From Bacteroidetes bacterium ADurb.Bin037 (GTDB taxonomy: Bacteria > Bacteroidota > Bacteroidia > Bacteroidales > UBA932), in NCBI GenBank assembly GCA_002071175.1, contig MWER01000004.1, positions 186,001-250,000 of the forward strand: 64,000 nucleotides of DNA, written 5' to 3'. Below are positions 1 through 64,000 of the stretch, one piece after another. A program made the translations under genes and the position numbers. The notes under the pieces are model-generated. The model was not told the DNA's origin, did no database searches, and saw nothing but the letters and a program-made list of their open reading frames with translations. Within the stretch, counting starts at the first letter, position 1. Every line of letters begins with the position of its first letter.

Positions 1-111
1 GTCTTTTTTTTGCTCTTATTACTACTGCAGGCAACAGCTTCGATTTTGGCAGAAAAGGAGAAGGAACCCTATCGTACCATATTTTCAGACAAAACCACAA
101 ACCTCTGCTAA
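1..111 (+). other. Left edge: possible 3' end of a truncated small CDS
   Basis: One frame is open from base 1 to a TAA at 109-111. It would encode a Leu/Phe-rich hydrophobic stretch, then a short charged tail ending in Asn-Leu-Cys. This could be the end of a gene starting left of the window, or chance in a T-rich stretch. I recognise no family. Bases 112-224 hold no gene I can support and no clear TAnnTTTG box. Confidence 0.2.
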
Positions 112-224
112 TAAGTTATTTAAAAAATCTCTGTCGGATTTTGGCGTAGTAGGTTTCATCTCCCGTGCCTTCTGGCATATTATGTGTAATTCTAATGTTT
201 TCAAACTAATAAGAAAACACTGCT

Positions 225-941
225 ATGAAAACATTACAACTAACGCTTACCCTAATCCTGGCCGGATTAACGGGTCTGCCATACAGCCTGGGGGCTCAGA
301 CCGCTCCCCGGATCGCATCTCAACATTTTGTTTTCCAACCCCTTCCCTATGCTTACGACGCATTGGAACCTTACATAGACGCCATGACCATGGAGATCCA
401 TTACAGTCGTCATCACCGGGCGTATTACAACAATTTCATTAAGGCCGTGGAAGGAACGGAAATGACAACGATGCCCATTGAGGACATTTTTGCCAATATC
501 AGTAAATATCCTGCAGCCGTCCGTAACAATGGCGGTGGTTATTACAATCATACCCTTTTCTGGGAAAACATGACCCCTTCGGGTGCAGATAAACCCTCCG
601 GAAAACTCGCCAAAGCCATTGATAAGACCTTCGGATCACTTGCCGAAATGAAAACGGCTTTTGCCGCTGCCGGTGCCACCCGTTTTGGTAGCGGCTGGGC
701 ATGGCTGAGCCTGGACGCCGGGGGCAATTTGTTTATTAGCTCGACACCCAATCAGGACAACCCCCTGATGGATGTGGTTGAGAGAAGGGGTATTCCCCTG
801 CTGGGAATAGATGTTTGGGAACACGCCTATTACCTGAAATATCAAAACAAAAGGGCAGACTATATAGATGCTTTCTGGAACGTAATCAACTGGAAAGAAG
901 TCGAAGAAAGATACGAAAAAGCTCTGAAATATATTAAATAG
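225..941 (+). CDS. Exported Fe/Mn superoxide dismutase
   Basis: A 238-residue Fe/Mn-family superoxide dismutase that converts superoxide to hydrogen peroxide and oxygen. Residues 1-24 form a Sec signal peptide (hydrophobic LTLILAGLTGLPYSLGA), so the enzyme should act in the periplasm or outside the cell, unlike the usual cytoplasmic form. The four metal ligands are visible: His59 in MEIHYSRHH, His109 in YYNHTLFW, and Asp196 and His200 in DVWEHAYYLKY. The GSGWAWL core segment is also present. Metal choice (Fe, Mn or either) cannot be read with certainty. The gene stands alone, with a tRNA gene about 30 nt downstream. I see no Shine-Dalgarno motif; the ATG at 225 is fixed by the signal peptide. 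Confidence 0.96.
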   Translation: MKTLQLTLTLILAGLTGLPYSLGAQTAPRIASQHFVFQPLPYAYDALEPYIDAMTMEIHYSRHHRAYYNNFIKAVEGTEMTTMPIEDIFANISKYPAAVRNNGGGYYNHTLFWENMTPSGADKPSGKLAKAIDKTFGSLAEMKTAFAAAGATRFGSGWAWLSLDAGGNLFISSTPNQDNPLMDVVERRGIPLLGIDVWEHAYYLKYQNKRADYIDAFWNVINWKEVEERYEKALKYIK

Positions 942-952
942 AAAAAAATCCC

Positions 953-960
953 TATCTTCG
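953..960 (+). promoter_or_regulatory. Probable -7 box of the tRNA-Pro promoter
   Basis: TATCTTCG, one mismatch from the Bacteroidota -7 consensus TAnnTTTG, ends 14 nt before the tRNA. This is a suitable distance for a start site just 5' of the mature tRNA. Confidence 0.45.
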
Positions 961-974
961 CAGCCCAAACTTGG

Positions 975-1048
975 CGGGGTGTGGCGCAGTTGGCTAGCGT
1001 GCCTGCTTTGGGAGCAGGTGGTCGTCCGTTCGAGTCGGACCACCCCGA
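975..1048 (+). tRNA. tRNA-Pro (anticodon TGG)
   Basis: A complete cloverleaf. The acceptor stem CGGGGTG/CACCCCG is perfectly paired. The anticodon arm CCTGC-TTTGGGA-GCAGG carries anticodon TGG at 1009-1011, and the T-arm loop is TTCGAGT. The discriminator is A1048. The 3' CCA is not encoded and must be added after transcription. It is followed directly by an intrinsic terminator. Confidence 0.97.
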
Positions 1049-1052
1049 CTAC

Positions 1053-1081
1053 AAAAACCGGGTTAATTTGCCCGGTTTTTT
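1053..1081 (+). terminator. Intrinsic terminator of tRNA-Pro
   Basis: A perfect inverted repeat AAAAACCGGG / CCCGGTTTTT around an 8-nt loop, with the 3' arm running into a T-tract. It is one of only two convincing hairpin terminators in the window. Being A-rich on its 5' side, it could also work in reverse. Confidence 0.9.
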
Positions 1082-1127
1082 GTTTATTCACCTTTTAGTA
1101 AATCTTATATCTACTTCTTTCTTTTGT

Positions 1128-1135
1128 TATCTTTG
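1128..1135 (+). promoter_or_regulatory. -7 box (TATCTTTG) abutting the DUF134 gene
   Basis: An exact TAnnTTTG match. Only 4 nt separate it from the ATG at 1140, so transcription would start at or next to the start codon (leaderless mRNA). Confidence 0.7.
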
Positions 1136-1139
1136 TGTA

Positions 1140-1559
1140 ATGCCAAACAGAAAAAGACGCCGGCGAATGTCAGCCTTACCTCCTATGGAAGGTTACCGTC
1201 CTTATGGGATCTCAAGAAAGAACCGGGGTTCGGTCGATTTGTTATTTGAAGAGTATGAGGCCATTCGGCTGGCTGACTATGAGAATTTGACTCAGGAGGA
1301 AGCGGCGCAGCGCATGAATATATCCCGCCCGACCTTCACCCGTCTGTATGACAAGGCACGTAAAACCATTGCCCGCGCCTTCATTGAAAGCAAAAGCATT
1401 GTGATCCGGGGCGGAGACTATGAAATTGACAATCATTGGTACCGTTGCCGCCATTGCCGCCAAGTGAATTATTCTCCGGATCCTGTTGATAATTGTAAGA
1501 ATTGTCATTCAGAGGACATTTTATCGTTGAATGAACAATCGTCCGGATCATACAAATGA
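1140..1559 (+). CDS. DUF134 family DNA-binding protein
   Basis: A 139-residue protein of the DUF134 family. The N-terminus is strongly basic (NRKRRRR) with the family-typical proline motif LPPMEGYRPYG. A sigma-like helix-turn-helix follows (EEYEAIRLADYENLTQEEAA, then MNISRPTFTRLYDKARKTIA). The C-terminal part holds two CxxC pairs (CRHC and CKNC), a likely zinc ribbon. It is presumably a transcriptional regulator; its target is unknown. The same frame is open back through the tRNA, but the ATG at 1140 is chosen because it begins the family N-terminus and sits 4 nt after a -7 box. Its stop overlaps the next gene's start (ATGA), so it is translationally coupled to the uracil-DNA glycosylase. Confidence 0.9.
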   Translation: MPNRKRRRRMSALPPMEGYRPYGISRKNRGSVDLLFEEYEAIRLADYENLTQEEAAQRMNISRPTFTRLYDKARKTIARAFIESKSIVIRGGDYEIDNHWYRCRHCRQVNYSPDPVDNCKNCHSEDILSLNEQSSGSYK

Positions 1560-2134
1560 CGGAATTTTTCAGACAACAAGTCCTTGGTTGTACAAGTTGC
1601 GAACTGTCGAAAACCCGTAAACATGTGATTTTCGGGGAAGGCAATCCCAATGCAGATATTTTGATCATAGGAGAAGCTCCGGGCAGGGACGAAGATCTGA
1701 TGGGGAGGCCTTTTGTAGGTGCTTCAGGGCAATTGCTGGATAAAATCCTGGATGCCTGTAATTTTACCAGGCAAAAACATGTTTTCATCAGTAATGTCGT
1801 GAAATGCCGGCCTCCCGGGAACCGCGTCCCGTCAGCCGAGGAGGTTGCCCGTTGTATTCCCTGGTTATATGAACAGATAAAACGTATAGATCCCAAGATA
1901 ATGATCCTGTTGGGCGCAACCAGCCTGCTTTATATGGCCGGAGCAGGATACAAGATCACGCGTGATCACGGACAATGGTTCAATTGTATGGGACGTCAGA
2001 CTATGGCAGTTTACCATCCGGCTGCTCTGTTACGAAATCCCAATCTAAAAAGGGACACATGGACTGATTTCAAGAATATAGTAGTTAAATACAGGGAAGT
2101 ATCCGATCCGCAACATCTCTGCCAGTACATTTAA
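1556..2134 (+). CDS. Uracil-DNA glycosylase, family 4 (Fe-S type)
   Basis: A 192-residue family-4 uracil-DNA glycosylase, which removes uracil from DNA to begin base-excision repair. Motif 1 is GEAPGRDEDLMGRPFVG (residues 39-55) and motif 2 is YHPAALLRNP (153-162). The four cysteines expected to hold the [4Fe-4S] cluster are C12, C15, C84 and C100. Length and spacing are normal for the family. It overlaps the DUF134 gene by 4 nt. No terminator is apparent in the 188 nt before the convergent vanZ-like gene. Confidence 0.95.
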   Translation: MTEFFRQQVLGCTSCELSKTRKHVIFGEGNPNADILIIGEAPGRDEDLMGRPFVGASGQLLDKILDACNFTRQKHVFISNVVKCRPPGNRVPSAEEVARCIPWLYEQIKRIDPKIMILLGATSLLYMAGAGYKITRDHGQWFNCMGRQTMAVYHPAALLRNPNLKRDTWTDFKNIVVKYREVSDPQHLCQYI

Positions 2135-2322
2135 ATCGTTGTGTGTTTTTTCTTGTGAACACTTAGACAACGCTATTTTGTAGCTTTAATGCTGCTCGTA
2201 ATAAGCATTTATTTATTTATCAGAACTATACGATTGTTAATCTTTACTATGTATTCAATATAGTTCCTGCCGGCTTTGGTTTCTGGCAAAGCGAACAGAT
2301 TAAGCCTGAAAGGAACGGTCGT

Positions 2323-2745
2323 TTATAATGTTGTACGCTTGTCTTTCCAATAATACAGAATCAGAAAAGGGATCCCCAGAAGACTTCCCACTATGTCTGC
2401 TGCTACATCAGCTATGTCTCCCGTGCAGTAAGGAAGATAAGATTGGACAATTTCGGTAATCACCCCAAAAATGAACCCGGACCACAGTATTAAAACTTTT
2501 GTGACAATATTCCGGGGTCTGATTGCAACCCAGGCCAGGGGAATTATGGGAATAAAAAGTATGGCATGTAGTACTTTATCGGGCTTTACGTTCAAAACGG
2601 ATGCCATCCATATAAAAAACACGTGTGGGGTACCACGTCCTTTTGAAAAGAGTAAATAAGCACATACCCCCAGGTAAATAATAAAGATAATAAGAAAGAA
2701 ATACTTCTTTCCGGATGTTTTTTTTATGTGAGTTTTCCTAGCCAA
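2323..2745 (-). CDS. VanZ-like family membrane protein
   Basis: A 140-residue hydrophobic protein with about four membrane segments. It carries the VanZ-like pattern: KVLHAILFIPI near the middle and a C-terminal ITEIVQSYLP...DIADVAADIVGSLLG block. VanZ itself is linked to teicoplanin resistance, but most Bacteroidota homologs have no known function. The only usable in-frame start I find is a TTG at 2745, inside the 3' end of glyS (22-nt overlap). Expression is therefore probably coupled to glyS translation as the last gene of the suf-folK-glyS string. Confidence 0.85.
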   Translation of the reverse strand: MARKTHIKKTSGKKYFFLIIFIIYLGVCAYLLFSKGRGTPHVFFIWMASVLNVKPDKVLHAILFIPIIPLAWVAIRPRNIVTKVLILWSGFIFGVITEIVQSYLPYCTGDIADVAADIVGSLLGIPFLILYYWKDKRTTL

Positions 2746-4265
2746 TGCTTCATGTTTAATTTGTCGTCCATTATCCCGGGAAGGTTGTCAATCGGTATCC
2801 GTTCCTGTAACATCGTGTCCCTGTCACGCAAGGTAACCGTTTTATCATCAAGTGTTTGATGGTCAACCGTAATACAGAACGGCGTGCCAATCGCATCCAT
2901 CCTACGGTAACGTTTCCCTATGCTGTCTTTCTCGTCATACAGGCAATTGTATTCCAACCGGAGTATTTTTAAGATTTCCTGGGCAATCTCAGGTAATCCG
3001 TCCTTTTTGATCAGCGGGAAAACAGCCAGTTTGACAGGGGCCAGAAACGGCGGGATACGCATAACTACGCGTGTTTCTCCGTTTTCCAACTCCTCTTCCC
3101 TGTATGAAGCAGACAACACTGCAAGGAATGTTCGGTCAAGTCCTATGGAAGTTTCAACAACATAAGGTATATAACTTTCGTTAGTCTCCGGATCAAAATA
3201 CCGCAATTTACGGCCCGAGTATTCTTCATGACTGGCCAGGTCAAAATCGGTCCGGGAGTGGATCCCTTCCAGTTCCTTGAACCCAAAAGGAAAACGAAAT
3301 TCTATATCGCTGGCCGCATTGGCATAATGGGCCAATTTTTCATGATCGTGAAACCGGTACAAATCCTCACCCAGTCCAAGTGACAGATGCCAGCGTAACC
3401 GCATCTGTTTCCAGTATTCGTACCATTTCATTTCCTCTCCGGGTTTAACAAAGAACTGCATCTCCATTTGCTCGAATTCACGCATCCTGAAGATAAACTG
3501 CCTGGCAACGATCTCATTCCGAAAGGCCTTTCCTGTCTGTGCTATACCAAAGGGGACCTTCATACGTCCGCTTTTTTGGACATTCAAAAAGTTTACAAAA
3601 ATCCCTTGAGCCGTTTCAGGTCTCAGGAAGATCTGCGAGGCTCCTTCACTGTTGCTGCCCAGCGGTGTGCTGAACATCAGGTTGAATTGGCGGACGTCCG
3701 TCCAGTTTCTCGTACCCGAAACGGGACAAACGATCCCGCAATCCAGGATCAGCTGATGCAGGGCAGCCAAATCGTTTTCGTTCAGGGCCTTGTTCATTTC
3801 TAAACGGATCTGGTCGATCTTGGCTTGTTCACGCAATACATTCGGATTTGTAGTGCGGAATTGTTCTTCATCAAAACTTTCCGCAAAACGTTTCCTGCCT
3901 TTTGCCACTTCCTTGGCAATCTTTTCTTCCAGCCGGACAATGTGATCTTCCAGCAACACATCTGCCCTGTATCTTTTCTTGGAGTCTTTGTTATCTATCA
4001 GCGGATCGTTGAATGCAGCCACATGCCCGCTGGCTTCCCAGATCCTGGGGTGCATGAAAATTGCAGAATCAAGGCCTACTATATTGTCATGCAGCTTTAC
4101 AAGGGAATCCCACCAGTACTTTTTTATGTTGTCCTTCAACTCAACACCGTTCTGACCATAATCGTACACTGCGCTCAATCCGTCATAGATTTCACTGGAC
4201 GGAAAAATGAAACCATACTCCTTGGCGTGCGCAATAATGTTTTTGAATAAGTCTTCCTGTGTCAT
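2724..4265 (-). CDS. glyS: Glycyl-tRNA synthetase (dimeric type)
   Basis: Charges tRNA-Gly with glycine in the cytoplasm. This 513-residue protein is the single-chain alpha2 class IIa form typical of Bacteroidota, not the two-subunit GlyQ/GlyS of Proteobacteria. Visible class II features include LRPETAQGIFVNF with FGIAQTGKAFRNEI (motif 2 region), EMEMQFFV, and the C-terminal GLDRTFLAVL motif 3. An HGT_anticodon-like domain ends the protein (LAVFPLIKKDG...RYRRMDAIGTPFCITVD). It lies 8 nt after folK and overlaps vanZ by 22 nt. Confidence 0.97.
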   Translation of the reverse strand: MTQEDLFKNIIAHAKEYGFIFPSSEIYDGLSAVYDYGQNGVELKDNIKKYWWDSLVKLHDNIVGLDSAIFMHPRIWEASGHVAAFNDPLIDNKDSKKRYRADVLLEDHIVRLEEKIAKEVAKGRKRFAESFDEEQFRTTNPNVLREQAKIDQIRLEMNKALNENDLAALHQLILDCGIVCPVSGTRNWTDVRQFNLMFSTPLGSNSEGASQIFLRPETAQGIFVNFLNVQKSGRMKVPFGIAQTGKAFRNEIVARQFIFRMREFEQMEMQFFVKPGEEMKWYEYWKQMRLRWHLSLGLGEDLYRFHDHEKLAHYANAASDIEFRFPFGFKELEGIHSRTDFDLASHEEYSGRKLRYFDPETNESYIPYVVETSIGLDRTFLAVLSASYREEELENGETRVVMRIPPFLAPVKLAVFPLIKKDGLPEIAQEILKILRLEYNCLYDEKDSIGKRYRRMDAIGTPFCITVDHQTLDDKTVTLRDRDTMLQERIPIDNLPGIMDDKLNMKHWLGKLT

Positions 4266-4273
4266 AAGATCAT

Positions 4274-4726
4274 TCAGTAAAAATCTTTCAAAGATAGGTT
4301 TTTTGGTAGAATCTCCCGAAGCAGTTCCATGGCAAAAGGTCTTTCCCTTAACCGGGGATGCGGCAGGATCAGCTGTTTTGTGTTTAGTTTCAGGTTGTCA
4401 TACAGAAGGATATCAATGTCTATCAAGCGCGAATAATAGGTTTTTTTTTCTGTAGATGGCAGTTGCCGTTTCTCTCTTTTTCTTCCCAATACCCGTTCAA
4501 TCTCCAGGCATTGTTCCATGAGCTTTTCAGGATCAAGAGCAGTTTCCAGGCATACAGCCTGATTTAGGAAACTTGTCACAGGCTCCTCAAATCCCCATGG
4601 TTCCGTTTCCTTTCTTGCAGACATGGCCGTAATCCGGCCTATCTTCCCCAGTTCTTCCAGGGCCCGCTCCAGCATCAACGCCCTGTCTCCCATATTGCTG
4701 CCTAATAGCAGATATGCCTTATGCAT
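4274..4726 (-). CDS. folK: HPPK, dihydropterin pyrophosphokinase
   Basis: 2-amino-4-hydroxy-6-hydroxymethyldihydropteridine pyrophosphokinase, which transfers pyrophosphate from ATP to the pterin in folate synthesis. The 150-residue length is typical. Family signatures are LLGSNMGDR at the N-terminus, the pterin-binding EEPVTSFLNQAVCLET, and the metal/ATP motif YSRLIDIDILLYD followed by LPHPRLRERPFAM. It sits 11 nt after sufT and 8 nt before glyS, in the same operon. Another folate-linked pair, thyA-folA, is about 42 kb away. Confidence 0.96.
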   Translation of the reverse strand: MHKAYLLLGSNMGDRALMLERALEELGKIGRITAMSARKETEPWGFEEPVTSFLNQAVCLETALDPEKLMEQCLEIERVLGRKREKRQLPSTEKKTYYSRLIDIDILLYDNLKLNTKQLILPHPRLRERPFAMELLREILPKNLSLKDFY

Positions 4727-4737
4727 AAACGTTAGAT

Positions 4738-5061
4738 TTAGTATATTCCGTAAAGGCCTGTGTCAAGCAGGGCTTCTTCACTCATCCGGGAAGGATCCCA
4801 GGGGGGATCAAAAGTGAGCACGACAGTGACTTTCCCTACTCCGGGAACCTGGCTTACCGCCATCTTTACATCTTCCACCATTTCGTCGGCCAGGGGACAA
4901 TGGGGTGCCGTAAGTGTCATGGTCACAGTTACCAGACGGCCTTGTTTTACTGCTTCGCCTATGGCTATATCGTATATGAGTCCCAGATCTACTATGTTGA
5001 CTTGTATTTCAGGATCATATACCTGTTTGAGAGCCAGTCTAATGTTTTGTTCAAGTTCCAT
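4738..5061 (-). CDS. sufT: DUF59/MIP18 family Fe-S assembly protein (SufT-like)
   Basis: A single-domain DUF59 (MIP18-like) protein, involved in maturing iron-sulfur proteins. Family motifs are VYDPEIQVNIVDLGLIYDI near the N-terminus and TLTAPHCPLADEM with its conserved cysteine, followed by VLTFDPPWDP. I start it at the ATG at 5061, one base after the sufE stop (TGAtATG), giving 107 residues and tight coupling. An upstream in-frame ATG at 5097 would add 12 residues and overlap sufE by 35 nt. The suf context supports a role in Fe-S assembly. It may also stand in for the DUF59 domain missing from the Mrp ATPase at 55.4 kb. Confidence 0.88.
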   Translation of the reverse strand: MELEQNIRLALKQVYDPEIQVNIVDLGLIYDIAIGEAVKQGRLVTVTMTLTAPHCPLADEMVEDVKMAVSQVPGVGKVTVVLTFDPPWDPSRMSEEALLDTGLYGIY

Positions 5062-5062
5062 A

Positions 5063-5488
5063 TCAGGCGGGATTTTCAGCACTTGCGGCCAGAGCATACA
5101 TTTGGATTTGTCGTATCATGGATAACAAACCATTGGCCCTTGTGGGGGAAAGGTGTTCCCTTAAGCCTATCTGATCGATAAAAGATATGTCGGCATCCAG
5201 GATCTCCCTGGGGGTATGACCCGAAAAGACAATTACAAGCAGGGATACGATACCTTTTGTGATCAAGGCATCACTATCTGCCCTGAAATAAAGACGGCCG
5301 TCCTCTCTTTTGACATCCAGCCACACCCTGGACTGGCATCCCTTGATAAGGTTCTTTTCAGTTTTAGAGGCATCTTCCAGCGGAGGCAGTTTTCTCCCCA
5401 GTTCTATCAAATACTCGTATTTGTCCATCCAATCTTCCATAAAGGAAAATTCTTCCACGATCTGAGCCTGCTTATCTTTAATGGTCAT
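5063..5488 (-). CDS. sufE: SufE sulfur acceptor
   Basis: SufE accepts persulfide sulfur from the cysteine desulfurase SufS and stimulates it. The 141-residue protein has the catalytic cysteine Cys51 in LIKGCQSRVWL, preceded by YEYLIELGRKLPPL, both family hallmarks, and ends with the usual FIDQIGLREHLSPTRANGL segment. It lies 15 nt after sufS and 1 nt before sufT. sufB, sufC and sufD are not in this window. Confidence 0.96.
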   Translation of the reverse strand: MTIKDKQAQIVEEFSFMEDWMDKYEYLIELGRKLPPLEDASKTEKNLIKGCQSRVWLDVKREDGRLYFRADSDALITKGIVSLLVIVFSGHTPREILDADISFIDQIGLREHLSPTRANGLLSMIRQIQMYALAASAENPA

Positions 5489-5503
5489 TACTGGTAAAGG
5501 TTT

Positions 5504-6751
5504 TTATCGCAGTATTTTCAAAACTTTTTTCAGGGATTCTACAAAAAAGTCAAGTTCTTCCAATGTGTTGTAGAGGGCAAACGATGCCCGCAGAACGGAA
5601 GTGATCCCGAACCGTTCCAGCAACGGTTCCGCACATAACATGCCTGAACGGACCGCTATCCCCATTCTATCAAGCAATGTAGCTATATCGGAAGGATGAG
5701 CCCCCTCGATCGTCATTGAAAAAACGGGGATCTTCTCATACGTCTTACCGTAGTATGTCCCGGGAATACCAAGGATCTTGCAACCGTCTATCTGTCCGAG
5801 GGCTTCTATCGCCTTTTGGGTGATCTCGTTTTCATGGTCCTCAATAAGTTTGATATTTAGCCCGTTAATAAATTCAATAGCGGCTCCGAGCCCGGCAATC
5901 CCTATGAAATTAGCCGTACCCGCTTCAAACTTAAGGGGAGGTTGTGCATAGGTAGTTCCTTTTCGCAGGGAAACCGTTTCTATCATATCGCCTCCGCCCT
6001 GCCAAGGGGCCATTTCTTCCAGATATTTGACTTTACCGTATAATACGCCTGTTCCTGTCGGACCATATAGTTTATGTCCTGAAAACGCGTAAAAATCGGC
6101 ATCAAGACTCCTTACGTCAACCTTCTTGTGAACGATCCCTTGTGCCCCGTCTACGGCAACCGGGACATTGTAGTAATGAGCGATCTGAATGATTTCAGCC
6201 AGAGGGTTGACAAGACCCAGGACGTTGGAAATATGTGTTATGGCAAGCAGTTTGGGCACTTCTTCGGATTTATCCAGGATCTGCTCCAGTTTTTTGGGGT
6301 CTAATGCACCAGTGTCGTCTACCTCCCAGATTTCCAGCAGGGCCCCTGTACGCTGGCACATCATTTGCCAAGGAACTATGTTGGAATGATGTTCCGCTTC
6401 GGTCACAATGATCCTGTCCCCGGGACGAACATACGTCTGTCCAAATGAGAAAGCCAGCAGGTTCAACGATGCGGTAGTGCCGCTTGTAAAGATGATTTCG
6501 TCCTCGGAGTCGGCATTGAGGAAATCTTTAACGACGGTTCTTGCTTTCTCGTACCTTTCCGTACACTGCGCACTCAGATAGTGCACGGCCCTGTGAATAT
6601 TACCGTTTATCTTGCCCTCCATTTCCTGCAAGACGTCCAGGACCATTTTTGGTTTTTGTGATGTAGCCCCGTTATCCAGATACACCAGAGGTTTCCCATG
6701 AACTTTTTGGTGCAGGGCGGGAAACTGCTCCCTGATATGTGCTATATTCAT
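5504..6751 (-). CDS. sufS: Cysteine desulfurase SufS
   Basis: A PLP-dependent group II cysteine desulfurase that mobilises sulfur from cysteine for Fe-S cluster assembly. It is 415 residues long. The PLP lysine is K227 in FSGHKLYGPTG and the active-site cysteine is C373 in RSGMLCAEPLL. AEHHSNIVPW and VDGAQG are the cofactor-binding signatures. It is first in the leftward operon sufS-sufE-sufT-folK-glyS-vanZ. The -7 box TATCTTTG ends 4 nt before the ATG at 6751, so the mRNA is probably leaderless. ruvA diverges from the same 51-nt gap. Confidence 0.97.
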   Translation of the reverse strand: MNIAHIREQFPALHQKVHGKPLVYLDNGATSQKPKMVLDVLQEMEGKINGNIHRAVHYLSAQCTERYEKARTVVKDFLNADSEDEIIFTSGTTASLNLLAFSFGQTYVRPGDRIIVTEAEHHSNIVPWQMMCQRTGALLEIWEVDDTGALDPKKLEQILDKSEEVPKLLAITHISNVLGLVNPLAEIIQIAHYYNVPVAVDGAQGIVHKKVDVRSLDADFYAFSGHKLYGPTGTGVLYGKVKYLEEMAPWQGGGDMIETVSLRKGTTYAQPPLKFEAGTANFIGIAGLGAAIEFINGLNIKLIEDHENEITQKAIEALGQIDGCKILGIPGTYYGKTYEKIPVFSMTIEGAHPSDIATLLDRMGIAVRSGMLCAEPLLERFGITSVLRASFALYNTLEELDFFVESLKKVLKILR

Positions 6752-6755
6752 ACTT

Positions 6756-6763
6756 CAAAGATA
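6756..6763 (-). promoter_or_regulatory. -7 box (TATCTTTG) of the sufS operon
   Basis: An exact TAnnTTTG match on the minus strand, 4 nt from the sufS ATG. It is back to back with the ruvA box (centres 15 nt apart). Confidence 0.7.
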
Positions 6764-6770
6764 ATAAATG

Positions 6771-6778
6771 TATATTTG
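6771..6778 (+). promoter_or_regulatory. -7 box (TATATTTG) of ruvA
   Basis: An exact TAnnTTTG match ending 24 nt before the ruvA ATG at 6803. It implies a leader of roughly 20 nt. Confidence 0.65.
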
Positions 6779-6802
6779 CAGCGTGTATCAACCGTTACTA
6801 AA

Positions 6803-7393
6803 ATGTACGAATATATAAAAGGACCTCTGATCAGTGTAGATCCGGCACAGGCAGTAGTAGAAAGCAGCGGGATAGGTTATCATGTCCTTATTTCACTGCA
6901 GACATATTCTGCCATACATAATCAAAAAGAAGTCCGGCTGTGGCTGCATTTTCTTGTAAGGGAAGACGCCCATTTGTTGTACGGATTTGCCACCCGGGAC
7001 GAACGCGAGATCTTCAGGTTGCTCATAAGCGTTTCCGGAGTGGGCCCCAATACGGCAAGGATGATCCTTTCTGCCATGAACAATATAGAACTGCGCAACG
7101 CCCTGATCACAGCCGATGTGCCCAAGATCAAAAGCATTAAGGGGATCGGTACAAAAACAGCTGAAAGGATGATCGTTGAACTCAGGGACAAAATGCTCAA
7201 AGTAGATCTGGAATCCGATGGCGATGATCATACGGCTCAGCCTGTCTCGGAAACTGGTGCTGAAGCTGCAGCGGCTCTGCAACAACTCGGATTTCAGCGG
7301 GCAGCTGTTGAAAAAGTCATTTCACGCCTGCAAAAAGAGAATCCTTCCTGTAGTCTGGAGGATCTGATCCGGCAAGCCCTCAAACTCTTGTAA
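6803..7393 (+). CDS. ruvA: Holliday junction DNA helicase subunit RuvA
   Basis: RuvA binds four-way DNA junctions and loads the RuvB motor for branch migration. The 196-residue protein begins MYEYIKGPL (OB fold). It contains two helix-hairpin-helix motifs (LISVSGVGPNTARMIL and IKSIKGIGTKTAERMIVELRD) and a C-terminal three-helix domain (AAALQQLGFQRAAVEK...LIRQALKLL). An in-frame upstream start at 6698 would run into sufS and precede the -7 box, so 6803 is chosen. ruvB is 19 kb away, so the two are not an operon here. Confidence 0.96.
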   Translation: MYEYIKGPLISVDPAQAVVESSGIGYHVLISLQTYSAIHNQKEVRLWLHFLVREDAHLLYGFATRDEREIFRLLISVSGVGPNTARMILSAMNNIELRNALITADVPKIKSIKGIGTKTAERMIVELRDKMLKVDLESDGDDHTAQPVSETGAEAAAALQQLGFQRAAVEKVISRLQKENPSCSLEDLIRQALKLL

Positions 7394-7408
7394 TTTATCT
7401 TAAATAGC

Positions 7409-7416
7409 TATATTTG
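7409..7416 (+). promoter_or_regulatory. -7 box (TATATTTG) of gcvH
   Basis: An exact TAnnTTTG match ending 27 nt before the gcvH ATG. It lies in the 50-nt gap after ruvA. Confidence 0.65.
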
Positions 7417-7443
7417 CGCTAATAAAATTTTAATTTTAACACT

Positions 7444-7821
7444 ATGAATATTCCGGCCAACCTTAAGTACTCAGAAGAGCACGAATGGTTAAAAATTGAA
7501 GGTAATCTGGCAATTGTGGGTATAACTGATTATGCCCAGTCCCAATTGGGCGATATCGTTTTTGTTGATATTCAGACCGAAGGTGAAACACTAGAGCGGA
7601 ATGAAGTATTCGGGGCCGTTGAAGCTGTCAAAACAGTAGCCGATCTATTTATGCCGGTATCTGGGACTATCGAGAAGTGGAACGAATCACTTGAGGCGGA
7701 ACCCCAGAAAGTTAACGAAGATCCCTATGGTGCGGGTTGGATGGTGAAGATCAGAATGTCAGATCCCCATGAAGCCGAAGAGTTGTTGAACGCAGAGGCC
7801 TACGGGAAATTGATCTCGTAA
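7444..7821 (+). CDS. gcvH: Glycine cleavage system H protein
   Basis: The lipoylated carrier that shuttles the aminomethyl group between the P, T and L proteins of the glycine cleavage system. Its 125-residue length is typical. The lipoyl lysine is K63 in FGAVEAVKTVADLFMP, and the N-terminal KYSEEHEWLKIEG and C-terminal NEDPYGAGWMVKI are family signatures. gcvP and gcvT are not in this window. A threonine aldolase, another glycine-producing enzyme, follows 19 nt downstream. Confidence 0.97.
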   Translation: MNIPANLKYSEEHEWLKIEGNLAIVGITDYAQSQLGDIVFVDIQTEGETLERNEVFGAVEAVKTVADLFMPVSGTIEKWNESLEAEPQKVNEDPYGAGWMVKIRMSDPHEAEELLNAEAYGKLIS

Positions 7822-7840
7822 GTGCCCATTATAATATTTT

Positions 7841-8866
7841 ATGAAAACAAGCTTCGGAAGTGACAATCACTCCGGGGTGCATCCATTTGTGCTGAAAGCA
7901 CTTGCCAAGGCCAACGAGGGATACAGCCTTTCTTACGGAGAAGATGACCATACCCTGCGTGCGCAGACGGTATTTCGGTCTGTTTTCGGTGAACACACAC
8001 GTATGTTTTTTGCTTTTAACGGAACCGGTGCCAACGTGTTGTGTCTTCAGGCTCTTACCAAGCCTTATCATGCGGTAATCTGTGCACGTACAGCCCATAT
8101 CAGTCAGGACGAATGCGGGGCCCCCGAACGTTTTACCGGTTGCAAACTCATCACTATCGATACTCCTGACGGGAAACTGCGACCTGCAGACATCCGGCCC
8201 GTTCTTCACGGGTTTGGGTTCCAGCACCATTCACAGCCGAAAGTTATTTCCATTTCCCAGGCTACGGAGCTTGGAACGGTTTACAGGCCAGAAGAGATCC
8301 GTGCCCTGGCCGATCTTGCACATAGCTACGGCATGTACCTGCACATGGACGGGGCCCGCCTGGCCAATGCCGCCGCATACCTGGATGTTTCTTTTGCCGA
8401 CCTGACCACGGCTTGCGGTGTTGATGCACTTTCCTTTGGCGGCACTAAAAACGGTATGCTCCTGGGTGAATCAGTGGTACTGTTCGATCCTGCTCTTGCA
8501 AATGACTTTCCTTATATTCGCAAACAATGTATGCAGCTCTTTTCCAAGAGCCGTTTTGTGGCAGCACAATACCTGGCATACCTGGAAAACGGATTGTGGC
8601 TTGAAAATGCACGTCATGCCAATAAAATGGCTCAATATCTTGCGGCCGGCGTCCGGGATCTGCCCGGAGTTACCATAACCCAAAAAGTGGAAAGTAACGC
8701 CGTTTTTGCCACTATCCCGGAAACTGTTTATAAAAAACTGATAGAAAAATATTTTTTTTACACCTGGGATGAATCCATCGGAGAAGTTCGCTGGATGTGT
8801 TCCTTTAACACCCGGGAATCACACATTGATGAATTCTTAAAAGATTTAAAAACATCCTTAATATGA
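7841..8866 (+). CDS. ltaE: Low-specificity L-threonine aldolase
   Basis: A PLP enzyme of the beta-eliminating lyase / threonine aldolase family, splitting threonine or allo-threonine into glycine and acetaldehyde. It is 341 residues long. The Schiff-base lysine is K203 in SFGGTKNGML. Other signatures are SDNHSGVHP and YGEDDHTLRAQ at the N-terminus and YLHMDGARLANAAA, where the Asp contacts the PLP ring. Substrate stereochemistry cannot be read from sequence. It overlaps the following acyl-CoA ligase by 4 nt (ATGA). Its position behind gcvH suggests a shared link to glycine metabolism. Confidence 0.93.
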   Translation: MKTSFGSDNHSGVHPFVLKALAKANEGYSLSYGEDDHTLRAQTVFRSVFGEHTRMFFAFNGTGANVLCLQALTKPYHAVICARTAHISQDECGAPERFTGCKLITIDTPDGKLRPADIRPVLHGFGFQHHSQPKVISISQATELGTVYRPEEIRALADLAHSYGMYLHMDGARLANAAAYLDVSFADLTTACGVDALSFGGTKNGMLLGESVVLFDPALANDFPYIRKQCMQLFSKSRFVAAQYLAYLENGLWLENARHANKMAQYLAAGVRDLPGVTITQKVESNAVFATIPETVYKKLIEKYFFYTWDESIGEVRWMCSFNTRESHIDEFLKDLKTSLI

Positions 8867-10641
8867 AAGAAGAAGTAAAAATCACAAGGTTGTTCGATTT
8901 GTTGGAACGTTTGCAGAAAACGTATCCCAAGGAAGATATACTGGCTGGAAAAGTAAGTGGTGCATGGAGAAAATACAGCTCTAAAGAATATGCGGAAATA
9001 TCACATACTTTTGCTTACGGATTTTTGGAATTGGGTCTTAAACCGGGTGACAAGGTCATTACCGTAATGAACAATCGTCCCGAATGGAATTTTGTGGATA
9101 TGGGGACCGCCCTCGCAGGAATTGTCCACGTACCCATCTATACCACTCTTAGTGAAGACGATTACCTCTATATCATTCCTCATTCCGACGCAAAAGTCAT
9201 GATCATCGGAAGCGCAACCCTGTACAAACATCTTGCCCCGACAATCGCCAAACTTGACAATCCCCCCACAGTATTTACGATAGATCAGGTGGAGGGTGTA
9301 AATAATATTGAACAAATACGTCTTTCGGGTGAAAAGAATAAAGACAAATGGAAATCCGTCATTGAGGACAATAAAAAGAATATAACACCCGATACCTTAC
9401 TCACGATAATCTATACTTCAGGTACTACCGGAACGCCAAAAGGTGTAATGCATGCCCATAGCAGCATTGTGTTCAACTTCCTGGGTCATGCTGCGCAGCA
9501 GACCATGAACGAAACGCACCGCTACCTGAGTTTCCTGCCCCTTTGCCATATTTATGAAAGAACCATGAACTATGAATTCCAGGCCCTGGGGATAAGCATC
9601 TATTATGCAGAAAACATGGGAACTATTGCCCGGGACCTGAAAGACATACAGGCAGACGGATTTTGTGCGGTTCCGCGGGTTATTGAAATGATGTACAAGA
9701 AACTGGAAGACGCCGGCAAGACGCTCAAAGGAATAAAACGTGTGATCTATAGATGGGCGTGGAATTTTGGGAATACTTTCGATTACGAGAACCTTACGTT
9801 TTGGCGTGTAATGCTCAATAAAATATTTGATAAACTTGTTTACAGCAAATGGAGGGCAAACCTGGGCGGTCATGAAATGATTATCGTTACAGGCGGTTCT
9901 TCCATCCGTGCCTGTGTGATCCGGTTGTTTTCAGCAGCTAAATTGTATATTTATGAAGGGTACGGTCTTACTGAAACCGCCCCTGTGATCGCTGTGAACA
10001 ACCCCAAGGACAAGATCCGCAAGATAGGAACAGTAGGAAAGGTTATGGATGGTACCGAATTGAAATTTGCAGACGACGGAGAAATCCTGACAAGAGGGCC
10101 CCATATTATGATGGGTTACTATAAGGATCCTGAAGCTACAAAAGCTGCTATAGATGACGAAGGATGGTTCTATACCGGTGATGTGGGGGAAATAGTCGAC
10201 GGGATATTCTTACGCATTACCGACCGTAAAAAAGAGATATTCAAGCTTTCGAACGGCAAGTACGTCGCTCCGCAAATGGTTGAGAATAAGCTTAATGAGT
10301 CTCCATTTATAGAAAGCTCATTGGTCATAGGCAGCAACCAGAAAGTGGCTTCGGCTATTATTATCCCCAATTCGGTGCTCATTCAGGATTGGGCCGCACG
10401 TCACCGGATGGTTTTCCAGGATCTGGAAAACCTATATAAAACAAAAGAAGTCAATGATCTCATTCATAAAGAAATAGAGCGTATAAACAAAACGCTTGCC
10501 CCCCATGAACAGATCAAATTCTTCCGCTTGGTAAACGATGAATGGACGACTGCCAACGGACTGCTCTCGCAAACCTTGAAATTGCGCAGGAATCAATTAA
10601 ACAAACACTACGAGAAACTCATAGCAGAGATCTACTCGTGA
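8863..10641 (+). CDS. Long-chain acyl-CoA synthetase (AMP-forming)
   Basis: A 592-residue ANL-superfamily enzyme that activates fatty acids with ATP and joins them to CoA. The AMP-binding P-loop is IYTSGTTGTPKGVMH (about residues 183-197). YEGYGLTETAP is motif A5, and GWFYTGDVGEI with RITDRKKEIFKLSNGKYVAP forms the hinge and C-terminal lysine region. Sequence and length match the long-chain (FadD/ACSL) group common in Bacteroidota, but substrate length is inferred only. It overlaps both neighbours by 4 nt (ATGA upstream, GTGA downstream), so the three genes appear to be co-translated. Confidence 0.92.
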   Translation: MKEEVKITRLFDLLERLQKTYPKEDILAGKVSGAWRKYSSKEYAEISHTFAYGFLELGLKPGDKVITVMNNRPEWNFVDMGTALAGIVHVPIYTTLSEDDYLYIIPHSDAKVMIIGSATLYKHLAPTIAKLDNPPTVFTIDQVEGVNNIEQIRLSGEKNKDKWKSVIEDNKKNITPDTLLTIIYTSGTTGTPKGVMHAHSSIVFNFLGHAAQQTMNETHRYLSFLPLCHIYERTMNYEFQALGISIYYAENMGTIARDLKDIQADGFCAVPRVIEMMYKKLEDAGKTLKGIKRVIYRWAWNFGNTFDYENLTFWRVMLNKIFDKLVYSKWRANLGGHEMIIVTGGSSIRACVIRLFSAAKLYIYEGYGLTETAPVIAVNNPKDKIRKIGTVGKVMDGTELKFADDGEILTRGPHIMMGYYKDPEATKAAIDDEGWFYTGDVGEIVDGIFLRITDRKKEIFKLSNGKYVAPQMVENKLNESPFIESSLVIGSNQKVASAIIIPNSVLIQDWAARHRMVFQDLENLYKTKEVNDLIHKEIERINKTLAPHEQIKFFRLVNDEWTTANGLLSQTLKLRRNQLNKHYEKLIAEIYS

Positions 10642-11351
10642 TACGTAAGGCAAATGATCGGGATAAGACAGCACTCCGGGACATTTGGAGTGCTGCTTTT
10701 AACGAAACGCCCGGTTATGCCGAATTTGTCATTGCTTATTGCCTTACACTCGGAACCGTCCTGTATCACCCCGATGGAATGTCCTTTCTGACACTTTTTC
10801 CTTTAGCTCTTCATCACAAGGGAAAAAGGATCCTGCAAGGTGTTTATGTGTACGGGGTGGCGACGCATCCCATGCAACAGAGAAAAGGATACAGCACCCT
10901 GCTGCTGTCCAAAGCTTCGGAGATGGCCCCGTTTCTGTTGCTTTTTCCCGTTACGCAGGATCTGCAACGTTTTTACAGCAAAAGAGGATTCACCGTCAAA
11001 GTAAATGTTCCCGCTCCTGTTGTCAGGATGGATCTCTCTGCTGAAAAGACGCCAGGGCGTTTTGATCCCGTCCCCTTTGAAGAATATGTGGAAGATGCCG
11101 CACAACGGGAATTTACCTTTCTTTGGCCTTCTTCAATGTTTGATTTTGCTTACCGGGAATGTCTTTTCAGGGACGGATTCGTCAGTCCGCCCTGGTTTTG
11201 TTATCCCATGGATGGTGAGGTCGTTTGCAAACCCTATAGGAGTGATCGTAAGATAATGCACGCATCTTTTCTGCCTGCATTGGTCCGGTTTAATGCGGCA
11301 GTTCCCGGATTTATACCGGCAGATGCGTTGTTTTATCTTCCGTTAGACTAA
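10638..11351 (+). CDS. GNAT family N-acetyltransferase
   Basis: A 237-residue protein with a GNAT fold: IRKANDRDKTALRDIWSAAF at the N-terminus and the acetyl-CoA motif YGVATHPMQQRKGYSTLLL (about residues 72-90), followed by a C-terminal extension. The substrate is unknown. The start chosen is GTG at 10638, which overlaps the acyl-CoA ligase stop (GTGA) and starts exactly at the family N-terminus. A longer reading from 10542 would overlap the upstream gene by 100 nt. It ends 3 nt before the convergent TonB-dependent receptor gene. Confidence 0.85.
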   Translation: MIRKANDRDKTALRDIWSAAFNETPGYAEFVIAYCLTLGTVLYHPDGMSFLTLFPLALHHKGKRILQGVYVYGVATHPMQQRKGYSTLLLSKASEMAPFLLLFPVTQDLQRFYSKRGFTVKVNVPAPVVRMDLSAEKTPGRFDPVPFEEYVEDAAQREFTFLWPSSMFDFAYRECLFRDGFVSPPWFCYPMDGEVVCKPYRSDRKIMHASFLPALVRFNAAVPGFIPADALFYLPLD

Positions 11352-11354
11352 TCG

Positions 11355-13715
11355 TCAAAACGTCACCCTGTAATATCCAAGAGGAAGCAAGCCTGTCTGG
11401 TATGAGGTTCTCATATCTTCAAGCTTCACGTCGTATTCATATGAATAGACGTTTTTTCTATTAATGAAGTTCCTTATTTCAACCCCGATCTCATGGGTTA
11501 CCTTGCGCTGCTGGATCTTGGCCCAGACCTTCAGATCTCCCCTCATATAGAAAGGATGCCTTGGCAGAAAAGCCTGTTCGTAGATATATACAGTCGAACC
11601 GGCTTGTCTGGACGCTTCCACATCCACCGGTATATACCGCTGGCCTCCTGCAAAAGCGAATTTGATATCGCCACCGACCGACCATATGTTCTTTGCTGAT
11701 GGTTTTCTGGTTAATTCAAACTCCCTTCCAATAAGAATATTGCCTACAAAATTGCTGTTGTAACGAGTGTTCCGCAAGATGTTGTCAATGCTCCTGAACT
11801 TACTTTCAAAGACAGATACCGTCCCCATATAATACCAGCCCTGGGACAGAAAACGTTCCAGGGTAAGTTCCAATCCGTAATTGTAACCTGTCCCATCACT
11901 GACATAAACCCTTCCGTATTTATCAAAATTCATCCCGCTCAAATTGATCACGGAATAATACGGTTCATAAAGATCGACCGGTATATTATAAAGATATTGG
12001 TAATAGGCCTCTGCTTTTAAACGCGTGGAAGGGGCAAGACGCCATTGATATCCCAGTACCAGGTGGTGCGCTCTTGTCATATCCAGGAATTTATTGGGAT
12101 AAATCTTACTATCCACTGCCTGTGAGAACAATTTGGTCATATAGATCTCCAAACCCTGGTATTGGCTGTGAAGCCCGTAACCAAAGGTCAATTCATGTTT
12201 GGGACTGAATTTCCATGACAAGCCCAACCTGGGATCTACATTCCAGGTTTGGTTCAAAAAGAGGAACTGAGCATTTACCCCTGCATCCAGGCTCAATTGA
12301 GCTGATACCCTATATGAGATTTCTGAAAATCCTTGTAAAAGAAAGGTATATCCTATTTCGTTCACATCTTTCGGATAAGTGGTTTTTGAATAATCATTGG
12401 ATATGAATTTGTAGGCCATTCTTTTACCGGTCAAACCGGAACGCATAGACAACCTGCTGCCAAATTTAATATTATGTACGGCTTGCAGGCTTTGGAATTC
12501 ACGCATAAGCATGGCGTCCTGACTGCGATCTTTCTGGAACGTTTCAGCATTTAACGAATCTATTTGTGCTGCAAAAGAAGAATAAGAGCCTGCCAGTGAT
12601 ATTTTGAGTGATTGGTTATGCCCCAGTGTTTTTTGATACTGGATTCCGCCTACTGCCATTCCGGACTGACTGGATATGTCGTCGGCATAATTATAAAAAT
12701 CTGATTCTCCGTCAACTATGCTGACTTTTCCTACCCCTCCAATTGTAAATAAAGAAAATGTTCCGCTTTTTGGGGTGGGTACATTGATCTTGGCTGTCCA
12801 GTCCTGATATCTTGGGAGTGCCGATCCCGCTCCAAAATCAAAACCCAGATAGGCCAGGGCATCCAGGAATGAATACCTGTAAGAAGCCATATATGACGCT
12901 TTCAGTTTCCTGGAAACAGGTCCCTCCACTCCAAATTCAAGTCCGTTTATACCAATTTGTCCCGTAAATTCATGTATATCATAATTCCCCTCTCTCAGGT
13001 GTATATCAAAAACACCCGAGTATGCATTGACATATTCTGCCGGAAAAGCGCTGGTATAGAAATCTGAATTTGATAACGTGTTTACATTCAGCATGCTGAT
13101 TGCACCGCCTGTGGCTCCTCCGTCAGCAAAATGGTTGGGATTGTAGATGTCCACACCTTCCATGCGCCATAACAGCCCAAACGGAGAATTACCCCGTATC
13201 ACGATATCGTTGCTTGAGTCATCCGGTGTTCCTACCCCTGCAAAATTCTGTGCCATTCTGGAAATATCGCTCATAGCCCCGGCATATCTTTCGGCATCGG
13301 CCACGGAGAAAGTCCTGGCGGAAACCGAAGCCATATCGTTTACCGGGCGAAGTTTGTCCCTTTCGGCAGTGACCACCAGTTCCTGAACGGTCATTACCTC
13401 TTCCCTCATCGTGAGGTTTATAACCAACTCCTTCCCGGAATTGAGAGAGACATTCTCCATATATACAGTCTCCATGCCTATACTTGAAAACAATATGGAA
13501 ATCCTGCCTACGGGAACGTTAGGGATGTTGTAATATCCGTCAATATCCGTATATGTAGCCAGATAGCCGTCATTGTTGATCACCACACCAACCCCGACCA
13601 GGGGTTGGCCCGATATATCATCGACCACCCTGCCCTTGACCGTTTGCTTCATTTGTTGCGCCTGAAGAGGAAGAATGGAAAAGAGGCAGATCAACAATGG
13701 AAAAATTCTTTTCAA
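11355..13715 (-). CDS. TonB-dependent outer-membrane receptor
   Basis: An outer-membrane 22-strand-type receptor that imports a ligand using TonB energy. After the signal peptide (KRIFPLLICLFSILPLQAQ) comes a carboxypeptidase-regulatory-like domain (VKGRVVDDISGQPLVGVGVV). Next are a plug domain (VQELVVTAERDKLRPVNDMA ... SNDIVIRGNSP) and a long barrel rich in alternating aromatic strands, ending in Phe. I place the start at the TTG at 13715, directly before KRIFPLL. The earlier TTG at 13745 lies inside the -7 box and so cannot be translated from that promoter. No SusD-like partner is nearby, so the ligand is unknown; siderophore, cobalamin or peptide are all open. Confidence 0.9.
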   Translation of the reverse strand: MKRIFPLLICLFSILPLQAQQMKQTVKGRVVDDISGQPLVGVGVVINNDGYLATYTDIDGYYNIPNVPVGRISILFSSIGMETVYMENVSLNSGKELVINLTMREEVMTVQELVVTAERDKLRPVNDMASVSARTFSVADAERYAGAMSDISRMAQNFAGVGTPDDSSNDIVIRGNSPFGLLWRMEGVDIYNPNHFADGGATGGAISMLNVNTLSNSDFYTSAFPAEYVNAYSGVFDIHLREGNYDIHEFTGQIGINGLEFGVEGPVSRKLKASYMASYRYSFLDALAYLGFDFGAGSALPRYQDWTAKINVPTPKSGTFSLFTIGGVGKVSIVDGESDFYNYADDISSQSGMAVGGIQYQKTLGHNQSLKISLAGSYSSFAAQIDSLNAETFQKDRSQDAMLMREFQSLQAVHNIKFGSRLSMRSGLTGKRMAYKFISNDYSKTTYPKDVNEIGYTFLLQGFSEISYRVSAQLSLDAGVNAQFLFLNQTWNVDPRLGLSWKFSPKHELTFGYGLHSQYQGLEIYMTKLFSQAVDSKIYPNKFLDMTRAHHLVLGYQWRLAPSTRLKAEAYYQYLYNIPVDLYEPYYSVINLSGMNFDKYGRVYVSDGTGYNYGLELTLERFLSQGWYYMGTVSVFESKFRSIDNILRNTRYNSNFVGNILIGREFELTRKPSAKNIWSVGGDIKFAFAGGQRYIPVDVEASRQAGSTVYIYEQAFLPRHPFYMRGDLKVWAKIQQRKVTHEIGVEIRNFINRKNVYSYEYDVKLEDMRTSYQTGLLPLGYYRVTF

Positions 13716-13742
13716 AATATCTTCGGAATTGGTATAAATGGA

Positions 13743-13750
13743 CAAAAATA
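13743..13750 (-). promoter_or_regulatory. -7 box (TATTTTTG) of the TonB-dependent receptor
   Basis: An exact TAnnTTTG match on the minus strand. It lies 27 nt upstream of the inferred TTG start at 13715 and excludes the alternative TTG at 13745. Confidence 0.6.
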
Positions 13751-13852
13751 GTACAATTTTTTAGTTCTGTATTTTATTCTTACATCGGAATAAAGCATCC
13801 TTTATTTAAATAAAACATTGTTTCTGTCTATATATTAATTGTTTGAATAATC

Positions 13853-15730
13853 TTACCGGCCTAAATACAGCAGTAATATTGAAATATCAGCCGGCGACAC
13901 GCCGGGAATCCTGGAAGCCTGTCCGATTGTCCCGGGCTTTACTTTTTGTAGTTTTTGTCTTGACTCTATTGACAATGAAGCCACTTTTGAATAATCAAAG
14001 GATCCCGGAATCGGGACCGAGTCCAGTCTTAATATCTTACGCGCAAAAGCTTTTTCTCTTTCAATATAACCTCTATACTTTATAGCAATAACTACTGATT
14101 CATAAATCTCCCGGGAAAGGGGATGTTTCCCATACAGTGTTCCACGTGGAACAAATGGCTCAATGTCTTCCCATGATACCTGAGGTCTGACTATAATATC
14201 TGCAAAACGCTTTTTTGTACTAATTGGTGTTGATCTTACTCTTTCGAGCATTTGATTGATCTGATCCGGCTCTAATGAATTATCCTCCAGCCAATGCAAC
14301 AGAACGTCTCTCTTTTGAATTTTGTCTATAAACAATTTGTATCTGTCTTCGTCTGCCATCCCGATAGAAAAGGCAAGGGGTGTCAGTCGTTCGTCGGCAT
14401 TATCCTGTCGCAGAAGGATCCTGTATTCAGCTCTCGATGTAAACATCCTGTAAGGTTCGTCCACCCCCTTGGTGATAAGATCATCAATAAGCACTCCAAT
14501 ATATGCCTGATTTCTTTTAAGGATGACAGACTCCTGCCGGTTAATCTTCCGGTGGGCGTTTATACCTGCCATTATTCCTTGCGCTGCAGCCTCTTCATAC
14601 CCTGTAGTTCCGTTTATCTGCCCTGCAAAAAATAAGTTTGGGATATTTTTTACTTCGAGTGTGTGTAGTAATTGAGTCGGGAGAAAGTAATCGTATTCAA
14701 TAGCATAACCGGGACGGTAAAAAAGGGCGTTCTCCATACCCTTTACTTTCCTGACTGCCTGAAGTTGTATATCTATAGGCAAAGAAGATGAAAAACCTTG
14801 TAAATAGTATTCGTTGGTATCCCAACCTTCCGGTTCCAGAAATAAAGGATGTTGTTCTTTATCTGCAAATGTTTTGAGCTTGTCTTCAATGCTCGGACAA
14901 TACCGCGGTCCTTTTCCCGATATTCTTCCTGAAAACAGCGGAGAATCATCAAATCCCTCTCTTAGTTTATCATGAACGGCAGAATTGGTATATACCATAT
15001 AACAATTCATTTGCTTTTGTTTTTCTTGTATAGCGGAAGGGTTATCCAGAAAAGAAAACTTATTGGGATCTTTATCCCCTTGTTGTATCTCAAATTTTGA
15101 AAAATCAACAGATCTTCCGTCAATACGCGGCGGCGTTCCGGTTTTCATACGGTCAACCTGGATTCCGCGTTCCTGTAACTGTTTACTTAATCCTATAGCC
15201 GGCGACTCACCTATTCTTCCTGCCGGAGTAGAGTTCCATCCGATAAATATTTTCCCGTTCAGAAATGTCCCGTTTGTTAATATGATGGCTTTTGCATGGA
15301 ATTCCTGTCCAAACTCCGTTCTTACGCCAGAAACGCCGTCCCCGTTGAAAAGCAGGGAAACTACCTGATCTTGCCACATATGCAAATTAGGGGTATTCTC
15401 AAGTAAATTTCTCCATACGGCAGAGTATAGGGTGTTATCGCATTGAGCACGCGGGCTCCACATGGCAGGTCCTTTCGAGCGGTTTAACATTCTAAATTGT
15501 ATTGTACATTTGTCGGTTACAATACCCATAGCTCCGCCGAGCGCATCTATTTCTCTTACGATCTGGCCTTTTGCAATACCACCAATCGCAGGATTACACG
15601 ACATATGAGCCATTTTTGTCATATCCATGGTGATGAGCAATGTTTTTGATCCAAGCTTTGAGGTTGCATAAGCCGCCTCACAACCTGCATGTCCGGCCCC
15701 TACAACTATGATGTCGTATTGTTTGATCAT
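13853..15730 (-). CDS. mnmG: tRNA uridine modification enzyme MnmG (GidA)
   Basis: With MnmE, this FAD enzyme adds carboxymethylaminomethyl (or aminomethyl) to U34 of certain tRNAs. The 625-residue length is standard. The FAD-binding motif is VVGAGHAGCEAA near residue 10. Family blocks include CNPAIGGIAKGQIVREIDAL, WSPRAQCDNTLY, TNGTFLNGKIFIG and FFAGQINGTTGYEEAAAQG, and the C-terminal MnmE-interacting helices end at GVSPADISILL. Its start overlaps the ybeY stop by 4 nt, making a ybeY-mnmG operon. Although gidA neighbours oriC in many bacteria, the candidate origin here is 10 kb away. Confidence 0.97.
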   Translation of the reverse strand: MIKQYDIIVVGAGHAGCEAAYATSKLGSKTLLITMDMTKMAHMSCNPAIGGIAKGQIVREIDALGGAMGIVTDKCTIQFRMLNRSKGPAMWSPRAQCDNTLYSAVWRNLLENTPNLHMWQDQVVSLLFNGDGVSGVRTEFGQEFHAKAIILTNGTFLNGKIFIGWNSTPAGRIGESPAIGLSKQLQERGIQVDRMKTGTPPRIDGRSVDFSKFEIQQGDKDPNKFSFLDNPSAIQEKQKQMNCYMVYTNSAVHDKLREGFDDSPLFSGRISGKGPRYCPSIEDKLKTFADKEQHPLFLEPEGWDTNEYYLQGFSSSLPIDIQLQAVRKVKGMENALFYRPGYAIEYDYFLPTQLLHTLEVKNIPNLFFAGQINGTTGYEEAAAQGIMAGINAHRKINRQESVILKRNQAYIGVLIDDLITKGVDEPYRMFTSRAEYRILLRQDNADERLTPLAFSIGMADEDRYKLFIDKIQKRDVLLHWLEDNSLEPDQINQMLERVRSTPISTKKRFADIIVRPQVSWEDIEPFVPRGTLYGKHPLSREIYESVVIAIKYRGYIEREKAFARKILRLDSVPIPGSFDYSKVASLSIESRQKLQKVKPGTIGQASRIPGVSPADISILLLYLGR

Positions 15731-16161
15731 TTTAGTGGATTGATTTTGATCTGAGAGAGAGCCTTTTCCTCAGCTTCGCGCATTTTTTTAATTTCCTTTT
15801 CGTTAGTATCGTTTTCTCCCAGCAAATGTAAAACGCCATGAACCATGACCCTTAATATTTCCTTTTCAAAGGGTTGTGAATACATAACTGCATTGGCACG
15901 AACCGTTTCCACATCAATGAAAATATCTCCGCTAATTTTTGGATTGTTAATGTCCGTATAGGGAAAAGTAATAATATCCGTGTAATGGTCATGACCCAGA
16001 TATTTTCTGTTCATTTGTAATAAGTAGTCAGACTCACAGAATATTATACTGATCTCTCCGGGTACTTTGTCATATGAGTTTATCAGATCTTTTAGCCACG
16101 ATTTTATGGCACGTCTATTGCTTATTTTAAAATTGGCCGTTTTAATGTGAAAAAGTATCAT
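15727..16161 (-). CDS. ybeY: Endoribonuclease YbeY
   Basis: A metal-dependent endoribonuclease for 16S rRNA 3' maturation and ribosome quality control; 144 residues. The zinc motif HGVLHLLGEND has the first two histidines of the usual H-x3-H-x5-H, but Asp where the third His normally stands. From memory this is common in Bacteroidota YbeY and probably not inactivating. YTDIITFPY is the other conserved block. It is first in an operon with mnmG, overlapping by 4 nt, with a -7 box 19 nt upstream of the ATG. Confidence 0.94.
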   Translation of the reverse strand: MILFHIKTANFKISNRRAIKSWLKDLINSYDKVPGEISIIFCESDYLLQMNRKYLGHDHYTDIITFPYTDINNPKISGDIFIDVETVRANAVMYSQPFEKEILRVMVHGVLHLLGENDTNEKEIKKMREAEEKALSQIKINPLK

Positions 16162-16180
16162 AACTTGTTTTGTACCGCAA

Positions 16181-16188
16181 CAAAAGTA
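16181..16188 (-). promoter_or_regulatory. -7 box (TACTTTTG) of ybeY-mnmG
   Basis: An exact TAnnTTTG match on the minus strand, 19 nt upstream of the ybeY ATG. It diverges from the tRNA-Ala box. Confidence 0.6.
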
Positions 16189-16215
16189 CGAAATTGTTTA
16201 TTAAAATATTTTTTC

Positions 16216-16223
16216 TACATTTG
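16216..16223 (+). promoter_or_regulatory. -7 box (TACATTTG) of tRNA-Ala
   Basis: An exact TAnnTTTG match ending 11 nt before the tRNA. No separate box lies between the tRNA and tonB, so it may drive both. Confidence 0.7.
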
Positions 16224-16234
16224 TACGCCTTGAC

Positions 16235-16308
16235 GGGCCATTAGCTCAGTTGGCTAGAGCGCTTGCATGGCATGCACGAGGTCGTCGGTTCGATTCCGAC
16301 ATGGTCCA
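16235..16308 (+). tRNA. tRNA-Ala (anticodon GGC)
   Basis: A cloverleaf with acceptor stem GGGCCAT/ATGGTCC (one G-U pair), D-arm GCTC/GAGC and T-arm GTCGG-TTCGATT-CCGAC. The anticodon loop ATGGCAT gives GGC at 16269-16271. The discriminator is A16308 and CCA is not encoded. The anticodon stem CTTGC/GCACG contains a U-C mismatch at pair 28-42 (bases 16263 and 16277). All other stems are sound, so it is probably functional. Confidence 0.95.
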
Positions 16309-16329
16309 CAAAATTAAAATTTTGATCTA

Positions 16330-17025
16330 ATGGAAATTAAAAAAAGCTCTAAGGCAAATCTTGAAAACAAGAGAGTGCTTTTTGTTGAGATCGGATTGAT
16401 CATTATTCTTGCTGTAATTCTTGCTGCTTTTGAATACAAGACCTACGATAAAAGTGTCAGTCTGATCACGGCTGAAGTTCAGCAGGTTATTGAAGAAGAA
16501 CAGATTCCTATTACTATGGAGACTCCGCCGCCACCGCCTGAAATACCTCAGGCTCCTGTTCTTTCAGATGCAATCGAAATTGTCGATGACGATATAACCA
16601 TTGAAGAAGATATTATCATTGACACGGAAGATGATAAAGATTTTGCAATTGAAATACGGGATTATATTTCCTATACAGCAGAAGAAGAGGCTGTTGAAGA
16701 AGAAGAGATTCCCCTGGCGATTGTGGAAGAAAAGCCGTCATTTATGGGCGGAGATGAAAACACCTTTACCAAATGGGTACACGAACGTATCGTTTATCCT
16801 GAGGTTGCTAAAGAAAACGGTGTCCAGGGACGTGTCGTCCTTTCATTTATTGTAGATGCTGACGGATATGTTAAAAATGTTACGGTTCTTCGTGGGGTTG
16901 ACCCTTTGATCGATAAGGAGGCCGTTCGCGTAGTATCTTCATCCCCTAAATGGAAACCCGGAAGACAACGTGACAAGACCGTAAGGGTGCGGTATAATTT
17001 CCCCATCAATTTTCAGCTTAGATAA
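16330..17025 (+). CDS. tonB: TonB family energy transducer
   Basis: Transmits inner-membrane proton-motive energy to outer-membrane receptors. The 231-residue protein has a short cytoplasmic N-terminus and one membrane anchor (residues 19-37, FVEIGLIIILAVILAAF). A proline-rich patch (METPPPPPEIPQAPV) follows, then an unusually acidic linker dense in Asp and Glu. The TonB C-terminal domain (about residues 145-231) contains ENGVQGRVVLSFIVDADGYV and ends VRVRYNFPINFQLR. It begins 21 nt after tRNA-Ala with no promoter box between, and is followed by a strong terminator. Confidence 0.93.
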   Translation: MEIKKSSKANLENKRVLFVEIGLIIILAVILAAFEYKTYDKSVSLITAEVQQVIEEEQIPITMETPPPPPEIPQAPVLSDAIEIVDDDITIEEDIIIDTEDDKDFAIEIRDYISYTAEEEAVEEEEIPLAIVEEKPSFMGGDENTFTKWVHERIVYPEVAKENGVQGRVVLSFIVDADGYVKNVTVLRGVDPLIDKEAVRVVSSSPKWKPGRQRDKTVRVRYNFPINFQLR

Positions 17026-17048
17026 GTGTCTTTTTTCTGAATTATAGG

Positions 17049-17077
17049 AAGCGCTCCTTTTAAAGAGCGCTTTTTTT
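17049..17077 (+). terminator. Intrinsic terminator after tonB
   Basis: Inverted repeat AAGCGCTC / GAGCGCTT with an 8-nt loop, followed by a T-tract. It ends 7 nt before the hflX start codon, so hflX must either have a promoter overlapping this region or depend on read-through. Confidence 0.9.
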
Positions 17078-17084
17078 ACACTAT

Positions 17085-18239
17085 ATGGAACCTGTTACTA
17101 AAGATAAAGCCGTGTTCGTAGGAGTTTTAAGACCTTCCGTCGATCCGGCTCTTTTTAACGACTATCTGGACGAACTTGAATTTTTGGCAGATACAGCCGG
17201 CCTTGAGCCGGGAGGCAGGTTTATTCAACGCCTTGAAAGACCTCATCCGAACACCTACCTGGGTAGCGGTAAGCTTCAGGAACTAAGTGCTTTTATAAAG
17301 TCTGAAAATATTTCCGTAGCGGTTTTTGATGATGAACTGACGCCCTCACAACTTAGAGATCTGGACAAGATCCTTGAGTGCAAAATTTTAGACAGAACGA
17401 ATCTTATCCTGGATATTTTTGCCCAACGCGCTAAAACCGCTTATGCAAAAACACAGGTAGAACTCGCTCAATATCAATATCTTCTTCCCCGACTTACACG
17501 TATGTGGACGCACCTGGAAAGACAGCGTGGCGGTATAGGCATGCGTGGCCCCGGAGAGGCTCAGCTCGAGACGGACCGACGCATTATCTTGGACAAAATC
17601 TCATTACTTAAGGAAAAGTTAAAAAAGATCGATCGACAGATGATGTCCCAGCGAAGTAACCGGGGAGCACTCGTCAGAATGGCACTTGTTGGCTATACGA
17701 ATGTGGGAAAAAGTACTTTGCTGAACCTGTTGGCCAAAACAGAAGTTTTTGCAGAAAACAAGCTTTTTGCAACTCTCGATACGACCGTACGCAAAGTGGT
17801 TGTTGACAATATTCCATTCCTTATAAGCGATACTGTGGGTTTTATCCGAAAACTGCCTACACAACTCGTAGAGTCTTTTAAAAGCACACTGGACGAAGTC
17901 CGGGAGAGTGATATCCTGCTGCATATTGTAGATATTTCACATCCCCATTTTGAGGAAATGATGCACGTTGTCAATGAAACGTTGCGTGAAATCGGCTGTG
18001 CAGACAAACCTATTTATCTTATATTCAACAAGATTGATGCTTTTAGGGAAGATGAAACCAATGAGGAAAAATTAGAGCTTGAAGACCTTAAAAGAACCTG
18101 GATGTCCAGACTTCACGATCCCTGCATATTCATCTCTGCTAAAGAAAAAACCAATATTGACCGGTTGCGCAAAGATCTTTACGGTATGGCAGCTGAAATA
18201 CAGGCCGGCAGGTATCCTTTCGGGACATTCCTGTGGTAG
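17085..18239 (+). CDS. hflX: GTPase HflX
   Basis: A ribosome-associated GTPase, known elsewhere to split stalled or stress-inactivated ribosomes. The 384-residue protein has an N-terminal HflX domain (ERPHPNTYLGSGKLQEL, then LDRTNLILDIFAQRAKT) and the linker motif GGIGMRGPGEAQLETDRR. The G domain has G1 GYTNVGKS at residues 203-210, G3 DTVGFIRKLP and G4 NKID. The ATG at 17085 immediately follows the tonB terminator, and I find no exact -7 box in front. The 208 nt after its stop hold no gene I can recognise. Confidence 0.96.
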   Translation: MEPVTKDKAVFVGVLRPSVDPALFNDYLDELEFLADTAGLEPGGRFIQRLERPHPNTYLGSGKLQELSAFIKSENISVAVFDDELTPSQLRDLDKILECKILDRTNLILDIFAQRAKTAYAKTQVELAQYQYLLPRLTRMWTHLERQRGGIGMRGPGEAQLETDRRIILDKISLLKEKLKKIDRQMMSQRSNRGALVRMALVGYTNVGKSTLLNLLAKTEVFAENKLFATLDTTVRKVVVDNIPFLISDTVGFIRKLPTQLVESFKSTLDEVRESDILLHIVDISHPHFEEMMHVVNETLREIGCADKPIYLIFNKIDAFREDETNEEKLELEDLKRTWMSRLHDPCIFISAKEKTNIDRLRKDLYGMAAEIQAGRYPFGTFLW

Positions 18240-18431
18240 GTTTTATTATCCTGATATTGGTAAACGGTACCGACCGGACTTTTACATGGTCCGTCAGGTT
18301 AAGATTCTATATTTCGCATGTTTACAGGTGGTAGAGAAGCAGCACAAGGGACATTTTTTCCGTCTTTGTATCTGAAATGAGTACCGGGATTGGTTTGAGT
18401 ATGTAAAACGCATTCATTTTTAATTATTTGT

Positions 18432-18439
18432 TACATTTG
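18432..18439 (+). promoter_or_regulatory. -7 box (TACATTTG) of the lipoprotein gene
   Basis: An exact TAnnTTTG match ending 8 nt before the ATG at 18448. It predicts a leader of about 2-4 nt. Confidence 0.65.
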
Positions 18440-18447
18440 CACATAGT

Positions 18448-19062
18448 ATGGTTGCTGTGTACCATAAAAGCCTGAAACGGATCCTTGCGGCGGCGGCTCT
18501 GATCCTGTTTTTATACGGATGCGGAGGAAATCCTTCAAAATTCGTAGACAACATTTATGTAGGTACATGGCATATAGATACATCCAGGGTAAGTATTTCC
18601 GTTACCATAGATGCGGGAGATGCTGCCGATCTCAAGATTTTTATGCCTTTTGTTACGGACAATTATCAGAAAATAAGAACATTGCTTAAGGATCCCTATA
18701 CTATTTATGTATCCGGCTCTTCAAATAATGACCCTTATTCCGGATCTTATTCCCTTCACTTCTCTTCCGGTAACGTTTATACCAATTCCTATAAACTTGT
18801 ACGCAATATACTGTTTATCACTTTTTCCGATAAATCGGGAAATAAATACACCATTCCATGCCAGGCAGACGGGAACACCCTTCAGATCGTTTATTCAACC
18901 CCTTATATGCAAGCCCTGTTTGCTGATTTCATTAAAGACAACTATCCCGAACAAGCTAAAGAATTTCTCCCCATACTTTCTTCCATTACCGTGACTATAG
19001 AAGGTCGCAGCGTTTACAATACAAGAACTCGCGGTTCAGTCTTGCAATATGAGCAACCGTAA
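18448..19062 (+). CDS. Hypothetical lipoprotein
   Basis: A 204-residue protein of no family I can name. The N-terminus is a lipoprotein signal peptide (LAAAALILFLYGCGG), with the lipid-modified cysteine in LYGC. The mature part starts with a YVGTWHID motif and alternates short polar and hydrophobic stretches, suggesting a small lipocalin-like beta barrel (inference only). The last 68 nt overlap the 3' end of the convergent frdB gene. The frdB end is well conserved, so this gene's C-terminus is the likelier one to have extended. The start is supported by a -7 box 8 nt upstream. Confidence 0.8.
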   Translation: MVAVYHKSLKRILAAAALILFLYGCGGNPSKFVDNIYVGTWHIDTSRVSISVTIDAGDAADLKIFMPFVTDNYQKIRTLLKDPYTIYVSGSSNNDPYSGSYSLHFSSGNVYTNSYKLVRNILFITFSDKSGNKYTIPCQADGNTLQIVYSTPYMQALFADFIKDNYPEQAKEFLPILSSITVTIEGRSVYNTRTRGSVLQYEQP

Positions 19063-19744
19063 TATTTTTGGGACATTCCATTTGGCACGATCCAATATTA
19101 GTGCATGATCCGAATCCCAACTCGTCCATTTTTGACACCATAGCACGTGCTCTACGGCTGGCTTCCGGCTTTCCTTGTGGCAGGAGCGACAATGCGCTTA
19201 CCCGCGATGCCACGAACAAAAGGGCCGATCCGTTTTTGCATGTGGCCACACATGCTCCGCATCCGATACAGGCCGAAGCGTCCATGCTTTCCTTTGCTTT
19301 CTCCGCAGAAACGGGTAAGGTGTGGGCTTCGGGAGCACTTCCGGTGTTAACGCTAATAAAACCACCCGCCTGCAGGATCTTATCGAAGGCTCTCCGATCT
19401 ACCATCAAGTCCCTTATAACAGGGAACGCTGCACTCCGCCAGGGTTCCACCGTTATTTGACTTCCGTCCGGAAAACGGCGCATATATAACTGGCATGTAG
19501 TAATCCCTTCGTCAGGTCCGTGTGGTCTTCCGTTGATAAATAATCCGCAAGCTCCGCATATCCCTTCCCTGCAATCGTGATCGAATGCGATCGTTTCCTT
19601 ACCCTGCTCAACCAGACTGTTGTTAAGGATGTCAAGCATTTCGAGAAAAGAGGTGTCTTCCGTGATATCATTGATTTCAAAACGCTCAAAATATCCTTTG
19701 GACCGGGGACCTGCCTGTCTCCATATTTTCAATACAAAATGCAT
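18995..19744 (-). CDS. frdB: Fumarate reductase / succinate dehydrogenase Fe-S subunit
   Basis: The electron-transfer subunit of the succinate:quinone oxidoreductase complex. It is 249 residues from the ATG at 19744, one base after the frdA stop. An upstream in-frame start would lie inside frdA. The N-terminal ferredoxin domain ligates [2Fe-2S] through CREGICGACG and a later Cys in EGITTCQL. The C-terminal domain has CIGCGACVATC and CTNIGSCQMECPKN for [4Fe-4S] and [3Fe-4S]. It belongs to the type found in Bacteroides and epsilonproteobacteria. No membrane-anchor subunit gene is adjacent. Confidence 0.96.
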   Translation of the reverse strand: MHFVLKIWRQAGPRSKGYFERFEINDITEDTSFLEMLDILNNSLVEQGKETIAFDHDCREGICGACGLFINGRPHGPDEGITTCQLYMRRFPDGSQITVEPWRSAAFPVIRDLMVDRRAFDKILQAGGFISVNTGSAPEAHTLPVSAEKAKESMDASACIGCGACVATCKNGSALLFVASRVSALSLLPQGKPEASRRARAMVSKMDELGFGSCTNIGSCQMECPKNITVAHIARLNREFLYCKRCDLL

Positions 19745-19745
19745 C

Positions 19746-21689
19746 TTATGTATATTTTCGTTCCGTAACGGGAATATTTTCAAATACCAGTTGTTCCTTG
19801 TGCAAAATGGGACCTCCGCCTTTATGATCGTATTGCCATGCTGCCACATGTTGAAAATGCTCGTCATCCCTGAGGGTTTCCCCGTCTTTTGTCGTGCTTT
19901 CGGTACGAAAATGACTTCCACACGATTCTTTACGGTATAAAGCATCGGTTACCATCAATTTGGCAAGGGTAAAATAGTCTTCCAGATGAATGGCCTTTTC
20001 GAGCTCCTGGTTCACCGTATTGCTGTTTCCCGGAATTCCCGCTTCTTCTCTGAAAGATGTCTCCAGTTGATCTATCAGGGGCATAGCTTCTTTCAACAGA
20101 TCGGCCGACCTTACGATTCCGGCATGATCCCACATCAGTTTACCCAGCTTGCGGTGAAAACGATCTATAGGAACATGACCTTTTATGTTCATCAATCTGT
20201 CTATCCGATCCTGAACTTCCGACCTGGCTTGAATAAAAACAGCAGAAGTGGGGTCGGGACAAGGTTCGTCAACTTTATCCGCTAAAAAGTCAGGCAATGT
20301 ATAAGGCAAAATAAAGAATCCGTCGGCCAACCCCTGCATCAGGGCTGAAGCACCCAGCCGGTTTGCCCCGTGATCGCTGAAATTGGCTTCACCTATGGCA
20401 AATAATCCATCAATGGTAGTCATCAGGTTATAGTCAACCCATAGTCCTCCCATCGTATAATGCATGGCAGGATATATTTGCATAGGCTCCTTCCAGGGAT
20501 CTTCCCCTGTTATCTTTTCATATATTTGGAACAAGTTCCCGTATTTCTCTTCGATCGTTTTTCTGCCCTGTGTAGAAAGGGCAAGGGAAAAATCCAGATA
20601 TACAGCTCTTCCTGTTTTGCTGACTCCCAGACCGGCCTCACACCGTTCCCTGGCAACGCGCGAAGCGATATCCCTGGGTACCAGGTTGCCGTAAGCGGGA
20701 TATTTGCGTTCCAGGTAATAATCCCTGTCCTGTTCAGGTATCTGGGAAGGTTTCTTTTTCCCTTCGCGTAGAGCCAAGGCGTCTTCTTTTTTGGACGGGA
20801 CCCAAATTCTTCCGTCATTCCGCAGCGATTCGCTCATTAGCGTAAGCTTGGACTGATATTCTCCCTGAACGGGAATACACGTAGGGTGAATCTGAGCAAA
20901 GCCGGGATTGGCAAAAAAAGCTCCTTTCTTCCAACATTGCACCAAAGCAGAAGCATTGGAGTACAGTGCATTTGTAGATAAAAAATAAACATTCGCGTAT
21001 CCTCCCGTAGCCAGTACAACGGCATGAGCCGGATAAACGTCGATCTTTCCTGTAACCATGTCACGGGTAATAATCCCCTTTGCCCGACCATCCTCAACCA
21101 CAAGGTCCATCATCTGTTGCCTGCTGTGGACCGTTACGGTTCCCCGGGCTACTTGCCGGTTCAAAGATGAACAGGCTGCCAGCAGCAACTGTTGGCCGGT
21201 TTGCCCTCTGGCATAAAACGTCCTGCTTACCAGCGAACCGCCAAAAGAACGATTGTCCAGGTATCCCGCGTAATCCCTCGCAAAGGGAACGCCAAGTGCA
21301 ACACAATGATCTATAATCGCATTGCTTATCTGTGCAAGCCTGTACACATTTGATTCCCTGGACCTGAAATCCCCGCCTTTAATGGTGTCCAGGAACAGCC
21401 GGTATACCGAATCATTGTCATTTCTATAATTCTTTGCCGCATTGATACCTCCCTGGGCTGATACCGAGTGTGCTCGGCGGGGTGAATCATTCATGCAAAA
21501 AACATTCACCCGATATCCCTGCTCACCTAATGCTGCAGCTGCCGAAGCCCCGGCCAATCCCGTTCCCACTACAACGACATGCATCCGTTCCCTGTTGGCG
21601 GGAGAAACACTTCTCAGTGTTTCCTTATGGGAAGACCATTTTTCTTCAAGCGGTCCTTCAGGAATCTTTGCATTAAGTATACCGGCCAT
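19746..21689 (-). CDS. frdA: Fumarate reductase / succinate dehydrogenase flavoprotein
   Basis: The catalytic subunit interconverting fumarate and succinate. It is 647 residues from the ATG at 21689; the longer reading to 21737 would start upstream of the promoter box. The FAD fold motif is [12 protein letters not shown] (residues 41-52), and the covalent FAD histidine is H74 in [15 protein letters not shown]. Catalytic blocks include [10 protein letters not shown] and the capping-domain [16 protein letters not shown]. In anaerobic Bacteroidales this enzyme normally works as a fumarate reductase in succinate production. The usual cytochrome b subunit gene is not upstream: a divergent namZ-like gene begins there instead. 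Confidence 0.97.
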
Positions 21690-21708
21690 AATCTTTTTGT
21701 TTGTTCGA

Positions 21709-21716
21709 CAAAAATA
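21709..21716 (-). promoter_or_regulatory. -7 box (TATTTTTG) of frdAB
   Basis: An exact TAnnTTTG match on the minus strand, 19 nt upstream of the frdA ATG. Confidence 0.6.
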
Positions 21717-21757
21717 CAAAACAATGTCAAGATCCAATTTTTTCCTAACTTAGACGT

Positions 21758-22948
21758 ATGAAATGCTTGTTTTATTATATCGGAATTATAGGATTATTCC
21801 TGCTCTCCGTTTCCTGCGGGAATAGATGGAATAATGAACCGCTTCGCACCGGAGCGGAAAATACGGATACCTACCTTTCCCTGCTTGAGGGAAAAAGGGT
21901 GGGGATGCTTACAAACCATACGGCCCTTATAGACGAAACACATCTGGTAGACAGCCTGATCTCCCTGGGTGTTGACATCCGCATGATCTTTGCTCCGGAG
22001 CATGGCTTCCGGGGAAATGAAGATGCGGGGACACGTATTGATCACCATACAGACGGGGCTACAGGTGTTCCCATAGTCTCTGTATACGGAGCGGGGTTTA
22101 TCCCCGCCGACAGCCTGATGCAGCAATTGGATATTGCCATTTTTGATATACAGGATGTAGGTCTTAGGTTTTATACCTATCTCTCTTCTATGTATTATTT
22201 TATGGTAGCCTGTGCCCGGAATGATGTTCCGCTTATCGTTCTGGACCGGCCCAATCCTAACGGTCATATTGTTTCCGGTCCCGTTCTGGATATGCAGTAC
22301 CGGTCTTTTGTAGGGATCATCCCCATCCCGGTCGTTCATGGTATGACCTTGGGCGAACTGGCTTGTATGATCAATGGTGAATTGTGGCTTCCGGACAGCC
22401 TGCAGGTCAGCCTGACAGTCGTTCCGTGCTTGAATTACACCCATTCCACGCACTATGAACTGCCTGTAAAACCGTCTCCGAACCTGCCTAACAACCGCTC
22501 CATTTACCTGTATCCTTCCCTATGCCTTTTCGAAGGTACCCGGGTAAGTCTGGGAAGGGGTACCGAATTTCCTTTTCAGGTGTACGGACACCCAAAAATG
22601 AGCGGATATGATTTTTCCTTTACTCCGCTACCTGTCCCGGGAGCCATGAATCCTCCGCAAAAAGGCAATTTGTGTTACGGAGTGGACCTCAGGACTTCTC
22701 CGCCCGATGATATAATATGGGCTAACGGATTTGATCTGACCTATGTAATTGACGCCTTCAGGAACCTGCAAGAAAATGATGGAATGGGAGAAGATTTCTT
22801 TACTCCGTATTTCGAAAAACTAGTCGGTGTGAACTATGTTCGCACAATGATCCTGGAAGGAAAAGAGGCTGACCAGATTGCTGCTATGTGGTATGAAGAT
22901 CTGGAGTCATTTAAACAAAAAAGAAAAGAATATCTGATCTATCCCTGA
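21758..22948 (+). CDS. namZ: DUF1343 / NamZ-type exo-beta-N-acetylmuramidase, lipoprotein
   Basis: A 396-residue DUF1343 protein. Characterised members (Bacillus subtilis and Tannerella forsythia NamZ) remove terminal N-acetylmuramic acid from peptidoglycan fragments. The N-terminus is a lipoprotein signal with lipobox LSVSCG, so it is membrane-anchored and faces the periplasm or surface. Family blocks are RVGMLTNHTA, FAPEHGFRG (with the proposed catalytic Glu), IQDVGLRFYTY, LDRPNPNG and GTRVSLGRGTEFPFQVYG. It leads a tight plus-strand cluster, followed 4 nt later by a DUF4251 gene and then a GH20 hexosaminidase. This fits stepwise removal of MurNAc and GlcNAc. Confidence 0.9.
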   Translation: MKCLFYYIGIIGLFLLSVSCGNRWNNEPLRTGAENTDTYLSLLEGKRVGMLTNHTALIDETHLVDSLISLGVDIRMIFAPEHGFRGNEDAGTRIDHHTDGATGVPIVSVYGAGFIPADSLMQQLDIAIFDIQDVGLRFYTYLSSMYYFMVACARNDVPLIVLDRPNPNGHIVSGPVLDMQYRSFVGIIPIPVVHGMTLGELACMINGELWLPDSLQVSLTVVPCLNYTHSTHYELPVKPSPNLPNNRSIYLYPSLCLFEGTRVSLGRGTEFPFQVYGHPKMSGYDFSFTPLPVPGAMNPPQKGNLCYGVDLRTSPPDDIIWANGFDLTYVIDAFRNLQENDGMGEDFFTPYFEKLVGVNYVRTMILEGKEADQIAAMWYEDLESFKQKRKEYLIYP

Positions 22949-22952
22949 CATT

Positions 22953-23450
22953 ATGAAAAAGTTTATCGTCATTTCATTATGCATGCTGATTTTTATACCG
23001 TTCGGTGCTTCCGGCCAGTCTCAACAGGAAGCAAGGGATGCAAAAAAGGTTGCCGTTGAAGAACAAGTGAGAATGCTTGTAGAAAGCGGAACGTTTGAGA
23101 TCTCTTTCGATAGAGCGAACCCGGTAAGAGGAAGGTCTGTCATACTTTCCCCGGTTTATGAAATGAAATTTAACAACAATTGTGTTTCTACATACCTGCC
23201 TTATTTTGGACGGTCTTATACGGCTCCCGCCAATCCTGCTAAACTAGCCATTGAGCTTAATGAAACCGTGGTGGAAACTGAAACGGTAAAAGACCGCAAG
23301 AAAGGATATACCATCATTTTTTCCGCAAGAACAGAAACCAACGAAAACATTACCTTTTACCTTAGAATTAGTGCCAGCGGTATGGCAAGTCTTTCTATTA
23401 ACAGCAGTTCCAGAACAGCTATCACCTACCTGGGCTATTTAAAAATGTAA
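22953..23450 (+). CDS. DUF4251 domain protein, exported
   Basis: A 165-residue protein of the Bacteroidota-specific DUF4251 family. Residues 1-21 are a Sec signal peptide ending FGASGQ. The mature protein opens with a charged helix, then a beta-rich domain with the family motifs TFEISFDRANPVRGRSV and YLPYFGRSYTAP, ending ISASGMASLSINSSSR. Function is unknown. Its place between a NamZ-type muramidase (4 nt) and a GH20 hexosaminidase (6 nt) suggests it belongs to the same cell-wall sugar pathway, but the sequence does not prove it. Confidence 0.85.
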   Translation: MKKFIVISLCMLIFIPFGASGQSQQEARDAKKVAVEEQVRMLVESGTFEISFDRANPVRGRSVILSPVYEMKFNNNCVSTYLPYFGRSYTAPANPAKLAIELNETVVETETVKDRKKGYTIIFSARTETNENITFYLRISASGMASLSINSSSRTAITYLGYLKM

Positions 23451-23456
23451 CTTTTT

Positions 23457-25661
23457 ATGAATACTTTGATCGCATTATTGATGACCTCTTTAATCCACCT
23501 TATTCCGGCACCTGTAGAAATGATCCCCGGTAAAGGCAGTTTTATACTCCAAAACGGTACTGCTTTGTATATTCAGGATCCTTCCAAGGCAAAAGATGCA
23601 GTCTCGTTCCTTACGAGCACGCTGGAACCTTCTACCGGTATTGTCCCGGCAGTTGTAAAACAGTATCCCGCTGCGGGAGCCGTATTATTTGTATGCAACG
23701 ACTCCCTGCCTGCAGAAGGATATACGTTGACCGTAACTAAAGATTTGATTGAAATTGCCGCCAACGATCCGGCAGGTTATTTTTACGGGGTACAGACTTT
23801 GTTGCAACTGTTGCCTCCGGAAGTTTACCGGCCCGTTTACCAGCCTGATCAATACACCCCTGCTCTTGAACTACAAGTGCCTTGTGTCAGGATCCGCGAT
23901 TATCCCAGGTTTTCGCACCGTGGTATGATGTTGGACGTGAGCCGTCAATTCTTCACCGTTGATTATGTGATGCGGTTTATAGACTGGATGGCAAAACACA
24001 AGCTGAACCGCTTTCACTGGCATCTGGCAGACGACAACGGATGGCGCATTGAGATAAAAAAATATCCATATCTGACTAAAAAGGGAGCCTGGCGTGGTCC
24101 CGGAGAAGTGCTTCCTACCATGTACGGACACGCCGGTGAAAGATACGGAGGTTATTACACCCAGGAAGATATTCGCAGGATCGTGGCTTATGCATCGGCA
24201 CGTCAGGTAGAGATCATCCCGGAAATTGACCTTCCCGGACATTCCGCAGCGGCCATTGGTAGTTATCCGGACATCCTGTGCGATTTGACAACGGAAAAAG
24301 GGGAATTGAGCGCACAGGGGATGAGTAACAATGTCTGGTGTGCCTCATATGAGAAGAATTACAAAATGCTCGAAGATATTATCCGGGAAATGGTCCAATT
24401 GTTCCCTTCCCAATATTTTCACATTGGAGGTGATGAGGTTGTGACCAGCCAATGGACAAACTGCACCCGTTGTACAGCTTTCATGCATGAACACAATATG
24501 AAAGATCCCATGGAGATGCAATTCTATTTTGTGCAACGCATGCAACAGATCCTCAATAAATTCGGAAAAACGCTTGTGGGATGGGATGAGATCATGGAAG
24601 GAGGGGAACTGGATCGGGAAAAGACCGTTATTCTTGCCTGGCGACGCGCCGCCAATATTAAGGAAGCAACCAGTGCAGGATACAAGGTTATAGTACAACC
24701 CGCACAATATTACTACCTGGACATGAAACACACGCTGGCAGAAAGAGGCATGACATGGGCCGCGATATTTGATATTGATAAAGTTTATTCTTTCGATCCT
24801 GTCGAAACTCCCGGATTGACTGCCGATGAGGCCTCTAAAGTTTTGGGTATCCAGGGGGGATTGTGGGCGGAATTATTGAATATGCCGCCCCGTATTGCAG
24901 AATATCAGACATATCCCCGGCTTTGTGCCCTTGCCGAAACAGCTTGGAGTCCAAAGGAAAATAAGAATTGGGAAGATTTTAAGACCCGCCTAAGCGAAAC
25001 CCATTTTGACCGGTTATATCATATGGGAATCCGTTTTCGCATACCGCCTCCCCTGGCAGATTACGTAAACGGATATATCTGCGCTCAAAACGAATACCCC
25101 TGGATGGTAATACGTTATACTTGCGACGGGACCGATCCCGATTCGCGTTCTCCGCTCTATACGGGGCCTATAAGCACCAAAACACCCGAATCATACCGTT
25201 TTGCATCCTTCTTCCGGGATGATATCCGCAGTATAGTCCGTGAAGCAAACCTTCCCTATGAACGCTATCAAAAACCGATAACCCACGTTACCGGAAATAT
25301 CAATATTCATCCACGTACTCCCCTTTCGCTGCTCGGAGACAATAATCGCTCGACATATGTAAGATGCTTCGGTCCCCTCAAAGAAGGTCAATCGTTATTA
25401 TACACTTTTGAAGAACCGCTCAAAACAAAAGGCATTACTATTCAAACCGGTCTGCCATATGCAGAAATTAATATAGTGGATTTTGCATACGTGGAATATT
25501 CGCCGGACGGTACATCTTTTAAAAAAGCTGACTGCCCATGGAAAGACGGCGGATGTCGTTTTGTACCGGAAGGTCCTGTTAAAGCGGTACGCATCGTTTT
25601 TGAGAATGGAAACCAGATACCTACTTATTTTTTACAGGATCTTTTAATAGAAAATCAATAA
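23457..25661 (+). CDS. GH20 beta-N-acetylhexosaminidase
   Basis: A glycoside hydrolase family 20 enzyme that removes non-reducing GlcNAc or GalNAc by substrate-assisted catalysis. It is 734 residues long. After a short hydrophobic N-terminus lies the GH20b domain (to about residue 150). The TIM barrel starts at FSHRGMMLDVSRQFF and includes NRFHWHLADDNGWRIEI. The catalytic Asp-Glu pair is D326-E327 in HIGGDEV, and WGG-type tryptophans are present (GWDEIMEGG, GGLWAELLN). The C-terminus has a chitobiase-like beta domain and a discoidin-like tail. Substrate could be peptidoglycan, chitin oligomers or host glycans; the namZ neighbour favours the first. Confidence 0.95.
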   Translation: MNTLIALLMTSLIHLIPAPVEMIPGKGSFILQNGTALYIQDPSKAKDAVSFLTSTLEPSTGIVPAVVKQYPAAGAVLFVCNDSLPAEGYTLTVTKDLIEIAANDPAGYFYGVQTLLQLLPPEVYRPVYQPDQYTPALELQVPCVRIRDYPRFSHRGMMLDVSRQFFTVDYVMRFIDWMAKHKLNRFHWHLADDNGWRIEIKKYPYLTKKGAWRGPGEVLPTMYGHAGERYGGYYTQEDIRRIVAYASARQVEIIPEIDLPGHSAAAIGSYPDILCDLTTEKGELSAQGMSNNVWCASYEKNYKMLEDIIREMVQLFPSQYFHIGGDEVVTSQWTNCTRCTAFMHEHNMKDPMEMQFYFVQRMQQILNKFGKTLVGWDEIMEGGELDREKTVILAWRRAANIKEATSAGYKVIVQPAQYYYLDMKHTLAERGMTWAAIFDIDKVYSFDPVETPGLTADEASKVLGIQGGLWAELLNMPPRIAEYQTYPRLCALAETAWSPKENKNWEDFKTRLSETHFDRLYHMGIRFRIPPPLADYVNGYICAQNEYPWMVIRYTCDGTDPDSRSPLYTGPISTKTPESYRFASFFRDDIRSIVREANLPYERYQKPITHVTGNINIHPRTPLSLLGDNNRSTYVRCFGPLKEGQSLLYTFEEPLKTKGITIQTGLPYAEINIVDFAYVEYSPDGTSFKKADCPWKDGGCRFVPEGPVKAVRIVFENGNQIPTYFLQDLLIENQ

Positions 25662-25959
25662 CTTACTCTTTTTCAAATATTTTACACATCAACTTTACTG
25701 TTTATAACTACCCTCCTGCTTGTGCAAAACCTGTTTACTAAACTGAAGATAAAAAAGTGATTTTTGTTAATAATTTTTGATTTGTGGATAAATGGTGTTT
25801 TATCTATATTTACCAACAATGATATAAACATCACTTTTATATAAATAATTGGTTATAATGCTGATTTATAAATAATTATTTTATTTATCAACAAATCAAC
25901 AAACAAACAATACATACAATAATCTTAAAAAGAAATTATTTATTTATTTAATTGCTTCT
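25662..25959. other. AT-rich intergenic region, candidate replication origin (oriC)
   Basis: The largest gene-free gap in the window (298 nt), strongly AT-rich and built of runs such as TTATTTATTTA and CAACAAA repeats. It contains a perfect DnaA box (TGTGGATAA, 25783-25791) and near-matches: TTATCAACA (25885-25893), TGTGCAAAA (25721-25729) and TTTTACACA (about 25680-25688). No TAnnTTTG box for ruvB is evident. Alternatively it is simply a long AT-rich promoter and leader for the ruvB run. Confidence 0.4.
25783..25791 (-). promoter_or_regulatory. Perfect DnaA box (TTATCCACA)
   Basis: TGTGGATAA on the plus strand is the exact complement of the high-affinity DnaA box TTATCCACA. It lies in the middle of the AT-rich gap. 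Confidence 0.55.
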
Positions 25960-26982
25960 ATGGTTGATTTTGACCCCCATAAAAATAATAAGGAAACCGT
26001 TGACAAGGATTTTGAGGAACAGATACGACCAAGGGAATTTAAGCAATTTGCCGGTCAAGATAAGATAACAGACAATTTAAAAGTGTTCGTAAAAGCTGCA
26101 CTTTTAAGGGGGGAGTCTCTTGATCATGTTTTATTACACGGTCCTCCCGGATTGGGTAAAACTACGCTTGCGCACATTATTGCCAATGAACTGGATGTAG
26201 GAATGCGGATTACCTCCGGCCCCGTTTTAGATAAACCGGGCGATCTGGCCGGTTTGTTGACAGGCCTTGAAACCGGGGATGTTCTTTTTATTGATGAGAT
26301 ACACAGGTTATCCCCCGTGGTGGAAGAATATCTCTATTCTGCAATGGAGGATTTTACTATTGATATAATGCTGGACAAAGGTCCCGGAGCCCGTTCCGTG
26401 CAAATAGCCCTGCAACCTTTTACACTGATTGGAGCAACGACGCGAAGCGGGCTGCTTACAGCACCACTGAGGGCACGTTTTGGGATACAATGCCATCTTG
26501 AGTATTACGATACTCCCGTATTATTACAAATAGTACTTCGTTCGGCATCTATCCTTCAGGTTGAAATCGACACCCATGCCGCACAGGAAATAGCTTCTCG
26601 CAGCCGCGGTACCCCAAGGATAGCCAACTCGTTATTGAGAAGGGTGAGAGATTTTGCCCAGGTCAGGGGATCCGGAAAAATAGATAACGCCATAACACAG
26701 TATGCCCTCGATGCACTTCATATTGATAAAAGGGGTCTGGATCAGATGGATAATAAGATCCTTTCCACAATCATACACAAATTCAAAGGCGGACCTGTAG
26801 GAATAGGTACTATAGCTACGGCTGTAAGTGAAGAAATCGGGACTTTGGAGGAAGTGTATGAACCTTTCCTGATCAAAGAAGGTCTATTACAGAGAACACC
26901 CAGAGGAAGAGAGGCAACCCAGCTTGCTTATGAACACCTGGGTGTATTGTCTGCAGATAAAAATAATATATCATTGTTTTAA
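25960..26982 (+). CDS. ruvB: Holliday junction branch migration helicase RuvB
   Basis: The AAA+ motor that drives branch migration with RuvA. The 340-residue protein has Walker [10 protein letters not shown] (residues 61-69), Walker [11 protein letters not shown] (108-117), sensor 1 and arginine-finger segments [19 protein letters not shown], sensor 2 [17 protein letters not shown], and a C-terminal winged helix ending [17 protein letters not shown]. It is the first gene of an 11-kb plus-strand run reaching ppiD. The next gene begins 10 nt after its stop. Confidence 0.97.
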
Positions 26983-26992
26983 ATAAAAAGTC

Positions 26993-28219
26993 ATGAAACA
27001 TAAAAGTCTGTTTTTTACCGTTTTTATCTTTATTATCTTATTATCCAATAATTCACAGGCTTGTACGTCTGCCATTATAACCGGTAAGGTTACGGCAAAC
27101 GGAAAGCCTCTTTTGTGGAAACACAGGGATACGGGAGAGGAACAAAACCGTATAGAATATTTCACTACGGGAAAGTATGCATTTCTTGCTCTTGTTAACG
27201 CTCCCGATAAAGGAGGAACGGCATGGATAGGTACTAACAATGCTGGTTTTTCCATTATGAACACGGCTTCCTATAATTTAAAGGATGATGACGTAAAGGA
27301 AATGGACCGGGAAGGTAAATTTATGTACAGGGCACTGGAAATATGTGCTGATTTAAATGACTTTGAAAAAATGCTGGACACCTTGTCAAGACCTATCGGT
27401 GTAGAAGCCAATTTCGGCGTGATAGACGCATTGGGAGGCGCTGCCTATTATGAAGTCAATAATCATTCATGGGTAAAAGTTGATGCTAACGATCCGACTG
27501 TCGCTCCCTACGGTTACCTGATCTATACGAATTTTTCCTATACCGGAAGAATGGATGAGGGTATGGGATATATGCGTTACCAGACGGCAAGCGAATTGTT
27601 TTTGCAAAAATCGTCCGTTTCTGGTTTTACACCGTCATGGATTTTTTCCCATGTTTCCCGGTCGTTTTACCATGCCTTTTTAGGTATAGATCTTTGTGAT
27701 CATAATTCTTTTCCGGAAAAAGCCAACGGGTGGTTCGTAGAACAGGATTTCATTTCCCGCCGTTCCAGCACCTGTTCCATAGTGATAGAAGGGGTCAAAA
27801 AGGGAGAAGACCCGCTCAATACGATCATGTGGACCGTTATGGGATATCCCCCGACCGGAGTATGTATTCCTCTTTGGGTGCAGATGGGATCCGATCAGCC
27901 TTATCTCCTGTTGGGACAGGGAGAAAATAACAGATCTCCCTTATGTGAAGAGGCCGTAAGGCTTAAACACCTTGTATTTCCGGTAAAAAGGGGTAACGGA
28001 CCGCGTTATATGCATTTTTCGCTTTTATGGAACAGTCAGGGAACGGGCTTTATGCAACAGCTTGCCCGGTTGGAAGAAATACTTTTTGATAAATACGGGA
28101 TACTTATAGAAACACTGGAAAAAGAAGGATTAACCGGAAAAAAACTGGATAAAAAACGTATAAAGGAATTATACCGTGAAATATCTCCTATGATCGAAGA
28201 GGTATATGACAGACTTTGA
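26993..28219 (+). CDS. C45-like Ntn-hydrolase / choloylglycine hydrolase-fold protein, exported
   Basis: A 408-residue exported protein resembling C45-family (acyl-CoA:6-aminopenicillanic acid acyltransferase-like) Ntn hydrolases. A Sec signal peptide (residues 1-23) ends SQA, immediately followed by Cys24 in CTSAIITGKV and then GKPLLWKHRDT, the pattern of the catalytic N-terminal Cys and nearby Arg/Asp. Signal peptidase cleavage would thus itself expose the nucleophile without autoproteolysis. The natural substrate is unknown: amide, acyl-amino acid or bile-acid-like bonds are possible. Its end overlaps mfd by 14 nt. Confidence 0.75.
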   Translation: MKHKSLFFTVFIFIILLSNNSQACTSAIITGKVTANGKPLLWKHRDTGEEQNRIEYFTTGKYAFLALVNAPDKGGTAWIGTNNAGFSIMNTASYNLKDDDVKEMDREGKFMYRALEICADLNDFEKMLDTLSRPIGVEANFGVIDALGGAAYYEVNNHSWVKVDANDPTVAPYGYLIYTNFSYTGRMDEGMGYMRYQTASELFLQKSSVSGFTPSWIFSHVSRSFYHAFLGIDLCDHNSFPEKANGWFVEQDFISRRSSTCSIVIEGVKKGEDPLNTIMWTVMGYPPTGVCIPLWVQMGSDQPYLLLGQGENNRSPLCEEAVRLKHLVFPVKRGNGPRYMHFSLLWNSQGTGFMQQLARLEEILFDKYGILIETLEKEGLTGKKLDKKRIKELYREISPMIEEVYDRL

Positions 28220-31200
28220 TGTACGGGAAATCCAGCAATTTTTAAAAGATTCATTATCGGGAAAAGGTTCGGGTATTCTTTCTCTGCGTGGCCTTTCCGG
28301 TTCGGCATCGTATTTTCCGGTTGCTTCCCTGGTTAAGAAAAAACCGGGGAAGATCCATGTACTGATAAAGGAAAATTCATCGGAAGCTTCCTATGCAGTT
28401 GCAGATCTTAGCATATTACTGGGATACGAACAGGTATACTTATTCCCCGCTTCCTACAGGGGTACCGGAAAAACAGCCCGTGACGATGAATCCTTCCAGG
28501 TGCAAAGGACTTCCGCTCTGCGCGCCGTGGCCCGGTTTAATAAGCAACGGGAAGATGTAGTCCTTGTCACTTATCCCAAAGCTTTAAATGAAGGCATACC
28601 CGGGACGGATCTTCTGGATTCGGGATCACTGGATATCGAAACAGGTGTTTCCTTTTCACACCGGGACATCAAAGAATATCTTTTACAGGCAGGATTTGAA
28701 AAAACGGATTTTGTAAGCAACCCGGGACAATTTGCCGTCAGGGGAAGTATTATAGATGTTTTTTCGTATTCGGAAAACCGGCCTTTCAGGATCAATTTCT
28801 TTGGGGACAGGATTGAAAGTATCAGGATCTTCGATCAAAATACGCAATTATCGATAGAAGAACGCTCCTTTATATCTGTAATTCCACGATTACACGGTAA
28901 TGAATCGTTACTCCCGGGGATCGCTTCCCATGCACTTGTGTGGTCTTTTGTAGAAGCATTCAAGGACATTCCCCCGCAGATCCCGCAGATTGCCATGATT
29001 CCGTTATTACAGGAAGGACCCGCAGTACATTACAATACTACTCCGCAACCGTCGTTCAACAAGAATTTCGAACTTCTTGTGAATGATATCCGGAAAAGGA
29101 AAGAAATGGGATACCGGGTTTTTATTTTAAGTGAGAACCCGGCACAAATAAGAAGGCTGGAAGACATTTTCAGGAGCCTTGACTGTTCAATGCCTTTTGT
29201 AGAGTATAAAAAGGTTTCTTTGCATGAAGGATTTTCAGACCACATTAATAAAATATGCTATTATACCGATCATCAGCTTTTCGAAAGGATCCACAGGGTT
29301 TATTTAAAACGGGCCGTCCTGAAAAGCGAAAGGATTACGATCAATGATCTTACAGGATTTAAGATAGGGGATTATGTAGTTCATATAGATCACGGGGTAG
29401 GCATTTTTGGGGGACTGGTCAAGACCAATATCAATGGCAAGATACAGGAGGCTGTTAAACTCATTTACCGAGACAACGACTTGCTTTATGTGAGCATTCA
29501 CGGACTTCACAGGATTGCCAGATATAAAAGTAAAGACAGCTCTCCTCCCAGGATTTACAAACTTGGATCGGGGGCCTGGAACAGGATCAAGCAACAAACA
29601 AAGAAAAAAGTAAAGGATATTGCCCGGGATCTGATAGTGTTGTATTCACAAAGGCTTGCCTCTAAGGGTTTTGCCTTTTCTGCAGATACATATCTCCAAA
29701 ATCAGCTTGAAGCTTCGTTCCTTTTTGAAGATACCCCGGATCAACTTTTGGCAACACAACAGGTAAAGAGCGATATGGAAAAACCTTATCCCATGGACAG
29801 GCTTATATGCGGCGATGTGGGATTTGGAAAAACCGAAGTCGCCATCCGGGCTGCCTTCAAGGCAGTAACGGACGGAAAACAAGTTGCATTTTTGGTTCCC
29901 ACAACCATACTGGCACTGCAGCACTACCATACGATTTCCGAACGGCTTGCCGATTTTCCCGTAGAGATCGATTTTATTTCAAGGCTTAAGACGCCCTCAC
30001 AAACAAAGGAAATACTCGGTAAACTTTCTGCCGGGAAGATTGACATTATCATAGGGACCCACCGGCTTCTTAACAAGGACATACAATTTAAGGATTTGGG
30101 ACTGCTTGTCATAGACGAAGAACAGAAGTTTGGGGTTGCTGCGAAGGAAAAACTTAAGCTAATGAAGATCAACGTAGATACGCTAACTATGACCGCGACA
30201 CCCATACCGCGCACACTCCAATTTTCATTGATGGGGGCAAGAGATCTTTCCATTATCCAGACGCCTCCTGCCAACAGACTTCCCATACATACTGAAATAC
30301 AGATATTTGATGAAGATATTATCCGTGAGGCAATAGACCGGGAGCTTGACCGGGACGGACAGATCTTCTTTATACATAACAGGATCAACGACATTGAAGC
30401 GGTCGCCGACATATTGCACGGAATACGGCCGGGACTGCGGATCGCCACGGGTCACGGGCAAATGCCCCCAAAGGCCATGGAAAAGGTGCTGTTGGATTTC
30501 ATTTACGGAGATTATGACCTGTTGCTTTCCACTTCTATCATTGAAAACGGAATAGACATACCCAACGCTAATACGATCATCATCAACGGAGCCCACCGGT
30601 TTGGGCTAAGCGACCTGCATCAGATGAGGGGCAGGGTGGGGCGTTCCAACCGCAAGGCATATTGTTACCTTCTGGTGCCGCGGGATACGAACCTGACCGA
30701 AGATGCCAACCGCAGGTTAAAGGCTTTGGAATCCTTTACGGAACTGGGAAGCGGATTCAACATCGCTATGCAGGACCTGGACATTCGTGGGGCAGGAAAT
30801 CTGTTAGGTGGAGAACAGAGCGGATTTATTGCCGAAATAGGTTTTGAAACCTACCAACGTATCCTCGAAGAAGCATTTGCTGAATTGAGCCAGGATGATA
30901 CTGTCGCTCTACCCCGGAACATACAAAAACCGTCCTTTGCCGCTTCTTTTGTCTCTGATTGCACGATCGAGACCGATCTGGAGGTTATGATACCCGACGA
31001 ATATATTTCCCAGGTATCGGAGAAAATACGCCTTTACAAGGAACTTGACAACATGAAAGAAGAAAGCCGGCTGCAATCATTTTTCACAGCTATTGAAGAC
31101 CGGTTCGGACCTATTCCGGAACCGTTCAGGCAATTAGGCTACATTGTAAGACTAAGGCAATTGGCAGTCCAGGCAGGATTTGAGCGTATTGTCCTGAAAA

Positions 31201-31406
31201 ACGGCATAATGCTTGCATATTTCTTTTCAGATCCGCAGTCTGATTATTACAAAACAGAGATTTTTACGAATATTTTAAATTACATTTCATCACACCCAAA
31301 AGACTTTCAAGTGAAGGAGCAAAAAAACAAACTATTTGTAAAAATATCTCATGTAAAGAGTGTTGAAGCGGCCTATAATTTTTTAAAAATATTTGCAAAA
31401 CCCTGA
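28206..31406 (+). CDS. mfd: Transcription-repair coupling factor Mfd
   Basis: Mfd removes RNA polymerase stalled at DNA lesions and recruits UvrA. The 1066-residue protein shows a UvrB-homology N-terminal module (to about residue 330, including GQFAVRGSIIDVFSY) and the RNA-polymerase-interacting CarD-like domain (GFKIGDYVVHIDHGVGIFGG). The RecG-like translocase has Walker A GDVGFGKTEVA (about 536-546), VIDEEQKFG and TATPIPRTL, and the TRG/UvrA-gating C-terminus follows. It is slightly shorter than the roughly 1150 residues of E. coli Mfd. Its start lies 14 nt inside the preceding gene, so translation is probably coupled. Confidence 0.97.
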   Translation: MTDFDVREIQQFLKDSLSGKGSGILSLRGLSGSASYFPVASLVKKKPGKIHVLIKENSSEASYAVADLSILLGYEQVYLFPASYRGTGKTARDDESFQVQRTSALRAVARFNKQREDVVLVTYPKALNEGIPGTDLLDSGSLDIETGVSFSHRDIKEYLLQAGFEKTDFVSNPGQFAVRGSIIDVFSYSENRPFRINFFGDRIESIRIFDQNTQLSIEERSFISVIPRLHGNESLLPGIASHALVWSFVEAFKDIPPQIPQIAMIPLLQEGPAVHYNTTPQPSFNKNFELLVNDIRKRKEMGYRVFILSENPAQIRRLEDIFRSLDCSMPFVEYKKVSLHEGFSDHINKICYYTDHQLFERIHRVYLKRAVLKSERITINDLTGFKIGDYVVHIDHGVGIFGGLVKTNINGKIQEAVKLIYRDNDLLYVSIHGLHRIARYKSKDSSPPRIYKLGSGAWNRIKQQTKKKVKDIARDLIVLYSQRLASKGFAFSADTYLQNQLEASFLFEDTPDQLLATQQVKSDMEKPYPMDRLICGDVGFGKTEVAIRAAFKAVTDGKQVAFLVPTTILALQHYHTISERLADFPVEIDFISRLKTPSQTKEILGKLSAGKIDIIIGTHRLLNKDIQFKDLGLLVIDEEQKFGVAAKEKLKLMKINVDTLTMTATPIPRTLQFSLMGARDLSIIQTPPANRLPIHTEIQIFDEDIIREAIDRELDRDGQIFFIHNRINDIEAVADILHGIRPGLRIATGHGQMPPKAMEKVLLDFIYGDYDLLLSTSIIENGIDIPNANTIIINGAHRFGLSDLHQMRGRVGRSNRKAYCYLLVPRDTNLTEDANRRLKALESFTELGSGFNIAMQDLDIRGAGNLLGGEQSGFIAEIGFETYQRILEEAFAELSQDDTVALPRNIQKPSFAASFVSDCTIETDLEVMIPDEYISQVSEKIRLYKELDNMKEESRLQSFFTAIEDRFGPIPEPFRQLGYIVRLRQLAVQAGFERIVLKNGIMLAYFFSDPQSDYYKTEIFTNILNYISSHPKDFQVKEQKNKLFVKISHVKSVEAAYNFLKIFAKP

Positions 31407-31428
31407 AAAAGTGCGACATTTGCAAGCT

Positions 31429-32733
31429 ATGCGAAAAACCGGAATCCGTTTCTTTGTCCTGTGCTCAATATTTTTACTGACCGGGACGGTCAGATCTGCA
31501 GGGCAAAACATGGATGCATTAGGAACATTTACACCGTATTCCATGTTTGGCGTGGGAGAGCTAACCCGCCCCGGTACCTCATTGAACAGGGCTATGGGAG
31601 GGATCGGAGCAGGATTGCGGGATAACCGTTATATCAATTACCTGAATCCTGCGTCAGCTTCAGCACGGGATACGCTTTCATTCATGCTTGATTTTGGTTT
31701 GATGCAGAGGAATTTTATAAATACGGACGGAAAGCTTTCTTCTGCCTACAATGCATTTAATATGCACCATATCATAATGTCATTTCCCATTTGGAAAAGT
31801 TCTGCCATGCAAATGGGGATCATTCCCTACAGCAATGTAGGATACCGTTTTGTGGAAGATGAGAGTAGGGATGAGATATTGGGCACAATAGGAGCTTTTC
31901 GTTATTATCATTTTGGACAAGGGAGCATCAACCAGGCTTTTGCTGCGTTTTCGGCCACCTTTTTCCGTCACCTTGCAGTGGGGGTGCAGGGAATGTACTT
32001 CTTTGGAAATATTGAAAAAAACGCACAGGCCATATCTGTCACTTCTCCGGAATTATACGGTACACTTAAGACAGGCTATGACATTGTGATAAGATCTTTC
32101 GGGGCACAATTCGGATTGCAGGTTTTTGGGAATTTTTCACCCTCCACATCTTTTACCGTGGGGGCCACCTTCCAGCCTTCGGCAACCCTGAGAGGGGATG
32201 TCACCCGTTTTGCCAAGATGGAAAAAGGCTCTGTCATAGATACGGTTTATTCAGTTGTGAACGAAGGCTCACAAATGGCAATTCCTATGGAATATTCGGT
32301 AGGTTTTTCCGTTCGCAAACACGATAAATGGGTATTTGGGATTGATTATACCCAGGCAGACTGGCGCAAATCCAATTTTGCCGAAACTCCCGGTATTAAT
32401 TTTCAACCGGCACTTAGCCGAACGCTCAAGGCCGGATTTGAATTTACCCCCGACCGTTACAGCATTCGTTATTTCATGCGCAGGTGGACATACCGGATGG
32501 GAGCCTATTACGATCAATCCTATATAATGTTCAACGGCCATCAGGTAAAAGCTGTCGGTGTTACGCTCGGCTTTACCGTCCCAATATACCGTTGGTATAA
32601 TTCAATCGGGGTATCCATAGATGCGGGGCAACGGGGCAGTATTGAAAACAATCTTATCCGCGAACGATATATTATGTTAATTTTGAACTTTAATTTGCAC
32701 GATATTTGGTTTGTTAAACATAGATACAATTAA
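31429..32733 (+). CDS. Outer-membrane beta-barrel protein (FadL/OMPP1-like, hypothetical)
   Basis: A 434-residue protein with a signal peptide (RFFVLCSIFLLTGTVRSAGQ), then a plug-like segment (PYSMFGVGELTRPGTSLNRA, NPASASA). Many amphipathic strands follow, ending in aromatic-rich motifs. This pattern resembles the FadL/OMPP1 outer-membrane family. In Bacteroides a similar gene stands beside TPR, lptC and ppiD genes (recalled, not checked). I choose the ATG at 31429 over an in-frame start at 31393 because it directly precedes the signal peptide. A near -7 box GACATTTG lies 6 nt before it at 31415-31422. Ligand unknown. Confidence 0.75.
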   Translation: MRKTGIRFFVLCSIFLLTGTVRSAGQNMDALGTFTPYSMFGVGELTRPGTSLNRAMGGIGAGLRDNRYINYLNPASASARDTLSFMLDFGLMQRNFINTDGKLSSAYNAFNMHHIIMSFPIWKSSAMQMGIIPYSNVGYRFVEDESRDEILGTIGAFRYYHFGQGSINQAFAAFSATFFRHLAVGVQGMYFFGNIEKNAQAISVTSPELYGTLKTGYDIVIRSFGAQFGLQVFGNFSPSTSFTVGATFQPSATLRGDVTRFAKMEKGSVIDTVYSVVNEGSQMAIPMEYSVGFSVRKHDKWVFGIDYTQADWRKSNFAETPGINFQPALSRTLKAGFEFTPDRYSIRYFMRRWTYRMGAYYDQSYIMFNGHQVKAVGVTLGFTVPIYRWYNSIGVSIDAGQRGSIENNLIRERYIMLILNFNLHDIWFVKHRYN

Positions 32734-32744
32734 AAACAATAACA

Positions 32745-34085
32745 ATGAAAAAACTTGGAATCCTTATCTCTTTGATCATGTTTGTTTTCGTAACCCAGGG
32801 CTATGCTCAGTCCGGAAGGTTCGGTGCAACACCTGAAGACAGCGTGGAATGTGTGAGATATTTAAATTTTTACAAAGAGTATTTCAAGAACGGGAACATA
32901 AGGGAAGCCCTGCCATCCTGGAGGGGAGCCTTAAGGGTGTGTCCCGTGGGGGTTACACAATCCTTATACCAGGACGGGCAGAACATTATAAAGTTCTTGA
33001 TCAATCAGACTAAAGATCCCGACCGCAGAAAAGAACTGGTAGATTCGTTGATTTTGATGTACAACATCAGAATAGACAAGTTCCCTTCTCCCAAGGCCCG
33101 GTTAAGTGCCTATACTTTCAAGGCCTATGATATGCTCACCTATTACAAGGGAGATGCCATTGAAGTGTTCTCTGCCCTGCAGGATGTCGTTAAGTTCGGG
33201 AAAGAGAATACCGATCAGAATATACTTGTCCTGAATATGCAGTATGCATCAGACCTTTTCAAGGATAATAAACTTGAAGCAGATGATGTGATCAATATAT
33301 ATGAGCAACTCAGCGAAATATTTGACAAGAAATTACAATCCGGCACCAACGATGCTTTGGAAGAAGCACGCAATAATTTTGAGACCGTATTTGCTATAAG
33401 CGGAGTGGCAGACTGCGACAACCTGCTAGCCCTTTTCGAACCCCGTTTCGATCAAAATGCATCGGATATTACCTATGTAAGGCGCGTAGTTCAACTGCTT
33501 TCCAATGCAGGATGCGAAAGCTCCGACCTGTTTCTTAAAGCAGTGAAATGTCTCTATGAAATAGAACCGTCCTACAACTCAGCTTATTATCTGTACCGGC
33601 TGTACTCTTCCAGGGATGACGGCGAAAATGCAACCATGTTTCTGAAACGTGCCATCGATTCAGATTCTATAGATAACAAGACAAAGGCAGATTATTTACT
33701 GGAACTGGGTACTTTCTATTTCAAGAAAATGAGTAATTATTCGGCTGCTGCACAACATGCACTTCAATCCTTTGAATTCAATGAAGAAACGAAAGGACGC
33801 GCCTATCTGTTGATGGGTCACATTTGGGCAATGGCCAAGGTTAGGGACGGCGAGATGCCCGATATTGATGCCCGTGCCAATTTCTGGGTTGCAGTAGATT
33901 ATTTTGTCAGGGCAAAACAGGCCGATTCTTCTCTTGCAGAAGAATGTGACCGCCTGATATCCACCTACAGACAGTACTTCCCTGCGGCGGAAGAAGCCTT
34001 TATGCACGATCTGGCAGATGGGTCGAGCTATACGGTAAGGGCCAACGGCCTGTCGGCAACGACAACTGTCAGAACAAATAAATAA
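32745..34085 (+). CDS. Exported TPR-repeat protein
   Basis: A 446-residue protein with a signal peptide (KLGILISLIMFVFVTQGYAQ) and a largely helical body of degenerate tetratricopeptide-like repeats, for example SAYYLYRLYSSRDDGENATM and DYLLELGTFYFKKMSNYSAA. TPR solenoids mediate protein-protein contacts; the partner is unknown. Its stop overlaps the lptC start by one base (TAATG), and the barrel gene lies 11 nt upstream. This places it in an outer-membrane-assembly gene string. Confidence 0.85.
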   Translation: MKKLGILISLIMFVFVTQGYAQSGRFGATPEDSVECVRYLNFYKEYFKNGNIREALPSWRGALRVCPVGVTQSLYQDGQNIIKFLINQTKDPDRRKELVDSLILMYNIRIDKFPSPKARLSAYTFKAYDMLTYYKGDAIEVFSALQDVVKFGKENTDQNILVLNMQYASDLFKDNKLEADDVINIYEQLSEIFDKKLQSGTNDALEEARNNFETVFAISGVADCDNLLALFEPRFDQNASDITYVRRVVQLLSNAGCESSDLFLKAVKCLYEIEPSYNSAYYLYRLYSSRDDGENATMFLKRAIDSDSIDNKTKADYLLELGTFYFKKMSNYSAAAQHALQSFEFNEETKGRAYLLMGHIWAMAKVRDGEMPDIDARANFWVAVDYFVRAKQADSSLAEECDRLISTYRQYFPAAEEAFMHDLADGSSYTVRANGLSATTTVRTNK

Positions 34086-34717
34086 TGGGATTCATTTCCC
34101 GGACGACGACTGGAGTTATGGTAGCAATGGGTTTGTCTGTTGCTACCATATTTGTCTCCTGTAAAAACCGGGTAACAACGATAGAGTCGTTACAAAACCT
34201 GGACAGCATTCCTACTCAGATCATTGAGAATATGGAAGGATGGCAGGTTGAGGGTGGTGTGCTCCGGGGACGTCTGACTGCCCCGTATATGGAAAAATAC
34301 ACCCGGGGTTCTGACCCGTATGAAATTTTCCCCCATGCTTTCCGTGTAGAAGCCTATACACCGGAGGGAGATCTGGAAACGATTATTACAGCGGATAGGG
34401 CCATGCACCGTACCGGCGAAGAACAAATTTGGATAGCGACCGGCAATGTAATAATCCGGAACCTACTGAAAGAAGAGACCGTGGAAACAGATACTTTGTA
34501 CTGGGACCAACAGCAAAAGACCATTTATACACATTGTTACGTAAGGTTGACATCCCCGGACTTTTTTGCGCAGGGCTATGGGATGGAATCCGACGAAAGG
34601 GCTGCAAATGCAAAAATCCTGAGGCCGTTCGATTCTTACGGATACATTAAACAGGACACCTTGTCCAATGAAGAAAAAGAATTAACTTCGCGCTCTGATA
34701 TACAACCACAGCAATAA
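34085..34717 (+). CDS. lptC: LPS export protein LptC
   Basis: LptC passes lipopolysaccharide from the LptB2FG ABC transporter to the periplasmic bridge. The 210-residue protein has one hydrophobic N-terminal segment ending IFVSC (Cys26), suggesting lipidation rather than a plain membrane anchor, and an OstA/LptC-type beta-jellyroll. Its repeats include ADRAMHRTGEEQIWIATGNV and ETDTLYWDQQQKTIYT. Start and stop sit in a chain: TAATG overlap with the TPR gene and 10 nt to ppiD. The other lpt genes are not in this window. Confidence 0.9.
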   Translation: MGFISRTTTGVMVAMGLSVATIFVSCKNRVTTIESLQNLDSIPTQIIENMEGWQVEGGVLRGRLTAPYMEKYTRGSDPYEIFPHAFRVEAYTPEGDLETIITADRAMHRTGEEQIWIATGNVIIRNLLKEETVETDTLYWDQQQKTIYTHCYVRLTSPDFFAQGYGMESDERAANAKILRPFDSYGYIKQDTLSNEEKELTSRSDIQPQQ

Positions 34718-34727
34718 AACTTACAAA

Positions 34728-36818
34728 ATGGCAGTTCTGGAGAAGATTCGAGTACAAATGGGTATATTCATTACCGTGCTCATAGCTATTGCCTTAATAT
34801 CTTTCATTATAGATCCGGGCACTTTACAATCCGCCGTGTCCATGTTTTCTTCCAAAAACGACGTGGGGGAAATGAATGGACAAAGCATTACATACATGGA
34901 ATACAGCAAAAAATTGCAGTATTACCAAAACCTGCAGCAGGCACTGACCGGATCCTCTTCCCTGGACGAGAAGGGGCAGGAGGCTGTTGAACAAGGGACC
35001 TGGCAATTGTTTCTGAAAGATCTGGTGTATCTTCCTGCCATTGAAAAAGCCGGGATAAAACTTGGAAACGAAGAAACGTTTGACATGGTTCAGGGACGGG
35101 ATATTTCCCCCGTTATCATGAACGACGCTCTGTTTTTGGCGGAAGACGGAACCTTTGACCGTTCCAAATTAACGATGTTGGTACAAAGCGCAACATCCGA
35201 TCCCAATGGGGTTACAGCAATGTATTGGCAATTTTTACAGGACAACATGCAAACCGAAAGGCTGTTCACAAAATACAGCGCCTTGTTGTCTAAGAGCAAC
35301 ATCATCACCCCCGTTGAATTACGCAGGAATATGGAGGATAACAATATTACCTCCAATGTAAGTTTTTCACTTACGCCCGTATCATTTGCCAGGGACACCA
35401 CCATAACCGTAACACAGGAAGAAATACGCCAATATTACAATGCTCACAAACACCTCTATCGGCAGATCGCAACGCGAGACCTGGAATATGTGGTCTTTCC
35501 CATAATCCCGTCAGAACAAGACATAGAAGTTGCCCGGGAAGATATTGAGAAAGTTTACGATGAGTTCGTCTCTACAAATAATTTGAGACAATTCCTGGCT
35601 CGCAATTCAGATAAACCGTTTGATACATATTATTACAAACAAGGGGAACTGACCTCCGTATCTGCAGCACTGGACAGCTTTGCCTTTAAAGCCACTAGGC
35701 GTGACGTGTTGCCCGTATACAAGGACGGGGATTTCTTCCGTGCAGCCAGGATAGTTGATATAAAACAATTGCCCGATTCGGTATTCGTACACCACATATT
35801 GCTTCAAGGTACGGCCGCGGAATCCAAAAGGATAGCCGACAGCCTGATCACTATCCTGAAACGTGCACCGGGCCGCTTTAGCGAACTTGCCCTTGAATTT
35901 TCCGTCGACAAAAATCCCAATGTAGAACCGGGTGTAATCGGCTGGTTCAATAATGTCGCCTTCATTCCCGGTATGGAATCCGTGTTTGAAGCTCCGCTCA
36001 ACAAGCCGTATGTCCTTGAAACGCAATATGGTCTACACGTAATGAAAGTCAGCGAACGTACACGTTTGCACAAGAAAGTGCAACTGGCGGTATTGGTGAA
36101 AGAAGCTATTGCCGGAAAGGAAACATACCAGACCATTTATTCCATTGCAAACAGCTTGTCTACGGAAAGCAACAATATAGAAGAATTCAACAGGGTGGCA
36201 AGACAGAAGAATTTGTACGCCGTACCGGCTATGGGCATAACCGAAGATGCAAAAACCATTTCAGGCTACGAACATATGCGCGAACTGGTCCGTTGGGCAT
36301 TTGATGCCAAACAAGGTGAAATATCCCCCGTTATATCTGTTGACAACAAATATTTCTTTGTAGCCGCCGTTTCGGATATTCATGAAAAAGGAACAGCTAC
36401 GCTCCGGGAAAAACAGTCTGAAATAGAGTCCATTCTTATACTCGAAAAAAAGTTGGAACGTACATATGATCAGATCCAAGAGGAATTGCCCGGATACACC
36501 ACACTTGAATCATGGGCCGAAGCCACCGGAAAGACCGTTTCTACCCTTACAGGATTGGCTTTCGGATCTTCGCAGCAGACAGATCCCAAATTTATAGGAG
36601 TCGTATCGGTTGCACCTGAGCAGGTTTTATGCGGACCGGTAAAAGGAGAAATAGGGGTATATGTTTTCCGGGTAGATGAACGGCTGGACGGAGCCTATTA
36701 TACGGAGAACGATGCGTTGCAATACGCCGCCTATCTTTCCAATATCCAGGTACAGATGGTTCCTATGGTATTGCAGGAAACTGCGAAAGTAGAAGACTAC
36801 CGTGCCCGGTTCTTTTAA
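34728..36818 (+). CDS. ppiD: Peptidyl-prolyl isomerase, PpiD/SurA-like
   Basis: An inner-membrane-anchored periplasmic chaperone and prolyl isomerase for secreted and outer-membrane proteins; 696 residues. The layout matches PpiD: short N-terminus, one membrane segment (about residues 13-30), and a SurA-like N-domain (NGQSITYMEYSKKLQYYQNL). The parvulin domain (about 345-440, VFVHHILLQG ... GWFNNVAFIPGMESVFEAP) is followed by a long C-terminal helical region. Its TAA stop overlaps the stop of the convergent ychF gene in the palindrome TTAA. Confidence 0.93.
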   Translation: MAVLEKIRVQMGIFITVLIAIALISFIIDPGTLQSAVSMFSSKNDVGEMNGQSITYMEYSKKLQYYQNLQQALTGSSSLDEKGQEAVEQGTWQLFLKDLVYLPAIEKAGIKLGNEETFDMVQGRDISPVIMNDALFLAEDGTFDRSKLTMLVQSATSDPNGVTAMYWQFLQDNMQTERLFTKYSALLSKSNIITPVELRRNMEDNNITSNVSFSLTPVSFARDTTITVTQEEIRQYYNAHKHLYRQIATRDLEYVVFPIIPSEQDIEVAREDIEKVYDEFVSTNNLRQFLARNSDKPFDTYYYKQGELTSVSAALDSFAFKATRRDVLPVYKDGDFFRAARIVDIKQLPDSVFVHHILLQGTAAESKRIADSLITILKRAPGRFSELALEFSVDKNPNVEPGVIGWFNNVAFIPGMESVFEAPLNKPYVLETQYGLHVMKVSERTRLHKKVQLAVLVKEAIAGKETYQTIYSIANSLSTESNNIEEFNRVARQKNLYAVPAMGITEDAKTISGYEHMRELVRWAFDAKQGEISPVISVDNKYFFVAAVSDIHEKGTATLREKQSEIESILILEKKLERTYDQIQEELPGYTTLESWAEATGKTVSTLTGLAFGSSQQTDPKFIGVVSVAPEQVLCGPVKGEIGVYVFRVDERLDGAYYTENDALQYAAYLSNIQVQMVPMVLQETAKVEDYRARFF

Positions 36819-37918
36819 CGGTTGAAAAGAAAGTGTATGAAGTCCCCGTCCTGCACAACGTAATTCTTACCTTCTACAGCTATTTTTCCGGCTTCGCGGC
36901 AGGCAGCCTCTGAGCCGTAATACATAAAATCATTAAACTTAATTACTTCTGCACGGATGAAACCGTGTTCAAAGTCGGAGTGAATAAGCCCTGCAGCTTG
37001 CGGGGCTTTTGTTCCTTTACGGTATGTCCAGGCTTTTAGTTCGATACGGTTGGTAGTGAAAAACGATTCCAGACTAAGCAATTGAAAGGCAGCCCTGACC
37101 AAACGTGAAACCCCGGATTCTTCCAGACCTATTGCCTGCAGGAACATCTGTCTTTCTTCCCATGTTTCCAATTCGGCGATTTCGGCCTCAATGCGGCCGG
37201 CGATCACCAGATACGGCAACCCTTCCTTTTCCAGTAATTGTATTACTTCCCTGGTATATTTATTCCCGTCCCGGGCCGAATCTTCATCTACATTACATAC
37301 GTAAAGAACAGGCTTGTTTGTAAGCAAAAACAATTCACGGGCCATCTTTTCCTCGTCTTGCCCGGAAAGAACTACCGTACAGGCATCCTTTCCCTGATCC
37401 AATACTTCCCGGTAACGGGCCAGTAAACCGGCTAATTTGGCGGCCTGTTTATCTCCCCCCGCTACGGCTTGTTTTTCCACTTTGGCAAGCCGGTTTTCCA
37501 CCGTTTCCAGATCTTTGAGCTGTAGTTCGGTATTGACGATCTCCTTATCCCTGACCGGATCCACCGATCCATCTATATGTGCAACGTCGGGATCGTCAAA
37601 ACACCTTAAAACATGGAGAATGGCATCTGTTTCCCTGATATTGGCCAGAAACTGGTTGCCCAACCCTTCACCTTTGCTTGCCCCCTTGACCAACCCGGCA
37701 ATATCTACAAAATCCACCGTTGACGGCACAATATGTTTTGGACGGATCAATGATGCCAGTTGTTCCAGCCTCGGATCAGGCACCTGGGTAGATCCCAGGT
37801 TCGGTTCAATGGTACAGAACGGAAAATTCGCAGCCTGTGCCTTTCCCGACGAAACACAATTGAAAAGGGTTGATTTACCCACATTGGGAAGTCCGACAAT
37901 ACCACATCTTAAGGCCAT
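36815..37918 (-). CDS. ychF: Ribosome-binding ATPase YchF
   Basis: An Obg-related P-loop protein that prefers ATP over GTP and binds the 50S/70S ribosome. The 367-residue protein has Walker A GLPNVGKSTLF at the N-terminus, a G3-like DIAGLVKGASKGEGLGNQFL, and NVDED in place of the NKxD guanine motif, as expected for YchF. It ends with a TGS-type domain (LKAWTYRKGTKAPQAAGLIH ... VVQDGDFIHFLFNR). A box TAGTTTTG lies 22 nt upstream of the ATG. Its stop codon overlaps that of ppiD. Confidence 0.97.
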   Translation of the reverse strand: MALRCGIVGLPNVGKSTLFNCVSSGKAQAANFPFCTIEPNLGSTQVPDPRLEQLASLIRPKHIVPSTVDFVDIAGLVKGASKGEGLGNQFLANIRETDAILHVLRCFDDPDVAHIDGSVDPVRDKEIVNTELQLKDLETVENRLAKVEKQAVAGGDKQAAKLAGLLARYREVLDQGKDACTVVLSGQDEEKMARELFLLTNKPVLYVCNVDEDSARDGNKYTREVIQLLEKEGLPYLVIAGRIEAEIAELETWEERQMFLQAIGLEESGVSRLVRAAFQLLSLESFFTTNRIELKAWTYRKGTKAPQAAGLIHSDFEHGFIRAEVIKFNDFMYYGSEAACREAGKIAVEGKNYVVQDGDFIHFLFNR

Positions 37919-37940
37919 GAAATCTGTTTTACTAAGGACA

Positions 37941-37948
37941 CAAAACTA
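37941..37948 (-). promoter_or_regulatory. -7 box (TAGTTTTG) of ychF
   Basis: An exact TAnnTTTG match on the minus strand, 22 nt upstream of the ychF ATG. Confidence 0.5.
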
Positions 37949-38004
37949 ACAACTTTTTTACGAATTGTCCGTTTCTTTCATTCCGGACGGTCTATCTTCA
38001 GGCC

Positions 38005-38940
38005 ATGATACGCTTTATTCTGTGTTTGGTAATATTCTGGAATGTAGAGAATTATTTTGATCCTTTTGACGATCCGCTCACCAATGACAATGATTTTACA
38101 CCTAGGGGAAGTTACTCCTGGACATGGCACAGGTTTGTTAAAAAACGCAATGACATTGCCAAAACGCTCATTGCATGCGGTACCATCGGTGGAAAAAAAT
38201 GGGAGGCACCGTGCATTATCGGTTTATGCGAAATTGAGAACCGCTTTGTCCTGCATCAGCTGGTCAACGATTCCCCATTGGCTCCTATGGGCTACGGCAT
38301 TGTTCATCGCGATTCCCCCGATCCCCGCGGCATAGATGTGGCCCTTTTATACAGGAAAGCACGTTTCCGTCCCTTAAAAGTCATACATTATTCCATTCCG
38401 GGGCAGGATTCCTTAGCTGTCGGTACCCGTACGATTCTTTATGTAAAAGGGGAACTTGACCGGTGTGATACCGTACATTTCCTGGTAAACCATTGGCCCT
38501 CCAAACGCGGAGGAATCCAGGCCGAAAAGCGCCGCATGATCGCAGCGGAGATCCTGCTTACCATTACAGACAGCATTTTCCTGACTTCTCCCGGAGCCCG
38601 GATACTGGTGATGGGAGATTTCAACGATCCGCCCGGTTCACCGCCTTTGCGCCGTCTGGAATCGGGAGCCCTGACAAATGTTTCCGCCGGTGATACATAC
38701 AAATACAAGGGTGCCTGGGAATGTCCGGATCAATTCCTTGTCAGTCCGTCCATCAAACAAGATTTGGAATATGTAAAAGTGGCACGTCTGCCGCATCTGC
38801 TTGAGCGGGACCGGACCCATATGGGGAACAAACCCAGGCGGACCTACCAAGGCCCGGTTTATAAAGGCGGGATCAGTGATCACCTGCCGATAACTCTAAA
38901 ATTTATTACCTTTGTTTCTTATGGCTTCCCAACGCGTTAA
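38005..38940 (+). CDS. Endonuclease/exonuclease/phosphatase family protein
   Basis: A 311-residue EEP-superfamily hydrolase of phosphodiester bonds. Catalytic signatures are WNVENYFDPFDD at the very N-terminus, GLCEIENR (metal-binding Glu), VNHWPSKRGG, VMGDFNDPP and the final ISDHLPI (catalytic His). From memory, many Bacteroidota relatives carry a signal peptide before NVEN. Here the protein starts almost directly at the first catalytic strand, so it is probably cytoplasmic unless the true start differs. The substrate could be a nucleic acid or a phosphoester. Its last 20 nt overlap mutS and hold the mutS -7 box. Confidence 0.88.
   Translation: MIRFILCLVIFWNVENYFDPFDDPLTNDNDFTPRGSYSWTWHRFVKKRNDIAKTLIACGTIGGKKWEAPCIIGLCEIENRFVLHQLVNDSPLAPMGYGIVHRDSPDPRGIDVALLYRKARFRPLKVIHYSIPGQDSLAVGTRTILYVKGELDRCDTVHFLVNHWPSKRGGIQAEKRRMIAAEILLTITDSIFLTSPGARILVMGDFNDPPGSPPLRRLESGALTNVSAGDTYKYKGAWECPDQFLVSPSIKQDLEYVKVARLPHLLERDRTHMGNKPRRTYQGPVYKGGISDHLPITLKFITFVSYGFPTR
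38907..38914 (+). promoter_or_regulatory. -7 box (TACCTTTG) of mutS
   Basis: An exact TAnnTTTG match ending 6 nt before the mutS ATG at 38921 and lying within the end of the upstream coding region. It predicts a leaderless mutS transcript. Confidence 0.65.
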
Positions 38941-41518
38941 AACACCCCTAATGAACCAGTACTATGCAATCAAGGCAGAGTATCCCAACGCTTTGTTGCT
39001 ATTCAGGGTAGGGGATTTTTACGAGACTTTCGGGGAAGATGCCATCAAGGCTTCAAAGGCATTGGGAATAGTCCTGACACGGCGTGCCAACGGAGCGGCT
39101 TCATCGGTAGAACTGGCAGGATTTCCTCACCATGCCATAGATACATATCTGCCCAAACTGGTACGTGCCGGATACAAGGTTGCAGTCTGCGATCAGTTGG
39201 AAGATCCCAAGCTGGCTAAAAAGATCGTTAAAAGAGGCATTACCGAAGTAGTAACACCCGGACTTTCCTATAACCCTCAGCTGCTGGAGGCTTCTGAACA
39301 TAATTTTCTGGCCTGCCTTTATTGTGATCAAGACACTGTAGGCATTGCTTTTACGGATATATCTACAGGGACCATTCAGATCGCACAAGGTGATATGGCT
39401 TATGCGGAAAGCCTTTTATCCCAATATACACCCAAAGAAATCCTCATACAGCGGGGGAATGAAAAACAATGGAAGGCAAGAACCGGCGATACAGCTTTTT
39501 TTTCGACTATTGATGATTGGGCTTTCGTACATTCTGCTGCCCAGGAAAAGGTAAAGACACATTTTGGGGTAGATAGCCTGAAGGGTTTCGGAGCGGAAGA
39601 TCTTCCACTGGCCATTTCAGCCGTTGGGGCGATGCTGTTCTATCTTGAAATGAACAAATATGCCAGTTACGGACATCTGTGCACCCTGCAACGTATCGAT
39701 TCGGAGCAATTGATGTGGCTTGATAAATACAGTATCCGCAACCTGGAACTTTTTCCCAGGCAGGAGAACCATCAAAAAGGGGCCAGCTTGATAGAGGTCA
39801 TTGACAGGACACATACTCCTATGGGTGCCAGACTGTTGCGACAATGGCTTGTCATGCCCTTAAGGGACCGGGCTGCTATTGAGGAAAGACATAATATAGT
39901 GGGTGCGTTCCTGGAAAACTGGGATATAACGGGAAAATTGCGCAAGCTCCTGTCGCAGACGGGCGATATGGAAAGAATCATTTCAAGGGCTGCAGCCGGG
40001 AGGATCAATCCAAAGGAAGTCGTTCAATTGGGAATAGGTCTGGTACAGACTTCGCGCATCCGGCAACTTATAGCTGGAACGCCCGGAATGGAAGTACTCA
40101 GCACCTGGATCGGGAAACTGGATGACTGCAATCAACTGGTTGATACACTGCACAGGATGCTTGTACCCTCACCTCCCGCCCAGCTGGGAAAAGGACAGGT
40201 TATCGCTTCCGGGGTCGATGAACAACTGGATCAACTGCGTCATATCGTTTCTCATAACAAGGAGTACCTTCAGGAAATGCAGCAAAAAGCGGCAGAACAA
40301 ACGGGTATATCTTCGCTCCGGATAAGTTTCAACAACGTCTTCGGCTATTATATTGAAGTCCGGAATACACACAAAGACAAAGTCCCCCCGTCCTGGATAC
40401 GAAAACAAACGCTTGTCAATGCGGAAAGATACATTACGGAAGAACTTAAATTATACGAGGAAAAGATTTTAGGAGCGGAAGAGCGCATAGCGCAACTGGA
40501 ACAAGACCTTTTCAACACCCTGATTGAAATGCTGGGCCGGTATGTAAAGCCTATACAGGAAAACGCCCGCATACTGGCACGTTTGGATTGCTTACTGGGC
40601 TATGCCATCCTGGCCAGGGAACAAAAGTATATCCGTCCCCTTATGCAGGAAAACGACGTAATTGATATCCGGCAGGGACGCCATCCCGTATTGGAAACAC
40701 TGATGCTTCCCGGGGAAGCTTATATCCCAAATGATGTTTACCTGGACAACAGCACACAGCAGATCATTATCCTTACCGGTCCCAATATGGCCGGAAAATC
40801 CGCCCTGCTGCGCCAGACGGGGCTGATAGTACTGTTGGCGCAAATCGGCTCCTATGTGCCGGCAAAAGAAGCGACTTTAGGTATTGTAGATAAATTATTC
40901 ACCAGAGTTGGTGCTTCGGACAACATTGCCCGCCGGGAATCCACTTTCATGGTGGAAATGCTCGAATCGGCAGCTATTCTGAACAATGTATCGGATCGTT
41001 CGCTTGTGCTTTTTGATGAGATCGGGCGGGGGACCAGTACATACGACGGGATATCCATTGCCTGGGCTATTGTGGAATATTTGCACGAAAAGGCCGGAGC
41101 TCAGGCCAAAACGCTTTTTGCCACCCATTACCATGAATTGAATCAAATGGCGGAACAATACCAAAGGGTAAAGAATTTCCATATTGCCGTGAAAAAACGA
41201 GGTCAAAAGGTATTATTTTTGCGCAAGATGATATCCGGAGGCGTAGAACACAGTTTTGGGATTCATGTGGCAGGAATGGCCGGAATGCCCCGCAGGGTGA
41301 TTCTTACGGCACAGGAAGTACTCAAGAGGATGGAAGCAGGCAAAGAGCAACCCCCATCCCCTGAAAGACCCCGGCAATTGTCGTTCTTCCAGTTGGAAGA
41401 TCCCCTTTTGCAGGCGTTGAAAAGAGATATCGAATCGGTTGACCTGGACAGGATGACACCTTTGGAAGCATTTGACGCCTTACGGGAATTAAAAAGAAAA
41501 ATCGGACAAAAGGAATGA
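38921..41518 (+). CDS. mutS: DNA mismatch repair protein MutS
   Basis: Recognises mismatches and small loops and starts repair with MutL. The 865-residue protein has the mismatch-wedge Phe-x-Glu motif at F33-Y34-E35 (RVGDFYETFGED) and the connector, lever and clamp domains. The ATPase has Walker A GPNMAGKS (residues 620-627), LFDEIGRGTSTYDG and THYHEL. A TTG at 38912 would extend it by three codons but lies in the -7 box, so the ATG at 38921 is chosen. It overlaps the ABC permease gene by 4 nt. mutL is not in this window. Confidence 0.97.
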   Translation: MASQRVKTPLMNQYYAIKAEYPNALLLFRVGDFYETFGEDAIKASKALGIVLTRRANGAASSVELAGFPHHAIDTYLPKLVRAGYKVAVCDQLEDPKLAKKIVKRGITEVVTPGLSYNPQLLEASEHNFLACLYCDQDTVGIAFTDISTGTIQIAQGDMAYAESLLSQYTPKEILIQRGNEKQWKARTGDTAFFSTIDDWAFVHSAAQEKVKTHFGVDSLKGFGAEDLPLAISAVGAMLFYLEMNKYASYGHLCTLQRIDSEQLMWLDKYSIRNLELFPRQENHQKGASLIEVIDRTHTPMGARLLRQWLVMPLRDRAAIEERHNIVGAFLENWDITGKLRKLLSQTGDMERIISRAAAGRINPKEVVQLGIGLVQTSRIRQLIAGTPGMEVLSTWIGKLDDCNQLVDTLHRMLVPSPPAQLGKGQVIASGVDEQLDQLRHIVSHNKEYLQEMQQKAAEQTGISSLRISFNNVFGYYIEVRNTHKDKVPPSWIRKQTLVNAERYITEELKLYEEKILGAEERIAQLEQDLFNTLIEMLGRYVKPIQENARILARLDCLLGYAILAREQKYIRPLMQENDVIDIRQGRHPVLETLMLPGEAYIPNDVYLDNSTQQIIILTGPNMAGKSALLRQTGLIVLLAQIGSYVPAKEATLGIVDKLFTRVGASDNIARRESTFMVEMLESAAILNNVSDRSLVLFDEIGRGTSTYDGISIAWAIVEYLHEKAGAQAKTLFATHYHELNQMAEQYQRVKNFHIAVKKRGQKVLFLRKMISGGVEHSFGIHVAGMAGMPRRVILTAQEVLKRMEAGKEQPPSPERPRQLSFFQLEDPLLQALKRDIESVDLDRMTPLEAFDALRELKRKIGQKE

Positions 41519-42792
41519 AAAAGATATTTAAGAACATCAACATCTTCTTAAAGCTTCTGGGAGAAAGTTTTGTATTTGCATACGATTCGGTTAAGGGAGA
41601 CAAATTCAGGGCATTCCTGTCCCTGCTGGGGGTAACGATCGGGATATTTTCCATCGTTGGCGTATTTACGGCCATAGAAGGACTGGAGAAAAACGTACGG
41701 GAAATGTTTTCCTCTCTGGGGACAGACGTAGTCTATATTGACAAAATATCCTGGGAATCGATAGCGGAAGGAGAAGGTTTTAAATGGTGGGAGTTCAGGC
41801 AGCGCCCAAACAACACATATGAAGAATTTCTTTTCCTGCAGAAAAACGTTACCCTGTCGGATATGTCGGCTCTTTCCGCCTTTACTACTACCAATGTACA
41901 GTACGGACGCAACACGCTCCGCAATATCTCCCTTTATGGGGTAACCTATTACTGGAACAAGATCTCTTATTTTGAGATAGACCAAGGCAGGTATTTCACC
42001 CCTGCTGAAGCGGCGGAGAACATCCCGCTGGCCGTGATAGGACAAAATATTGCCGATCAATTATTTCTTGAAGGACAGACGGCCGTGAACAGCAATATCA
42101 AGATTGGAGGCTTCACGGTCAGGGTGGTCGGTGTGATCAAGAAAAAAGGAGAGTCCATGTTCGATCCGGTCAGCTACGATGATGCCATTATCATTCCTTT
42201 GCCGTTTATTCGCAATTACCTGGATCTGCGCCGCACTTCTCCCAGCATAGTAGTGCATAAGGATCCCCGGGCAGATGAAGAAGAATTTATGGCACAGCTG
42301 CGCAATGCCATGCGGGTGGTACGGCGGTTGAGGCCCATCCAAAATGATAATTTTGCCCTTAATAAAATGTCATTCCTGGATGACGCCATTTCACAGCTTT
42401 TCAACGTCATATTTATCGCGGGTTGGGTCATAGGGGGCTTTTCTATCCTGATAGGTGCCTTTGGCGTGGCTAATATTATGTTCGTATCGGTCAAGGAGAG
42501 GACCCATATCATTGGAATTGAAAAAGCCATGGGAGCCAAAAGCTCTTTTATACTGATGCAATTCCTTTTTGAAGCCGCACTGTTGGCCATAGTAGGTGGA
42601 CTGATTGGAATCCTTGTTGTATGGGGACTGACCATTTTTGTTACCAGGCAATATGACTTTGTCCTCACCATGTCCGCAAAGAATATCTTGCGTGGCGTAT
42701 TGATCTCAGGATTGGTCGGCGTAGTTGCCGGGTTTATCCCCTCGCTGCAGGCGGCTAAGATGGATCCTGTAGAAGCAATGAATCAGCATTGA
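41515..42792 (+). CDS. ABC transporter permease (MacB/FtsX type)
   Basis: A 425-residue permease with the MacB-like layout. One N-terminal membrane segment (FRAFLSLLGVTIGIFSIVGVF) is followed by a large periplasmic domain (about residues 60-270). Three C-terminal FtsX membrane segments surround KERTHIIGIEKAMGAKSSFI, and the C-terminus reads SLQAAKMDPVEAMNQ. Such permeases work in type VII ABC machines for efflux or lipoprotein handling and need an ATPase and often an adaptor, neither of which is adjacent. It overlaps mutS by 4 nt and the convergent rsmA by 38 nt. Confidence 0.9.
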   Translation: MKKIFKNINIFLKLLGESFVFAYDSVKGDKFRAFLSLLGVTIGIFSIVGVFTAIEGLEKNVREMFSSLGTDVVYIDKISWESIAEGEGFKWWEFRQRPNNTYEEFLFLQKNVTLSDMSALSAFTTTNVQYGRNTLRNISLYGVTYYWNKISYFEIDQGRYFTPAEAAENIPLAVIGQNIADQLFLEGQTAVNSNIKIGGFTVRVVGVIKKKGESMFDPVSYDDAIIIPLPFIRNYLDLRRTSPSIVVHKDPRADEEEFMAQLRNAMRVVRRLRPIQNDNFALNKMSFLDDAISQLFNVIFIAGWVIGGFSILIGAFGVANIMFVSVKERTHIIGIEKAMGAKSSFILMQFLFEAALLAIVGGLIGILVVWGLTIFVTRQYDFVLTMSAKNILRGVLISGLVGVVAGFIPSLQAAKMDPVEAMNQH

Positions 42793-43576
42793 GAACAGCC
42801 TCCACCTGAAGGGTAAGGTCAATAAACTCTTCAATATTCAACTGTTCGGGTCTCAGGTCAAGGAGTTTGGATGAAAGGATCTTTTTATCGCCAAGCAGCG
42901 GTCTCAGACTGTTGCGGATGGTCTTGCGTCTTTTATTGAAGGTGGTTTTGATCACTTTCAGGAACAACGATTCAGGACATTCCAGGGAAGTCCTGTTATT
43001 ACGCAGAAGCCGGATAACTCCCGAATTTACTTTTGGAGGGGGGACGAAAACCCCAGGCGGTACAGTGAAAAGGTATTCAATATCATACCAGGTTTGCAGC
43101 AGAACGCTCAGGATGCCGTAGGTACGGGACCCCGGTCCGGCACAAAACCGTTCGGCCACTTCTTTTTGCACCGTTCCCACTACCTGCGGGATCGCATTGC
43201 GCCATTCGAGTATCCTGAAAAAAATCTGTGAAGAGATATTGTACGGGAAATTTCCGATTAAAAAGAATTTATCAGGCAAACTTGTCGCCGGAAGCTTTAA
43301 AAAATCCCCTTCTATCAGCCGCTCGTTCAGATGCGGATACTTTTGCCGGAGCAGAGAAACAGCCTCTCTATCCAGCTCTACGGCATAATAGTCAATGGTT
43401 GGATCTTCCAGAAGAAGGCCGGTAAGAACGCCTGTACCGGGCCCCACTTCCACCACAGGGATACGTTCCCGTATAGAAAGATCCTCCTCCCGTAAGAGGC
43501 TTTTTACAATTTTGAGAGCCGTTGCTCCATCACGAAGAAAATGCTGCCCCAGCGCTTTTTTAGGCCTTATCTCCAT
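42755..43576 (-). CDS. rsmA: 16S rRNA dimethyladenosine transferase RsmA (KsgA)
   Basis: Dimethylates two adjacent adenines in helix 45 of 16S rRNA. It is 273 residues from the ATG at 43576. The open frame continues upstream but lacks homology, and the -7 box TACCTTTG ends 4 nt before this ATG. Signatures are KKALGQHFLRD, the SAM-binding VEVGPGTGVLTGLLL, and catalytic motif IV GNFPYNISSQIFF. FNKRRKTIRNSL lies in the C-terminal domain. The 3' end overlaps the convergent permease gene by 38 nt. Confidence 0.96.
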   Translation of the reverse strand: MEIRPKKALGQHFLRDGATALKIVKSLLREEDLSIRERIPVVEVGPGTGVLTGLLLEDPTIDYYAVELDREAVSLLRQKYPHLNERLIEGDFLKLPATSLPDKFFLIGNFPYNISSQIFFRILEWRNAIPQVVGTVQKEVAERFCAGPGSRTYGILSVLLQTWYDIEYLFTVPPGVFVPPPKVNSGVIRLLRNNRTSLECPESLFLKVIKTTFNKRRKTIRNSLRPLLGDKKILSSKLLDLRPEQLNIEEFIDLTLQVEAVLNADSLLLQDPS

Positions 43577-43580
43577 GAAA

Positions 43581-43588
43581 CAAAGGTA
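43581..43588 (-). promoter_or_regulatory. -7 box (TACCTTTG) of rsmA
   Basis: An exact TAnnTTTG match on the minus strand, 4 nt from the rsmA ATG. It predicts a leaderless mRNA. Confidence 0.7.
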
Positions 43589-43625
43589 GTTTTTTATATC
43601 TTTATACAAATCTAATTTATAACCT

Positions 43626-44786
43626 ATGAAAAAAATTGTCTTCATACTGACCTCCATGCTGGTTCTTATTTCCTGTTCCGCGATCAGGACAAAGAAAGCA
43701 GATGATCGCTTGGAAGAGATCAGACAAGAACTCGGTGCGGTTGGATTGTCGGTTGCCGTCATACGTGACAACCGGATAGTATATACTGGGGCGTTCGGGA
43801 TGAGTGACCTGGAAACGGGCCGGGAGTTGCAAACTACCGATTTGATGCGCATAGCCTCCATATCCAAGAGTTTTACTGCAACTGCCATTATGCAGTTATA
43901 CGAAGCATATTGCTTTGATCTGGATGATGATATCAGTATTGCACTCGGCTTCCCGGTACGCAATCCGTCTTTTCCGGATATTCCCATAACTTACAGAATG
44001 CTTCTCTCGCACACATCAAGCCTGAGCGATAAAGGCGGATATTTTACACTAGATGTGATCCGTCCCGACATTACCCCGGATGTTTCGGAATCGTTCAACG
44101 ACTATGCTCCGGGAACAAAGTATCAGTATTGCAACCTGGGATTCAACACCCTTGGCACATTGGTAGAAATTCACTCACACGAAAGATTTGACGAATATAT
44201 ACGCAACAACATCCTGGACCCTTTGGGGGTTTATGCTTCATTCAACGTGAACGATCTGGACTCTACCCGCTTTGCCACTATTTATACCTGGGAGGACGGG
44301 TGTTTTGTGCCCTCACCGCAAGCCTATAATCCCAGAAAACAGGAAATCGAGAAATACAAATGGGGTCGTTCTACGACACTGTTTTCTCCTACGGGAGGAA
44401 TGAAGATCAGTGCCCCTGATCTGGCCCGCCATGCACTGGTTCAGATCAATGACGGATTCCTGGACGGACGGGAGATTCTTTCTGCTGAAAGCGTTGCTCT
44501 GATGCAAACACCGCAAAGCCCGGGAGGACGCGACACTAAAAACAAAACCTGCGGTTACGGATTGGCATTGGAAAAGACCGACGCTCTGATAAAAGGGGAG
44601 ATTATGACCGGTCACACCGGGAGCGCATACGGGCTTTATTCAGCCATGTTCTTCCAAAAGGAAAAAAAGTTCGGGTTTGTCGTGTTGTGCAACGGCTGTG
44701 ACACGTCAATTCCCAGAAGGGATAACGGTTTTATGCCCATCCAGACGGATGTGATCAACGCATTGTACGAACTATTTATACGCTAA
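43626..44786 (+). CDS. Serine hydrolase (class C beta-lactamase / DD-peptidase fold), lipoprotein
   Basis: A 386-residue lipoprotein (lipobox LISC, Cys17) with a beta-lactamase-family serine hydrolase domain. The three active-site motifs are SISK (Ser78, Lys81), YCN (168-170) and HTG in [10 protein letters not shown]. The HTG motif is common in esterase and DD-peptidase-like members, so calling this an antibiotic-resistance enzyme is not justified. Substrate could be peptidoglycan peptides or esters. A near -7 box TATCTTTA (43597-43604) lies 21 nt upstream. The stop overlaps the convergent aspS stop. Confidence 0.88.
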
Positions 44787-46549
44787 AGACCTAATTCCTT
44801 TTTTTGCCCGGCATCAATTTCTGCGGGGGCGTCAAGCATGACATCCCTGCCTGAGTTGTTTTTTGGGAAGGCAATGAAATCCCGAATGCTTTCCGAACCT
44901 CCGAAGAGGGAACACCAGCGGTCAAACCCGAAAGCGATCCCCCCATGCGGAGGAGCTCCGTAACGAAAGGCGTTTATGATGAAAGAGAATTTGGCATTGA
45001 CTTCTTCTTCCGACATGCCCAATACCCGGAACATCCTTTCCTGCATAAGAGAATCGTGTATCCTTATGGATCCGCCTCCCACTTCGGTGCCGTTAAGAAC
45101 AAAATCATAAGCATTCGCATTGACCTGTTCCAGGTCCCGGGGGTCATCACTGTAGAATTTATCCAGGTCTTCCGGTTTGGGAGCCGTGAACGGATGGTGT
45201 TTGGCATAGAAGCGTTGTGTTTCATCATCCCATTCCAGTAACGGGAAGTCATATACCCACAATGGGGCATACACGTCTTTGGCCCTCAGACCCAAACGGT
45301 TCCCCATTTCTAAACGCAAGCTGCCCAATGCTTCCAGGGTTTTTTTCCTGGGTCCGCTCAGTACCAGGAGCAGATCTCCGTCCGCCGCTCCGGTGATTTG
45401 GGCCCAACCCTCGAGTGCCTGGCGGTCAAAGAATTTATCAACCGAAGATTTATAACTTAAATTCCCGTCATCTTCTGCCGTACAACGTACATATACAAGT
45501 CCGGAAGCCCCTATCTGAGGTCTTTTGACCCATTCGGTCAGTTCGTCTAACTGTTTTCGGGTATACCCGGCGGCTCCCTTAACGCAAATGGCTCCCACGT
45601 AGTCAGCGTTCCTAAAAACGCTGAATTCCGTATCTCTTGTCAATGGCGTCAGATCGTGTATCAGCATCTCAAACCGCATATCAGGCTTGTCACTGCCATA
45701 CTTTTCCATTGCCATACTGTAGGTTATGCGGGGAAGGGGGGAAGGTATTTCAATATCAAGGACCGTTTTGAAAAGATGACGGATCAATCCTTCAAATTGC
45801 GCCAGGACATCATCCCGTTCCACAAAGGACATTTCACAGTCTATTTGTGTAAATTCCGGTTGTCGGTCCGCCCTCAGGTCTTCATCCCGGAAACAGCGAA
45901 CGATCTGGAAGTATTTGTCGTAACCGGCTATCATGAGTAACTGCTTAAATTGTTGAGGGCTCTGTGGCAGGGCATAAAACTGTCCCTGGTTCATACGTGA
46001 AGGAACCACAAAATCCCGGGCCCCTTCCGGAGTCGATTTGATCAAAAAAGGAGTTTCAATCTCCAGGAATCCGCACCGGCTCAAATAACTGCGTGTTTCC
46101 TGAGCCATCAGGTGTCTTAACATCATCGCTTTCTGGAGCGGGGTCCTTCTCAGGTCCAGATAGCGGTAACGGGCTCGCAATTCTTCTCCGCCGTCGGACT
46201 CTTCTTCGATAGTAAACGGGGGTACCTGTGAAGGATTCAGCACATCAATGCCGGTAAGGGCTATTTCGATCTCTCCGGTAGGAATATTCATATTCTTGTT
46301 GCTCCGCTCGAGAACGGTTCCACAAACCGTAACCACATATTCCCTGCCCAGCGATTCAGTCGTTTCTTTTACCAGGGCCGGGGAATCTTCTTTGACCACA
46401 AGTTGTGTAATACCATACCGGTCACGCAGGTCGATGAAGGTCATACCACCCAGTTTTCTGATTCTCTGAATCCATCCGGCCAGTTGAACCTGCCGGCCGG
46501 CGTACGAAAGATCAAGCTCCCCGCACGTATGTGTCCTGTACATTGCCAT
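44783..46549 (-). CDS. aspS: Aspartyl-tRNA synthetase
   Basis: Charges tRNA-Asp. The 588-residue bacterial type has an OB-fold anticodon domain ([24 protein letters not shown]), class II motif 2 ([22 protein letters not shown]), a GAD insertion, and motif 3 in [14 protein letters not shown]. The start is ATG 46549, with a second Met two codons later (MYRTHTCG) equally possible. It diverges from thyA with back-to-back -7 boxes. Its TAG stop overlaps the TAA of the convergent hydrolase gene (CTAA). Confidence 0.97.
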
Positions 46550-46563
46550 ACTGTTTTAAATAA

Positions 46564-46571
46564 CAAAGGTA
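46564..46571 (-). promoter_or_regulatory. -7 box (TACCTTTG) of aspS
   Basis: An exact TAnnTTTG match on the minus strand, 14 nt upstream of the ATG at 46549. Its centre is 21 nt from the divergent thyA box. Confidence 0.65.
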
Positions 46572-46584
46572 ATGAGAAAATGGC

Positions 46585-46592
46585 TACATTTG
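46585..46592 (+). promoter_or_regulatory. -7 box (TACATTTG) of thyA-folA
   Basis: An exact TAnnTTTG match ending 7 nt before the thyA ATG. It predicts a near-leaderless transcript. Confidence 0.7.
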
Positions 46593-46599
46593 TGTTATC

Positions 46600-47394
46600 A
46601 TGAGAAACTATTTGGACTTGTTGCAATACATCCTGGATAAAGGGGTTGACAAGGAAGACAGAACGGGGACCGGAACTCGCAGTATCTTCGGGTATCAGCT
46701 GCGCTGTTCCCTGGCTGAAGGATTTCCCTTGCTTACTACGAAAAAGATACACCTTCGTTCCGTTATTCATGAATTATTGTGGTTTCTCCGGGGTGATACC
46801 AACATCGGCTACCTTAACCGAAACGGAGTGACTATATGGGATGAATGGGCAGATGAACGCGGCGACCTGGGACCGGTTTACGGAAAACAATGGCGAGCCT
46901 GGGAAACATCAAAAGGAGAGACTATAGACCAGATAGAAGCCCTAATAGACGGTCTTAAAAAAAATCCCGACGGACGACGGCATATAGTCAGTGCCTGGAA
47001 TGTGGGAGAAATCCCACGTATGGCCTTGCCGCCCTGTCACACATTGTTCCAGTTCTATGTTGCTGACGGGAAATTGTCCTGTCAGCTATATCAACGTAGT
47101 GCCGACGTATTCCTTGGCGTGCCGTTCAATATTGCATCGTATGCCCTGCTAACATTAATGGTGGCACAAGTATGCGGTTTTGAACCCGGCGATTATGTAC
47201 ACACATTTGGGGATGTACACATTTACAAAAACCATCTGGACCAGGTGCACCTGCAGCTCACACGTGCTCCCCGCAAACTGCCTGTTATGAATATTGAACC
47301 TTCCCGCCGGGATATTTTCGCCTTTGAATATTCTGATTTCTCTCTGATCGGTTATGATCCCTATCCTGCCATCAAAGCACCGGTTGCCGTATGA
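46600..47394 (+). CDS. thyA: Thymidylate synthase ThyA
   Basis: Makes dTMP from dUMP using methylene-tetrahydrofolate. Its 264-residue length matches E. coli ThyA. The catalytic cysteine is C146 in [12 protein letters not shown], the phosphate-binding [20 protein letters not shown] block is intact, and the N-terminus has [14 protein letters not shown]. It overlaps folA by 4 nt (ATGA), pairing dTMP synthesis with regeneration of the dihydrofolate it produces. Confidence 0.98.
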
Positions 47395-47891
47395 AAACAG
47401 AGCTAACGAAAAAATCTTTCACGCTTTCTATTGTAGCCGTTTTAGGACCCGGCCGGGAACTTGGTGCATCCAATAAATTGTTATGGCATATTTCGGAAGA
47501 CCTGAAACATTTCAAGGCGTTGACCATGGGCCATACCATCATCATGGGGCGGAAGACTTATGAATCGTTGGGGAAGCCGCTTCCGGGGCGCAACAACGTC
47601 GTAGTTTCAAGATCGGGCAGAGATCTGGCAGACGTACTTGCCGGACTTACCGACAGCGGAGAAGTCTTTATTATCGGCGGTGCTGAAATATACCGTCAGA
47701 CCATCGACCTGGTTGACAAACTCTATATCACCCATGTACAGGCACCTCTTCCAGAAGGAGGGGCTGATGTTTTTTTCCCCCCTATTGATCCCGGCGAATG
47801 GAAAGAGACCGAGCGTACAGATCATCCCCGGGGGGTTACATTTCCTTTTCCTTTTTCCTTCGTAACATACCAACGCATTGGAAAACAATAG
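47391..47891 (+). CDS. folA: Dihydrofolate reductase
   Basis: Reduces dihydrofolate to tetrahydrofolate with NADPH. Its 166-residue length is normal. Motifs include [19 protein letters not shown] (active-site loop), [20 protein letters not shown] (NADPH binding) and [14 protein letters not shown], with the end [11 protein letters not shown]. It is co-translated with thyA. Its last 56 nt overlap the convergent yfhO-like gene. Confidence 0.97.
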
Positions 47892-50328
47892 CTGCAAGCA
47901 GGGAAAGAAGTAAGCCTGCGGAACTGAACCGCGAGATCATAACACCGGTAGTATAGGAAGAGGGCAAATAAGCGAACCGGATCCGGTGTTCTCCTTTGGG
48001 TACATACAAGGTGCGGGTAATGTAATTGGATCTGAGGATAGGAACTTCATCCCCGTCAATCCAGGCTTTCCACCCCTTTGGGTAGAAGATCTCCCCAAAG
48101 ACTACAATTCCGTCTTTTTCCATAGAAGCGTTGTATTCCAATACATTGGGTGAATATGATGTTAGCAGGACTGTTGATCCCGAAGGGGTTGCAGTCCGTA
48201 CCCAATCTTCCGGGGGATCTTGCATCACGGCCGTTGTCCTTAGGTCCACACGGGTAATGGCTCCGATCTCTTCTGCCGGACCGGTTACAGGTTGAATGGC
48301 AGATACAACCCAGGCATTGCCCAATGCATAGGGATTGGTTATGGGCATTCCTTCGCCGGTAAAGATAATGTACCTGGTATTGAGCATGTTCATTACAGGC
48401 ATTCTTGTATTGCTTCCATGGTAGGCAAATATTTCAGAGGCTTCCTCAAGGGTCTGACATTGCCGGAGCTTGTCTATGAAATATTGCATTTCAGGCATCA
48501 GGTGCCTTTCGATTATATCCTGGTACCTTTGCAGCTTTGCGGCATTGTACCCTCCTATGGATTTGTGGTAGTAGCTGGCCGCAGCATCGCTAAAAGGACT
48601 TCCCGTAAGATCAAGCACCCTGTAATACAGGTCGTTGTCCTGTTTGATATATTTATCTACGGGCCGTTCTGTGAAACGGTTCCGGTATACGGAACGGGAT
48701 ATGAAATGAGAATCGTTCAGATAGCGTTTTCCGGCCGGAAGGTAATCCACAAGCAATAACAGACCCAATATCCCAATGATCCTAACCTGTTTTATCTTCT
48801 TGTTTAGGCCTACCCAGATCACTCCTGCAGCTCCCAGAATCAGCACGACTGAACGCAACGCATCCTGACGCAACAAGGCTTTGCGGTCGGTTATCAGGGC
48901 AGGTATAAGTTCACCCGGGAGGGAACGGTCGGCAGGTCCTGTGAAAGTGCCGGCCAATGTAGGTACCAGGACCGCTAACAAGCAAAAACCGGCAGTAATG
49001 CCCAACCCCCAGTATAGGGCCTTGTTGGCCTTTTTGACCGGGTATTTGTTTTCCAAAAGATTCCATAGAGCGTATATGCCCAATGCCGGGACAACCATTT
49101 GCCAGATTACCAGGATCATACTGACGGTCCGGAATTTATCGTATAAGGGAACGTACCGGAAAAACAACAACGAGAACCATTCCAGGTGGTATCCCCAAGA
49201 TAACAGGAGAGACAGCAAACTAACCCCCATCAGGGCCCACTTGATTGGTCCTTTTACCAGGATCAAACCCAGGATAAACAGAAAGAGCATGATAGCTCCC
49301 ATATACATGGGACCGGCGGTAAAGGGTTGTTCTCCCCAGTAAAGAGGCATATTGGAGATGACACTGTCGGCATTGTATCCCATCTGGGTGAGTTTGTTGT
49401 AAGTATGGGAATTCTTATCCAATGCACCTACGGATGATCCCCCGTAAAAATCAGGGATCATCATATTGAACGATTCCATCCTGGAATAACTCCACTGGGT
49501 GGCATAATCAATGTCCAGACCGGTTCCGGAAGACCTTCCTTCGGCTGCACCGAGCTCGGATCCGCCACGCATGGAATACCTGGTATATTCATAGGTGGGA
49601 AGCAGGTGGTTGGCAGAAGTCGTCAGTCCCAGCAGACCGGCAATCAGGATCAGTACGGTAGTTTTGGCAAATTGCGGAAATCGCCGGTTAATAATGGCCT
49701 TTATCATTAGCCCGGCAAGTGCGAATAACAGGATGATTCCAAGGTAATATGTAATCTGCGGATGGTTGGCAGATACCTGAAAACTTACGGTCAATGCACA
49801 GAATAATGATCCGAGGAGGGCGTTTTTCCGGTAAGCATATACTACCGACGCCAAAACCCATGGCATATAGGCTATGGCAATCATTTTGGTAACATGCCCT
49901 GCCTGGATAATCTGCATGTTATACGAACAAAATGTCATGCCGATCCCTCCCAGGATGGCTATCCACGGGTTAAGACCCAAGGCAAGGAAAAACAAAAAAC
50001 CGCCGACGAGCGATAAAAACAAATAAGAAGCGGGCGTCATACCGGCCTCCAGAATGCGGCTGATGATCCGGGTATAATTTCCCCGGGTGATCTTATTGAT
50101 GGTTACTGTAGGCATGCCGCTGAACATGGAATTGGTCCACAAGGCTTCATCATCATGGGTTTTGTTATAATCGCCGGCCTCTTTAGCCATTGCCTGCCAG
50201 GCGGTTATATCTCCCTGATTGAGGACTTTCCCCTGGAAGATCTGTGGAACAAAACCATAAGAAAGCACAAGAAAAAACAGGACGGCAACCGGATAAACAA
50301 TCCACTTTTTAACGGCAATCTTTTGCAT
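47836..50328 (-). CDS. YfhO family membrane protein
   Basis: An 830-residue multi-spanning membrane protein of the YfhO family, related to GT-C-like glycosyltransferases that use lipid-linked sugars. An N-terminal transmembrane segment is followed by a periplasmic loop and about a dozen more hydrophobic helices to roughly residue 540. A soluble C-terminal beta-rich domain (ILRSNYITRTLYVPKGEHRI) precedes one last membrane segment ([16 protein letters not shown]). The exact substrate in Bacteroidota is unknown. A -7 box TACCTTTG lies 17 nt upstream. The 3' end overlaps folA by 56 nt. Confidence 0.88.
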   Translation of the reverse strand: MQKIAVKKWIVYPVAVLFFLVLSYGFVPQIFQGKVLNQGDITAWQAMAKEAGDYNKTHDDEALWTNSMFSGMPTVTINKITRGNYTRIISRILEAGMTPASYLFLSLVGGFLFFLALGLNPWIAILGGIGMTFCSYNMQIIQAGHVTKMIAIAYMPWVLASVVYAYRKNALLGSLFCALTVSFQVSANHPQITYYLGIILLFALAGLMIKAIINRRFPQFAKTTVLILIAGLLGLTTSANHLLPTYEYTRYSMRGGSELGAAEGRSSGTGLDIDYATQWSYSRMESFNMMIPDFYGGSSVGALDKNSHTYNKLTQMGYNADSVISNMPLYWGEQPFTAGPMYMGAIMLFLFILGLILVKGPIKWALMGVSLLSLLLSWGYHLEWFSLLFFRYVPLYDKFRTVSMILVIWQMVVPALGIYALWNLLENKYPVKKANKALYWGLGITAGFCLLAVLVPTLAGTFTGPADRSLPGELIPALITDRKALLRQDALRSVVLILGAAGVIWVGLNKKIKQVRIIGILGLLLLVDYLPAGKRYLNDSHFISRSVYRNRFTERPVDKYIKQDNDLYYRVLDLTGSPFSDAAASYYHKSIGGYNAAKLQRYQDIIERHLMPEMQYFIDKLRQCQTLEEASEIFAYHGSNTRMPVMNMLNTRYIIFTGEGMPITNPYALGNAWVVSAIQPVTGPAEEIGAITRVDLRTTAVMQDPPEDWVRTATPSGSTVLLTSYSPNVLEYNASMEKDGIVVFGEIFYPKGWKAWIDGDEVPILRSNYITRTLYVPKGEHRIRFAYLPSSYTTGVMISRFSSAGLLLSLLAAIVFQCVGMLRRKKEKEM

Positions 50329-50345
50329 AGTGTTGTTGTTTTTAA

Positions 50346-50353
50346 CAAAGGTA
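50346..50353 (-). promoter_or_regulatory. -7 box (TACCTTTG) of the yfhO-like gene
   Basis: An exact TAnnTTTG match on the minus strand, 17 nt upstream of the ATG at 50328. It is part of a divergent cassette closely resembling that between aspS and thyA. Confidence 0.65.
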
Positions 50354-50367
50354 ACAAGAAAAGGATT

Positions 50368-50375
50368 TATATTTG
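50368..50375 (+). promoter_or_regulatory. -7 box (TATATTTG) of the SNF transporter gene
   Basis: An exact TAnnTTTG match ending 17 nt before the ATG at 50393. Its centre is 22 nt from the divergent yfhO-side box. Confidence 0.65.
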
Positions 50376-50392
50376 TGTAAAACTATTTGATT

Positions 50393-51730
50393 ATGAAGCG
50401 TGACGAATTCTCAGGATTTTTCGGGGTTCTGGTAGCTGCGGTAGGTTCTGCCGTAGGGCTAGGCAATTTATGGCGTTTCCCTTATTTGGTGGGACAAAAC
50501 GGAGGAGCCGCCTTTATCCTCATTTATCTTGCCTTTGTGATGATAATCTGCTTGCCTATAATTATTTCCGAATTCATTATCGGTCGCAGGAGCAGAGCTA
50601 ATACGGTGAAGGCATTTCAGATACTGGCACCAAATACTCCCTGGAGTATCATCGGAGTTGTGGGAGTATTGGCTTCGTTTTGTATTATGGCCTTTTATAC
50701 GGTAGTCGGGGGATGGACGCTCGATTACCTGTTTCGTTCCCTGATCCATTTATTTTCAAAACCCGATATATCTTCCCTGGAAAGTCAGTTTACCAACCTG
50801 GTGACCTCTCCCGTCCGGCCCATCCTATGGACCGTAGTATTCATGATCTTCAATGCTTTTATTGTCATGTCCGGTGTCAAGAAAGGGATTGAAAAGTATT
50901 CAAAGATCATGATGCCCGTTCTTTTTCTGATGATCGTAATCCTGATGATACAGTCGTTTACCCTGCCGGGCGCTGCCAAGGGAGTGGAATTTCTGGTAAA
51001 ACCTGATTTTTCAAAGATCAACACGCAAGTAGTGCTGGCTGCGCTGGGACAAGCTTTTTTCTCGCTCAGTCTGGGGATGGGATGCATGATCACCTACGGA
51101 TCTTATATTCCAAGCAGGGAGAATTTGAGTAAACTTAGCTTTACTACAGCCATATCCGATACGTTATTTGCCATATTAGCCGGACTGGCCATCATGCCGG
51201 CCGTTTTTGCCTTTGGGATATCGCCCCAGGAAGGTCCGGGGCTTGTTTTTATTGTACTACCCAGGATCTTTGCACAGATCCCTCTGGGGAACCTTTTTGC
51301 CGTCATATTTTTTATCATCTTATTCATAGCGGCTATTACATCGGTCATTTCCCTGCTGGAAGTGATAACCGCCTATGTTACGGAGAGACTGAAAATGAAA
51401 AGAACGATTGCGGTACTCCTTATTTCCCTGATGGTAACCGTTTGTGCCTCGTTCAGTTCACTATCTCAGGGGGTGTTGAAAGAGGTGAAACTTTTCGGTA
51501 GAACAATATTTGATTTTTTCGATCACCTGTCGGCAAACATCCTGCTTCCCCTCGGAGGTTTGTTCATTGTCCTGTTTGTAGGATGGTATATGAAAAAGTC
51601 CCAGGTATACGACGAATTTACAAATCAGGGCACCCTGAAGGGTACCCTGTTCGGTGCATTTTATTTTATTATACGTTATGTGGCACCGGTGGCCATAGCA
51701 GCCGTCTTCCTGGACCTTATTTTACGGTAA
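50393..51730 (+). CDS. Sodium-dependent transporter (neurotransmitter:sodium symporter family)
   Basis: A 445-residue LeuT/SNF-family secondary transporter that takes up amino acids or related amines with sodium. The hallmark unwound TM1 is GSAVGLGNLWRFPYLVGQNGGAAF, including the Na+ and substrate-binding residues. About 11 further hydrophobic helices follow. The start is the ATG at 50393 (KRDEFSGFFG); a TTG two codons earlier is less likely. Substrate cannot be told from sequence. It ends within the 3' end of the convergent LRR gene (14-nt overlap). Confidence 0.94.
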   Translation: MKRDEFSGFFGVLVAAVGSAVGLGNLWRFPYLVGQNGGAAFILIYLAFVMIICLPIIISEFIIGRRSRANTVKAFQILAPNTPWSIIGVVGVLASFCIMAFYTVVGGWTLDYLFRSLIHLFSKPDISSLESQFTNLVTSPVRPILWTVVFMIFNAFIVMSGVKKGIEKYSKIMMPVLFLMIVILMIQSFTLPGAAKGVEFLVKPDFSKINTQVVLAALGQAFFSLSLGMGCMITYGSYIPSRENLSKLSFTTAISDTLFAILAGLAIMPAVFAFGISPQEGPGLVFIVLPRIFAQIPLGNLFAVIFFIILFIAAITSVISLLEVITAYVTERLKMKRTIAVLLISLMVTVCASFSSLSQGVLKEVKLFGRTIFDFFDHLSANILLPLGGLFIVLFVGWYMKKSQVYDEFTNQGTLKGTLFGAFYFIIRYVAPVAIAAVFLDLILR

Positions 51731-54700
51731 TGCCCAGGTGCCAGTTTCCGTTATAGCCCAGATCGCTCAACGCGGTTACATTCTTATCCGAAGAAACTAC
51801 CAGAAGATTCCCTCCATCCCTGGCCGGTCCGTTCCCGTCCGTCATCAAAACGGGTTGTGAGCCCCGTTGTTGGACAATCATATTAAGAAGTACGGGGTCT
51901 CCCTCCTGGAGCTGTATATTGTATGTTTCTGTAATAAAGCCTTTAACAAGATCCCACTTTCCTGAATCTTTCAACGCTTCTACCATGATTTTTTTAAAGT
52001 TGGTTGAATGTTGCGGGATTAAGTTGGTCTGTCCTGTGTGAACGTCCTTTACGAAAATAATGCGTTTTGACAATTCTTCTATAAAGTTAAGGAATTGCAT
52101 AGGATCGGCCGGTTGTTGGGGATTCCCTTCTTCATCGGTCAACGACAGGAATATTTCATAGATCTGTTCCAGCTGATCTGTATCTTTGGCGGCTATGACG
52201 ATTGATGTAGTTGTATCCATGGGATACAGCATGATATTCTCCAGGATCTTGCCTTTCCATTCCTTCGCGTAATCGGCCGACATGTTGACCATTACCATCA
52301 GGTTGTCGTTGGCTGCGGGCGACACAAAAGGCCGGATCGTAAGATTCGGATGAAATAACGATAAAGTCCCGGAGTTAACGGCCAACAGGGGTATATTGGT
52401 TACATTAATATTGGAAACTCCATCAGGAACAACCAAGGTGGTATAGAAATCCCGAACATGACCGTATCCGATGATCCTGACGGCGTATGTACCTGAAACG
52501 ATATCCCTGATTTGAGCCTCACCTGAACTCGAACTTATAGCCTTATAATCGTAATCCTGGTCGGCGTTTTGTCTTCTGACGACAGGCATCCGATCCGGTA
52601 TGGAACCCAACATATTCAGATTATTCCGGATGCTTTTTTGATAGGGTTTCAGGTAAGATGACAACCATGCTGTAGTGGAAAACAACACCTCTTCCCGGGA
52701 ACTTCCCTTAATTACAGGGGTTATGCTTTTTGGTAAGGCATTTGCGGTCTTGGCAGGTGCTGCAGGTTCGTCTCCGATACGTTTGAGATAAATATCGGCA
52801 TAATCTACCAGGGCTCCTTCGTTGTTGCTAAGGACAAGATTCAGCTCATTATATAGCGGGGTGGTTACGGATATCTGGGGTCCGTAGGCTGTCCCTGCCT
52901 GGCTGGTAGCATAAGCCTTGATGGTATAGACCGTATTTTCATTAATGTTGTTGACGAAGTTGGTCGCGAAGTCACCTATTCCGGAACCGACCCTTCGGAT
53001 AGTAGTGTTGATAACAAACCCGCGGTCCGTTACTTCATGGCTGCCTTGTTTGAGCACTTCGGCGGAAACGCTTATTTTGTTATATAAAAGTTCTGTTACC
53101 GTAACTTCGCCGACTGTGGGCAATACGCCTTCCAGTTGCAGGAAAACACCGTTCTGCTGGGTCCGGATATAATGTATATCGGCGTCTTTCCACTTATCCC
53201 ACTTGTCCTGAGTCCACGACGGGTGCTTTACAATCACATCCGGGACAGGTTCGGTTAATTTATTGCCATATACGCGCAATTGCGTCGATACGGCCGGAAT
53301 ATTTCCCCAAGAAGCCGGGATGCCGCCGGTAAAATTGCAATCATACAGATGGATATTAAAACGCGCCTGTGTGGTGGTCATATTGCCCAATCCTTCAGGC
53401 AGGGGACCGGTCAGGTTGGGATTGCTGTTCATCAGAAAGGTGGCTATGTTTTTCCACCCTGCAAAGATCTCTGCGGGTATGGGACCGGATATTTTTGTCT
53501 CATACAACCCGAAATTGTTTAGCGAAGTCATTCCCGCCCATTCTTTGGGGATGGTCCCGGAGATCTGATTTTTGTTCAATTGCAGGTTGGTCAGTTTGTT
53601 TAGGTTACCCATTTCCTTTGGCAGCGGACCTTCCAGACCTGTATTTACGGCCATCAGGGCTGTCAGGTTAATCAGGTTTCCTATCTCTGTGGGCAGGGGT
53701 CCGGTCAGGTTGGGATTAGCACCCAGGTTTAAAGTTTTGAGTGCGGTCAATTCTCCTATTTGAGGGGGCAACTGTCCCCTCAGCCCAAATCCATTCAGGC
53801 TAAGAGCGGTTATGGCCTCATCGGTTACCGTAACTCCTTCCCAGGTGCTGATATCCTCGGCTGTGTTCCAGTTTGCTCCCTTAATCCAGTTGGGTCCGTC
53901 CAAAGCATTGTATAGGGCCATCAGACGGTCACGCTGGGCGTCGGGAACCTGTTCCAATTCCAGGAAAACACCGTCCTGCTGTGTCCGGACAAAATGTATA
54001 CCGGCATCTTTCCACTTATCCCACCTGTCCGGAGTCCATGAGGGGTGATTCTGAATGGCCAGGGGGACCGGTTCGGTCAGCCTGTTCCCATACAGATATA
54101 GTTGTTTTGAAACATTTGGAATGCCTGCCCATTCTTCAGGGATCCCCCCTTCAAAATTACAACTGTGCATCTGCACATTGAAAAGTGTATTGTCGGTTTC
54201 CATTTGACCCAGTTTAGCTGGCAGGGGACCGGTTAAGTTGGGATTGTTGTTAAGCAGTATGGAACCTATATGTTTCCAATTTGTAAATATCGATTCAGGT
54301 AACGGGCTGGAAATATTCGTATTGAACATACCGAAGTTCTTCAAGGCTTCCATTCCTCCCCATTCCTCCGGGATCGTGCCGCTGATATTATTGTTGTTCA
54401 GCTGGAGGTTGGTTAATTTTTTGAGATTGCCCATTTCTTTGGGTAACTCTCCTTCCAATCCGGTAGTAACCGCCATCAGGGCTTCCAGGTTTTCCAGGTT
54501 CCCGATGGTGGAGGGGAGCGGTCCCGTCAGATTCTTATTGGACCCAATATTTAATCTTGTCAGATCCGTCAAGGATCCGATAGATGCCGGTAATTGTCCG
54601 GTAAGTCCAAATCCGTTTAGATTCAACTGGGTGATTTTTCCTTCTTCCATAGTCACCCCGCCCCATGTTTCTAGAGGTTCGTTCGTATTCCAGTTGTTTT

Positions 54701-55376
54701 TCTTGTCTACAAGCCAGTTGTCCCCACCCAATTGATTGTACAAATCAAGAAGAATGGTCCGCAAAGGATTTTCTTTTTGCTGGAAAGTGAATGTCTGGGT
54801 CTGGGCAATCCCGGCATTGTCACGCACTGAAACTTGTCCGGAACGCGGAGCGCCTGCATTCGGGGCGATCAGGAATTGAAGGGTAGCCGTAGAAAGTGCC
54901 TTGGTTCCTGAGTACTGGATCCATGACTTGGCTCCTTCTTCTATTTCCACGGTATAGTCCGTATTGTATTGCAAATTGAGGGTATAGGTACCTCCTGCCG
55001 CTTCCACCGTATTTGTGCCGTTAAGAATTAAGGTGTTGCGGGCACTTTGAGTAATGGCGACAGAGGCCTGCATGGTGCCGCTTTTAATTGTAAGCGTACC
55101 GGTCTGGTCATTTGGCGAAACGGAAGCTGCCGCAGTCAATTGTAACGTTGCATTTCCCGCCCCGGAAGAGGGGGATACGGAGAATCCTTTACCTGAGACT
55201 GAAGCAGTCCAGGACATACTGTTGGTTGAGAGATTGATGGTCTGAGTCCCGCCTTCCTGGGGGAAAGTAACACTGGTCGGAGAGGCTTCAATAAAAGGGA
55301 TTTCAGGTTTGCAGCTGGAACCGGAAATAAAAACAAGAACAGCTGCAGTAATTATTAATGATGCGATCTTTTTCAT
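51717..55376 (-). CDS. BACON / leucine-rich-repeat surface lipoprotein
   Basis: A 1219-residue predicted lipoprotein (Cys22 in SGSSCKPE), likely surface-exposed. Domain order: a BACON domain (about 28-112), a second BACON-like domain (about 115-202), and two tandem plant-type LRR units (about 205-476 and 480-749). Each unit opens with LYNxLxGxNWx...W and holds NLTGPLP-type repeats. A fibronectin-III-like segment (about 755-840) and a C-terminal region of about 380 residues that I cannot assign complete it. BACON domains are proposed to bind carbohydrate or mucin, and LRRs bind proteins or glycans, so an adhesin role is plausible but inferred. It starts 35 nt after mrp and may share the DPP7-mrp transcript. 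Confidence 0.88.
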   Translation of the reverse strand: MKKIASLIITAAVLVFISGSSCKPEIPFIEASPTSVTFPQEGGTQTINLSTNSMSWTASVSGKGFSVSPSSGAGNATLQLTAAASVSPNDQTGTLTIKSGTMQASVAITQSARNTLILNGTNTVEAAGGTYTLNLQYNTDYTVEIEEGAKSWIQYSGTKALSTATLQFLIAPNAGAPRSGQVSVRDNAGIAQTQTFTFQQKENPLRTILLDLYNQLGGDNWLVDKKNNWNTNEPLETWGGVTMEEGKITQLNLNGFGLTGQLPASIGSLTDLTRLNIGSNKNLTGPLPSTIGNLENLEALMAVTTGLEGELPKEMGNLKKLTNLQLNNNNISGTIPEEWGGMEALKNFGMFNTNISSPLPESIFTNWKHIGSILLNNNPNLTGPLPAKLGQMETDNTLFNVQMHSCNFEGGIPEEWAGIPNVSKQLYLYGNRLTEPVPLAIQNHPSWTPDRWDKWKDAGIHFVRTQQDGVFLELEQVPDAQRDRLMALYNALDGPNWIKGANWNTAEDISTWEGVTVTDEAITALSLNGFGLRGQLPPQIGELTALKTLNLGANPNLTGPLPTEIGNLINLTALMAVNTGLEGPLPKEMGNLNKLTNLQLNKNQISGTIPKEWAGMTSLNNFGLYETKISGPIPAEIFAGWKNIATFLMNSNPNLTGPLPEGLGNMTTTQARFNIHLYDCNFTGGIPASWGNIPAVSTQLRVYGNKLTEPVPDVIVKHPSWTQDKWDKWKDADIHYIRTQQNGVFLQLEGVLPTVGEVTVTELLYNKISVSAEVLKQGSHEVTDRGFVINTTIRRVGSGIGDFATNFVNNINENTVYTIKAYATSQAGTAYGPQISVTTPLYNELNLVLSNNEGALVDYADIYLKRIGDEPAAPAKTANALPKSITPVIKGSSREEVLFSTTAWLSSYLKPYQKSIRNNLNMLGSIPDRMPVVRRQNADQDYDYKAISSSSGEAQIRDIVSGTYAVRIIGYGHVRDFYTTLVVPDGVSNINVTNIPLLAVNSGTLSLFHPNLTIRPFVSPAANDNLMVMVNMSADYAKEWKGKILENIMLYPMDTTTSIVIAAKDTDQLEQIYEIFLSLTDEEGNPQQPADPMQFLNFIEELSKRIIFVKDVHTGQTNLIPQHSTNFKKIMVEALKDSGKWDLVKGFITETYNIQLQEGDPVLLNMIVQQRGSQPVLMTDGNGPARDGGNLLVVSSDKNVTALSDLGYNGNWHLGITVK
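53130..53939 (-). repeat. LRR duplication unit B within the lipoprotein gene
   Basis: Encodes about residues 480-749. It matches unit A domain for domain, with shared stretches such as LNGFGL.GQLP, LEG.LPKEMGNL.KLTNLQLN and a terminal HPSWT.D.WDKWKDA segment followed by RTQQ.GVFL.LE. It is a protein-level tandem duplication. Confidence 0.85.
53949..54764 (-). repeat. LRR duplication unit A within the lipoprotein gene
   Basis: Encodes about residues 205-476. It is the partner of unit B, which follows after 3 codons, and the two are of nearly equal length (272 and 270 codons). Confidence 0.85.
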
Positions 55377-55411
55377 AGTCGAAAGACGTAAATTATTAAG
55401 ATTTGGCTGCT

Positions 55412-56275
55412 TTAAATTAATAAAGAAATTATTTTTTCCGCCAGGTCCATAAACGCTTTACCTGCGGCGCTTTGATCATTGGCGACAGGTATTCCGGAGT
55501 CTCCGCGTTTACAAACACCCTGAACGAGTGGAATTTGTGCCAATATAGGCAAGCCGTATTTTTCGGCCAGCACCTGGGCGCCACCCTCCCCGAAAATAAA
55601 ATATTTATTGTCGGGTAATTCCTCGGGCGTAAACCAGGCCATGTTCTCTACCAGACCAAAAACACGCTTATTCAGATCAGGGTGGAAAAACATGTTCAGA
55701 CATTTTTCAACGTCAGAGACGGAAACTTGTTGAGGTGTGGTAACTACTATCCCACCGCTCAGGGGAATATCCTGCATCAGGCTCAGGTGGATATCTCCCG
55801 TTCCGGGAGGAAGGTCAATGAGCAGAAAGTCAAGTTCGCCCCACTTGGTTTGCCGTAACAGTTGCTTGAGAGCGCTGCTGGCCAGGGGACCTCTCCAGAT
55901 CAGGGCTTGTTCCGGCTTGGCAAAATACCCTATAGAGATCCACTTTACACCAAATTTTTCTATAGGTTCGAAGACCTGTACGTTTTCATCTATCATATCG
56001 ACCTTAGGTTGCCGGTCCTGCGTACCGGTAAGGATCGGGACCGAAGGTCCGTAGATGTCTGCATCGGCCAATCCCACCCGGTATCCTTCCAGGGCCAGGG
56101 CAACGGCCAGATTTACGGCAACCGTGGATTTCCCTACACCGCCCTTCCCGCTTGCTATGGCAATGATATTTTTTACGCCTTTCATCCCATCTATCTGGAC
56201 GGTTTCTTGTTCATCCTTTTTATCTCCTTTCGGGGGTTGGACAGGCCTTATAGTTGCATAATCGATCTTTTTCAT
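55412..56275 (-). CDS. mrp: Mrp/NBP35-family Fe-S carrier ATPase (ApbC), short form
   Basis: A P-loop ATPase that carries and delivers iron-sulfur clusters. It is 287 residues from the ATG at 56275, 4 nt after the DPP7 stop. The open frame extends further upstream, but only into DPP7 coding sequence. The deviant Walker A is ASGKGGVGKSTVAVNLA. Other motifs are ADADIYGPSVP, IWRGPLASSALKQLL and LPPGTGDIHLSL. It lacks the N-terminal DUF59 domain that Bacteroides Mrp usually carries, and has ENMAWFTP where E. coli-type Mrp has a CxxC pair. The stand-alone DUF59 protein in the suf operon could supply the missing domain. Confidence 0.95.
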   Translation of the reverse strand: MKKIDYATIRPVQPPKGDKKDEQETVQIDGMKGVKNIIAIASGKGGVGKSTVAVNLAVALALEGYRVGLADADIYGPSVPILTGTQDRQPKVDMIDENVQVFEPIEKFGVKWISIGYFAKPEQALIWRGPLASSALKQLLRQTKWGELDFLLIDLPPGTGDIHLSLMQDIPLSGGIVVTTPQQVSVSDVEKCLNMFFHPDLNKRVFGLVENMAWFTPEELPDNKYFIFGEGGAQVLAEKYGLPILAQIPLVQGVCKRGDSGIPVANDQSAAGKAFMDLAEKIISLLI

Positions 56276-56279
56276 GCTT

Positions 56280-58430
56280 TTATTTTCTAATATCCATCTC
56301 TTCCAGCAAATATCCTGCCTCACCATATTTATCCATAATGAAAAGAACATAGCGGATGTCTACGGCTATGCAACGTTGCAGTTCCGGTTCAAAGATCACG
56401 TCCCCGCTCATAGATTCCCAATTGCCGTCAAAAGCCAGCCCTATGAGTTCGCCTTTTGCGTTCAGCACGGGAGATCCGGAGTTGCCTCCCGTAATATCGG
56501 TATTGGCAATAAATCCCGTGACAACCTCCTTTCCCGGTTGTGCATATTGTCCGTAGTCTTTTTTCTCGTAGAGCCGTTTCAGTTTTTCAGGTACAACGAA
56601 CTCCCAGTTATCTGGATTTTCTTTTTCCATCACTCCGGTTAAGGTTGTATAATAATCATAGATCACACCGTCCCGGGGCCTGTAGTTCAGCACATGGCCA
56701 TAAGTAAGGCGCATGGATGAGTTAGCATCCGGATACAGAGCTTCTCCCTTTCTCATTTCCATCATGCCGGCAATGAAGTTCCGGCGTCCTCTGTAGTATT
56801 GTGGATAAAATGGGTTAACGGCCTCCTGGCATTCTTTTGTTTTATCTGCCACTGAACTGCCCAGTATCCAGGCGGGATCGTTCCTGACCTCTTCCCATGC
56901 CTCTTCACGTGTATTTTCCGTAACCAGCCTGTCAATAAGATTGTGCAGCTTCTTTTCGTCGGCAAATGCCGTTTTGGCAAACAGATCTTCCACATAGGCA
57001 TCAATGTTGCCTGCATAGTCGTTTTCAATGATCCCGTATACGGTGGGATAATGGTCTTTGTTTACCCGTTGGGCAAAGATTTTAAGCATGGCTTTAGCCA
57101 CTTTGACATCGGTAGGCTTGTTGTAATTGGCAAAAAAACGGTCCGACTGTGTTTTCAGGCTTTCCCCGTTCATTTCTTCCTGCCCGCCGGCCCTGGCGAA
57201 TATCCGTGACGCAAAGCTGCTCACTTCTATATTACGTAAAGCTTCTCCCAGATAGCGGCTTACGTAAAGCATATCCCATATTCCGCGAACGGCTTCTTCA
57301 ATGTCGCCCAAGGCAGTACCGTATTTTTCCTGCCGTTTTTTATCATTATTGACCCAATTGGAAAAGACGATCTCTTCTTCTGCCCGGCGGGCTTTCACAT
57401 TCAATTTTTTAAACGTTTCATTCATACCCGTCCATTTTTTCCAGGCATTCGTGCTACCTGAATATTTGCTGGCATATTGCAGTTGCACTTTGGGATCGGA
57501 GAGCATATCCCCGAGTAAAATATTCTGGCGGATGGTCCGCACTTCTATCCCAATGTTATTGGTTAGCTGTTCCTGCCTGTCGACTTCTATTGATGTCATA
57601 TAGCGGGAAGTAGTCCCCGGATAGCCCAACGTCATCACAAAATCGTCCTGTTCTACACCTTTAAGGCTTACCGGCAAAGAGTATTTGGCCTTGTAGGGAC
57701 GGTTTTCCGGAGCGTATCCGGCCGGCTCATTGTCCGGTCCGGCATATATGCGGAACATGGAAAAGTCACAAGTATGGCGGGGCCAAATCCAGTTGTCGGT
57801 ATCTGCCCCGAATTTCCCGATAGAAGAAGGGGGAGCACCCACAAACCGTACATCGGTATATACTTTATAAACGACCAGGTAGTATTGATTGCCTCCGTAC
57901 ATACTGTACAAACGGCCCGTAAAATGAGGATTCTCCTGCTTGACTTTTTCTCCCCATTCCCTCATCAGCCTGCCTTCGGCAGCCGAACGGCTTTCTTCGC
58001 TGGTACATGTGTCCAGAACGGCATATACCTCTTTGGTCACATCGGTCATTCTTTCCATGAATGTTACCCGTAATCCCGGTGCAGGAATTTCCTCTTCCCG
58101 GCTCCGTGCCCAGAACCCGTCCCTGAGGTAATTGTGCTCCACACTGCTAAGCGCTTGGATCACACCATAGCCGCAATGGTGGTTGGTCAGAAGCAGGCCG
58201 TCAGGGGAAACGACTTCTCCGGTACACCCTCCTCCAAATATAACAATGGCATCTTTCAGGCTTGACCGGTTGATATTATAGATGTCGTCGGCATCAAGCC
58301 TAAGTCCGGCATCTTTCATTTTTTGAATGTTAAGTTGTTTCAGAAGGGGTAGTAACCACATCCCTTCATCTGCACGTATATTACCGCCCAGGAGCAGTAC
58401 GGTGCACAGGATTAAGCATATTTTTTTCAT
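56280..58430 (-). CDS. S46 family dipeptidyl-peptidase, DPP7-like
   Basis: A periplasmic or outer-membrane serine exopeptidase that removes dipeptides from peptide N-termini. It is 716 residues from the ATG at 58430, with signal peptide KKICLILCTVLLLGGNIRA. The catalytic triad is H85 (LTNHHCGYG), D222 (WPRHTCDFSMF) and S651 (TGGNSGSPVLN). The residue 18 after the serine is Gly (AFDGNWE). In Porphyromonas gingivalis this Gly marks DPP7 (hydrophobic P1), whereas Arg marks DPP11 (Asp/Glu P1). It supports growth on peptides by an asaccharolytic or mixed feeder. mrp follows after 4 nt. Confidence 0.94.
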   Translation of the reverse strand: MKKICLILCTVLLLGGNIRADEGMWLLPLLKQLNIQKMKDAGLRLDADDIYNINRSSLKDAIVIFGGGCTGEVVSPDGLLLTNHHCGYGVIQALSSVEHNYLRDGFWARSREEEIPAPGLRVTFMERMTDVTKEVYAVLDTCTSEESRSAAEGRLMREWGEKVKQENPHFTGRLYSMYGGNQYYLVVYKVYTDVRFVGAPPSSIGKFGADTDNWIWPRHTCDFSMFRIYAGPDNEPAGYAPENRPYKAKYSLPVSLKGVEQDDFVMTLGYPGTTSRYMTSIEVDRQEQLTNNIGIEVRTIRQNILLGDMLSDPKVQLQYASKYSGSTNAWKKWTGMNETFKKLNVKARRAEEEIVFSNWVNNDKKRQEKYGTALGDIEEAVRGIWDMLYVSRYLGEALRNIEVSSFASRIFARAGGQEEMNGESLKTQSDRFFANYNKPTDVKVAKAMLKIFAQRVNKDHYPTVYGIIENDYAGNIDAYVEDLFAKTAFADEKKLHNLIDRLVTENTREEAWEEVRNDPAWILGSSVADKTKECQEAVNPFYPQYYRGRRNFIAGMMEMRKGEALYPDANSSMRLTYGHVLNYRPRDGVIYDYYTTLTGVMEKENPDNWEFVVPEKLKRLYEKKDYGQYAQPGKEVVTGFIANTDITGGNSGSPVLNAKGELIGLAFDGNWESMSGDVIFEPELQRCIAVDIRYVLFIMDKYGEAGYLLEEMDIRK

Positions 58431-58472
58431 GTGTATTATTTGTTGTTTATATTGCATTATGCGTATAACCTA

Positions 58473-58480
58473 CAAAGGTA
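58473..58480 (-). promoter_or_regulatory. -7 box (TACCTTTG) of DPP7-mrp
   Basis: An exact TAnnTTTG match on the minus strand, 42 nt upstream of the DPP7 ATG and immediately downstream of the rnhB stop. Confidence 0.55.
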
Positions 58481-58481
58481 A

Positions 58482-59099
58482 TTATAAATGATAAAAAAAA
58501 GATTTTCTGTGATGAACGGTAAGTCCTGAATTAAAAATCGCTTCCTTGTGTTTTCTGGTCGGGTATCCTTTGTTGTTTGCCCACCCGTACTGTGGAAACT
58601 CCCGGTCCATCTTTATCATATATTCATCGCGAAATGTTTTGGCCAATACTGAAGCGGCGGCAATCGCCGCAAACCGCCGATCACCCTTTACAACACAAAG
58701 ATGGGGGATTACCGGGTTGAGAAAGGGTTTCTTGTTCCGGGGCAGGTAGGGATAAAAATGTTTTCCGTCAACCAGAATGAATTCGGGTACTTGGGACAAG
58801 TTATCCAACGCCCTGTGCATAGCCGTGATCGAAGCTCGCAATATGTTCCACCGGTCAATTTCCTTAGGGGAACACCAGCCGACACCCCAGGAAACGGCTT
58901 TTTCCAGGATCAGATCCCTGACCTCCAACCGTTGTTTTTCGTTCATCAGTTTAGAATCCTGCAACAAGGGATGGTGGAATCCGGGGGGAAGTATGACTGC
59001 AGCGGCATATACGGGACCTGCCAGCGATCCCCTTCCGGCTTCGTCACATCCCGCTTCAAGCCTTCCGGCCTCAAGATGCGGAAACAAAGGAAAATACAT
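58482..59099 (-). CDS. rnhB: Ribonuclease HII
   Basis: Cleaves RNA in RNA-DNA hybrids and removes misincorporated ribonucleotides. It is 205 residues from the ATG at 59099. Catalytic blocks are AGCDEAGRGSLAGPVYAAAV (DEAGRG with the acidic pair), DSKLMNEKQR, FILVDGKHF and KGDRRFAAIAAASVLAKTFRDEYM. A longer reading to 59150 would pass through the -7 box TACTTTTG, which ends 3 nt before this ATG, so the short form is preferred. The mRNA is probably leaderless. Confidence 0.96.
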   Translation of the reverse strand: MYFPLFPHLEAGRLEAGCDEAGRGSLAGPVYAAAVILPPGFHHPLLQDSKLMNEKQRLEVRDLILEKAVSWGVGWCSPKEIDRWNILRASITAMHRALDNLSQVPEFILVDGKHFYPYLPRNKKPFLNPVIPHLCVVKGDRRFAAIAAASVLAKTFRDEYMIKMDREFPQYGWANNKGYPTRKHKEAIFNSGLTVHHRKSFFYHL

Positions 59100-59102
59100 A
59101 TA

Positions 59103-59110
59103 CAAAAGTA
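59103..59110 (-). promoter_or_regulatory. -7 box (TACTTTTG) of rnhB
   Basis: An exact TAnnTTTG match on the minus strand, only 3 nt from the rnhB ATG. Its centre is 21 nt from the divergent EF-G2 box. Confidence 0.7.
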
Positions 59111-59123
59111 AAGGAAAAATTAT

Positions 59124-59131
59124 TACCTTTG
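59124..59131 (+). promoter_or_regulatory. -7 box (TACCTTTG) of the EF-G2 gene
   Basis: An exact TAnnTTTG match, 45 nt upstream of the ATG at 59177. This predicts a leader of about 40 nt, longer than at most genes here. Confidence 0.65.
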
Positions 59132-59176
59132 TCGCCCTGAAATATCCCATAAAACATAAACAAATATATAATCTTA

Positions 59177-61330
59177 ATGAAAACTTATACTACAGAACAG
59201 ATTCGCAATGTGGTTCTGATGGGAAATACCAAATCCGGTAAGACAACCCTTGCAGAAGCCATGATGTTGGAAGGCAAGGTGATTGATCGCCGTGGAACCG
59301 TAGAGGCCAAGAACACCGTATGCGATAACACCGAAATTGAACAATTGTACCAGAGATCTATTTATCCAACGCTATTCTATACGAAATATAATGATTACAA
59401 ATTAAACGTTATAGATACTCCGGGATCCGATGATTTCATAGGCGGTCTTATTTCGGCATTCAGGGTTGTGGACTCGGGAATCATGCTGGTTAACGCTCAG
59501 CAAGGGGTGGAAGTAGGGACTGAAATATTCTCCCGTTATGCAGAACAGCACAACAAGCCATTATTCCTGGCAGTCAGTCAGCTTGACCACGAAAAGGCCA
59601 ACTGGGATGCTTGCATTGATTCATTACACGAGACTTTCGGGAATAAGGTATGTCCCATTCAGTTCCCCATAGACGTGGGCATGGGGTTCAACTCTTTTGT
59701 GGACGTTGTAAACATGAAGATGTACCGTTTTAATGAAGCCAACGGCACCTGTGAAGAGCTGGACATCCCGGCTGACCAAAAGGACAAGGCGGAAGCTATG
59801 CATGCGGAACTGGCAGAAAGGGCTGCGGAAGCAGATGAACCCCTGATGGAGAAATTCTTTGAAAATGGCACCCTTACATCCGAAGAAATCATTCAGGGAC
59901 TGATCATAGGATTTCATAAATGTGAGATTATGCCCTTAGTTATCGTTTCGGGGAAAAAAGATATTGGCGTAAAACGTTTGATGGAACTGATTACCCTCAT
60001 ATCACCGCATCCGGGACTGACAAGCAACATGACCGTGTCCGGCGAGGAAATTCCCTGTGACGTAAAAGGAGCACCATCACTTTATATCTATAAAACTACC
60101 CAGGAGCAGCATCTCGGAGATGTGGCTTTCTTCCGGGTAATGTCAGGAAAAATCACTGAATTGATGGACCTGGTCAACGCCAATAACGGGAGCCGGGAAA
60201 GAATATCAGGACTTTTTATAGTTGCGGGGAAGAAACGCGATAAAGTGACCGAATTGGTTGCCGGAGATATGGGATGTACCGTGAAGCTTAAAAATGCCAA
60301 ATCAGATCATACGCTCAACGGTGACGGCAAGAATTGGGAGTTTAAGCCGATTACCTTCCCGCCTTCCAAATTCAGAACGGCTATCAAAGCCAAATCGGAA
60401 AAGGACGATGAAAAATTAGGTGAAATCCTAAACAAGGCAGCTGCAGAGGATCCTACCATAATAGTGGAATATTCCAAGGAACTCAAACAGGTTATTTTGA
60501 GCGGACAGGGTGAACACCATATCAATACGCTCAAATGGCATATCAACAATACTTACAAGATGGAAGTTGATTTACTGCCGCCCAGGATCCCCTACAGGGA
60601 AACCATTACAAAAATGGCCGCTTCAAGCTACCGTCATAAAAAGCAATCGGGTGGTGCAGGACAATTCGGGGAAGTGCATATGTTGATAGAACCGTACATT
60701 GAAGGAGCACCCGAAAATAACCGCTTTAAAGTAGATGGAAAAGATCTGGTGCTCACCATCAGGGGACGCGAGGATTATGATATGGAATGGGGCGGAAAAC
60801 TCATTTATTACAATTGTATTGTAGGTGGGTCCATAGATGGGCGTTTCATGCCTGCCATCCTGAAAGGTATTATGGAAAAAATGGAAGAAGGCCCCCTTAC
60901 CGGATCTTATGCAAGGGATATCAAGTGTTATGTTTATGATGGGAAAATGCACCCGGTCGATTCCAATGAGATCTCATTCAAGCTGGCCGGACGAAATGCA
61001 TTTAGGGATGCCTTCAAAAAAGCAAATCCCAAGATCATGGAGCCCATTTATATGGTAGAAGTAATGGTCCCTTCGGACTGCATGGGAGACGTTATGGGAG
61101 ATCTGCAGAACCGTCGCGCCCTGATAGAAGGCATGAGCAGCGAGAAAGGCTTCCAGATCCTCAAAGCGAGAGTACCCCTGGCCGAACTGAACAAATACTC
61201 CACTACACTCAGCTCCCTCACATCGGGGCGGGCCAGTTTTACCATGAATTTCCTTGAATATGTACAGGTCCCTGCCGATGTTCAGGATAAACTTCTGAAA
61301 GAATACGAAGAAGAGGAAAAAGACGAGTAA
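59177..61330 (+). CDS. Elongation factor G paralog, EF-G2 type
   Basis: A 717-residue EF-G-like protein, expected to act on the ribosome in translocation. All five EF-G domains are present, including RHKKQSGGAGQFGEVH (domain IV) and MSSEKGFQ...SSLTSGRASF (domain V). The G domain keeps a P-loop (GNTKSGKTT, residues 16-24) but differs from canonical EF-G. G3 reads DTPGSDDF, so Ser84 replaces the catalytic His of DTPGHVDF. The usual switch-I RGITI is missing, and G4 is SQLD rather than NKxD. This matches Bacteroides EF-G2, reported to support translation without GTPase activity and to matter for gut colonisation. It starts a plus-strand group with lolD and trmN6. Confidence 0.93.
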   Translation: MKTYTTEQIRNVVLMGNTKSGKTTLAEAMMLEGKVIDRRGTVEAKNTVCDNTEIEQLYQRSIYPTLFYTKYNDYKLNVIDTPGSDDFIGGLISAFRVVDSGIMLVNAQQGVEVGTEIFSRYAEQHNKPLFLAVSQLDHEKANWDACIDSLHETFGNKVCPIQFPIDVGMGFNSFVDVVNMKMYRFNEANGTCEELDIPADQKDKAEAMHAELAERAAEADEPLMEKFFENGTLTSEEIIQGLIIGFHKCEIMPLVIVSGKKDIGVKRLMELITLISPHPGLTSNMTVSGEEIPCDVKGAPSLYIYKTTQEQHLGDVAFFRVMSGKITELMDLVNANNGSRERISGLFIVAGKKRDKVTELVAGDMGCTVKLKNAKSDHTLNGDGKNWEFKPITFPPSKFRTAIKAKSEKDDEKLGEILNKAAAEDPTIIVEYSKELKQVILSGQGEHHINTLKWHINNTYKMEVDLLPPRIPYRETITKMAASSYRHKKQSGGAGQFGEVHMLIEPYIEGAPENNRFKVDGKDLVLTIRGREDYDMEWGGKLIYYNCIVGGSIDGRFMPAILKGIMEKMEEGPLTGSYARDIKCYVYDGKMHPVDSNEISFKLAGRNAFRDAFKKANPKIMEPIYMVEVMVPSDCMGDVMGDLQNRRALIEGMSSEKGFQILKARVPLAELNKYSTTLSSLTSGRASFTMNFLEYVQVPADVQDKLLKEYEEEEKDE

Positions 61331-61345
61331 TTGAATTTCCGCCAT

Positions 61346-62020
61346 ATGATCAAAGCGGACTATATAACCAAATCATTTGGCAGTGTGCAGGTTCTCAAAG
61401 GTATATCCCTGGAAGTTGCACCTGCCGAAGTGGTTTGTATAACAGGGGCCAGCGGGGCGGGAAAGACCACTTTTCTACAGATCATTGGGACCTTGTCCAG
61501 GCCCGATTCCGGTCAGATATGGATAGACGGTACGCCTGTCTTTGAACTGAAAAAGGACCATCTGGCCGATTTCCGTAACAGGCATATAGGATTTGTTTTT
61601 CAGTTCCACCACTTGCTCCCGGAATTTACTGCATTGGAAAACGTATGCATTCCGGGCTTTATTAGTGGTGACCCGACCGACAAGGTACGTGCCAGGGCAA
61701 AAGAACTGCTCGATTTCCTGGGGCTTGTGCACAGGATGGAACATAAACCTGCAGAGTTGAGCGGAGGGGAACAACAACGCGTAGCCGTGGCCCGGGCCCT
61801 GGTGAATCGACCCAAAGTTCTGCTGGCAGATGAACCATCGGGAAACCTGGATTCCCATAACAAGCAGGAACTCCATAAATTGTTTTTCAAGTTGCGCGAC
61901 GCATACGGTCAGACCATTATACTGGTTACTCATGATCACTCTCTGACAAGTCTAAGCGATCGCAGTCTTACCATGTGCGATGGACTTTTTGTTCAAAAGC
62001 ATGGAGCCGTTCCGGTTTAA
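61346..62020 (+). CDS. lolD: LolD-like ABC transporter ATP-binding protein
   Basis: A 224-residue ATPase of the LolD/MacB group, which powers lipoprotein release from the inner membrane or related efflux. Walker A is GASGAGKTT, the signature is [15 protein letters not shown], Walker B is [12 protein letters not shown], and the switch His is in VTHD. The start is ATG 61346 ([11 protein letters not shown]); a TTG right after the EF-G2 stop at 61331 is an alternative. No LolCE-type permease is adjacent, although an orphan MacB-type permease lies at 41.5 kb. It overlaps trmN6 by 20 nt. Confidence 0.88.
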
Positions 62021-62723
62021 ATATTTTACTGTCAGACACGGTCGTTCAGTAATGCCCGTCAATACGGACAGTGTATTGCTGGGTGCCTGGACCGCCTATC
62101 CCGGCGAAGGACCTTCCAGGATACTCGATATAGGGACCGGATGCGGACTACTGGCCCTGATGATGGCCCAGCGTTTTTTACAGGCTACCATAGATGCCCT
62201 GGAAATAGACGATGATTCTGCAGAAGAAGCAGCTGCCAACATTTCCGCTTCCCCCTGGGCTGACCGGATGAATCTGATAAAGGGGGATTTCCGGGAGTAT
62301 GATTTTCCCGGGAAATACGACCTGATCATAAGCAATCCCCCTTATTTTACCCGGTCGCTTGCAAGTCCCGATGTACGTCGCACCCGGGCCCGGCATAGTG
62401 ATCGCGAGAGTCTTCCGCACAAAGAACTTCTCTCCGGCGTGGCTTCCCTTCTTACAGATAAAGGTCTTTTTTCCCTGATCCTTCCGACGGGATCGTATAA
62501 GGATTTTTTAATCCTTGCAGGTCTGATGGATAACCCTTTATTTCCCTCCAGGATCACAACCGTCCATACGAAAATGAATAAGCCTGCCGTCAGGGTCCTG
62601 ATAGAAATGGGTAAAACACAGGCAACGCTGACAGAAGATACGATCTCCCTATATTCCGGTATTAAAGAAGAATACAGTCCGCAATACGTGCGCCTGGTAC
62701 GTGATTTCTATTTATGGGCCTGA
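62001..62723 (+). CDS. trmN6: tRNA1(Val) A37 N6-methyltransferase
   Basis: A YfiC/TrmN6-family methyltransferase predicted to methylate A37 of tRNA-Val; 240 residues. It has the SAM-binding motif [18 protein letters not shown] and the amino-methyltransferase motif NPPYF in [13 protein letters not shown]. The family start [20 protein letters not shown] supports the ATG at 62001, which lies 20 nt inside lolD; an in-frame start at 61980 is less likely. It ends 3 nt before a convergent gene. Target specificity is inferred from the family. Confidence 0.9.
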
Positions 62724-62726
62724 GAA

Positions 62727-63323
62727 TTACCGGGACTTTTCGTTTATTTTCCTGTTAATATACTCACGAAAGAGTTTGTTGCTGAAATGTTCTTCTGCAA
62801 GGTAAAAGCGAGCTACTTGTTCTGCGGACAGAACGTTGAGAAATTTACGATGGTATTCCATCCTAACCTGATTTTCTTCTTCAAAAGTCATTATAAACGT
62901 TTCCAGCACATCTTCAACAGCTGTGGCAGGTCCTTTGGGTGATGTCGCGACTTTTTCAGGGAGGGCCAGATCCCGGTGATCCCCCGCCGCAGTACGACCC
63001 TGGGATGATCCAGGCGGAGTGGCTCCTTTTCTCTGCCTGCCTTCATCTGAAGGTTCCAGCAGGCGGTACATCTCTGCTTTGGCACGGCCGCGTTTGTGTA
63101 CAACTACCCGGATCTTGCCTTCCATTTCATTATACAGGGGCCAAAACTTTTCAGCTTCTTCTGCCGTGAATCCCACTTTCTGTGTAATAAAAGCAACTTT
63201 CTGCGCCTGAACTGCCTCACGTTCTGCCCTGCGCTCCTGATCGCTTTTACGCGGACGCTGTTCCTGGGCATAAACACAGACCGGCATAAGGCATAAAAGA
63301 AATACGATTAACGAACGGTTCAT
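62727..63323 (-). CDS. Exported Spy/CpxP-like hypothetical protein
   Basis: A roughly 198-residue exported protein. A signal peptide (SLIVFLLCLMPVCVYAQ) is followed by a very charged helix and the motif TQKVGFTAEEAEKFWPLYNE, reminiscent of small periplasmic Spy/CpxP/ZraP-like helical proteins that sense envelope stress or metals. A stretch of about 45 residues rich in Gly, Pro, Arg and Ala (from LLEPSDEGR to GPATAVED) interrupts the helices and looks disordered. The start is the ATG before NRSLIV, not an upstream TTG that lies inside the preceding gene. It is third in a sigma factor / membrane protein / periplasmic protein series. Confidence 0.75.
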   Translation of the reverse strand: MNRSLIVFLLCLMPVCVYAQEQRPRKSDQERRAEREAVQAQKVAFITQKVGFTAEEAEKFWPLYNEMEGKIRVVVHKRGRAKAEMYRLLEPSDEGRQRKGATPPGSSQGRTAAGDHRDLALPEKVATSPKGPATAVEDVLETFIMTFEEENQVRMEYHRKFLNVLSAEQVARFYLAEEHFSNKLFREYINRKINEKSR

Positions 63324-63336
63324 GGCAATAGAGTTA

Positions 63337-63801
63337 TTATTTATTATTTGTTTCAATATGAAAATCTACCGGATCAAATCCCGGGTAGTTCATGTAATCT
63401 ACCAGATCATCAATATCCGGATCTATACGATCCAGGTGATCCTGCTGTTCCATAAAATCTTCCAGAACAAGTTCGGACACCATACGGTGATCAAATCCCC
63501 TAAAGGACCATTCACTCAGGAATGACAGTTCTTCCGTCTCCCGTACGGCTTCCTTGTTTTTCCCTATTATTGTCACCAGTGCGTACCCGATCCCAAAAAG
63601 GATCAGAAACGCAGCAGCGAGCTGCAACTGCGGCTTTAACAGACGAATAAAGCGATCGCCTTTCCTCTCCGGAACTTCGCGGATTTCCTCAAGAATGTTT
63701 TCCCGGACAGTCCAACAGGCCAGGATCTGTTCAAAATAACCGTCGGGAACTTTGAACGGATTTTCTTTCAGATGCGGATTATGTAATGCTTTGTCGCTCA
63801 T
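63337..63801 (-). CDS. Single-pass membrane protein, putative anti-sigma factor
   Basis: A 154-residue protein with one membrane segment (LAAAFLILFGIGYALVTII, around residues 75-95), a cytoplasmic N-terminal part beginning NPHLKENPFKVPDGYFEQI, and an acidic C-terminal tail rich in Asp. In Bacteroidota, proteins opening this way often sit beside ECF sigma factors, so an anti-sigma-like role is inferred; no zinc anti-sigma motif is seen. The ATG at 63801 is preferred to a TTG at 63807. It lies 34 nt after the sigma factor gene and 13 nt before the Spy-like gene. Confidence 0.75.
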   Translation of the reverse strand: MSDKALHNPHLKENPFKVPDGYFEQILACWTVRENILEEIREVPERKGDRFIRLLKPQLQLAAAFLILFGIGYALVTIIGKNKEAVRETEELSFLSEWSFRGFDHRMVSELVLEDFMEQQDHLDRIDPDIDDLVDYMNYPGFDPVDFHIETNNK

Positions 63802-63835
63802 TTTCAACTATTAGATGCTCCAAATATAAAAAGGT

Positions 63836-64000
63836 TTAAAGGAGTAGCTCTTTCAGAGATTCCTGCACTTTTGCAGCAGCATGATGGTATGAAGCCTTTA
63901 GTGCACCTACTGACGTTCCCAGAATGCGGGACATATCTTCATAACGGATCTCATCAAAATAACGCATATTGAAGACCAGACGTTGCTTGGGAGGCAGGCG
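63836..64000 (-). CDS. ECF-type RNA polymerase sigma factor (C-terminal end only)
   Basis: The last 54 codons of a sigma-70 family protein whose start lies beyond the right edge. The visible part is sigma region 4: LPPKQRLVFNMRYFDEIRYE, then DMSRILGTSVGALKASYHHA, a helix-turn-helix that reads the -35/-33 element. The stop is at 63836-63838. The downstream genes suggest it is regulated by the membrane protein that follows. Confidence 0.88.
   Translation of the reverse strand, partial: RLPPKQRLVFNMRYFDEIRYEDMSRILGTSVGALKASYHHAAAKVQESLKELLL

Follow-up and report, generated by a model that had tools for sequence, protein, structure and literature searches.

The window, i.e. the whole stretch of 64,000 nucleotides that was analysed, carries a cluster of three genes, namZ, DUF4251 and GH20, whose products probably help to release both cell-wall sugars. 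We put at about 55% the probability that this cluster, together with the salvage network of the genome, represents an exo-acting set for the release of peptidoglycan sugars outside the cytoplasm, feeding MurNAc salvage. Judging from gene content, the whole genus appears to have lost both enzymes making one of these sugars, MurA and MurB, and, like Tannerella forsythia, is expected to need MurNAc from salvage. The features of the locus are the following:

21758..22948, + strand: NamZ1, putative exo-β-N-acetylmuramidase (NamZ_N and NamZ_C), 396 aa; ORF and profile match
22953..23450, + strand: DUF4251 protein, 165 aa; ORF and profile match
23457..25661, + strand: GH20 β-N-acetylhexosaminidase with a GH20b domain, 734 aa; ORF and profile match
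23457..23510, + strand: short hydrophobic N-terminus of the GH20 (MNTLIALLMTSLIHLIPA); judged by eye and by orthologue comparison
19746..21737, - strand: sdhA (fumarate reductase/succinate dehydrogenase flavoprotein), divergent neighbour; profile match and synteny

The gaps between the three genes are 4 nt (22949-22952) and 6 nt (23451-23456); coordinates, strand and gaps were confirmed as an earlier note on this DNA had given them, and so were the families. The next gene 3' of GH20 is ruvB, 298 nt on, and on the other side sdhA is a marker of the ancestral locus that lies outside the proposed pathway. The SusC/SusD pair by which a polysaccharide utilization locus is recognised was absent among the seven ORFs scanned (18448-28219). 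Against the relatives L003, L004 and L009, pN/pS amounts to 0.17-0.21 for NamZ, 0.26-0.36 for DUF4251 and 0.18-0.25 for GH20, and with such low values all three genes look constrained.

NamZ1 matches NamZ_N with 245.7 bits (cut-off 26.9) and NamZ_C with 103.8 bits (cut-off 25), and its best solved relative is 4jja, with 474 bits over residues 31-395. The motif PEHG is intact and aligns with 4jja and 4k05, Glu81 in this motif being presumably the catalytic residue. Its lipid anchor is predicted from a stretch (...LLSVSC) inspected by eye, and the release of MurNAc is putative. In the NamZ tree the row of the window was dropped as identical to L001, and the tree was built without rows below 300 aa, without the loci L061-L118 and without another 15 loci removed by the thinning of near relatives.

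The GH20 scores 381.7 bits to Glyco_hydro_20 and 92.4 bits to Glyco_hydro_20b, with weaker matches to CHB_HEX_C, and keeps intact at residues 322-327 the motif HIGGDE, whose Asp-Glu pair we take to be catalytic. At its N-terminus a hydrophobic segment some 13 residues long precedes the GH20b domain; inspected by eye, it has neither a classical signal peptide nor a classical cleavage site, whereas the orthologues of other genera carry ordinary-looking signal peptides. The claim of an exported GH20 is thus weaker than it had been stated, the hydrophobic N-terminus being present and the classical signal not. This difference, which holds for the genus members inspected, could mean that the GH20 of the genus has lost export and replaces NagZ, cleaving imported disaccharides inside the cell or at the inner membrane, and an AmpG-like permease is indeed found in the genus; however, the hydrophobic N-terminus is kept across the genus, as expected of an export or anchor signal. 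The export of the GH20 is thus uncertain, and we regard a NagZ-like role inside the cell as quite unlikely.

The triple was found on a single contig in nine of the 13 genus genomes (G000, G001, G002, G004, G005, G007, G009, G010 and G012), a recurrence that speaks against a chance grouping. It is interrupted by contig ends in G003 and G011, which is compatible with the cluster, while G006 is without DUF4251 and G008 without both DUF4251 and GH20. Gene by gene, NamZ1 is retained in 13/13 genomes, GH20 in 12/13 and DUF4251 in 11/13, and the tight spacing of the cluster is kept. The earlier note had named the lack of a conserved neighbourhood in related genomes as one half of what would speak against its proposal; since the genus does keep the neighbourhood, this half of the objection falls.

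Outside the genus, the neighbourhoods indicate that the parts of the cluster differ in age, DUF4251 being older beside GH20 than beside namZ. Among the matches listed, DUF4251 and GH20 follow divergent sdhA without namZ in four other genera (g4, g10, g13 and g16); GH20 stands next to sdhA without DUF4251 in G016 and G022; and, among the loci read, namZ adjoins sdhA only in the window genus and one sister genus, an sdhA-namZ arrangement lying at a contig end in genus g18. All these loci would be expected if synteny came without shared function: GH20 (with DUF4251) would then have been long established at the sdhA locus, with chitin or other GlcNAc-containing glycans as its substrate, and namZ would simply have moved in. 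The DUF4251 of G013, whose neighbours are a distant GH20 and a BNR sialidase, points the same way. Against this, in Rikenellaceae the same GH20 clade lies next to namZ at another locus, the spacing of the cluster is tight across the genus, and another GH20, in G015, precedes a murQ-like and a kinase-like gene. We therefore consider synteny without shared function to be rather unlikely.

The Rikenellaceae loci, in which GH20 comes directly after namZ without DUF4251, are four of the 50 non-genus NamZ loci, two from Alistipes and two from Tidjanibacter. In the GH20 tree (48 of 73 rows used; L124 dropped as too short) their GH20s and that of the window fall in the same 100/100 clade, which holds 27 of the 48 rows. 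The tree initially set the window genus apart from the remaining sdhA-locus GH20s, and a one-clade topology was not rejected (p-AU 0.52). The proposed pairing of an exo-muramidase with an exo-hexosaminidase is supported by this recurrence. In the Alistipes locus L011 the gene after GH20 belongs to the PF00144 beta-lactamase family (scanned), the corresponding gene of L012 resembles it by eye, and glmS was seen by eye upstream in both. The order in L011 is much like that of the namZ-nagZ-amiE/murQRP cluster of B. subtilis, in which namZ, nagZ and amiE follow one another. The window shares with B. subtilis an exo-muramidase gene beside an exo-hexosaminidase gene, and MurQ in the genome; it differs in that the hexosaminidase is GH20 and not GH3, that DUF4251 lies in between and that murQ is elsewhere in the genome. 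In place of an adjacent GH3 NagZ and an AmiE amidase, the neighbours in the window are DUF4251, GH20 and ruvB.

DUF4251 itself was found as 166 distinct ORFs in 132 family genomes among the matches listed, seven of these ORFs ending at a contig end. Among the same matches, GH20 is directly downstream in 38 of the 132 genomes (7 genera, mostly one ancestral locus) and not in the other 94, a few of which are cut by contig ends. The suggested search for DUF4251 next to namZ or GH20 had a divided outcome: as a general partner of NamZ it was rejected, with a match in 0/50 non-genus NamZ loci (some of them short), and as a general partner of GH20 it holds only in part. A context specific to NamZ or peptidoglycan, which had been proposed for this family, was not supported by the comparison, given its older place beside GH20, the 94 genomes and the sialidase neighbour in G013. 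An independent relocation of DUF4251-GH20 in g12 was also considered and rejected, because the side with a C45/C69-like hydrolase (our own label; NCBIfam C45 gave just 29 bits, below cut-off) and ruvB is unchanged.

The DUF4251 protein matches PF14059 with 92.8 bits (cut-off 27) and shows by eye a signal peptide followed by a small β-rich domain, and its predicted location is the periplasm. Its structure model (pLDDT 85.5) matches the folds of 3fyf (uncharacterized; Z 13.2) and 4gdz (a DUF4251 family protein; Z 12.4), alike in fold at 14% identity, and neither entry title names a function. Below these two the fold search returned small β-barrels of many kinds, with Z 9.5 and less, which were not used. 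A PDB sequence search gave no match up to E 1; in the literature searched, DUF4251 turned up in one paper, as an entry in a table of genes, and the names and codes of 3fyf and 4gdz were absent.

The loss of MurA and MurB is suggested by the 13 genus genomes, all of which lack both over cut-off (0/13 each; MurC 13/13), and nine of which are at least 90% complete (82% for the genome of the window, 99% for G008). In the controls, MurA and MurB are each over cut-off in 10/14, the same ten bacteria. The host is an uncultured bacterium akin to biogas-reactor species. Among the weak MurA matches of the genus, the two that were scanned were rejected as a hidden MurA, since aroA matches them best (272 bits in G000, just under the aroA cut-off of 287, and 360 bits in G002), and two more, L235 and L239, look by eye like aroA beside aroC. 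As MurA adjoins MurB in G013, G017, G027, G028, G033 and G049, one deletion could account for the absence of both. The genome of the window keeps MurC, MurD, MurE, MurG and MraY over cut-off, as well as MurQ (315.7 bits, over cut-off), whose gene overlaps a kinase-like gene with a weak match to the NagK model (24.9 bits); an SSF symporter gene (65.9 bits) lies beyond recR from murQ. A second NamZ (NamZ2) and an AmgK-like kinase are each present in 12 of the 13 genomes, neither being matched in the 82% complete genome of the window. Genes for AmpG-like, NamZ2, GH18, AmgK-like and MurU-like proteins form one run in G007 and, by eye, in G008. The AmgK model gives 81 bits on the kinase part (cut-off 550) and the MurU model 97 bits (cut-off 370), both far under, and the AmpG-like protein is well under its curated cut-off.

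These AmpG-, AmgK- and MurU-like genes are members of recycling routes and the enzymes are predicted, by eye, to be periplasmic or lipid-anchored, both of which would suit a set that recycles the periplasmic peptidoglycan of the cell itself during growth and harvests no foreign walls. We find this reading distinctly unlikely, since without MurA and MurB it yields no net MurNAc for growth; some MurNAc from outside is then needed, although it does not follow that the cluster provides it. Against our main proposal, the sdhA-DUF4251-GH20 locus does not track the loss of MurA and MurB: G022 has the sdhA-GH20 locus together with both enzymes, G013, with its own distant DUF4251-GH20, also has both, G024 has MurA, and in G014, G030 and G032, without MurA and MurB, no DUF4251-GH20 pair was found. 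Furthermore, G008 is without GH20, DUF4251, MurA and MurB, which indicates that GH20 and DUF4251 are not needed for MurNAc supply.

For the release of peptidoglycan sugars outside the cytoplasm we propose the following mechanism, in which gene identities, neighbourhoods, losses and presences are read from the sequence, and from them we infer substrates, order of action, location, the role of DUF4251 and auxotrophy. NamZ1 would remove MurNAc and GH20 would remove GlcNAc from the non-reducing end, in alternation, the substrates being peptide-free or trimmed glycan fragments. DUF4251 would be a small periplasmic β-barrel accessory of GH20 that probably binds glycan or enzyme and is not catalytic. 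The freed MurNAc could enter catabolism through a MurNAc kinase and MurQ, or be converted to UDP-MurNAc by AmgK/MurU-like enzymes. Because MurA and MurB are missing and later Mur enzymes remain, the salvage network is likely essential in the genus, and the cluster may supply an essential sugar. The interpretation of the earlier note is supported in part; its term scavenging may undersell the cluster, since MurNAc could be essential in a genus without MurA and MurB over cut-off.

According to PMC5790795, PMC7670621, PMC5388701 and PMC10465942, T. forsythia has no MurA or MurB and salvages MurNAc via murTKQ and AmpG, with ampG and murTKQ in one transcription unit. The genus resembles it in the absence of MurA and MurB, in having a kinase-like gene and a transporter gene close to murQ, in the AmpG-like permease and in the two NamZ of 12/13 genomes; however, it is uncultured, its namZ1 sits with DUF4251 and GH20, and the AmpG-NamZ2 run and murQ are on separate contigs in G007 and G008. 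Fidelibacter multiformis IA91 is described in PMC11652737 as an anaerobe dependent on muropeptides from other bacteria; it belongs to another phylum and, in the same account, does not make several other wall components, whereas the genome of the window keeps MurC to MurE, MurG and MraY. We tentatively put forward a wider proposal, with the odds against it: that MurA and MurB were lost throughout this uncultured Bacteroidales genus, and probably also in members of at least six other genera of the family, and that these bacteria have to take their MurNAc from others, with NamZ1-DUF4251-GH20 as the harvesting module and the DUF4251 barrel binding glycan ends for the exo-enzymes. Few bacteria have been described as dependent on cell-wall sugar of foreign origin, T. 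forsythia and Fidelibacter among them; if true, our case would extend across a genus, and possibly further, among relatives of biogas-reactor species, and an essential step in building the wall would there be fed by the peptidoglycan of other cells. The cluster also offers a concrete setting in which to test DUF4251, a family for which a structure has been solved but no function is known.

Re-reading of the open reading frames bore out the positions of the three genes and the gaps of 4 and 6 nt between them:

21758-22948, plus strand, namZ, encoding a putative exo-beta-N-acetylmuramidase (NamZ1)
22953-23450, plus strand, DUF4251 gene
23457-25661, plus strand, GH20 gene

Their products match NamZ_N/NamZ_C, DUF4251 and GH20 in Pfam, respectively. 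The closest solved protein to NamZ1 is 4jja, the GH20 catalytic domain matches many solved beta-N-acetylhexosaminidases, the putative catalytic motifs are unbroken, and all three genes appear constrained when compared with three relatives. The genome (1.40 Mb, 16 contigs, 82% complete) holds a single match each to NamZ, DUF4251 and GH20. Near sdhA, a 204-aa lipoprotein predicted by eye (window 18448-19062) has no Pfam or NCBIfam match and is matched by tblastn in 7/9 of loci L002-L010.

These nine nearest named loci (NamZ identity to the window 75-82%), among them that of Rikenellaceae bacterium DTU002, a biogas-reactor bin (PMC4736482), were assigned to the genus on identity and synteny, and they overlap with the 13 genus genomes, so that the two sets are not independent. 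The triple lies on a single contig in nine of the 13 (G000, G001, G002, G004, G005, G007, G009, G010 and G012); contig ends interrupt the locus in G003 and G011, where the remaining part is compatible with the triple. G006 retains namZ-GH20 without DUF4251, showing that this gene can be missing where the other two are kept, and in G008 namZ is followed by ruvB, with neither DUF4251 nor GH20. Loci L004, L005, L008, L009 and L010 carry, between GH20 and ruvB, genes not found in the window:

L004:13882-17903, molybdenum-dependent dehydrogenase pair (identified by Pfam in L004) and a small unassigned protein

The pairing of NamZ with a hexosaminidase, proposed in the earlier note, is supported elsewhere. 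GH20 lies directly downstream of namZ in 4/50 NamZ loci outside the genus, some of them short; all four belong to Alistipes or Tidjanibacter and none contains DUF4251. Their GH20s form one clade with those of the sdhA locus (27/48 tree rows, support 100/100), from which the other 21 fall away. Both Alistipes loci have glmS upstream, as judged by eye, and a PF00144 beta-lactamase-family gene directly follows GH20 in L011, with a like arrangement by eye in L012; this order resembles that of B. subtilis, where namZ lies with NagZ and AmiE. Within the family, GH20 is tied to MurNAc-type metabolism a second time in G015 (L203:4766-9756), where another GH20 precedes a murQ-like gene scoring under the MurQ cut-off, followed by genes for a kinase-like protein and an MFS transporter.

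Among 60 relatives' genomes, own included, no namZ-GH20 adjacency was found by eye outside the genus. In genera g4, g10, g13 and g16 of the same family, one to three copies of DUF4251 and then GH20 run divergently from sdhA, followed, in the loci read further, by a C45/C69-like hydrolase gene and ruvB. G016 and G022 have sdhA-GH20 without DUF4251, while the sdhA locus of G201 and G272 retains two DUF4251 copies without GH20. Tandems of two or three copies adjoin sdhA in g4 (L157, L140, L160), GH20 being missing from the two-copy loci L140 and L160. In G029 (genus g18) namZ adjoins sdhA where the contig ends, and this NamZ groups as sister to the NamZ1 of the genus (support 100/98). Because of these arrangements, DUF4251 and GH20 seem to have been linked first, with namZ joining them next to sdhA later.

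The DUF4251 model, built from eight aligned sequences (pLDDT 85.5), comprises an N-terminal helix and nine strands. Its two best structural matches are an uncharacterized protein from Bacteroides (3fyf, Z 13.2) and a member of the DUF4251 family (4gdz, Z 12.4); all further matches are far lower (Z 9.5 and less). A peptidoglycan-specific role was not borne out: DUF4251 lies downstream of a GH84 gene in G157 and adjoins a distant GH20 and a BNR sialidase in G013 (L173), and GH20 is not directly downstream of it in 94/132 family genomes read, a few owing to contig ends. Locus L173 also contains another DUF4251 match and a gene that by eye looks SusC-like. Where it stands beside hexosaminidases, DUF4251 would be an accessory of those secreted enzymes.

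MurA is over cut-off in 0/13 genus genomes, with weak matches in 12, and MurB has no match whatever in any of the 13, while MurC is over cut-off in all; in control genomes MurA and MurB were each over cut-off in 10/14. MurE, MraY, MurD, MurG and MurC are over cut-off in the wall-synthesis cluster of the own genome. Two candidates for a hidden MurA were rejected: the one in the own genome, next to aroC, has aroA as its best match (272 bits against a cut-off of 287), and that in G002 is over the aroA cut-off. Among the 60 relatives MurA is over cut-off in 39 and MurB in 35; G024, G025, G045 and G047 have MurA with no MurB match, and G050 has MurB with MurA not over cut-off. Since MurA adjoins MurB in G013, G017, G027, G028, G033 and G049, one deletion could take out both.

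The MurQ of the own genome scores 315.7 bits, over cut-off; its gene overlaps a kinase-like gene, and an SSF symporter gene lies past recR (by eye). A run scanned in G007, in the same order by eye in G008, comprises AmpG-like, NamZ2 (a second NamZ), GH18, AmgK-like and MurU-like genes, the AmpG, AmgK and MurU names being tentative because scores are far below curated cut-offs. In G007 the AmgK-like phosphotransferase is fused to a RapZ C-terminal domain (L185:11548-12963), with near-full-length homologues in 12/13 genus genomes. NamZ2 and the AmgK-like protein occur in 12/13, absent solely from the own, incomplete genome.

From these gene identities and arrangements we infer the substrates, order of action and location of the enzymes: NamZ1 would remove MurNAc and GH20 GlcNAc, sequentially, by exo-action, and the released sugars would feed the salvage route. 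This is the likeliest mechanism, with several weak points. GH20 has no classical signal peptide as judged by eye, G008 lacks both GH20 and DUF4251, and G022 has GH20 at the sdhA locus yet is MurA/MurB-positive. Nor does the DUF4251-GH20 locus track MurA/MurB loss across the family: MurA is kept in G013 (with MurB and its own distant DUF4251-GH20) and in G024, while in G014, G030 and G032, without MurA and MurB, the pair was not found.

T. forsythia, without MurA and MurB, needs outside MurNAc (PMC5790795, PMC7670621); among the listed titles and abstracts of open-access papers, none reports MurNAc dependence in the present genus. The pattern of pathway genes points to such an auxotrophy, and the salvage route is probably indispensable to the genus. 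MurA and MurB are both missing over cut-off in 19/60 relatives, namely the 13 of the genus and G014, G015, G016, G023, G030 and G032, one genome from each of six other genera, all with MurC over cut-off; MurNAc dependence may therefore extend past the genus.
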